Below are positions 1-28,000 of a DNA stretch of 28,000 nt, piece by piece. The translations under genes were made by a program, and so were the position numbers. Each line of letters begins with the position of its first letter. Position 1 is the stretch's first letter. The stretch is from positions 1 to 28,000 of IMG/VR virus record IMGVR_UViG_3300020373_000009; one strand, written 5' to 3'. The notes under the pieces were generated by a model. It did not search any database. It was given only the letters and a program-made list of their open reading frames with translations, and had not been told where the DNA came from. The DNA is from a virus.

Positions 1-2
1 TG

Positions 3-3000
3 GCACGTGGTATGAATGGCATGCCTGTTGATAGAGAAACAGCAGAACGTATGTATGAAGCACAAAGTAATATAAATTTTGATGAGTCTATTATAAATAC
101 TCTTGCCGAACAAAGAAAAGAAGGACAGCAAAGGATTGGTGGAGTTCTTAAAGCAGATGATGTTGCTAATGTGTCTTCTAGGATGGCGAATAGACAGTAC
201 AAAGTCTTTGAAGGATTTATGAGAAGCTTGCGTAACTATAGCAGCTCTCCCTTACAAGCCACAAGATTTACAGAAAAGTATTTGGGCGGTAGATTTAAAG
301 AGTTTTCAAATGAATCTGCAGAAGAATTAGTCTATACTTTTATGGCTACACATTCTGCTCTTGCAGAGAGACGACCTGATGCTGCACGTATGTGGTCAGA
401 CATGATGATGCTTGCAGTATTAGACCATACCTTAAGAAATGTTTATAGGTATGAGCAGAAGAAAAAGCAAGCAGAAGGTGCGGAAGCTGATGAAACTACA
501 CAGCAAGCTCAAGATAGATTTGATGAAACATTAATGACTGGTGCTGCAGATGAAGTTGCTATTGGTTCTATGATATTTAAGAACATGGGTTTTGATGGAG
601 CAAGTAGAGATCAGAAAGCTATGCTTGGTGCAATGGCTCAGTCAATGGTATTTGAAACATTTAGAAAAGAAGCTCCTTATACTAAAGGTGATAGAGCAAC
701 ACATGAAAAAGCATTAGTAAAAAGAATAATACATGAAGAAGGCGTGGGCGCAAATAAAAGAAAGAACATAGCATATACACTTACAGATGAAGGCATAGCA
801 GTTGCAGAAGATTTTGAAGGATTATTTAATGCAGTGATGCCTCAGTCTACCAGAGATGTTCGATATGGCAATAAGAAGACAGATCAAACAGCTATTAATA
901 AACTTATTGATATGCCTGTTGCTGTTATGGAAGATGGTTCATATCAGTATCAAGGTTACACCGTTCCTTTTGGTAACACAGCAGAAGCTGCTGCTCAAAA
1001 AGAACAAGCAGAGAATGTCCCCGTTACAATCCATAGACCAACAGCTGATTTTTTAACCAGACTTAGAGATGAGTTTGCAGAATCTGGATTTCAATTAGAA
1101 TATGCAGACAACATAGAAAACGTCTTGGCTATACTTGACCATTCTAAGTTTTATAATATTAAAGGAAATGGTTTAGGTTGGAAAGGTGCATTTGGAGAAA
1201 GACCCGGAAGAGTTTATACTACAAATAGAAAGGGACAATTAATACATAAGGATTCTCCTTCTCTTATTACTGAAGGTGCTGAAGAAAGAATAACACAGAA
1301 TACAGAAGAAGCACATTATCAAGATGACTTTAGTGATAAAGTAAAAGATGCAAGTTTTCTTCAGACATTAGCTTGGGCTGAAAGAAATTTAGATAAAACT
1401 TTTTATTATGATTATGTATATGGAAAAAACTGGAGACTTAGTGTTGACCAAACAATAGGTAACTATCAACATAACAAATTAGCTAGAGCTTTGATTGCTT
1501 CTGGCAAACCAGCTACTTATCTTTTAAATAATCTTGACCATGTTATTCGTTTAAAAGCAGGAGTCATGAGAAGATTTGGATTTGATAATAAAAACCCAGA
1601 TCAAGCTGCTCTTAAATATGATGAGATGATAGACCAGTTTGTTGCAATTAAAAATAGTCCACAACAAATCTTACAACTCGCTACAGAGCATGAGGGTTGG
1701 GCTTCAGTTGCTTCAATATTAGAAGCTATAGCAATTAAGGAAGCATTAGACGCACCGGGTAAGATGCATTATACTTCTGGTTTCTTTACAGAGGTTGATG
1801 GAAAGACTAATGGTCTTGGTTGGTCAGCTATGCAGTCAGGAGATAGAAATACTGCAGCAGGAGCATTTATATTTAATGCAGAAGATTATGCTGTTTGGGC
1901 TAAACACTATGATCGCATTGAAGAGTTTCAAACTGCTGGTGATTTAGAAGGACTTAAAGCTTTCTCTAGAGATGTAATGGGAGACGAGTCATTCTTTAAT
2001 AGATATCTTGATGCTTATAATAAAGTCAACAATCAAATGAAAGGTAAGTTTACTGGCGTTAAAGGTGGTAATTTTGTAAGCTATCCTTCTATGATACATG
2101 ACAAAGCTGATGCAGCTATTAAACAAATAATGCAAAGAGCACAAGAGACTGGTGGACCAGAGAACTTTAGAAGGGCTTTAGAAATATTTGAAGAGAATAA
2201 ACTTGGTAGAGCTTTTACTAAAAAACCTGTGATGATTTTTGGTTATGGTGCTGGTGGTGCTAGACATATTGAACAAGTCAGAGCTTTTATTAATGAGATA
2301 ATTAAAAGAGATACTACTGGAATCTTAGATAAGTTTGACAAAGAAGGGATTGATATTGATACTCAATTCATAGACCCACTTGGAGCTATGATGTCAGAAG
2401 CTATTAATATAAACTTCCCAGTAATTAAAGCCTTTGCAAACATGATATCGTTAGCTGCCAATGAAGCTGTGACTCAAGGATTTGATTTATTTCCTGTTAC
2501 AATGGCTGGTCATAGAGTACCTATCGGTGGAGAAACGTGGTGGTTAAGTCAAGAAAGAGGAGCTAACAGAGCTTTTAGTTATACACATCCAGAACATTTA
2601 AACAAAGATGGAGTACCTCAGACTGTTAAAGGTATGGCTCATGAAATGAAAGTTGTTTGGGATTTCTCTGCCAAGAAGAAGTATACGCAGAAGAAAGCGG
2701 TTAAAGATGAACAAGGTCAGTTGATGACCGAAGAATCTATGGCTGAGATTTTAAGGGCTGCGACACAAGCAGTTGTTATGTTGAATCACGCTAATGATAA
2801 TATTAATATGCAGCGTGCTCGTATGCGTAGACATGATGAGATTATTGCAGACTTGATGGCTCAAGCTAAAGCTGATGGAAAGCCTTTTGTTAAAGACCAT
2901 ACTACTGTTGGTGATACATCCTTGCATATTTTTGATGCTGACTTAGTTACATCTATGGAAGCAGAGAAAACAACAGATGCTTTAAATGATGTCTTCCAAG

Positions 3001-3530
3001 ATATGAATAGTCGTACAGATCAAAGTCATATACAATCTATTTATAAGGTATTAACTTTTGATGTAGATGAGAATGGAGAATTAATAGAGGATGAGTTTGC
3101 AAATACTATAGTAGATACTCCTAAGTATAAAGCTATGAATTCTATTAACAAAGAAAAAACTAAGTATCGCAGACGTTTAAAACCAGAAGGTGTTGCTCAG
3201 GCTGAGTTACTTAAGATTTCCACATGGGATAAGATGTTTGATGGATTAAAAGATGACTTTGGAAGAGTCATTGAACCTTCTATGGCTTTCGATTGGGATA
3301 TAGCCGATGAGATAGATGGTAAAAATACTATTAAACATTCTAGATCTTTAAATCAATTAAGAATAAAGAGTGTTGGAGATAAGAATGATTTTACTAGAGG
3401 AACTAAGTTAAATAATTTTAAAGATGGTGTTACTAATGTAAAACAATTCTTTTATTCAACTAAATCTTTAGAAGAATTAATTAAAGACTTGAAAGGTTCT
3501 TTAGATTATATGATTAAGAAACCTGCGTAA
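3..3530 (+). CDS. Giant virion-type single-subunit RNA polymerase-like protein (partial, C-terminal part)
   Basis: The frame is open to the window edge, so the protein probably starts upstream; numbering is from Met at base 12. It has the hallmarks of the T7/N4 single-subunit RNA polymerase fold. The T-motif region reads YVYGK (468-472), where T7 has DxRGR. Motif A reads DGKTNG (596-601). Motif B is R733-x3-K737-x7-Y745-G, with the spacing of T7 R627/K631/Y639 and the same RxxTKxxVMxxxYG pattern. A motif C candidate is HIFDAD (972-977), with D975 as possible second metal ligand. Residue spacing (A to B 149, B to C 230) is wider than in T7 and closer to N4 virion RNAP. The gene ends a late-strand cluster, far from the separate T7-like RNAP, as expected for a packaged polymerase. 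Catalytic activity is inferred; the Lys for Arg in the T-motif and the atypical motif C are oddities. The alternative is an inactive internal virion protein derived from an RNAP. Confidence 0.7.
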   Translation, partial: ARGMNGMPVDRETAERMYEAQSNINFDESIINTLAEQRKEGQQRIGGVLKADDVANVSSRMANRQYKVFEGFMRSLRNYSSSPLQATRFTEKYLGGRFKEFSNESAEELVYTFMATHSALAERRPDAARMWSDMMMLAVLDHTLRNVYRYEQKKKQAEGAEADETTQQAQDRFDETLMTGAADEVAIGSMIFKNMGFDGASRDQKAMLGAMAQSMVFETFRKEAPYTKGDRATHEKALVKRIIHEEGVGANKRKNIAYTLTDEGIAVAEDFEGLFNAVMPQSTRDVRYGNKKTDQTAINKLIDMPVAVMEDGSYQYQGYTVPFGNTAEAAAQKEQAENVPVTIHRPTADFLTRLRDEFAESGFQLEYADNIENVLAILDHSKFYNIKGNGLGWKGAFGERPGRVYTTNRKGQLIHKDSPSLITEGAEERITQNTEEAHYQDDFSDKVKDASFLQTLAWAERNLDKTFYYDYVYGKNWRLSVDQTIGNYQHNKLARALIASGKPATYLLNNLDHVIRLKAGVMRRFGFDNKNPDQAALKYDEMIDQFVAIKNSPQQILQLATEHEGWASVASILEAIAIKEALDAPGKMHYTSGFFTEVDGKTNGLGWSAMQSGDRNTAAGAFIFNAEDYAVWAKHYDRIEEFQTAGDLEGLKAFSRDVMGDESFFNRYLDAYNKVNNQMKGKFTGVKGGNFVSYPSMIHDKADAAIKQIMQRAQETGGPENFRRALEIFEENKLGRAFTKKPVMIFGYGAGGARHIEQVRAFINEIIKRDTTGILDKFDKEGIDIDTQFIDPLGAMMSEAININFPVIKAFANMISLAANEAVTQGFDLFPVTMAGHRVPIGGETWWLSQERGANRAFSYTHPEHLNKDGVPQTVKGMAHEMKVVWDFSAKKKYTQKKAVKDEQGQLMTEESMAEILRAATQAVVMLNHANDNINMQRARMRRHDEIIADLMAQAKADGKPFVKDHTTVGDTSLHIFDADLVTSMEAEKTTDALNDVFQDMNSRTDQSHIQSIYKVLTFDVDENGELIEDEFANTIVDTPKYKAMNSINKEKTKYRRRLKPEGVAQAELLKISTWDKMFDGLKDDFGRVIEPSMAFDWDIADEIDGKNTIKHSRSLNQLRIKSVGDKNDFTRGTKLNNFKDGVTNVKQFFYSTKSLEELIKDLKGSLDYMIKKPA

Positions 3531-3531
3531 C

Positions 3532-3582
3532 AAAAAAAACCCCCACTAGAATCCGTAATGGAAACTAGTGGGGGTTTTTTTT
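3532..3582. terminator. Bidirectional rho-independent terminator between convergent gene blocks
   Basis: A perfect 10-bp GC-rich stem (CCCCCACTAG at 3540-3549, CTAGTGGGGG at 3565-3574) is flanked by eight A on the left and eight T on the right, so it works in both directions. It sits between the stop of the rightward giant gene and the last leftward gene, whose stop codon begins at 3583. Confidence 0.95.
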
Positions 3583-3871
3583 AATATCCTCGAGACTTCT
3601 GAATGTTTTTTACATTCTGTTGGGCGTCTCGTCTGCCTTTGGTAGCAACTTTCTTTGCCCATGCCGTAGCTTCTGATTCAGACCTACCTTGTTTTATTGC
3701 ATGTTGGTATTCTAAATCAAGATTCTTTTTATAAGTATCTTCTATTAACCATTTATTAATTCCTGGTGTGTTTGCTAGTTCTGAAGGAACTTCAAACAAG
3801 TCAACATATTCTTGATCTGTTATACCATCCAAAGACATTATATTGTAATCCCTTTTATTTTTTTGTGCCAT
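3581..3871 (-). CDS. Hypothetical protein, 96 aa
   Basis: No family recognised. It is soluble and charged, with a basic C-terminal half (residues 60-96, many K/R/Q) and no membrane segment or cysteine pattern. The start is supported by an AGGACAT ribosome site that overlaps the end of the preceding 59-aa gene, so the two are probably translationally coupled. It is the last gene of the leftward block and runs into the bidirectional terminator. Its position beside the convergent late cluster may mean late or structural use, but nothing in the sequence shows it. Confidence 0.75.
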   Translation of the reverse strand: MAQKNKRDYNIMSLDGITDQEYVDLFEVPSELANTPGINKWLIEDTYKKNLDLEYQHAIKQGRSESEATAWAKKVATKGRRDAQQNVKNIQKSRGY

Positions 3872-3872
3872 A

Positions 3873-4052
3873 TTAATGTCCTGTTAGTATGGTTGAAGGC
3901 ACTTCATCATCATCATCTTCAAGGTATTCAATCAATGCTTTTAGAAAGTTTCTATTCTCATCCATTGGATATACCATTTCAATAACTTCTGTTCTTTTTG
4001 CTTTTGGGTCATCGTCTATGATAGTAAAGGTTGCTTTAACCATGGTTTGCAT
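3873..4052 (-). CDS. Small acidic hypothetical protein, 59 aa
   Basis: Found by reading the gap. It starts MQTMVKATFTIIDDD and ends in an acidic run (EDDDDE, about residues 46-51) and STILTGH. A strong CAGGAG site lies 7 nt before the first ATG; a second Met at position 4 is an alternative start. It overlaps the preceding gene by 17 nt and ends 1 nt before the next gene begins, typical of packed phage operons. A short beta-strand-rich N-terminus followed by a helix is plausible. No family recognised. Confidence 0.75.
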   Translation of the reverse strand: MQTMVKATFTIIDDDPKAKRTEVIEMVYPMDENRNFLKALIEYLEDDDDEVPSTILTGH

Positions 4053-4230
4053 GTGAGTCTCCTGATACCATGTTGTATCCTAAGATAGCCATGCTTTTAA
4101 TTAAACTACGTAGAGCATCTTCTGCTGCAGCTTTTATTTCATCTGATACAGTGTCTTGCTCTAGTACGTGAATACAAGTGTTAGTCATATCGACTAACGA
4201 GTATGCTTTGTTATGCTGTTCTTCTGTCAT
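4036..4230 (-). CDS. Hypothetical protein, 64 aa, helical
   Basis: The product (MTEEQHNKAYSLVDMTN...) is mostly predicted helix with alternating acidic and hydrophobic residues (approximately 5-50) and a short His/Asn-rich tail. The start follows AAAAGGAAATTATA, a good ribosome site. It lies 12 nt after the 43-aa gene and overlaps the 59-aa gene, so it is part of the same leftward transcript. No family recognised. Confidence 0.7.
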   Translation of the reverse strand: MTEEQHNKAYSLVDMTNTCIHVLEQDTVSDEIKAAAEDALRSLIKSMAILGYNMVSGDSHANHG

Positions 4231-4242
4231 TATAATTTCCTT

Positions 4243-4374
4243 TTATTTTCTCCAGTCATTTTTCCAAAGTGGTCTGGATTTTTTATTTAATTTCCTGTAT
4301 AAATCGGCAGTCTTATCTTTTTTGATAAGACCACCGGGTTCTTTGTGTTTTTCTTTACGAGCTTTATGCTCCAC
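4243..4374 (-). CDS. Small basic protein, 43 aa, GTG start
   Basis: A highly basic product (ends KKSRPLWKNDWRK) read from a GTG that overlaps the last codons of the upstream 37-aa membrane protein in a different frame. No ATG occurs upstream in this frame before a stop. Overlap of a small membrane protein and a basic partner suggests a lysis or membrane-associated pair, but no signal or lipobox is present, so a spanin call is not supported. A competing frame (MDWWWSIKLVKK..., 32 aa) reads the same bases; the basic frame is preferred because it runs up to the next gene's ribosome site. Confidence 0.5.
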   Translation of the reverse strand: MEHKARKEKHKEPGGLIKKDKTADLYRKLNKKSRPLWKNDWRK

Positions 4375-4477
4375 CACCAATCCATCCAAAGAGTAATGCC
4401 AGTACGACAATACCTAAAAAGATAGTTAATGATTTATTTTCTAACACTTTTTTTGCTAGGTCTGTTAATTGTTCCAT
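4364..4477 (-). CDS. Single-span membrane micro-protein, 37 aa
   Basis: A short amphipathic N-terminus (MEQLTDLAKKVLENK) is followed by one clear transmembrane helix (about 17-34: LTIFLGIVVLALLFGWIGGG) and an immediate stop. It lies 9 nt after the stop of the 80-aa two-span membrane protein. Gene pairs like this often belong to lysis cassettes, so a holin or holin-regulator role is possible. No endolysin is visible in the window to support that. The frame and membrane segment are clear; the function is not. Confidence 0.65.
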   Translation of the reverse strand: MEQLTDLAKKVLENKSLTIFLGIVVLALLFGWIGGGA

Positions 4478-4486
4478 GTATATCCC

Positions 4487-4729
4487 CTACTTAGATAGTT
4501 CATTTGTTATATCTTTATCTAGTAGTTTCCAGATAATACCAGCTGCAATTAAGCCTGCCAAGCCAGCGTTACCAAGCGTCCAAACTATATTCAATATAGA
4601 AGCGATAACATCCCCAGTTAGGAATGCCACTTTGTTACCGAAAATAATTTGTAATACAATTGATAAGCTAATAAGTTTGATACCGACATCTATCGCAGCG
4701 TCAGCAGCATTCTTTATTTTTTCCAACAT
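4487..4729 (-). CDS. Two-span small membrane protein, holin-like, 80 aa
   Basis: The start is placed at MLEKIKN because AAAGGAG lies 6 nt upstream; an in-frame ATG 15 nt earlier has no such site. Two hydrophobic helices are visible, roughly residues 15-33 and 41-69, the second glycine/alanine rich (NAGLAGLIAAGIIWKLL). A short charged C-terminus follows (DKDITNELSK). Size and topology match phage holins, which form the inner-membrane lesion at lysis, but this is a shape argument only. It is followed at once by the 37-aa single-span protein. Confidence 0.65.
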   Translation of the reverse strand: MLEKIKNAADAAIDVGIKLISLSIVLQIIFGNKVAFLTGDVIASILNIVWTLGNAGLAGLIAAGIIWKLLDKDITNELSK

Positions 4730-4740
4730 ATATACTCCTT

Positions 4741-5175
4741 TCATTTTGTTTTAATATTGTGTTTCTTCATGTAGTTTATAAGACCTTGAGCTACTTCAGG
4801 ATTTCCTTTCAAGAAACCCTCTGCTGAATTGCACCAAAGACATAATAGTCCTCTTACTGTATTTGTCTCGTGGCAATGGTCAACAAAAAGTTTATGATCG
4901 TCATCCAATCCGTAGTTGCAAGCTTCATTTGCGCAAGTACCCCCTTGTTTTTTTAACATGTTGTCAAAATCTTCAGGGGTTATATTATATGTCTTGTATA
5001 GATGGTAATCTTGAGCATGTCCGGGATGATCCAAACGCCATTGTTTGTCAGCTTTGTTTTTACAAAGCTTACATCTTCTGTCTCTACCAAGATAAGAATT
5101 CTTTTTGTTTTGGAATTCTTCCTCGTCTTTTACTTCATCACACATTGTACATCTAATCTTAAGTACATTTGACAT
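4741..5175 (-). CDS. Endonuclease VII-like HNH nuclease (recombination endonuclease)
   Basis: The 144-aa product carries the Endonuclease VII signature: D99-H100-x-H102, then GLLC112-x2-C115-N116, with C81 and C86 as the other likely zinc ligands. The T4 gp49 family resolves branched DNA (Holliday junctions, Y-forks) before packaging. An N-terminal extension holds a second zinc knuckle (C9, C12, C35, C38) not present in T4 gp49. The start is chosen at MSNVLK, 7 nt after AAGGGAG. It directly follows the RNR gene. With RusA and a PD-(D/E)XK-like protein this phage has several possible junction or branch nucleases. A homing-type HNH enzyme is the main alternative. Confidence 0.88.
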   Translation of the reverse strand: MSNVLKIRCTMCDEVKDEEEFQNKKNSYLGRDRRCKLCKNKADKQWRLDHPGHAQDYHLYKTYNITPEDFDNMLKKQGGTCANEACNYGLDDDHKLFVDHCHETNTVRGLLCLWCNSAEGFLKGNPEVAQGLINYMKKHNIKTK

Positions 5176-5213
5176 AACATCTCCCTTCCAGAGTTTACGC
5201 ATTAAGCTTACTC

Positions 5214-7175
5214 TCATTCTTGGTCGTTATCCTCTTCCACTAGGTCAACTAACTCGCATACACTACCTGTACAGGCTAGTGTTTTATTACCTACTGTTGT
5301 ATCTTCCAGTTCATACTGGCTAATTAGATTCCAGTCAACAGACTTGGGCATCTTCTTGGCTAGCTCTGTATACTCTGCTTTAGTACAGTCTTCATACGGA
5401 GCTTGTTGGTATGAGTGGTCTGAATGCGGTAAGAAACTTACACCCGATACTTCATCGAAGTGTTTGTATACCCACGCACCTACTTCCATCCATTCATGTT
5501 CCTTGACGGAAATAGTAACACTAGGTTTATGTTCGCAGTAATACCTTTGATATGTGAGCCACAACTTAAGTTGTTCAATAGCATTTCTATCATTCCTTAG
5601 TACCGCACCTTTGGGTGCTTTCATAGGAAATGTAAAGACTTTGACGCTGTTTGGTTTCATCACGTCATCTTCACATGGTATACCTTGGTCTTCCATAAGC
5701 CGAGCAATTGGATCTTTTGAGTCTGCTCTAACTCTACGGAAGTAGTAGTCATTGTGTCTAGTGTGGATACCAGACGCTGAGTCTACTAGTTGACTAACTG
5801 TACCACTAGGTTTAATAGCAGTGGTTGCAGTAGCCTGACTGATTCCAAGTTTCTCTGACCAGCCTTTATTTGTTTCAACAGATTTCTTTTTAAGGTCTAT
5901 AAGGAAGTCGGGTAAGTCTTTCTTGCCATAGTATCCTCTATCTTTAGTGCCATTCATGAATGAATTATCCATAATGCCAGTTAAGGATACACCTAATAGT
6001 GCCTCTTCTTCTGTATTCTTAACCCATTTGGGTCTTAATCTTCTAATATTGGTAAGAGATGCTTGGAATGTACCAAGTATTGTAGCCATCTTTACCTTGT
6101 GTATTATTTCTTTCTGTGTATCTTCAGCTCTAACTACAACTTCAGTAAGATTACAGAACTGACCGTCCCTTAAAATGATTTCGCTGCAAGGGTTGCATCC
6201 AAAATGATGTTCAGGATCACGCCTGCCTATAGATTTAACTTGTTGTATCGCAGCTTGTCTATTAAAGATGCCACGTTCACCAGACTTAGACTCATAAAGT
6301 GCAGTCCATTCTTTCATAAAGATACTTATATCTGGTTTTTCTGTATAGCATACGCTGTTATTACTGAGTGCCATCTCAGGTGTATCACTCCACCATTGAC
6401 CAGACTTAGCACTTCTCATGCGTTCATCTGTCAAATTACTTAGGGAAATCAATGCACTACGTCTGACACCACCGACAACAACGACTTCGGCTACTTTGCA
6501 CATCATACGGTGACACTCATAGCTTGTTAGTTTTCTACCTATTGCATCTTTAAAGATGTTAGTAGTAAAATGAAACAAATCTATTAGTGGTTCTGGTCCA
6601 CTGGCTCTACCGCCAAAGGTTTTTAATCTAGAACCTTTCTTTCTTATTCTAGAGAAGTCCCAATTAGGACTCTCACCATCGTATAGATATGTAATGAGCT
6701 TTCTGAAAGCTGATTGCCAGCCTTCTTTAGAATCTTGTACTACAATTACATCGTCAACATCTAGTATTTCTTCTGGTATTTCTGGTAGTTTATTGATGTG
6801 TTGACGTTCAACACTAAAGCCTACACCAGTACCGTGCATAAGAATATATAAACATTCATCGAATGCTTTTGGATGATCCACACTGAGGTATGCACAGTTG
6901 TATCCTGCTATATTGTTTTTGGCAAGAGCTGGACCAGCTGTCATTAACGCCCTCATGCTTGGCATTATTTGCAATGTAAGGACTGCATGTTCAAGTCTTC
7001 TTCTAGTTGTGGTATCTAATTCGTAATCTGTATTTTCTTTAAGGTGCTCTGCCATAAAGTCAAAGTACCTAGCTACAGTTTCTTCCCATGTTTCTCTTCG
7101 TTTCTTTTCTGGTAACCATCTAGCATAGCGACTAAGTGCTATGAAATTTTGGTAATCGTTTGGTAATTTATTCAT
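5214..7175 (-). CDS. nrdJ: Adenosylcobalamin-dependent (class II) ribonucleotide reductase
   Basis: The 653-aa protein matches the monomeric coenzyme-B12-dependent reductases of the Lactobacillus leichmannii type, which reduce ribonucleotides to deoxyribonucleotides for phage DNA synthesis. Visible active-site residues are the reducible pair C94 (GYNCAYLS) and C341 (QFCNL), and the thiyl-radical Cys and Glu in N328-P-C330-S-E332. A C-terminal C635-TGSV-C640 pair would relay electrons from a thioredoxin. Length is slightly below the ~740 aa of the Lactobacillus enzyme. Class II enzymes need neither oxygen nor an iron subunit but depend on host cobalamin, a trait seen in marine podoviruses. It follows a 41-aa gene with a short gap and precedes endonuclease VII. 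Confidence 0.96.
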   Translation of the reverse strand: MNKLPNDYQNFIALSRYARWLPEKKRRETWEETVARYFDFMAEHLKENTDYELDTTTRRRLEHAVLTLQIMPSMRALMTAGPALAKNNIAGYNCAYLSVDHPKAFDECLYILMHGTGVGFSVERQHINKLPEIPEEILDVDDVIVVQDSKEGWQSAFRKLITYLYDGESPNWDFSRIRKKGSRLKTFGGRASGPEPLIDLFHFTTNIFKDAIGRKLTSYECHRMMCKVAEVVVVGGVRRSALISLSNLTDERMRSAKSGQWWSDTPEMALSNNSVCYTEKPDISIFMKEWTALYESKSGERGIFNRQAAIQQVKSIGRRDPEHHFGCNPCSEIILRDGQFCNLTEVVVRAEDTQKEIIHKVKMATILGTFQASLTNIRRLRPKWVKNTEEEALLGVSLTGIMDNSFMNGTKDRGYYGKKDLPDFLIDLKKKSVETNKGWSEKLGISQATATTAIKPSGTVSQLVDSASGIHTRHNDYYFRRVRADSKDPIARLMEDQGIPCEDDVMKPNSVKVFTFPMKAPKGAVLRNDRNAIEQLKLWLTYQRYYCEHKPSVTISVKEHEWMEVGAWVYKHFDEVSGVSFLPHSDHSYQQAPYEDCTKAEYTELAKKMPKSVDWNLISQYELEDTTVGNKTLACTGSVCELVDLVEEDNDQE

Positions 7176-7293
7176 GTTTAATTCCTTCTTTTTTTAATTG
7201 TTTTTTCTTATCCTTGAAAATTTTGGTACTCCATATTTTATTATGTCTTACAGAGTACTTAAGTTTATTAATGATAGGATATTTTTTTTTCAC
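7168..7293 (-). CDS. Small basic hypothetical protein, 41 aa, GTG start
   Basis: A lysine-rich product (VKKKYPIINKLKYSV ... KKEGIKHE) reads from a GTG directly after the stop of the 65-aa membrane protein; that gene's last codons, GGAGGATAA, form its ribosome site. Its stop overlaps the RNR start by 8 nt, so it fills the gap exactly and probably couples translation into RNR. Tight packing is the main support. No family recognised. Confidence 0.6.
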   Translation of the reverse strand: MKKKYPIINKLKYSVRHNKIWSTKIFKDKKKQLKKEGIKHE

Positions 7294-7491
7294 TTATCCT
7301 CCATTAATTTTTATTTCAATATCATCATTGCCATTTTTGTCAGTAACGATTCTATATTTTAGTGCACCAGAGTGGTGCATATTTATTGCATCTGACATTC
7401 CTTCAGCGTATTGTTTATTGCCATACTGTTTAAAAGAATATAATATGCCTGCTATAATTATAAACCATATAGCTAAAAACAAATCTTCCAT
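7294..7491 (-). CDS. Single-span membrane protein, 65 aa
   Basis: One N-terminal transmembrane helix (about residues 4-19, LFLAIWFIIIAGILYS) is followed by a soluble tail with a beta-hairpin-like KYRIVTDKNGNDDIEIKI segment and a C-terminal GG. The start follows AAGGAGATTTAAGT. It lies 2 nt after the RusA stop. The N-in or N-out orientation cannot be told. No family recognised. Confidence 0.7.
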   Translation of the reverse strand: MEDLFLAIWFIIIAGILYSFKQYGNKQYAEGMSDAINMHHSGALKYRIVTDKNGNDDIEIKINGG

Positions 7492-7493
7492 AC

Positions 7494-7913
7494 TTAAATC
7501 TCCTTTAATATAATTTTTATGCTTCCTGTTTCAGCCCAGATTTTCTGAGACTTTTGTTGTACTATTTGCCTATCATCATTAAAATATATACCATTTAAAG
7601 AATCTAGGATTGCTTTCTCATAATTATCGAGATCAGCATTGTTGTCACAGAACTGTCCATTTTTCAACGATTTCTTTTTCTTAGACCATGACCTTGCCAT
7701 TGGAACAAAGAACGTCATATCAGCAGATATGAGATTCTCAAGCCATAAAGTAGGGTTAACCTCAGTTGGTTGGTCTGATTCTATCAACATCACTCCAATT
7801 TCTCTTTTAAATTCTTTATACCTTTTGCCATAAAAAGTACCCCACCTCGTCACCCGTGGGCGAGAGGCAGGAACAGGATTTATATCAAATGTTAAGTTGA
7901 TAGTTGGCTTCAT
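7494..7913 (-). CDS. rusA: RusA-like Holliday junction resolvase
   Basis: The 139-aa product shows the RusA signature D94-L-D96-N-YEKAILDSLNG followed by D113-D114-R-Q, equivalent to the E. coli RusA D70/D72/D91 metal-binding acidic triad. The N-terminus INPVPASRPRVTRWG fits the family's first strand and basic DNA-binding loop. RusA homodimers cut four-way junctions symmetrically. The start ATG overlaps the YqaJ stop, so it is translationally coupled to the exonuclease, and the pair forms a recombination unit. Lengths agree with the family (~120-140 aa). Confidence 0.92.
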   Translation of the reverse strand: MKPTINLTFDINPVPASRPRVTRWGTFYGKRYKEFKREIGVMLIESDQPTEVNPTLWLENLISADMTFFVPMARSWSKKKKSLKNGQFCDNNADLDNYEKAILDSLNGIYFNDDRQIVQQKSQKIWAETGSIKIILKEI

Positions 7914-8791
7914 ATCATCTTAAGATAGTGTTTAGTTATATCTTCACCTCTATATTCTTCAAGGTTTACGCCAGCTAATTCTGGAATATTTTTATAGTTT
8001 ACTCTGCCTTTAGAAGTTCCGTGCTTTAATTGCACTCCACCGCCAATGAATGATTGTCCTTTTGAAAGTTCAATTAATTCTTTTCTGATTTCTTCTTCTG
8101 TTGCCTTGACTTCTTGAAGAGTATTGTAAATTTCTCTCCACTCTCTGGCTTTTATTAACCATTGAGAATCATTTGTTTCTATTAAATCTTCTGGCAGTGG
8201 TTCTGGTTTGTCAGTTGAATAGTATTTTGTCCAAGCATTAACAATTTTTGCTTGTGTTTTCAGATGTGGTTTAACAACCTGAAGTAATCCTGATGTATTC
8301 TTTACATCATATACCCAGAAGTATAACTTCTGTGCATTACATACCAGTAATTGTTGTTGACATTGCAGCCAGTATTGTTCAGGCAGTAACGAAGTTTCCA
8401 CAACTTCCTTCCATAACTCAGAAGCAGTTCCTTTAAGAGGGCATTTAATTTCCAGTATAGTGTTGTCTTCTTCTCTATACCCGTCTAATGATGCACCAAT
8501 TGGTATTCCATCAAAATCTTCGATGACAACAACGGGATCATATTTAGCACCCATATCATCTTCAAACATATTTCTAGCTTCATCTTCGTATTTGTTTCCG
8601 TGTTCCATAGCGAAGCTTGTTTCTATTATTGTTTCACCGTTCTTTACTTTCCATAATGCTAACGGAGTCTTTGGCTCCCACTTGGAGCCTCCTAATAAAG
8701 CACCAACTTCTGATGCCATTCCACATTTGCTTCTTACATCTAGCCATTCTTGTGATCCTTGTGGTAGATCTTCATTTTTAATTATCTTCAT
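7910..8791 (-). CDS. YqaJ/lambda-exonuclease-type viral recombinase nuclease
   Basis: The start is placed at MKIIKNEDLP, 8 nt after an AAGGA site; upstream in-frame ATGs lack one. The 293-aa protein has the YqaJ motifs: QGSQEWLDVR (11-20) and EHGNKYED (63-70), then D103 in GASLDG and E114-I-K116. The last two are the PD-(D/E)XK metal-binding and catalytic residues. Such enzymes resect double-stranded DNA 5'-to-3' to leave 3' tails for single-strand annealing. Here the partner could be one of the SSBs, since no Redbeta/RecT/Erf annealing protein is recognised in the window. It overlaps the primase by 14 nt and RusA by 4 nt. Confidence 0.92.
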   Translation of the reverse strand: MKIIKNEDLPQGSQEWLDVRSKCGMASEVGALLGGSKWEPKTPLALWKVKNGETIIETSFAMEHGNKYEDEARNMFEDDMGAKYDPVVVIEDFDGIPIGASLDGYREEDNTILEIKCPLKGTASELWKEVVETSLLPEQYWLQCQQQLLVCNAQKLYFWVYDVKNTSGLLQVVKPHLKTQAKIVNAWTKYYSTDKPEPLPEDLIETNDSQWLIKAREWREIYNTLQEVKATEEEIRKELIELSKGQSFIGGGVQLKHGTSKGRVNYKNIPELAGVNLEEYRGEDITKHYLKMI

Positions 8792-9710
8792 TGAAAAGTT
8801 CCTTAAGTTTGTTGTTATTAAATTCATCAAGCCAATCCTCTCCGGGAGTTGGTGATATCAGTACCTCTACATGTAGCTGTTTTGCAGCCAGCCTCTCAGC
8901 CAGTTGGTAAGCAGACTTCTGACCAACATAGGATTTGTCGTTGTCAGCATATATCTTAACACACTTTACATCTTCAGGTGGTTCAAAGGTTGCCATACAG
9001 TGTGCATTCATTACAGAAAAGGCAGGTAGTCCCGAGATTTTACTCGCAGCTATTGCAGTTTCTATTCCTTCGGCTATACATATATCACCTTCGTGTTCAT
9101 GAAGTCTAATAGCAGCACCAGTAATTGTTCCCTTTGGTGGCATTATCTTTCTTGATGTGCAGCCTTTAAGTTTTCTTCCATTTTGTGTATAAGTTAGATG
9201 ATATGATACACCAACTCCTTTAGAATCTTGTATTAATCCTAACATTGTAGGAAATGGTCCCAACTTAACACCGTGTTCCCATGTATATAACATAGCTTCT
9301 TTAAGAGTTTCTGGGTATTCGCTTATACCACGCAGTGTTAAATAGTTATCTATATCACCATTATGTATTACTTGTGTTGCCATCTTAGCAACCCTACGTA
9401 ACGCAGGTACTGGATCTTTCTTTGGTTTGGCAGGTTCAAAGGTTGTATGCTCTAAGATAGGTCTTATAGCATCTAAACAATCTGTAAAATTCCAGCCATA
9501 TACTTTCTGTAATAGTTCGAATCCATCTCCAGCACCACATGTGTTGCAGTAGTAAGTGCCACGACCATCTTTGTCATCGAATCTAAATCTGTCTGTCCCT
9601 TCCATGCATATTGGACAGGGACCATGTTTATTTTGCAGGTACTGTCTGTCTATTCCTAAAGTGGTTAAGACACCGTACCATTTTCCTGTTACGTCTATTT
9701 TATTATTCAT
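8778..9710 (-). CDS. DNA primase with zinc ribbon and toprim domain
   Basis: A 310-aa protein with an N-terminal zinc ribbon of the P4/T7 primase type: C32-x2-C35, then DRFRFDD, then C55-x2-C58-GAGDG. A C-terminal toprim domain has E214-G in CIAEGIET and the acidic pair D256-x-D258 (YADND). It would make RNA primers at the replication fork. Unlike T7 gp4 it has no fused DnaB-type helicase; the neighbouring SF2 helicase is of another class. The start follows AAAAGGAATCAA. It lies between the helicase and the exonuclease. No DNA polymerase gene is present in the window. Confidence 0.93.
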   Translation of the reverse strand: MNNKIDVTGKWYGVLTTLGIDRQYLQNKHGPCPICMEGTDRFRFDDKDGRGTYYCNTCGAGDGFELLQKVYGWNFTDCLDAIRPILEHTTFEPAKPKKDPVPALRRVAKMATQVIHNGDIDNYLTLRGISEYPETLKEAMLYTWEHGVKLGPFPTMLGLIQDSKGVGVSYHLTYTQNGRKLKGCTSRKIMPPKGTITGAAIRLHEHEGDICIAEGIETAIAASKISGLPAFSVMNAHCMATFEPPEDVKCVKIYADNDKSYVGQKSAYQLAERLAAKQLHVEVLISPTPGEDWLDEFNNNKLKELFNEDN

Positions 9711-9720
9711 TTGATTCCTT

Positions 9721-11220
9721 TTATTTATTATATTTACTTTTTGCTCTTTTTATTTGTAAGTGTTTAATGTAACTTGTACACTCACTACTTGGTTTAATTG
9801 CTTCAATGTTTCCAAACTCTGGAAATGAATTGAATCTTGCTTTGTAAGTATGATAAGCCCATCCCGATTTATAGTTGTGTATCTTACAGTATCCTAATAG
9901 CATACTATAAAATTCCTTTCTAAATTCTAGAGCATAAGTTAGTTTCTTCTTGACAGTCTTGGTTTGTTTATCAACAAAGCCAAGTTCCTTATCAAGTACA
10001 GCTACATACTTTGATTTCTTTAATTGTATATGCCCACACTTGCTGCATACATTTGAACCAGAGAACATAGAGAAGCAACCCTCACATATTATTTGAGTTT
10101 CCTCTTTAGGTTTCGCCAGTTTTCTTTCCTTAATTGTCATCGGTTTCTTTGGATCAAGAACCCATTCAATATCATCTTCCACAAATCCATGCATATATAC
10201 AGCACCAGAGTGGTCTATTATAGTGGCATGTTCCTTACCCTCATAAGGTCTAAGAACTCTACCAACCATTTGAATATACATACCTAGAGATTTAGTTGGT
10301 CTTGCAAGTACACATACCTCTGCAGGGGGGCAGTCAAATCCTTCAGTCAAAACCATACAATTACAAATTATTTTCATATCGCCTTTATTGAATTCTCTTA
10401 AGACCCTTTCTCTTTCTGCATGGTCTGTTGTTCCATCTATGTGCGCAGCCTTTACCCCAATATCTATAAAAGATTCTGCAAGGTTCTTGCTGTGTGCTAC
10501 TGATGATGCAAACACAATAGTTTTCCTATTGTTTGCTATCTTTTTCCATGAAGATACAATGTCTCCTATGAGTTTAGGATGATCCATTCTATCTGCTAGT
10601 TGTACAGAGTTGTAATCTCCCATAGATGTTTGGATGCCATTAAGGTCAGGTATAGTTGGTGCGTAATAATCGCAGCCAACCAAGTGTCCCTCTTTAATGA
10701 GCTTGCCTATAGATGGAGCTTGTATCATATCACTAAAGATATGTCCAAGACCTCTACCGTCAGAACGTATAGGTGTAGCAGTCAGACCCAATACTTGACT
10801 ATTCTTATACATCTGAATAATCTTTAAGTAAGTTCTGCTTAAACATCTGTGAGCTTCGTCAATTATTATAAGGTCCGCCTTTGGCAGAGCCTCCTTTTTA
10901 TTTGTTATTGAACGTGATCTTAATGTATCTATAGATGCTACTTGTGTGTTGTGCCAGAATTGAGATATCTTTCCAGCCATAATGATTCCATGTCTTACTC
11001 CTTCTTCAGTTAATTTATCTGAGCATTGAGTTATCAACTCTCTTCTGTGTGCTAGGAATAATACATTGTTGTTTTGATTTATTGAATGCTTTACAAAAGC
11101 AGATGCCATTACAGTTTTACCTGAGCCAGTAGCTGCTTGAAGTAATATATTTTTGTTTCCTTTTCTTTGGGACCGAATGATATTATTAAGAGTGTCTTTT
11201 TGATACTGTCTTAATGCCAT
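9721..11220 (-). CDS. SF2 DEAH-box DNA/RNA helicase
   Basis: The 499-aa protein starts with the RQYQ Q-like motif, then Walker A ATGSGKT (30-36), DEAH (121-124), motif III-region GLTATPIRSDGRGL, and motif VI QMVGRVLRP. This is the organisation of the SSL2/UvsW-type superfamily 2 helicases. Past the helicase core a four-cysteine zinc knuckle (CEGC...CSKC) is visible. Its likely role is branch migration, fork restart or unwinding of R-loops during replication. The start follows AAGGAGT. It lies 60 nt after the gp2.5-like SSB and 10 nt before the primase, in the same leftward unit. A replicative role is possible because no DnaB-like helicase is seen. Confidence 0.93.
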   Translation of the reverse strand: MALRQYQKDTLNNIIRSQRKGNKNILLQAATGSGKTVMASAFVKHSINQNNNVLFLAHRRELITQCSDKLTEEGVRHGIIMAGKISQFWHNTQVASIDTLRSRSITNKKEALPKADLIIIDEAHRCLSRTYLKIIQMYKNSQVLGLTATPIRSDGRGLGHIFSDMIQAPSIGKLIKEGHLVGCDYYAPTIPDLNGIQTSMGDYNSVQLADRMDHPKLIGDIVSSWKKIANNRKTIVFASSVAHSKNLAESFIDIGVKAAHIDGTTDHAERERVLREFNKGDMKIICNCMVLTEGFDCPPAEVCVLARPTKSLGMYIQMVGRVLRPYEGKEHATIIDHSGAVYMHGFVEDDIEWVLDPKKPMTIKERKLAKPKEETQIICEGCFSMFSGSNVCSKCGHIQLKKSKYVAVLDKELGFVDKQTKTVKKKLTYALEFRKEFYSMLLGYCKIHNYKSGWAYHTYKARFNSFPEFGNIEAIKPSSECTSYIKHLQIKRAKSKYNK

Positions 11221-11280
11221 TCTTTACTCCTTATAAGTGAGCCTTTTTTTGTCATGCTCAGGACCATCAAGAAGAACTAT

Positions 11281-11790
11281 TTAAAATGGAACGTCTTCGT
11301 CCTTATCTTCTAGTTCAGCAGTTGGGCGTTCAAGATAAGTAAACTCATCTCCTCCAGTGCCACCTTCGTATTCTACAAGTTCCATGACTTGTACTCCTAC
11401 TAGTGTTGCTGTGATTCCAGTTTTACCTGCGTATTCCCATGGTCTTTCCATGTATTGTACGTTGCAAACAGAACCATTGCCTATTAATGTTTCACCCATG
11501 TTATCACCGTACTTATCTTTTACGAATGGAGCAGATATTTCCATCTTTTCCATAGCACCTGTGATAGGGTTTTTCTTATTGAAGTGAGTGTTTCGTTTAA
11601 TTTTTACGAAAGGTGTGCCATCTTCAGGATCAAAGCGTTCTTTCTGTGCGAATCCTTTAGCGACCCATTCCTTAGATTGTTCTGGTGTTACATGACAATC
11701 TATTGTCCACTCAGTATCTTCTGAGGCATATTTGTTTGCAGGGTTGCTGCCAACTCTTGCCCATTTTACTTTTACATTATTTAAAATCAT
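11281..11790 (-). CDS. T7 gp2.5-type single-stranded DNA-binding protein
   Basis: The 169-aa product matches T7 gp2.5 in layout. The C-terminal half has IGNGSVCNVQYMERPWEYAGK and GVQVMELVEYEGG, equivalent to the T7 IGGGSKLKVKYSLVPYKW and SVMLVELATF strands of the OB-fold. It ends in an acidic tail with a terminal Phe (DKDEDVPF). In T7 that tail recruits polymerase and helicase-primase. It is the first gene after the leftward T7-type promoter, behind a 234-nt structured leader. The phage also has a second, bacterial-type SSB at 22635-23084. Confidence 0.85.
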   Translation of the reverse strand: MILNNVKVKWARVGSNPANKYASEDTEWTIDCHVTPEQSKEWVAKGFAQKERFDPEDGTPFVKIKRNTHFNKKNPITGAMEKMEISAPFVKDKYGDNMGETLIGNGSVCNVQYMERPWEYAGKTGITATLVGVQVMELVEYEGGTGGDEFTYLERPTAELEDKDEDVPF

Positions 11791-12024
11791 GTTGATTTTC
11801 CTTTGTTACTTGTTATAAATGGTGAGGGTTTCTCACCGCCTTAAGTGCTCACGTAAAGTGAACTACTTGTTTCTTTAAGCAAGTCCGTAGGACTTGCCAA
11901 TAAAAAGTGCCATACATAACTCATTGGAGGTGTGGTAGTAATGAGAATGTATGGCGTTACTTTTAGCTGTATTACTACCACGGATTACAGCTGTAATATA
12001 TTTAAAAAGTTGTTTGCTTTTCCT
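11791..12024 (-). promoter_or_regulatory. Structured 5' leader of the replication operon with competing helices
   Basis: This 234-nt stretch has no gene. From the predicted start near 12024 it holds several elements: a 14-bp perfect palindrome (11984-11997); an 11-bp perfect inverted repeat (11932-11942 with 11971-11981); and a composite hairpin (11910-11917 with 11947-11954, plus 11920-11925 with 11940-11945) that shares bases 11940-11942 with the 11-bp helix. Next come a GTA-loop hairpin (11879-11897) and a GGTGAG/CTCACC hairpin (11819-11835) just before the SSB ribosome site. The overlap means the two main helices cannot form together, as in attenuators. Regulation is inferred. Confidence 0.6.
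11870..11897 (-). promoter_or_regulatory. TCNNTAM + GTA-triloop hairpin element (upstream of gp2.5-like SSB)
   Basis: The flank TTTCTTTAA (plus strand) is followed without gap by a perfect 8-bp stem with a GTA loop: GCAAGTCC-GTA-GGACTTGC (11879-11897). The closing C(GTA)G is a GNA triloop of the kind known to be stable in single-stranded DNA. The same architecture recurs at eight other places upstream of leftward genes. Candidate leftward promoter for a virion RNAP, or an RNA hairpin. Confidence 0.6.
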
Positions 12025-12041
12025 ATAGGGGGTCAATCAAA
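12019..12041 (-). promoter_or_regulatory. T7-type phage RNAP promoter, leftward (replication operon)
   Basis: On the minus strand this 23-nt segment is identical to plus 24941-24963. Its core GACCCCCTATAGGAAA parallels the T7 promoter core GACTCACTATAGGGAG: TATAGG with GAC upstream at the same distance. Transcription would start at the first G after TATA, about 12024. It overlaps the stop codon of the DUF3310 gene and faces the gp2.5-like SSB, helicase and primase. The cognate polymerase is presumably the T7-like RNAP encoded at 12737-15181. Confidence 0.85.
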
Positions 12042-12291
12042 ACTTTTCTTCTTGTTCTATGAGTTTATCTAGGAACCATCTAGCTTTCTTTAAATCACAT
12101 ACACCGTCTTTAAATCTCCAGCGACTTATATATTTTACGACTGTTGCTGTTAGGTAATCCATCTTTTGGTCTAAGATAAAATCTATAACCTCTATTTTAC
12201 CTTGTTGATAGTGGCTTGGGTTAATTTTATCAGCATTCTCTGACTCAAAAGGGGACATAGGCGGTGATGGTGGAAGTCTTTCTTTTGTCAT
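12037..12291 (-). CDS. DUF3310 family protein
   Basis: An 84-aa phage protein with the DUF3310 pattern: INPSHYQQGKIEVIDFI (23-39), then TATVVKYISRW, then DLKKARWFLDKLIEQEE. The family is widespread in phages and its function is unknown; it is sometimes labelled nucleotide kinase without evidence. The N-terminal 20 residues are proline/serine rich. The start follows AAGGAGAGTACA and overlaps the preceding nuclease-like gene by 4 nt. A T7-type promoter for the next genes is embedded over its stop codon. Confidence 0.88.
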   Translation of the reverse strand: MTKERLPPSPPMSPFESENADKINPSHYQQGKIEVIDFILDQKMDYLTATVVKYISRWRFKDGVCDLKKARWFLDKLIEQEEKF

Positions 12292-12728
12292 TGTACTCTC
12301 CTTACTTGTAATGCTGTATCTGCTATTAAATGTTTCTTTATAAGATAGGCTCTTTTATAGTATGGATCGCCCGGTCCACGAAACCTTGCAGGGTACAGTT
12401 TGTTGTCTTCTATTATTTTATTTAGAATTCCTGGTGTTGTTACTATCACCTCTTTTCCTGTATGGAATACCCAGCGATATGCTTTGGTAGTTGATAGTCC
12501 AGATGGTTTGTCATTGTATTCTATCTCAACTACAAGGTTGCCAGTCTGTTGGGACATAGGATCATACTTAACTTCTACTCCCTTATCGTGTGAGGGTATA
12601 TGTATGTCCCACTCTTTACAGTATCCATCGACTAAATAAGCGTCATCATATTTCTTTTTAACTTCTACTAATATTTCTTTCTCTATTCTTTGACCTCTTT
12701 CAAGGTCTTTATTAAAACTTGTTTCCAT
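12288..12728 (-). CDS. PD-(D/E)XK nuclease-like protein, 146 aa
   Basis: The start is placed at METSFNKD, just after AGGAGGAAAT. Residues E16, D41 (EWDIHIPS) and E52-V-K54 (GVEVKYD), followed by a strand with E68 and E70, form the order E...D...ExK typical of small PD-(D/E)XK nucleases. The C-terminal part carries KAYRWVFHTGKEVIVTTPG. A DNA junction or restriction-type nuclease role is suggested, for example host DNA degradation or recombination, but the match is by motif only. It lies just downstream of the T7-like RNAP and upstream of DUF3310. Confidence 0.6.
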   Translation of the reverse strand: METSFNKDLERGQRIEKEILVEVKKKYDDAYLVDGYCKEWDIHIPSHDKGVEVKYDPMSQQTGNLVVEIEYNDKPSGLSTTKAYRWVFHTGKEVIVTTPGILNKIIEDNKLYPARFRGPGDPYYKRAYLIKKHLIADTALQVRRVQ

Positions 12729-12736
12729 ATTTCCTC

Positions 12737-15181
12737 CTAACAAAAGAAAAAGTCTGATGCGTATATATCTTCCAGTATTAAACTTCCTACTTCAGGTGTA
12801 TCTTTATCAAACAATTCGTTATTCCATATTAATTCTTCACGCATATTTGCAAATATATCTTTAGCATACATTTTAATGAACTCACTTTTGGTTATATATA
12901 TAAGTTCTTCGACATTAGCAGCATGAACACTGAAGCTGTCGTGAATTGCACCAAAACTTTCAAGGTCTATTTTATTTATGACTAATGACATATGGCTTGC
13001 ATCATAAGAATGCACCCAGTTAGCACCAATAGCAGAAAGATGTTCTGCTAGGGCAGGTTTATCAGTTACATCTAAATAAACGTGATGTATTTTTCTTTTT
13101 TGTATTACACCTTGATATACTTTTTTACGGGCTACCCATTTTTGTGTAAGTACAGGGAAACCACTGGGTGTAGACCATGATATGTCCTTTAGTTGCATAT
13201 TATTTATTTTATGTGCAACTAATGCTTGTAAATATTTCTTTATTTCTACTGGACCATGGCATATAGAGTCATATGCTATAACTAAATCCTTGCCTAATGA
13301 TTTAGAGTCCGATCTTGTTATGTTATATGTTGATGTAATGCCAGCGTCATATGAATCTTGATATATTATTTCACCAATTTTTCTAGCACCTGCGTCATAT
13401 GCTCTTGTCATTGAGCCACGTTTACTAATACCTTTTCTGATTAGTTTCATTGGTATGTTTTTCATCTTTAAACCAATGTCAGTGTCTTTATTTATTTCTA
13501 ATATTTTCTTGCCCATTACCAAGTAGAAATCCTTTGGCATTTTCATTGGGGTAAGTCCCACTAGTTTTCCAGCTTTTTCATCTCTAGACATTGCTGCTAA
13601 ATGTTGCGTACCGTTGTTAACTCCGTCAATTGAGATTGGCATAGAAGAATAATGTGGTTCACCAGCAAGTGCGCTGCCAACTATTCCGCCTATTTCAAAA
13701 CACAAAGATAAGAATACCCAAGGTTTCTCAGCTGACATCCAATAATCTATATGTTCTATTGGTTGTTCTGCTACATCTAATATATTCTCTATATTTTCTA
13801 TTGTCCAGTTGTGTTTGTCTAATACACCCATTTTATCTACGGATATGTCTACTAAACCGTCTTCTTTTAATGGTTTTATGTAATCTAATGTAAGCCATTC
13901 TTGTTTGTTGAGTTCATCAATATTATATGTTTGATTATATGATGTGGCAGCGTGTATAAAAGTATATTCCGCACCTTTTTGGTCTACTTCTTTTTCATTG
14001 GCAAATAGAAAATGACCTCTAGCTAAATCATTTGATTGATAACTAAAGTATGGATCACGATTATATATTCTGCCTCTGTAATCTAAATACATTGATTGAT
14101 AAAATTCATATCCTAACCAGCCGGGAGTAGTTGCATTACCGTTGATTGTTTCTAAAATTGCCTTATTTCTTGTTGCTTGTGACTGTTTTCTTAGACAATA
14201 TTGCTTATCAGTCCATCTTCTGTTCTCTAAATTGTATTTTTTGCGTATTTTTTCCAGTTTTTTAGTTGTTTCTTCTATTTTTTGTTCGTTTTTCAGCTTT
14301 TCAATCCTATTTGTGAGTATTTCTATCTCTTTTTCTAGCTTGGGTACGGAACTTGAGTTGCCTAGATGAGGTTCAAACAGGTCTTCATCTTTATACAATG
14401 CTATATCTTTAAGATGTTCGTTAATATGTTGACGTTTGATGTCAATTGTGTTGAACATTACAGGATTTCCATCAGCATCTTTAAGTTCAATTTGAGTGTC
14501 AATTAGTTTTGTTCTTAGTTGCAAACTAACTTCAGCGACTTGAGGGTTTATTTTCCAGCGTACATTTTCAAGTCGGTTGATTGATTCCATAAAAGGTTTG
14601 TTTTGATCGTTTTTGTCAGTTTTTACATTTGATTTAATCAGTTTTTCTTCAACACCTTGTGTTTTACGTTTACCATTTTTCCATGTTTTATATTTATACA
14701 TCGATATGCCAATTCTTTCTCTAGGGTTGGTTGAGATTTTTATAAAGTTTTCACCCATTTCCAGTCTATAAGGGTTGTAATTGATTTTTTTCTTATTTCC
14801 TTTGTTGTATACCTCTTCTACTCTGAAAAACGGCTCACGGAGAAGCACAAGGTATCTCTCTTCAATTAAAACGTCTAAGAGGAAGTCCCCTACCATTATC
14901 GACTTAGCGTCCGTAGAATTGGATTCTCGTGCGTCTAAGACATTTAGGACAATATCACCTATATTCTTACTTGTGTTCGTTAATTTGATGCTTCCCTCTT
15001 CAATTCTCATTTTTTGTATGAGATAATTGAATATCATATTGAGCATTTTTACGCTACGATAATCATTGTAAACACATTGTGTGTCCCTAAATATTGTAGC
15101 TGCTAGTGATTTATTATTATTTCTTGAAGTAACTTTATTTTCAAGAATATCAGCAAGTTGATTTATTTTGTTGTTGTCCAC
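12737..15181 (-). CDS. T7-like single-subunit DNA-directed RNA polymerase
   Basis: The 814-aa product (T7 RNAP 883 aa) starts at GTG, 4 nt after GGAGG. All catalytic motifs are present: DYRGR (367-371), motif A S-I-D519-G-VNNGTQH, motif B with K587 and Y595 in SKRGSMTRAYD, and motif C IH747-D748-SFSV. D519 and D748 are the metal-binding aspartates. The C-terminus ends in aromatic residues (SDFFFC), comparable to the T7 FAFA foot that contributes to the active site. Residues ~270-320 (KLEKEIEILTNRIEKLKNEQ) look like a coiled coil. It should transcribe from the two identical CCCCTATAGG promoters in this window. Confidence 0.97.
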   Translation of the reverse strand: MDNNKINQLADILENKVTSRNNNKSLAATIFRDTQCVYNDYRSVKMLNMIFNYLIQKMRIEEGSIKLTNTSKNIGDIVLNVLDARESNSTDAKSIMVGDFLLDVLIEERYLVLLREPFFRVEEVYNKGNKKKINYNPYRLEMGENFIKISTNPRERIGISMYKYKTWKNGKRKTQGVEEKLIKSNVKTDKNDQNKPFMESINRLENVRWKINPQVAEVSLQLRTKLIDTQIELKDADGNPVMFNTIDIKRQHINEHLKDIALYKDEDLFEPHLGNSSSVPKLEKEIEILTNRIEKLKNEQKIEETTKKLEKIRKKYNLENRRWTDKQYCLRKQSQATRNKAILETINGNATTPGWLGYEFYQSMYLDYRGRIYNRDPYFSYQSNDLARGHFLFANEKEVDQKGAEYTFIHAATSYNQTYNIDELNKQEWLTLDYIKPLKEDGLVDISVDKMGVLDKHNWTIENIENILDVAEQPIEHIDYWMSAEKPWVFLSLCFEIGGIVGSALAGEPHYSSMPISIDGVNNGTQHLAAMSRDEKAGKLVGLTPMKMPKDFYLVMGKKILEINKDTDIGLKMKNIPMKLIRKGISKRGSMTRAYDAGARKIGEIIYQDSYDAGITSTYNITRSDSKSLGKDLVIAYDSICHGPVEIKKYLQALVAHKINNMQLKDISWSTPSGFPVLTQKWVARKKVYQGVIQKRKIHHVYLDVTDKPALAEHLSAIGANWVHSYDASHMSLVINKIDLESFGAIHDSFSVHAANVEELIYITKSEFIKMYAKDIFANMREELIWNNELFDKDTPEVGSLILEDIYASDFFFC

Positions 15182-15204
15182 GAAACCTCCAGAAAATTTA
15201 AGTT

Positions 15205-15213
15205 ATTATATCA
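15205..15213 (-). promoter_or_regulatory. Extended -10 sigma-70-type promoter element upstream of the T7-like RNAP gene
   Basis: The minus strand reads TGATATAAT, a perfect extended -10 (TGnTATAAT), 24 nt before the RNAP GTG start. No good -35 hexamer lies 17 nt upstream, which extended -10 promoters can do without. Two copies of an AATAAGGGTGCG-type box (minus strand of 15228-15240 and 15246-15258) sit just upstream. Host RNAP could thus make phage RNAP mRNA. Confidence 0.5.
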
Positions 15214-15227
15214 GAAAACATTTCGGA

Positions 15228-15258
15228 CGCACCCTTATTAGCGACCGCACCCTTATTA
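15228..15258. repeat. Two direct repeats CGCACCCTTATTA, 18 nt apart
   Basis: Identical 13-mers occupy 15228-15240 and 15246-15258 in the gap before the RNAP gene. An 11-nt version (GCACCCTTATT) recurs at 22466-22476 in the large structured gap, in the same orientation. Possible protein-binding boxes; 18 nt spacing is not a whole number of helical turns. Confidence 0.6.
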
Positions 15259-15303
15259 TTGTGTATGACTTTAAAAATAAATAAATGATCTAACTCCGTT
15301 AAT

Positions 15304-15426
15304 TTATTTCTTATTGTCATTGTCCTTTGTTATTTTATTTTTTGGCTTACGTCTTTTTCTGACGTGTAGTTCGCCTATGAGCAAGACTCCCCATAGGCAT
15401 AAAAATGCAAATGCAGCGAATAACAT
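15304..15426 (-). CDS. Single-span membrane micro-protein, 40 aa
   Basis: A hydrophobic N-terminal helix (residues 1-18, MLFAAFAFLCLWGVLLIG) is followed by a very basic tail (HVRKRRKPKNKITK...). By the positive-inside rule the tail should face the cytoplasm. The start lies a few bases after the upstream stop, with AGGTG as a weak ribosome site. It sits right before the T7-like RNAP promoter region. No family recognised. Confidence 0.65.
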   Translation of the reverse strand: MLFAAFAFLCLWGVLLIGELHVRKRRKPKNKITKDNDNKK

Positions 15427-15428
15427 AA

Positions 15429-15950
15429 TTAAACACCTAGATGATTTGTCATCATAATGTCTTTCATTCTTTCTGGTATTACTATATTTGTATTACAAGC
15501 GTCACAACATTCAGCATCTTCACTAAATTGCATTTTTCCTACTGTTTCTGGATTATTACCAAAACCAGTAAAGTGTTCTTTGCAATAAACGCATTGCCAT
15601 ATTTTTTCACCATCTGTTTCTTCACCTTGTATTGGTGCTTTTACTATGTCACTTCTAATGTCATATACTTCCATATTGTGAACGTCCATATTATCCATCC
15701 AGTCTTCTTCTTCTACTTCTTCTAATGCTAAGTCTTCTGCTAGCATTTCATTTGTTGGATTAAATTCATCTTCGTGTTGATAATTTTTATCAATACCATA
15801 AGTTAAAAGCATTTCTTTATTCATATCATTTGTATATTGTTCTATTTCATCTACATATATTCTTTTTGTACATTGTGCTGAAATATCTAATTCTACTTCT
15901 ACATCATAGTATTTTCTTTGATATGCATTAGCCAATAGTTGTTCTGCCAT
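15429..15950 (-). CDS. Hypothetical acidic protein with C-terminal zinc ribbon, 173 aa
   Basis: Residues 35-115 are strongly acidic (for example EEVEEEDWMDN). The C-terminal part holds a zinc-ribbon-like C120-x2-C123 ... C149-x2-C152 pattern (WQCVYCKEH ... CCDACN). Acidic surface plus zinc ribbon is a shape seen in phage DNA mimics and transcription modulators, but no family is recognised. The start follows GGAGGGCAGATA and overlaps the previous stop by 1 nt. Confidence 0.72.
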   Translation of the reverse strand: MAEQLLANAYQRKYYDVEVELDISAQCTKRIYVDEIEQYTNDMNKEMLLTYGIDKNYQHEDEFNPTNEMLAEDLALEEVEEEDWMDNMDVHNMEVYDIRSDIVKAPIQGEETDGEKIWQCVYCKEHFTGFGNNPETVGKMQFSEDAECCDACNTNIVIPERMKDIMMTNHLGV

Positions 15951-16153
15951 TATCTGCCCTCCTGTATGATTACATCTTTATAATTTAATGCTTGATATTG
16001 TTTTAACAGTTCTTTTGCTACTGAATAAGTGACAAAGAAATCTGTTATTTCTGTGCCACCTACCCATACTGTATATTTTTTAAGTTCTTTATTAATGTTT
16101 TTAGGTTTATTTGTATTTTTTAGATTATATAAGTTTCCTTTTTTAGTCTTCAA
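15950..16153 (-). CDS. Small hypothetical protein, 67 aa, TTG start
   Basis: No ATG or GTG fits; the frame opens at TTG, 4 nt after GAGGTGG. The first 28 residues are basic and Asn-rich. The second half has the pattern YTVWVGGTEITDFFVTYS-AKELLKQY-x-DVIIQE: a beta-strand, turn, helix and strand seen in many small phage 'YxVWVGG' proteins of unknown function. It overlaps the upstream gene by 11 nt. Confidence 0.7.
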   Translation of the reverse strand: MKTKKGNLYNLKNTNKPKNINKELKKYTVWVGGTEITDFFVTYSVAKELLKQYQALNYKDVIIQEGR

Positions 16154-16469
16154 TTTCCACCTCTTTTATACTATTTATTAATTCATTTTGTAAATGCAGT
16201 GTTGCTAGCATTTCACTATTGATATTCTTTAATTCAAAACCTAAATCAGATGCTATTTCTGCTGATTCTCTTAATGACCAGTCATATTCACTTAAGTAGT
16301 CCATTGCTTTATTGTAGTATATTATTTCTCTTTCTATACAGGATTGGTATGCATCTTCATAATCGTCAAATAGTTCTTCTTCTTCACCTACTTTCCATTT
16401 AGTTTCTATTTCGTTTTTTTCATTCATTGCTTTTGCAATATCATCTTTGTTTGAGTCATTTATTTCCAT
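16143..16469 (-). CDS. Hypothetical acidic protein, 108 aa
   Basis: An acidic, helix-rich product without cysteine motifs. Tyr/Glu-rich centre (EREIIYYNKAMDYLSEYDW, about 46-64) and a C-terminal helical stretch ending VEIED. The ribosome site AGAGGTTAAT precedes the ATG by 0-5 nt. Part of the densely packed early gene set; no family recognised. Highly acidic small early proteins of phages often bind host enzymes, but that is only a general expectation here. Confidence 0.72.
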   Translation of the reverse strand: MEINDSNKDDIAKAMNEKNEIETKWKVGEEEELFDDYEDAYQSCIEREIIYYNKAMDYLSEYDWSLRESAEIASDLGFELKNINSEMLATLHLQNELINSIKEVEIED

Positions 16470-16470
16470 A

Positions 16471-16800
16471 TTAACCTCTAGGTTCTGCTACTTCTTCTTC
16501 ACCCCAACAAGCATCATATGCTTCTTGGACTTCTTTTCTATCATCAAATTGTAAGTGTGCCTCAAATTCTGCATCATTTATGTCCATTGAACCTTGTCCA
16601 CCACCACTATAAAAACTATTTGATGCTAGGCTTTCTGCCTCTTCTTTACTATATGCAAATGTATCTTCAAAAGTAACTGAACAAGTTATAGTTACATTGT
16701 AATGTCCTAAGCCTTCTGGGGCTAATATATTTCCTTCTGTATCTCTTTCAATAGGTACTTCATCCTGTTCATCTGCTAGTATTATATCTTCATCTATCAT
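16471..16800 (-). CDS. Hypothetical acidic protein, 109 aa
   Basis: N-terminal 25 residues are very acidic (MIDEDIILADEQDEVP). Then comes a beta-type core, GHYNVTITCSVTFEDTFAYSKEEAESLA, that resembles small phage proteins combining strands with a modified-residue-like helix. A GGGQGSMDIND linker and a short acidic helix end the protein. The ribosome site GGAGGAAGATA is strong and start and stop overlap the neighbours. No firm family. Confidence 0.72.
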   Translation of the reverse strand: MIDEDIILADEQDEVPIERDTEGNILAPEGLGHYNVTITCSVTFEDTFAYSKEEAESLASNSFYSGGGQGSMDINDAEFEAHLQFDDRKEVQEAYDACWGEEEVAEPRG

Positions 16801-17033
16801 TATCTTCCTCCAACTGGTATAACTTCCATTTGTTTGCTTGAAGTGAATAAAGCACCAGCGTCATTACCTTCATCGTCCATACTGGCTATCATCCAGTGAC
16901 CATCTGTAAACATTATTACTGGTGCTCTACTATTCCACATCATTTTATCTACTTCTTTATCTGTAAGATATTCTATTTTTGCTATTGTTTTACCTTTAAA
17001 TATTTTTGTTGCTTCACCTGACCAATCTTTCAT
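16800..17033 (-). CDS. Hypothetical protein, 77 aa
   Basis: Mixed alpha/beta: KIFKGKTIAKIEYLTDKEV, then APVIMFTDGHWMIASMDDEGNDAG. The pattern 'I.F.DG....' with an acidic D-E-G-N-D-A-G loop is common in small phage and bacterial proteins of unknown role. Ribosome site GAGGAGTT, start and stop overlapping the neighbours by 1-4 nt. No enzymatic motif seen. Confidence 0.72.
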   Translation of the reverse strand: MKDWSGEATKIFKGKTIAKIEYLTDKEVDKMMWNSRAPVIMFTDGHWMIASMDDEGNDAGALFTSSKQMEVIPVGGR

Positions 17034-17290
17034 TTTATTAACTCCTCTGATTTTGTTAAATGTGAAATATCGTGGACTTCATTCCAACCACCTTGTATAT
17101 GTTCCATTCTTACGTGATCCATAGATAATATATGTGCTACATCTTCTCTGCCAAGTGAATGCAGTTCAAGTTTATAGCATTCTAAGTTACTTGCAGTATT
17201 ATCTAGGGCTTGTTCCTTTGTAGGGTAGTATTTACTAAAAAGTAAGTCTTCCATTGTTTTATATTTATTTGTTACTTCATAAATTATCAT
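17030..17290 (-). CDS. Hypothetical protein, 86 aa
   Basis: The start is placed at MIIYEVTNKYK, because TAATG overlaps the upstream stop and AAAGG lies 9 nt before it; an in-frame ATG 27 nt upstream lacks a site. The N-terminus looks like a strand (MIIYEVTNKY), then two helices with KEQALDNTASNLECYKL and a His-rich segment (HILSMDHVRMEHI). No family recognised. Confidence 0.7.
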   Translation of the reverse strand: MIIYEVTNKYKTMEDLLFSKYYPTKEQALDNTASNLECYKLELHSLGREDVAHILSMDHVRMEHIQGGWNEVHDISHLTKSEELIK

Positions 17291-17529
17291 TATTCTTTTT
17301 CCTTTAATGTATCCCAAAATCTTACAAGTTCGACATCAACTTCATATATGATATCGCATTTTGCACAATACCAGTCTTCCCATTCCATTGTTGAACCACC
17401 ATCCCAATCTAGTTCTTCACCACATTTAGGACATTCACTATCATTATTACTTTTTCTTTCTTTTTCCCATTTCTTTTGTTGTTTTAATCTTTTTTCTAAT
17501 AACTTCCATTCAGTTTCTTCAGTACTCAC
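17290..17529 (-). CDS. Small zinc-ribbon protein, 79 aa, GTG start
   Basis: The preferred start is GTG in GTGA, overlapping the upstream stop, with GGGAGG 8 nt before it; the ATG 21 nt further up has no ribosome site. A basic helix (residues 8-27, KLLEKRLKQQKKWEKERK) is followed by a zinc ribbon C33-x2-C36 ... C55-x2-C58. This arrangement fits nucleic-acid or RNA polymerase binding. No specific family recognised. Confidence 0.72.
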   Translation of the reverse strand: MSTEETEWKLLEKRLKQQKKWEKERKSNNDSECPKCGEELDWDGGSTMEWEDWYCAKCDIIYEVDVELVRFWDTLKEKE

Positions 17530-17813
17530 GGATATGCCTCCCTTTGCCATTCAGAATAAAAATGATAACCTTTAGCATAACTATGATAAAGATTGAATAA
17601 TCCATATTTTTCCTTTAGATATTTTTCAGCATCTTCATCATTAATAAAAGTTTTTCCATCTTCTTCACAATAAATTCCAATAAATGCCCAACCTTCTTTA
17701 TACATACTTGGAAACAGTTCTTTAAAAGTTCTTCCACTTGCATCATCTATCCATAGTTCTTCACTTGGATGTGTTTTCATACCTGTTGGATATATTACAT
17801 TTGTAAATTCCAT
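17526..17813 (-). CDS. Hypothetical protein, 95 aa, aromatic-rich
   Basis: Rich in Tyr, Trp, Phe and Glu; contains GWAFIGIYCEEDGKTFI and a C-terminal YHSYAKGYHFYSEWQ. The fold looks alpha/beta. Strong ribosome site AAGGAGTAATAA. The last codons overlap the next gene's GTG start. No family recognised; position in the early block is the only context. Confidence 0.7.
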   Translation of the reverse strand: MEFTNVIYPTGMKTHPSEELWIDDASGRTFKELFPSMYKEGWAFIGIYCEEDGKTFINDEDAEKYLKEKYGLFNLYHSYAKGYHFYSEWQREAYP

Positions 17814-17823
17814 TTATTACTCC

Positions 17824-18117
17824 TTAATAAAAATCTCTTGGACTCATACCGACATCTCTGTATAAATTCATTACAGTATCATTTTCTTCTAATGAATATG
17901 ATCCCCAATAGTTTTCTCTTTTGATATCATCTATCATATCTTTACATTCTTCTCTTAAGTTTTCGGATAGTATTAATGCCATATTATTGACACTATCCCC
18001 ATATAGTTTTTCTCTTGTTAAATCGTCTAGGTCTTGAGTTTCTGGGACGTTATCAATATGTTCTTGAATAACGTCCCATATAACTACACCTAATGCAATT
18101 TCAAGTTTGTTTTGCAT
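17824..18117 (-). CDS. Hypothetical helical protein, 97 aa
   Basis: Predicted almost wholly helical and acidic, with leucine/isoleucine-spaced segments (NKLEIALGVVIWDVIQEHI and DLTREKLYGDSVNNMALIL). Starts after TAAGGAACTTCTAA. The 81-nt gap before it holds an 8-bp hairpin, ATAACGAT/ATCGTTAT (about 18138-18163), and no convincing gene. No family recognised. Confidence 0.7.
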   Translation of the reverse strand: MQNKLEIALGVVIWDVIQEHIDNVPETQDLDDLTREKLYGDSVNNMALILSENLREECKDMIDDIKRENYWGSYSLEENDTVMNLYRDVGMSPRDFY

Positions 18118-18198
18118 TTAGAAGTTCCTTATTTGTATAACGATTATTATTAACATCGTTATTATAAATATTTGGAAGAATAACAGCACACCTTGCTC

Positions 18199-18681
18199 TT
18201 AACATTCTGCTTGGAAGGTTAGGTAATCTTCTTTAGGGTTTTGTTTAAAGAATTTTTGCATTTTTCTACCCATATCTAATCTTGCTAACCATACATATAT
18301 TGTATTAAATTCGCTATCTATTGCATCTGTAAATGACTTTTCACCTGTACCTATATTGTGTTCTTTCTTTAACCATTCAGCAAATGATATATATTTATAT
18401 CTTTCTTCTGGGTTATCTTTATTATCTTCATAGTGTTTATCAATCAATTTTTGCCAATCATCGTGTAATACCCACCATCTTTTGGTTTTTCCATTGTGTC
18501 TAAATGTTAATTCCTTTTTACATTTATTGATTCCATCTATTTCTTCAAATTCTTGTTTATCAACATAATAATCTATCCAGTTACTTTCTTGTTCTTGTGC
18601 GCCGAAGAATTCACCATCATCACTTGATTGTATTGCAAACCAAAATTTTCCGTCTATGTCACCCTCGTAATATCTTCCCAT
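18199..18681 (-). CDS. Hypothetical protein, 160 aa
   Basis: Alpha/beta protein beginning MGRYYEGDIDGKFWFAIQSSDDGEFFG, a pattern that recurs in phage and plasmid small proteins of unknown function (GRYYxGDIxGKFWFxxQ). Central part has a short basic WWVLHDDW segment; the C-terminus is helical with NPKEDYLTF. Strong AAGGAGGAATA site; start overlaps the previous stop by 1 nt. Function unknown. Confidence 0.75.
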   Translation of the reverse strand: MGRYYEGDIDGKFWFAIQSSDDGEFFGAQEQESNWIDYYVDKQEFEEIDGINKCKKELTFRHNGKTKRWWVLHDDWQKLIDKHYEDNKDNPEERYKYISFAEWLKKEHNIGTGEKSFTDAIDSEFNTIYVWLARLDMGRKMQKFFKQNPKEDYLTFQAEC

Positions 18682-18935
18682 TATTCCTCCTTTATCATCT
18701 TTATTGCTAAATTTAATGTATCAAATATCTTTTTATATTTCTTTTTCTTAGAATATGTATCTTCTTTTTCATCAGTTTTTATTTCTATTTTTAAAAGACT
18801 AGTTTCTTTTTCGTCTTCTTCGTCTTCTTCTTTAGGTAATTTTACATCTACCCAATTGCATTCTATATCTTCATAGTTTAAGTGTAGTAAATCCCATAAT
18901 TCAAATTCACGTTTACTTTTAATATATATAATCAT
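18681..18935 (-). CDS. Hypothetical charged protein, 84 aa
   Basis: A strand-helix N-terminus (MIIYIKSKREFELWDLLHL) leads into a highly charged stretch of Glu, Asp and Lys (about 35-70: PKEEDEEDEKE...KKKKYKK). The alternating acidic then basic blocks suggest a flexible region. Ribosome site AGGGGAAATAAT. No family recognised. Confidence 0.65.
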   Translation of the reverse strand: MIIYIKSKREFELWDLLHLNYEDIECNWVDVKLPKEEDEEDEKETSLLKIEIKTDEKEDTYSKKKKYKKIFDTLNLAIKMIKEE

Positions 18936-19333
18936 ATTATTTCCCCTGATTTTGTAGTTTTAAGTTTTATTTTATGTTTATTTACGTAGTCCTCATATTC
19001 TTTTGTCATTTTTACTTGTGTTGCATTATCACAAGTAAAATCACTTGGAACTAAATCATTTATAAAGTCAACATTTATTTGTTCTTCCATAATTTCAGTA
19101 GCCTCTTTTGCTGAGTTAGCCTCTATGTATTGAACCATTGGATATAGTTCTATTTCACATATATATTCGAAGCGTTTCATTTCAGTTATTGCTTGATCTT
19201 CCTTATTCATTTCAGTTATGGCATTTGTTAATGATGTTGCCATTTCTACTTCTGATTTATTTTTAATACACTCTTTAAGTAGAGCAGTTAAATATTCATT
19301 TACTCTTTCTATATTATTCAAATTTAATTTCAT
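18932..19333 (-). CDS. Hypothetical protein, 133 aa
   Basis: Start placed at MKLNLNNIERV, after AAAGGAATAGAT; an ATG 30 nt upstream is within the lipoprotein gene and lacks a site. First 65 residues are helical (EYLTALLKECIKNKSEVEM). The second half contains FEYICEIELYPMVQYIEANSAKEATEIMEEQINVDFI, which resembles the small 'strand-AxSAKEA-helix' domains of phage proteins that follow an amyloid-like strand. Function unknown. Confidence 0.7.
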   Translation of the reverse strand: MKLNLNNIERVNEYLTALLKECIKNKSEVEMATSLTNAITEMNKEDQAITEMKRFEYICEIELYPMVQYIEANSAKEATEIMEEQINVDFINDLVPSDFTCDNATQVKMTKEYEDYVNKHKIKLKTTKSGEII

Positions 19334-19335
19334 AT

Positions 19336-19476
19336 CTATTCCTTTGGTAGCCAGCCTGCACAACCGTCTGATTCTGCAGGCTCACAATTAAGTTGGTTCA
19401 TCTTGTCTTGTATTGGAAATTGAGCACAAGAAGTTAGGAATAATATTAATAATATTATTTCTATTCGTTTTGTCAT
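19336..19476 (-). CDS. Small lipoprotein, 46 aa
   Basis: Found by hand reading. The N-terminus MTKRIEIILLILFLTSC is a lipoprotein signal: basic start, hydrophobic core and a lipobox LTSC with C17 as lipid anchor. The mature part is 30 residues with three further candidate disulfide cysteines at most (NCEPAESDGCAG). Phage outer-membrane lipoproteins of this size act as o-spanins or as superinfection-exclusion proteins. No overlapping i-spanin gene is present, so exclusion or host-membrane modification is the better guess. It overlaps its upstream neighbour by 4 nt. Confidence 0.75.
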   Translation of the reverse strand: MTKRIEIILLILFLTSCAQFPIQDKMNQLNCEPAESDGCAGWLPKE

Positions 19477-19754
19477 ACAGGCTCCAGTACATTTACAGGT
19501 ACGTTCCAGCCACCCATTTCAGTATCAACTACTACACGCTTGATATTCTTTTTTCTTATAGTTCCACTTATTATTTTTCCTTTATTGTCAAATGTAACTT
19601 TATCGCCTACTTTAAGTTCTTGCATTTTTTGTCTACCTAAAGTTTCTTTACGTGTTCTAATTAAATCTGTTAGTTCTCTTATTTCATTCATACTAGCACT
19701 TCTAATATATTTATGTACTATTCTTATATTTGAATCATCTGAATTAAATTCCAT
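19473..19754 (-). CDS. Small protein with SH3/KOW-like barrel, 93 aa
   Basis: Helical N-terminus (about 17-45, NEIRELTDLIRTRKETLG) and a C-terminal barrel: LKVGDKVTFDNKGKIISGTI, then KRVVVDT, then WNVPVNVLEPV. The sequence resembles small phage proteins with a KOW/SH3-type beta-barrel often seen in cyanophage genomes. Such barrels bind nucleic acid or proteins. Ribosome site AAGAGAGGTAATAA. No specific role can be assigned. Confidence 0.72.
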   Translation of the reverse strand: MEFNSDDSNIRIVHKYIRSASMNEIRELTDLIRTRKETLGRQKMQELKVGDKVTFDNKGKIISGTIRKKNIKRVVVDTEMGGWNVPVNVLEPV

Positions 19755-19767
19755 TTTATTACCTCTC

Positions 19768-20070
19768 TTAGTCTATTAATTGAAAATATGCCTCTACGTT
19801 GTTTTCTATAAACCAGTCTTTGCCTTTATAGAAATCATCATATAAGTCTTTAGCAACATCTACGTGTCCTGCTTGACCTGCTGCTAAATGTGCTTGATAT
19901 GAACCCATTAAGCAATCATATACCGCTACTTCTACAGGATTTAGTTTTACTTCTACTTCTGAATATGGATTTTTTACTATTTCATCTTCTTCACCAATTT
20001 GCATCATTGGGAATGGTATTTTGTCTTTATCGTATCCATATTTTTTATATATCGTATCCTTATTTATCAT
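19768..20070 (-). CDS. Hypothetical protein, 100 aa
   Basis: Mixed alpha/beta protein. The central part EVEVKLNPVEVAVYDCLMGSYQ and the following AGQAGHVDVAKDLYDDFYKGKDWFIENN read like a small helical regulator domain, also seen in cyanophage hypothetical proteins. Ribosome site AAGGAACTAAAAA. It overlaps the 33-aa membrane gene by 11 nt. Function unknown. Confidence 0.72.
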   Translation of the reverse strand: MINKDTIYKKYGYDKDKIPFPMMQIGEEDEIVKNPYSEVEVKLNPVEVAVYDCLMGSYQAHLAAGQAGHVDVAKDLYDDFYKGKDWFIENNVEAYFQLID

Positions 20071-20161
20071 TTTTTAGTTCCTTATTAATAACGTGATAAA
20101 ATAAAATAACAACACTACCCATTGAGAGTAGTGCTATTATGTCTATGATGTTTGTTACCAC
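20060..20161 (-). CDS. Single-span membrane micro-protein, 33 aa, GTG start
   Basis: The product VVTNIIDIIALLSMGSVVILFYHVINKE is one hydrophobic helix with a charged tail ending KNDK. It fills the gap and overlaps both neighbours. There is no strong ribosome site; a GTG one codon upstream (20164) is equally possible. Start by translational coupling is likely. Part of the DNA also forms a CACTAC/GTAGTG hairpin (about 20113-20133). Confidence 0.45.
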   Translation of the reverse strand: MVTNIIDIIALLSMGSVVILFYHVINKELKNDK

Positions 20162-20538
20162 CACGAGTTATATATGACACTATATCCATCGTCTATGGCT
20201 TTTAATCCATTTTCAACGAATTCTAAATCATATTTAGTTGCATCATCTATTTCATCTTCGTGCCAGTCATAACTATCGTGACCAAAGAAGAAGCCTTGTG
20301 TTTCTGGTAGTGCTTTAGATAATATATCGTGTTTTAATTGCAGTAAATCATCTCTAGTTAATGTTAATGGTATACAATTAAATGCTTGACCATCATCACC
20401 TTCTTCTGGACAACCTTTGTCTACCCATAGTTCTGTCATCCACCCGTGCAGTCTATTGTGTTTCCTCCAGTCTGCTATTTGTTCACCTTCTTGTTCATCT
20501 GTTTCTTTTGATATTGTTGCCCACATATCTAGTCCCAT
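20155..20538 (-). CDS. Conserved phage/bacterial hypothetical protein (MGLDMxxx family), 127 aa
   Basis: Begins MGLDMWATI and contains WRKHNRLHGWMTELWVDKG, TRDDLLQLKHDIL, and LPETQGFFFGHDSYDWHEDEI. These are the marks of a widespread family in phages and bacteria (MGLDMY...WRK.N.IH.W...GFFFG...YD) that has no known function. Conserved Trp, His, Asp and Tyr residues suggest an enzyme or ligand pocket. Ribosome site GAGGTGATATAA. Confidence 0.82.
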   Translation of the reverse strand: MGLDMWATISKETDEQEGEQIADWRKHNRLHGWMTELWVDKGCPEEGDDGQAFNCIPLTLTRDDLLQLKHDILSKALPETQGFFFGHDSYDWHEDEIDDATKYDLEFVENGLKAIDDGYSVIYNSWW

Positions 20539-20763
20539 TTATATCACCTCACTTAGTTTATTATATTCTTCAAGAAACCTTTTAGACATTACATAATCCT
20601 TTTGTTTCTCACTCATAGAGTCAAACCAAGTTAAGTCTTGGTTCTTTGCTCTCATTTCCATTATTGCATCTTTACTTGACATATTAAAATGTGAAATAAA
20701 GTAGCAAAACATATCAGCACCAGTCAAAGCTACTGTATTCTTTCCACTAGGTATTATAGCCAC
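20539..20763 (-). CDS. Hypothetical protein, 74 aa, GTG start
   Basis: Read from a GTG that overlaps the end of the upstream 48-aa membrane gene. Pattern: short Ser/Thr-rich start, then FCYFISHFNMSSKDAIMEMR, then MSEKQKDYVMSKRFLEEYN, two amphipathic helices. It ends directly at the next gene. No family recognised. Confidence 0.62.
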   Translation of the reverse strand: MAIIPSGKNTVALTGADMFCYFISHFNMSSKDAIMEMRAKNQDLTWFDSMSEKQKDYVMSKRFLEEYNKLSEVI

Positions 20764-20900
20764 GTGGATCTTCTTCTATTTCTAAAGAAATAGTATTTGC
20801 TCATTACCATTATCATTATTCCAAAGAATAATATTGATAAAGAAATGTGTGTTGCGATAAATATTGTTAATATTTGATTTACCGTTAAAGATTCTATCAT
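20754..20900 (-). CDS. Single-span membrane micro-protein, 48 aa
   Basis: Hand-read frame. A membrane helix (about residues 10-33, ILTIFIATHISLSILFFGIM) is followed by a basic, aromatic tail (SKYYFFRNRRRSTWL), so the tail should be cytoplasmic. It overlaps the next gene by 10 nt. This is one of several single-span micro-proteins in the early block, candidates for membrane-directed takeover or exclusion functions. Confidence 0.62.
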   Translation of the reverse strand: MIESLTVNQILTIFIATHISLSILFFGIMIMVMSKYYFFRNRRRSTWL

Positions 20901-20911
20901 TGTATTACTCC

Positions 20912-21229
20912 TCACGAACTATGTCGCATTGTAGCGTCACCGTATGTTTCTGGTTCTTCTGTTGGTTCACTAGTTGGCTGATTTTCTAGCCAGACTTTAT
21001 ACCTTTCGTATTCATTATTAATATCATCGACAACAATTTTCAAATGATTTCTACAACAGAAATCCCAAAATTGTCTTTTGTATGATAATCTACTGAGTTT
21101 ATATAACATTTCAGCAGAGCCTAAATCGTACTTTTTATCTATAACTTTATTAAATCTTGCTATAGTGTCAGGATTCTGCCACGCTAAGTTAAAGTCGGTT
21201 CTTTTTATATCTCTGATATTTACTATCAT
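20912..21229 (-). CDS. Hypothetical protein, 105 aa
   Basis: Mostly helical: FNLAWQNPDTIARFNKVIDKKYDLGSAEM, then LSYKRQFWDFCCRNHLKIVVDDIN. The tail is Glu/Pro/Thr rich and flexible (PTSEPTEEPETYGD). Strong ribosome site TAGGAGTTAGAA. Function unknown. It is the first firm gene after the long structured stretch upstream. Confidence 0.72.
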   Translation of the reverse strand: MIVNIRDIKRTDFNLAWQNPDTIARFNKVIDKKYDLGSAEMLYKLSRLSYKRQFWDFCCRNHLKIVVDDINNEYERYKVWLENQPTSEPTEEPETYGDATMRHSS

Positions 21230-21602
21230 TTCTAACTCCTATTTAGTTATTATAAAGTGAGTAGTTTTACAACTCTATATATAAGACGACCATTTCCTCC
21301 TAGAGATAAACTCCTAGAGGCATTTGCACATTCTTGAATATATATCATTATTTCCGATACTAATTGTATCTCGAATAAATACTCAGGTTGTTGAAAGACT
21401 AACTGTTTGGATATGTGGCATCTACGTACTATATGATAACCGGTAAACACAAAGCAAGCGGTATTATTCTTGGCTTTAACCATACGTGGTTTTCTTACGT
21501 AGTATCTACATTATGCACTCAGTCCTCTGCAGACGCTTTCAAATCTTGATACATTATAAGTTGCTCGCACTCGGGATTATTTTTTACCGACTTCTTCTTA
21601 TT
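21230..21602. other. Gap without a convincing gene
   Basis: One open frame (21250-21483, minus) is rejected as unsupported. The stretch holds a duplicated CTCCTAGAG (about 21297-21305 and 21311-21319) and a small AACCA/TGGTT hairpin at about 21479-21492. The phrase CTTTAACCATACG occurs here (about 21474-21486) and again at about 21889-21901. Otherwise nothing clear. Confidence 0.4.
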
Positions 21603-21776
21603 TTATGTCATCAATTTCTTATGTATTTTTATTTGTTCTTCAATGATTAATGTTTGTCTTTCATTTGCGTGTGGTATTAATCTTATTATTGTATCTAGTT
21701 CTTCGTCTGACATTTCAAAAGGTGTAGTTTGTACACATACATCTTCATCATATCTAGGTTCTATATTCGGATTCAT
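21603..21776 (-). CDS. Small acidic hypothetical protein, 57 aa
   Basis: Hand-read gene with a good ribosome site (AGAGGAAAAGAA). Product begins MNPNIEPRYDEDVCVQTTPF; then an acidic helix (MSDEELDTIIRLI) and a second helix (NERQTLIIEEQIKIHKKL). Two short helices suggest a small dimer or binding peptide. It is an island between two long non-coding stretches. No family recognised. Confidence 0.72.
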   Translation of the reverse strand: MNPNIEPRYDEDVCVQTTPFEMSDEELDTIIRLIPHANERQTLIIEEQIKIHKKLMT

Positions 21777-22634
21777 TTCTTTTCCTCTTTATTAAATTAG
21801 GTGCAGTTTTTTCGGTTGATGCTTAGTAGATATAATCGCTTATCTAATCAATAAGTTATCTGGTCACCGTATTCTTCCAAGTGTTTTCTTTAACCATACG
21901 GTTTGTTTTCAGACTGCAAACTGTGTTTTCACTTCTCATTACTATTTCTTTACATCACATTATAAGGAATTCATCATTCTTATTATGCATTGATTAGTAT
22001 CTCGTAAAGCAATATAGTAACCGTTATATTGTTTTTCTAGCAGTGACGTGTTACTAGAGTCATACTCGGGACATTCATATTAAATGAGCAGTTTATTTTG
22101 TCGCCCACAAGTGTGAGTAGCGACTATCTATTCAGCACCCACGTGAGAATCTCTAAGACTGAATAAATATCGCAAGGCTTACTAGTATTATTAATTCTAC
22201 CTTGCTTATCAAACATATACCCGTATACGACATCTAGTATAGTTTGAGTTTGGTGAGAGAAGACTACGCTTTAATTCAACGGAATTTAGTGTATGGTAGT
22301 TTTAGCCACAACTTCTCTCATAATTAATGGGCACTTTAACGTGATACCCGGCACGTAGAGAGAAAGATAAGCCATAATTCTATAGGAGAGAATTAATCTA
22401 ACATCTTTCTAATATAGCATTAACGTATGCCCAAACGCCTGCAGGAGCAACAGGATTGAAACTTAGCACCCTTATTTCTATGGGTTTTAGACTCCAAAAA
22501 AACTAATAAATAACGATCTTACTTCGATATTTATCCCTACACACGACCGTATGGTCGTGTAGGATTGATAATATTTTATCAAATAACACTTTGAGTGCGT
22601 GTAATCGTGTTATCTACACGCACCTAACTGCTAT
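21777..22634 (-). other. Long hairpin-rich non-coding region
   Basis: About 860 nt without a convincing gene but crowded with inverted repeats. These include TATTCAG/CTGAATA (22129-22135 with 22159-22165), GCAAGG/CCTTGC (22172-22177 with 22200-22205), and TGAGAGAAG/CTTCTCTCA (22254-22262 with 22312-22320). A nested pair has outer arms 22361-22368/22403-22410 (8 bp) and inner arms 22375-22381/22389-22395 (7 bp). The distal end has an 8-bp GTAT-loop hairpin (22541-22560) and a 9-bp GTGCGTGTA/TACACGCAC stem before the SSB stop. Likely a structured leader or one or more small RNAs of the leftward transcript; strand is inferred from context. Confidence 0.5.
22532..22560 (-). promoter_or_regulatory. 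TCNNTAM + GTAT-loop hairpin element
   Basis: Flank TATCCCTAC is followed directly by ACACGACC-GTAT-GGTCGTGT, a perfect 8-bp stem. Same architecture and orientation as the tandem array at 24692-24856. It would serve the structured region and the 57-aa gene to its left. Confidence 0.55.
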
Positions 22635-23084
22635 CTAAAAGTCAATGTCATCGTCTAATTCAGACGGAGTGTCATTGTTTGGTGCACCAGCAACCACTGC
22701 ACCTCTACGTTCTAATGACTGAATGTCACCACCAGCCATACGATTGACTTCGATATAGTGCTTAACTCTATCGATGCCGTCTTCAAGTTGATACTTGCTA
22801 GAACGCATCTTACCACGAACTTCAGTAAGAAAGCCTTTCTTCAAGACATCTTCATAATATTTATGAACGCCTTGTCCTACTGTAGACTTGATAATTGTTT
22901 CTATCTTATGCCACTCTGTGTTAGAACGTGGCTCACCAGTTATTTTATCTTTCCATTTATCTGATGTAGCAATAGAAAACGTATATTTAGTATCACCGTT
23001 ACTCAAAGTGGTGATGCCACCGTTTTTGCGAGTACAATCATCGCCTAGATACCCTATGACTTGGGCTAAGTTTAAGTTTGCCAT
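22635..23084 (-). CDS. ssb: Bacterial-type single-stranded DNA-binding protein (SSB)
   Basis: A 149-aa OB-fold SSB: ANLNLAQVIGYLGDD, then YTFSIATSDKWKDKITGEP, NTEWHKIETI, and the strand FLTEVRGKMRSSKYQLEDG, matching E. coli-type SSB spacing. It ends in the acidic tip DDDIDF, which in bacteria recruits replication proteins. Good ribosome site AAGGAGTCTTAA. It is encoded in the early region, far from the gp2.5-like SSB. In N4, host SSB activates the virion RNAP at hairpin promoters, so a phage SSB near hairpin elements is notable. Confidence 0.93.
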   Translation of the reverse strand: MANLNLAQVIGYLGDDCTRKNGGITTLSNGDTKYTFSIATSDKWKDKITGEPRSNTEWHKIETIIKSTVGQGVHKYYEDVLKKGFLTEVRGKMRSSKYQLEDGIDRVKHYIEVNRMAGGDIQSLERRGAVVAGAPNNDTPSELDDDIDF

Positions 23085-23151
23085 TTAAGACTCCTTGATG
23101 GTTTATTATGTTTACGATTAAACATAATGATTAGCGTATTAAAACATAACT

Positions 23152-23179
23152 AATCTATAAGCCATTCTGTAAGAATGGC
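23152..23179 (-). promoter_or_regulatory. TCNNTAM + GTA-triloop hairpin element upstream of ssb
   Basis: Flank AATCTATAA is followed by GCCATTCT-GTA-AGAATGGC (23161-23179); two more A-T pairs extend the stem to 10 bp. It lies 68 nt before the ssb start. A second hairpin, ATTATGTTT/AAACATAAT, sits between it and the gene. Confidence 0.6.
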
Positions 23180-23186
23180 TTAAGGT

Positions 23187-23525
23187 TTACTTATACCAAT
23201 ACTCATCTCTTTCTTGACCGATTTGCATAGGAAAGACTGCTTTAACCATTTTATCTATCTTTTGGTTCAATGTTTTCAGTAGTCCATTTCTTCCTATAAT
23301 ATCGTCAACATTTTTCTCAATTTTTGTTAATGATGCTACGATATTATCTACCCACGCATAGTGTGAAGTACTGACACACTTGTGTTTCCATTCTAGTTCT
23401 TCTAGTCTTTCTTCTAGAGTGGAAATTCTTTTTTCTAAATCTTCTTTCTCTTTACCAAACCAACTTTCAGTATTATTATTGATGTCATCAATAATATGCT
23501 GTTGTGTTACTTTTGGGTCTTCCAT
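23187..23525 (-). CDS. Hypothetical coiled-coil protein, 112 aa
   Basis: Start placed at MEDPKVTQQH, after AGGAGGTGCATT; the ATG 39 nt upstream has no such site. Residues ~22-45 (KEKEDLEKRISTLEERLEELEWK) form a clear heptad coiled coil; further helices (IVASLTKIEKNVDDI, LNQKIDKMVKAV) follow. Probably a dimer or trimer. No family recognised. Confidence 0.75.
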   Translation of the reverse strand: MEDPKVTQQHIIDDINNNTESWFGKEKEDLEKRISTLEERLEELEWKHKCVSTSHYAWVDNIVASLTKIEKNVDDIIGRNGLLKTLNQKIDKMVKAVFPMQIGQERDEYWYK

Positions 23526-23542
23526 AATGCACCTCCTAGTGC

Positions 23543-23593
23543 TAAAGTAAATGAAGAAGACCACTCGTAAGAATGGTCTTGACTTTTACTTTA
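23543..23593 (-). promoter_or_regulatory. Composite intergenic hairpin (double stem, GTAA tetraloop)
   Basis: Outer 9-bp stem TAAAGTAAA/TTTACTTTA (23543-23551 with 23585-23593) encloses an inner 10-bp stem AAGACCACTC/GAATGGTCTT around a GTAA loop (23557-23580). The single inner mismatch is C/A on plus but G.U in leftward RNA, favouring function as leftward RNA. It lies just upstream of the 112-aa gene. Confidence 0.6.
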
Positions 23594-23595
23594 TG

Positions 23596-23997
23596 TTAAC
23601 CAATAAGAAAGCGACCGTGCTTTGCTTTCTCTTTATGAACAACAAGTTTTATCTTTTTAGGTGAAACTTGTATGTTACTAAGAATACCAGTGCCTTTCTT
23701 GCCGACATTCAATGCAGGAAGAAAGTATGCAACAGTATCACCGACTTTAGCAATGTTAAAGCCATTGGTCTTCTTAACTTTGTCGACATTATCTTTAGTA
23801 ACATCGACAACTCGCCAAGAATCTGGATGTGCTTTAGCACACGCTAGTATCTTGGCAAGATTAGGTTTCTTCAATGATTTGATTTTCATTGTAGAAGATG
23901 GATTGCTCTTGCCGTTCCAGACAAGGTCAAGCATCATACCCTTGACTTCACTTATTAGTGTTTTATCGACCACAACGTCAGCAGGATTTGCACCCAT
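23596..23997 (-). CDS. Hypothetical basic protein, 133 aa
   Basis: Start placed at MGANPADVVVDK, preceded by AAGGAGTTAGAT; upstream in-frame ATGs fall in the hairpin region. Rich in Lys and Val with no acidic tail, so it may bind nucleic acid. Second half GDTVAYFLPALNVGKKGTGIL and IKLVVHKEKAKHGRFLIG reads like a small beta-barrel. No family recognised. Confidence 0.72.
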   Translation of the reverse strand: MGANPADVVVDKTLISEVKGMMLDLVWNGKSNPSSTMKIKSLKKPNLAKILACAKAHPDSWRVVDVTKDNVDKVKKTNGFNIAKVGDTVAYFLPALNVGKKGTGILSNIQVSPKKIKLVVHKEKAKHGRFLIG

Positions 23998-24035
23998 ATC
24001 TAACTCCTTAATTGTTATTAAGCGACACATTATTG

Positions 24036-24064
24036 TGTCACTAAGCATCTCAGTATTGAGATGC
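24036..24064 (-). promoter_or_regulatory. TCNNTAM + GTAT-loop hairpin element
   Basis: Flank TGTCACTAA is followed by GCATCTCA-GTAT-TGAGATGC (24045-24064), a perfect 8-bp stem. It lies 39 nt before the 133-aa gene start, same orientation as the others. Confidence 0.55.
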
Positions 24065-24134
24065 GTTTGCTCTAACCACTATATCTTCTCTTGGTGAGAG
24101 ATTTGCGACCTACTGAGGCTTAATCAGCAGTTAA

Positions 24135-24185
24135 AGCAAACGATAAAGACTACTCAATTGCTCTTGAGTAGTCTTGACTTTTGCT
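24135..24185 (-). promoter_or_regulatory. Composite intergenic hairpin, 12-bp inner stem
   Basis: A perfect 12-bp stem AAGACTACTCAA/TTGAGTAGTCTT (24146-24157 with 24164-24175) is enclosed by AGCAAA/TTTGCT. Layout and the shared GTCTTGACTTTT tail match the composite hairpin at 23543-23593. It lies just downstream of the 132-aa gene; possibly a processing site in the leftward mRNA. Confidence 0.55.
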
Positions 24186-24191
24186 CTAATA

Positions 24192-24590
24192 CTATGGAAA
24201 TATTGTATCAGTAACTTGTTGCGACCACTCTTCTTGAGTAGTTTTAACAACAGTGAAAATATGTGATGCATCTTCTATGTCACCACCACAAACTATACAT
24301 TTACCATATGTATCGTTTGATGTACATCTATCTTCCAATTGGCACAATATACTAACTGGAAGATTTGTAACGTGTCGTTCCATTAGCACTTCATTTATGT
24401 GATGAATACGACCAATGTTACGATGAACTTGAACTTCAAGTTCATTTTGCCTCCAGTTGTATTCAAATGGTGAATATGCTGAAGATTCTAAGTGTAGTTC
24501 GTAACCACACTCATCTAACTCATCTATCTCATCTGAATAAGTCTGTGCTTTATCGATGAGTTCTTTCTCTGTGGCTCTATACAAGTCCAT
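24192..24590 (-). CDS. Hypothetical protein with C-terminal cysteine cluster, 132 aa
   Basis: The first gene of the leftward block. Helical N-terminus (YRATEKELIDKAQTYSDEIDEL), then a middle with ENYNW-like aromatic residues, then a helix pair IGRIHHINEVLMERHV. Cysteines C83, C89 and C98-x2-C101 (KCIVCGGD) suggest a zinc site. Good ribosome site AAGGAGTAACAT. As first gene downstream of the hairpin array it is probably the earliest expressed. No family recognised. Confidence 0.75.
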   Translation of the reverse strand: MDLYRATEKELIDKAQTYSDEIDELDECGYELHLESSAYSPFEYNWRQNELEVQVHRNIGRIHHINEVLMERHVTNLPVSILCQLEDRCTSNDTYGKCIVCGGDIEDASHIFTVVKTTQEEWSQQVTDTIFP

Positions 24591-24654
24591 ATGTTACTCC
24601 TTATGTTAAATGTGAGTGAAACCCCACGTTGTTCGGGGCTCAATGTACAAGATA

Positions 24655-24676
24655 AAGAACACGCTAAGAACACGCT
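24655..24676. repeat. Tandem 11-mer duplication AAGAACACGCT x2
   Basis: Two perfect adjacent copies (24655-24665, 24666-24676) in the leader of the leftward block, next to the hairpin array. A different 11-mer is duplicated the same way at 25157-25178. Confidence 0.8.
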
Positions 24677-24691
24677 GTGTGCTCTTGATGT

Positions 24692-24856
24692 ATTCTCTAC
24701 GATAAACTGTAAGTTTATCTATCTGTATTCTCTACGACAAACTGTAAGTTTGTCTATCTTTATCTCTAACAGGCACTGTAAGTGTCTGTATCTTTCATCT
24801 CTACAAGCACCCGTGGGTGCTAGCTGTTATCTCTACCAGTGTCGGTACGACATCTG
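24692..24856 (-). repeat. Tandem array of five hairpin elements (candidate promoters)
   Basis: Five units with loops at about 24709, 24744, 24778, 24813 and 24845 (period 32-35 nt). Each has a conserved flank ending TCTCTAC (once TCTCTAA) on the plus strand, directly before or within 1 nt of a stem. Stems differ but stay paired: GATAAACT/AGTTTATC, GACAAACT/AGTTTGTC, CAGGCACT/AGTGTCTG (one G.T), AGCACCC/GGGTGCT, and TGTCG/CGACA extended by CAG/CTG across a bulge. Loops are GTA in four, shorter in the fourth. Pairing kept while sequence changes indicates selection for structure. The flank lies on the downstream side for leftward transcription, which heads for the early genes. Compare N4 virion RNAP hairpin promoters. 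Confidence 0.75.
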
Positions 24857-24892
24857 GGGGGTATCCGAGTTTATCGAGGATACCCTTGTATA

Positions 24893-24922
24893 TTTATAAC
24901 CCATATACGACAGAAGGATCAA
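24893..24922 (-). promoter_or_regulatory. Possible sigma-70 promoter for the leftward early block
   Basis: Minus strand: TTGATC (24917-24922), 18 nt spacer, TATAAA (24893-24898). The predicted start falls beside an 8-bp hairpin (24859-24866 with 24878-24885, GGGTATCC/GGATACCC) and ahead of the tandem array. The fit is moderate and the AT-rich setting makes chance matches likely. Confidence 0.4.
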
Positions 24923-24940
24923 CATTTTGAAAGGGGTGAA

Positions 24941-24963
24941 TTTGATTGACCCCCTATAGGAAA
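24941..24963 (+). promoter_or_regulatory. T7-type phage RNAP promoter, rightward (late genes)
   Basis: A 23-nt sequence identical to minus 12041-12019, with core GACCCCCTATAGGAAA close to the T7 consensus GACTCACTATAGGGAG. Transcription from about 24958 would run through a 430-nt leader into the terminase operon. A 23-nt identity between two distant intergenic sites facing two operons is very unlikely by chance. Confidence 0.88.
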
Positions 24964-25156
24964 GGAATAAAAAAATTTCCAATTTTTCTGACTCAACAAT
25001 GGTAATCACGAATAGCCGTTGAGTTGGTTGCAGGGCATTTCCCGTGATGACAAGCACGGATCGTTGACGGATACTATAGATGTCCCTGCTAAAGTAAAGT
25101 CAAGTTTTGCATCATTTGATTGATACATCTTGGCTGAGAGGCTTGAGAACTCTAGG

Positions 25157-25178
25157 ACACATCATAGACACATCATAG
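25157..25178. repeat. Tandem 11-mer duplication ACACATCATAG x2
   Basis: Two perfect adjacent copies (25157-25167, 25168-25178) end exactly where the 24-bp stem of the RNA candidate starts. The unit length is about one DNA turn, so both copies face the same side of the helix. Confidence 0.8.
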
Positions 25179-25325
25179 TATCTTTACTTAATCGTACAAG
25201 CTCATAGAGGTTTTTTATAAATCTCCACATGCCCACTAGCGTATTCCGTTGAATGCCCTAGATACATAAGGGGAAAGCAACGGAATCGAAAGATTCGTTA
25301 CAGCTTGTATGATTAATTAAGGATA
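25179..25325 (+). ncRNA. Candidate structured RNA closed by a 24-bp stem
   Basis: Arms 25179-25202 and 25302-25325 pair over 24 positions with one mismatch and two G.U pairs; both wobbles are allowed only in rightward RNA. Inside, ATTCCGTTG (25243-25251) pairs perfectly with CAACGGAAT (25278-25286), enclosing CCCT/AGGG. A competing hairpin GAATC-GAAA-GATTC (25283-25296) has a GNRA loop and shares bases with that stem. A T-rich run (25326-25335) follows the last arm, terminator-like. Sits between the late promoter and the terminase operon. Could be a leader switch, a stable small RNA, or a packaging-related RNA; no known family recognised. Confidence 0.55.
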
Positions 25326-25398
25326 CTTTTTTATTTTACTTTCGTTAACTTAATGTAATACTTAAAGATGCGAAACAATTTATTTTGGAGAAACATAA

Positions 25399-25980
25399 AT
25401 GGCAAAAGGAAGGGGTTATATAGGGGCTGAAGCTCCACCGGATTACGTACTTTCTGGATCAAAAGAATATCATGATCTTTTTAGAAGATTACAAGAAGAT
25501 ATGGGACCACTCTATCAAACTCAACCACAAAGTCCAGATAGCCATGTAGGTCCAGCGCTGATGTTTGGTTTAAAGGGTGGTGCATTAACTGGTGCAGGAT
25601 TATTTGGTTCGGATTATCTTAGAAATATTAACCAATATAGTGTTCCAATGGAAGGACCAATGCGATTTGCTGGCAGAGGAATACCGAAAGACGAAGGTCG
25701 TCATTATATAGATGCCCCTGATGGACCTTATTTTCCGGAACCCCCCGGTTACGAACCTGAATTAATTCCTATGCCTATGCCTAGATTTCCAACTCTTCCG
25801 GGACGTGCTCCAATTCATCCACCCTTAGCAGCAGAACCATATATTCCTCCAAGTCATTCAGGTAGACATCCACCCGATTCAACTATGATAGTTCCAGAGG
25901 TGGTTTATCCACCAGAGGATACTAGGTCTGAATGGGAAAAATGGAAAGATAGTTTCAGAGATGACTGGAGAGCAAAATGA
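25399..25980 (+). CDS. Hypothetical Gly/Pro-rich protein, 193 aa
   Basis: First gene of the rightward operon. The ribosome site TTTGGAG stands 9 nt before ATG. Residues 52-72 (ALMFGLKGGALTGAGLFG) are a glycine/alanine-rich hydrophobic stretch, perhaps a membrane or packing segment. From about 110 to 175 it is proline-rich (PEPPGYEPELIPMPMPRFP), hence extended. The C-terminus is a charged, Trp-rich helix (SEWEKWKDSFRDDW). Likely a virion or packaging accessory protein by position. No family recognised. Confidence 0.75.
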   Translation: MAKGRGYIGAEAPPDYVLSGSKEYHDLFRRLQEDMGPLYQTQPQSPDSHVGPALMFGLKGGALTGAGLFGSDYLRNINQYSVPMEGPMRFAGRGIPKDEGRHYIDAPDGPYFPEPPGYEPELIPMPMPRFPTLPGRAPIHPPLAAEPYIPPSHSGRHPPDSTMIVPEVVYPPEDTRSEWEKWKDSFRDDWRAK

Positions 25981-26222
25981 CAAACACTATTGATTTCACA
26001 AAAGATTCAGAATATATGAAATTATTTGGCTTAACGAGTCTTCAAAAATTACCAACGCTAACTGAAATATTTTTTGGCAAGGGTATAAATCCAGCAACTG
26101 ATAAACCTTATATCAAAAATAATTCTGATGTATCTATAGAAGAAGTCCTTAAAACAGAATTAGGTTCCAGCCTTGAAAAGATAGAAGAAGGCGTGGGCGT
26201 TGGGACTTACAAAGAGGAGTAA
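25977..26222 (+). CDS. Hypothetical protein, 81 aa
   Basis: Starts in ATGA overlap with the preceding gene, so translation is coupled. Contains LFGLTSLQKLPTLTEIFFGKGINPATDKPYI and an acidic C-terminal helix (SIEEVLKTELGSSLEKIEEG). No membrane segment or cysteine. No family recognised; part of the operon ahead of the terminase. Confidence 0.72.
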   Translation: MTNTIDFTKDSEYMKLFGLTSLQKLPTLTEIFFGKGINPATDKPYIKNNSDVSIEEVLKTELGSSLEKIEEGVGVGTYKEE

Positions 26223-26224
26223 TT

Positions 26225-26422
26225 ATGAACAGATCACTAGGCGGAGCAATGGGATATGCTGGCTATGGCGGAGACTGGAGCAGAGTTCCAGCAAAAGAGT
26301 TTTACAAAATGTTAAGATTAGAAGGACCAATGATAGGTGGTAGAAAAAATCCAGATGGTACATTTGATCTACGTTATTCAGGACTAACACGACCACCAGT
26401 TAAAACAATATGGGACTGGTAA
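26225..26422 (+). CDS. Hypothetical Gly-rich protein, 65 aa
   Basis: Ribosome site AAAGAGGAGTAATT. Product begins MNRSLGGAMGYAGYGGDWS, then a basic middle, then KNPDGTFDLRYSGLTRPP and a C-terminal IWDW. The glycine/aromatic start resembles small virion proteins. No family recognised. Confidence 0.7.
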   Translation: MNRSLGGAMGYAGYGGDWSRVPAKEFYKMLRLEGPMIGGRKNPDGTFDLRYSGLTRPPVKTIWDW

Positions 26423-26431
26423 GGAGAATTT

Positions 26432-26803
26432 ATGCCAAAGAAAATTGATCCAGCAGGACATTTAAAGAAATACACTTGGAAGCCGGGAGAATCTGGAAAT
26501 CCGAATGGTCGCCCACTTGGCTCCAAAAACAAATTGAAATTAACGAAAGAAGCTTTTGAAGAAATTGCTGGTGTATCTCCCGGTGAGATGCTTGCAATGA
26601 TAGCACAGCGTCAGTTTGCTCAAACAACTGCAGCAGGGGATGCTATGGCTATTAAAGCTATTACCGAAGCTAATAAATATATTGAACCTACTCAAGACGC
26701 TAAGACAGCCAGTGAAGAGAGGGTTGAGGATATGTCTGAGGAAGATTTATTAGAAAGAATTCTAGAGTTGACAGACCAACATCTAGATGAGAAAAAACAT
26801 TAG
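26432..26803 (+). CDS. DUF5681-type protein, probable small terminase-like subunit
   Basis: The N-terminal motif KPGESGNPNGRPLGSKNKLKLT (split around residues 17-38) is the DUF5681 signature, a short DNA-binding-like segment found next to phage large terminases. The rest is helical (KEAFEEIAGVSPGEMLAMIAQRQFAQ, then an acidic helix SEEDLLERILELTDQHLDEK). Ribosome site AAGGAGAATTT. Location just upstream of the large terminase and its size (123 aa) fit a small terminase subunit that recognises phage DNA for packaging; assignment is inferred. Confidence 0.7.
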   Translation: MPKKIDPAGHLKKYTWKPGESGNPNGRPLGSKNKLKLTKEAFEEIAGVSPGEMLAMIAQRQFAQTTAAGDAMAIKAITEANKYIEPTQDAKTASEERVEDMSEEDLLERILELTDQHLDEKKH

Positions 26804-26811
26804 GAGATATT

Positions 26812-27372
26812 ATGGCAACAGATACAGCATGGTTTAATCCAAGAGGTGGCGGTTACTTTCATATGGATGATCGTGGAAGATTTATACAAAAACAATACAA
26901 TCCAAATAATGTACATATAGGAGAAGGATACGGTGGAGGACCATTAAGCAAAGGAAATCCAAGAAACGATACTATGCAGCTAGCGGAATTAACTCAAAAG
27001 CAGAAGAACTTCATGGGTAAAGCTGAGCACACTCCTGATTTTGGAGTATCAAAAGAAGACCTTTGGAATAGAACTAAAGGCATGGAAAAGAAGGGATTTT
27101 TTGGTTGGGGTGCACAAGAACCAACAACACGAAAAGAATTTAATGACTATTATAATCAATTACAACAAGGCACAGCAGGAAACTGGCTTGCAAATTATAG
27201 TCCGGGAGCTGGTTATCCAAATGAAGATTTTTATTTACAAGATCCATTTCGTGATATAGATCCAGCTAGTTTAATTTTCCCTGAAGGAGGAGTAGGCTCT
27301 GACTGGGATTACAATTATCGTGAAAGACGAGATGATTACGATGATAGAATGTATGGACCACTCTGGGTATAA
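26812..27372 (+). CDS. Hypothetical protein, 186 aa
   Basis: Ribosome site TTAGGAGATATT. Rich in Gly, Asn, Asp and aromatic residues: FNPRGGGYFHMDDRGRFIQKQYNPN, KGMEKKGFFGWGAQEPTTRKEFNDYY, then a Pro/Tyr-rich end with YRERRDDYDDRMY. Low complexity and a lack of catalytic motifs suggest a structural or unfolded protein. It separates the DUF5681 gene and the large terminase. No family recognised. Confidence 0.72.
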   Translation: MATDTAWFNPRGGGYFHMDDRGRFIQKQYNPNNVHIGEGYGGGPLSKGNPRNDTMQLAELTQKQKNFMGKAEHTPDFGVSKEDLWNRTKGMEKKGFFGWGAQEPTTRKEFNDYYNQLQQGTAGNWLANYSPGAGYPNEDFYLQDPFRDIDPASLIFPEGGVGSDWDYNYRERRDDYDDRMYGPLWV

Positions 27373-27375
27373 ACC

Positions 27376-28000
27376 ATGTCAAACACTAGAGAAGCCTCTA
27401 AGCTGGTTGCTGAACTTGAAAAGAGGAAGAGGTGGGAACATTGGAAAAATGATCCCGAAGCATTCTTTGAAGATTGCTTACAGATATATCCGAAAGATGC
27501 CTCACTAGGATTAATACCATTAAAAGTTAATAGTGCTCAAAAGTTAGTTCTTGAAGCACTCAACCAACAAATGGAAGACACTGGATATGTGAGATTGATT
27601 ATATCCAAATATCGACAAGCTGGATTTTCTACGATTAGTTCTGCGTATATATTTCATAGAGCTTTATTTTATGGCAATACCAAAGCTGTAATCATATCGT
27701 TAGACAAACCAACAACTGAAAGTATCTTTAGTATGTCTCAAACATTTTGGGCAGAATTACCTAAAGAAATACAACCAGTGCTAGATAAATCAAACGTCCG
27801 TGAAATGAGCTTCAAGGAAAACGGAAGCAAGTACAGGGTATGGACTGCAGGAGCAGACAACCCGGGACGTGGAACAACAAACACTTGTTTGCTGGCTGAT
27901 GAGGCTGCGTTTTGGTTACAAGGAGAGAGAATACTTGCTGGTATGTTTCAATCAATAGCATTACAAAAAGGAAGTATTATTATTATAAATAGCACCTCTC
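27376..28000 (+). CDS. terL: Terminase large subunit (partial, N-terminal ATPase part)
   Basis: The frame runs off the window; 208 codons are visible. The ATPase domain shows an atypical Walker A K78-YRQAGFST-I, then Walker B hydrophobics LLADEAAFW with D175/E176, and a motif III-like INSTS at the edge. These match the phage large terminase ATPase that powers DNA packaging; the nuclease domain should lie beyond the window. The start ATG is 3 nt after the upstream stop, with no strong ribosome site, so coupling from the 186-aa gene is likely. Confidence 0.9.
   Translation, partial: MSNTREASKLVAELEKRKRWEHWKNDPEAFFEDCLQIYPKDASLGLIPLKVNSAQKLVLEALNQQMEDTGYVRLIISKYRQAGFSTISSAYIFHRALFYGNTKAVIISLDKPTTESIFSMSQTFWAELPKEIQPVLDKSNVREMSFKENGSKYRVWTAGADNPGRGTTNTCLLADEAAFWLQGERILAGMFQSIALQKGSIIIINSTS

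Follow-up and report, generated by a model that had tools for sequence, protein, structure and literature searches.

The window, i.e., the whole 28,000-nt stretch of viral DNA that was analysed (positions 1 to 28,000 of IMG/VR record IMGVR_UViG_3300020373_000009), contains a tandem array of five short repeat units at 24693-24856, followed on the leftward side by a gene of 132 aa without homologues in either phages or viral_contigs. The features of this locus are as follows:

24693-24719, + strand: array unit 1, flank TTCTCTAC and hairpin 24701-24719 (8 bp, GTA loop)
24728-24754, + strand: array unit 2, flank TTCTCTAC and hairpin 24736-24754 (8 bp, GTA loop)
24762-24788, + strand: array unit 3, flank ATCTCTAA and hairpin 24770-24788 (8 bp including one G.T, GTA loop)
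24797-24821, + strand: array unit 4, flank ATCTCTACA and hairpin 24806-24821 (6 bp, CGTG loop; weaker)
24829-24856, + strand: array unit 5, flank ATCTCTAC and hairpin 24837-24856 (8 pairs, one bulged T, GTA loop; weaker)
24192-24590, - strand: first leftward gene after the array, 132 aa, no known family
24146-24175, - strand: hairpin resembling an intrinsic terminator after the first leftward gene, serving as a control class

Each unit opens with a constant 5′ flank (TCTCTAC or TCTCTAA), whose TCTCTA starts at 24694, 24729, 24763, 24798 and 24830 (i.e., a spacing of 35, 34, 35 and 32 nt), and continues into a hairpin whose stem differs from unit to unit or is compensated. DNA folding indicated that all five units form hairpins as single-stranded DNA, namely GATAAACT-GTA-AGTTTATC in unit 1 (z -5.5), GACAAACT-GTA-AGTTTGTC in unit 2 (z -5.2), CAGGCACT-GTA-AGTGTCTG with one G.T in unit 3 (z -5.6), AGCACC-CGTG-GGTGCT of 6 bp and offset by 1 nt in unit 4 (z -3.2), and CAGTGTCG-GTA-CGACA(T)CTG with one bulged T in unit 5 (z -2.2). 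Judged by these z-scores, units 4 and 5 are weaker than units 1-3. Moreover, since units 1 and 2 are near copies (94% identical, differing by one compensated pair), the five units comprise four really different stems. An earlier note on this DNA had described five tandem hairpins with constant flanks and a GTA loop in four of the five, and both statements hold at 24693-24856, with a unit spacing of 32-35 nt. Throughout the array, the + strand is the template for leftward transcription.

A general hairpin scan of the window revealed the same anatomy singly at 24045-24064, 23161-23179, 22541-22560 and 11879-11897, before leftward genes. All four dispersed hairpins have 8-bp stems and GTA or GTAT loops, and are found on the + strand:

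24039-24064, + strand: single hairpin promoter candidate, CACTAA and GCATCTCA-GTAT-TGAGATGC, before the leftward gene at 23596 (start probably 23997)
23155-23179, + strand: single hairpin promoter candidate, CTATAA and GCCATTCT-GTA-AGAATGGC, before the SSB gene
22534-22560, + strand: single hairpin promoter candidate, TCCCTAC and ACACGACC-GTAT-GGTCGTGT, before a leftward non-coding region
11872-11897, + strand: single hairpin promoter candidate, TCTTTAA and GCAAGTCC-GTA-GGACTTGC, before the gp2.5-like gene
22635-23084, - strand: single-stranded DNA-binding protein (PF00436), early gene behind hairpin 23161
11281-11790, - strand: gp2.5-like ssDNA-binding protein, behind hairpin 11879

When a descriptor composed of the flank, an 8-bp stem and a loop of 3-5 nt was scanned against Markov nulls, nine matches were obtained on the + strand (seven with GTA or GTAT loops) versus 0.25-0.28 expected per strand, a count that is not fully independent because the array itself had served to tune the descriptor; the dispersed copies and the relatives provide the more independent evidence. 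The single match on the - strand was the palindromic site at 23161, and none of the Markov nulls contained more than one match within 140 bp. In every instance within the window, this anatomy precedes a leftward gene or transcribed region by ~40-110 nt. Just past hairpin 22541, the - strand region 21777-22535 extends for ~750 nt without long leftward ORFs and looks like a large structured non-coding RNA; it is strongly conserved in the relatives L001/L018 and L167 and partially in L169, with variable inserts, and a search for an Rfam match to this region returned none.

Related viral contigs from uncultured marine phages were found via the 814-aa RNA polymerase (RNAP) encoded in the window (16 contigs) or via a terminase fragment (29 contigs). 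Beside a conserved landmark that lies to the right of the array, three of these (L161, L169 and L176) carry tandem hairpins with flanks such as TTATCTTTAC, CTTG loops and other stems, while in L152 and the sister contig G005 (L024) the array is replaced by two single hairpins whose loops are GCA. A clear array was not seen in the terminase-bearing relatives L154, L157, L158, L163 and L167. In L161 and L169, single hairpins also occur 30-135 nt before leftward genes. A model built from the 4-nt-loop units matched the GTA unit at 11867 (E 0.022) as well as the L161 and L176 arrays (E 0.05-0.3), i.e., across loop types. Searching viral_contigs with the pattern TCTCTAC-N20-34-TCTCTAC gave no new array among the matches listed, which looked like chance, and no such hairpins were found in the part examined of Roseobacter phage CRP-7, which has a related RNAP. 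No relatives were found in GTDB genomes.

The site before the gp2.5-like gene was picked by gene homology, independently of the hairpin, in 17 records, one of which has unread bases at this point. In all 16 readable records (the window and 15 relatives) a hairpin was present, its distance from the start codon being the same throughout. Thirteen of these records retain eight standard pairs, of which no more than one is G.T, compared with 1.4% of random placements; given their shared ancestry and the near-identity of some, they do not amount to 13 independent events. Three more have a shorter or mismatched hairpin. The stems at this one site include GCAAGTCC, AGATGCCT, GGACACCG, AAGCCACT, AGAAGCCC, GGACAACG and CAAGCTC, and the loops GTA, GAA, GCA, CTTG, AAG and AAA. 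Changes on both sides of pairs were scored in two alignments and lay far above shuffled and slid controls: all eight pairs covary in the 3-nt-loop set (98.4% paired) and seven of the eight in the 4-nt-loop set (100% paired). The selection on structure that the earlier note had read from the array is thereby supported, pairing being kept across differing stems, whether one compares the units of the array or the positionally equivalent sites of relatives. The same note had named related phages without a conserved array as evidence against its reading, and the array proved to be kept at the same place in several relatives.

Two RNA polymerases are relevant to these sites, together with a second class of promoter-like sequence:

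3-3530, + strand: C-terminal 1175 aa of a predicted N4-type virion RNA polymerase (vRNAP) of ~1400 aa, start outside the window
12737-15181, - strand: T7-type single-subunit RNA polymerase, 814 aa
24941-24963, + strand: promoter-like motif TTTGATTGACCCCCTATAGGAAA, before rightward late genes
12019-12041, - strand: second copy of TTTGATTGACCCCCTATAGGAAA, before the gp2.5/helicase operon (middle genes)

The gene for the ~1400-aa protein adjoins a virion structural gene. Taken alone, the partial ORF in the window had no match in Pfam, among PDB sequences or by tblastn in phages, and detecting its homology required full-length, diverse relatives. A full-length homologue matched PHROG 414 (RNA polymerase) at 2.4e-10, and the family profile aligned with nine schitovirus vRNAPs (hhalign 99.0%, E 2.4e-18) over 382 columns that include motif A (TEVDGLTNG vs. 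VEADGVTNG) and motif B (KKPVMIFGYGAG vs. KNPLTITIYGSG), vs. 47.8% for the 814-aa T7-type RNAP of the phage itself; hhalign against N4 alone was not significant. By tblastn against 50,697 phage records, the L180 relative matched N4-like Vibrio phages only, at their vRNAP place. A structure model based on 14 sequences was usable (pLDDT 57.8 vs. 37 with four sequences), and its top matches were single-subunit RNAPs, including mitochondrial ones (T7, Z 20.1; N4 vRNAP with promoter, Z 17.7).

Absence of cysteine is a noted trait of vRNAPs (PMC3715699), which furthermore share the motif ExDGxxxG and range in length from 2842 to 3820 aa (PMC10654107). All 12 homologues examined lack cysteine and contain ExDGxxxG, while the 814-aa RNAPs contain cysteines and lack this motif; the longest homologues, at 1362-1414 aa, fall outside the published length range. 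Because its gene lies beside a virion structural gene and it has no cysteine, the ~1400-aa protein is presumably packaged in the virion and injected. Two virion-cluster proteins encoded before the vRNAP in one relative (712 and 1360 aa; L017:3808-10041) are likewise free of cysteine, like ejection proteins. In another contig (G004, i.e., L022/L023; 17419-21620) the vRNAP gene is spread over three overlapping ORFs, reflecting frameshifts or sequencing errors.

The 23-nt motif TTTGATTGACCCCCTATAGGAAA is present in two identical copies in the window, and similar motifs occur in a dozen relatives. It is probably the promoter of the 814-aa T7-type RNAP, and this enzyme and its separate duplex motif would then probably serve the middle and late genes.

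From position, structure and homology we infer that the hairpin units are N4-type early promoters, folded on the template DNA strand and read by the virion RNA polymerase, a reading to which we assign a probability of roughly 80%. After injection, the + strand of the negatively supercoiled DNA would fold into a short hairpin of ~8 bp with a loop of 3-5 nt, and the virion-carried single-subunit RNAP, encoded at the left end of the window, would bind this template-strand hairpin. Leftward RNA, at whose start in this region the earlier note had hinted, would begin within the constant flank, ~10-13 nt from the loop centre and probably at the third base from the stem; as the start base on the template would be T or C, the RNA would begin with a purine. 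The five tandem promoters would feed the first leftward gene and the single hairpins further early genes, including those of the phage's own SSB and gp2.5-like proteins, so that the SSB would be one of the earliest proteins made. Middle and late genes would then be transcribed from the duplex promoters TTTGATTGACCCCCTATAGGAAA by the T7-type RNAP, itself a product of the early region. This split between polymerases is not a clean one, since the gp2.5 gene has both a hairpin and a duplex motif.

That same gene bears on a different assignment, in which the hairpins would be promoters read by the 814-aa T7-type RNAP made in the cell rather than by the virion enzyme, given that the gp2.5/helicase operon, which lies downstream of the RNAP gene, has a hairpin before it as well. 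However, a separate conserved T7-like motif (CCCCCTATAGGAAA) suits this enzyme, T7-type RNAPs compared in PMC4496689 read duplex promoters, and the RNAP gene must itself be transcribed first while the hairpins sit in the early region. We therefore regard the 814-aa enzyme as an unlikely reader of the hairpins.

The hairpins could also act in the transcript, as a leader, as processing sites or as protein-binding sites, since an RNA leader could make use of hairpins repeated in tandem with constant flanks, and RNA folding would keep the pairing too. The strand on which they fold argues otherwise. For all instances in the window the + strand is the template of the leftward gene, and among hairpins with a wobble G.T was found on the flank-bearing strand six times vs. 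none on the other, with no A.C on the flank-bearing strand; this count is small and comes from scans that tolerated G.T more than A.C, and wobble polarity alone was taken from the curated-unit table, which had been selected for pairing. On leftward RNA these G.T pairs turn into A.C mismatches. Likewise, unit 3 folds at -6.1 kcal/mol on the + strand vs. -4.0 on the - strand. Rightward RNA, for its part, would be antisense to the early genes, and a late leader would not include the array, because the late rightward motif lies beyond it, from 24941 onwards. No Rfam match above the gathering score was obtained. The folded strand is thus most likely the DNA template strand rather than RNA, and a role in the transcript appears quite improbable. 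Terminator-like hairpins at 24175-24146 and 23580-23557 belong to another class, as they lie on the - strand and the second has its wobble on that (transcript) strand.

Tandem repeats at a divergent junction, in a phage that encodes two ssDNA-binding proteins, would also fit a replication origin or a cruciform site bound by a replication or packaging protein. Against this, hairpins also stand singly before other early genes, and their stems have no fixed sequence, as an ordinary dyad operator would, so that we consider such a site very unlikely; the dyad operator itself was rejected on the same ground. Finally, intrinsic terminators or chance palindromes carry a negligible probability: a terminator scan does flag several units, but lacking a good T run (no array unit has one directly after the stem on the leftward strand), better terminators lie after genes on the other strand, and nine descriptor matches face 0.25-0.28 expected per strand. 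CRISPR, tRNA and Rfam families were also considered for the array and rejected, and the statement of the earlier note that the array is not a terminator, CRISPR or tRNA stands.

For the promoter reading, the closest known counterpart is formed by the early promoters P1-P3 of N4 (Schitoviridae, vRNAP gp50). N4 hairpins are extruded by gyrase, the template hairpin is stabilised by host SSB, and non-conserved stem bases may vary if pairing is kept, while the vRNAP reads a purine at -11, G at -10, G at -8 and C at +1 (PMC4496689). In promoters of this type, RNA starts ~11 nt from the loop centre, at a C of the template. As a control, the first 7 kb of N4 were scanned in a way similar to the window (stem of at least 5 bp, 3-nt loop with a purine centre), yielding a list of eight template-strand hairpins, including those before gp1, gp2 and gp15; GTTGC-GAA-GCAAC, AAGAAGC-GGA-GCTTCTT and AAGCTGC-GGA-GCAGCTT show the known features of P1-P3. 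Both systems share a short template-strand hairpin just upstream of early genes, a small loop (GNA in the window), a variable stem with pairing kept, and a cysteine-free single-subunit RNAP encoded in the virion gene cluster.

They differ in stem length (~8 bp vs. 5-7 bp in N4), in the flank (CTCTAC vs. CCAAAA), in the presence of five tandem units, unlike the N4 early promoters, and in the polymerase, which at ~1400 aa is 2.5 times shorter than the 3500 aa of N4. The loop centre is T or C (T in the window) instead of a purine. The N4 loop rule (3 nt, purine at -11, G at -10) does not describe these loops: GTA and GTAT have G first and T next, and CTTG has no G at that position. Since the loop centre in the window is T and relatives also use CTTG and TTTA, recognition details must differ from those of N4. 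The covariance model R1 built from the present hairpins did not match the N4 promoters, indicating that no promoter sequence is shared. By analogy, the hairpins would nevertheless work like N4 early promoters despite failing the -11 purine test.

Other N4-like phages show a similar mixture of agreement and difference. Pseudomonas phages LIT1, LUZ7 and PEV2 have predicted hairpins with 3-nt loops before early genes and an injected vRNAP, but their stems are 4-5 bp, each gene has one hairpin, and they lie within the Schitoviridae with a heterodimeric second RNAP (PMC3715699). Schitoviridae combine a heterodimeric middle RNAP (gp15/gp16) with a vRNAP of ~3500 aa, whereas the 28,000-nt window encodes an 814-aa RNAP and a vRNAP of ~1400 aa; with the vRNAP too short and the second RNAP a single chain, this is not a schitovirus system by the features tested. 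The 814-aa RNAP and the CCCTATAGG motif resemble an autographivirus-like T7-type system, which corresponds to the second transcription class of the phage, separate from the hairpin array.

With odds slightly better than even, these phages represent a lineage outside the Schitoviridae in which a compact (~1400 aa) injected RNAP uses template-strand hairpins, partly in tandem, and reads the fold rather than fixed bases. The latter is suggested by the interchange of GTA, GAA, GCA, CTTG and AAG loops at one site between relatives. In the literature found, no phages other than N4 and members of its family are described as using hairpin promoters of single-stranded template DNA. The occurrence of such promoters in uncultured marine phages, alongside a vRNAP that is not even half as large, would imply that a minimal promoter-reading machine is separable from the giant ejection protein; the natural promoter variants, which number in the dozens, would help to establish which features the polymerase recognises, and the compact enzyme may be able to initiate RNA synthesis on a single-stranded DNA template.

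Further elements adjoin the hairpin sites. Between the duplex motif and the gp2.5 hairpin, a conserved RNA-like element at 11900-12010 (- strand) is found in nearly all relatives; it consists of a GCCATAC/GTATGGC stem enclosing CTCAT/ATGAG and is followed by a T run, and its loop ACTACCAC could pair with the upstream GTGGTAGT into a pseudoknot. To the right of the array, 24857-24890 holds a palindrome (GGGTATCC...GGATACCC), and different palindromes occupy the corresponding position in L161 and L176. A perfect 11-nt tandem duplication (AAGAACACGCT) borders the array on its left, at 24655-24676; L161, L169 and L176 have the related sequence AAGAACACGC in this position.
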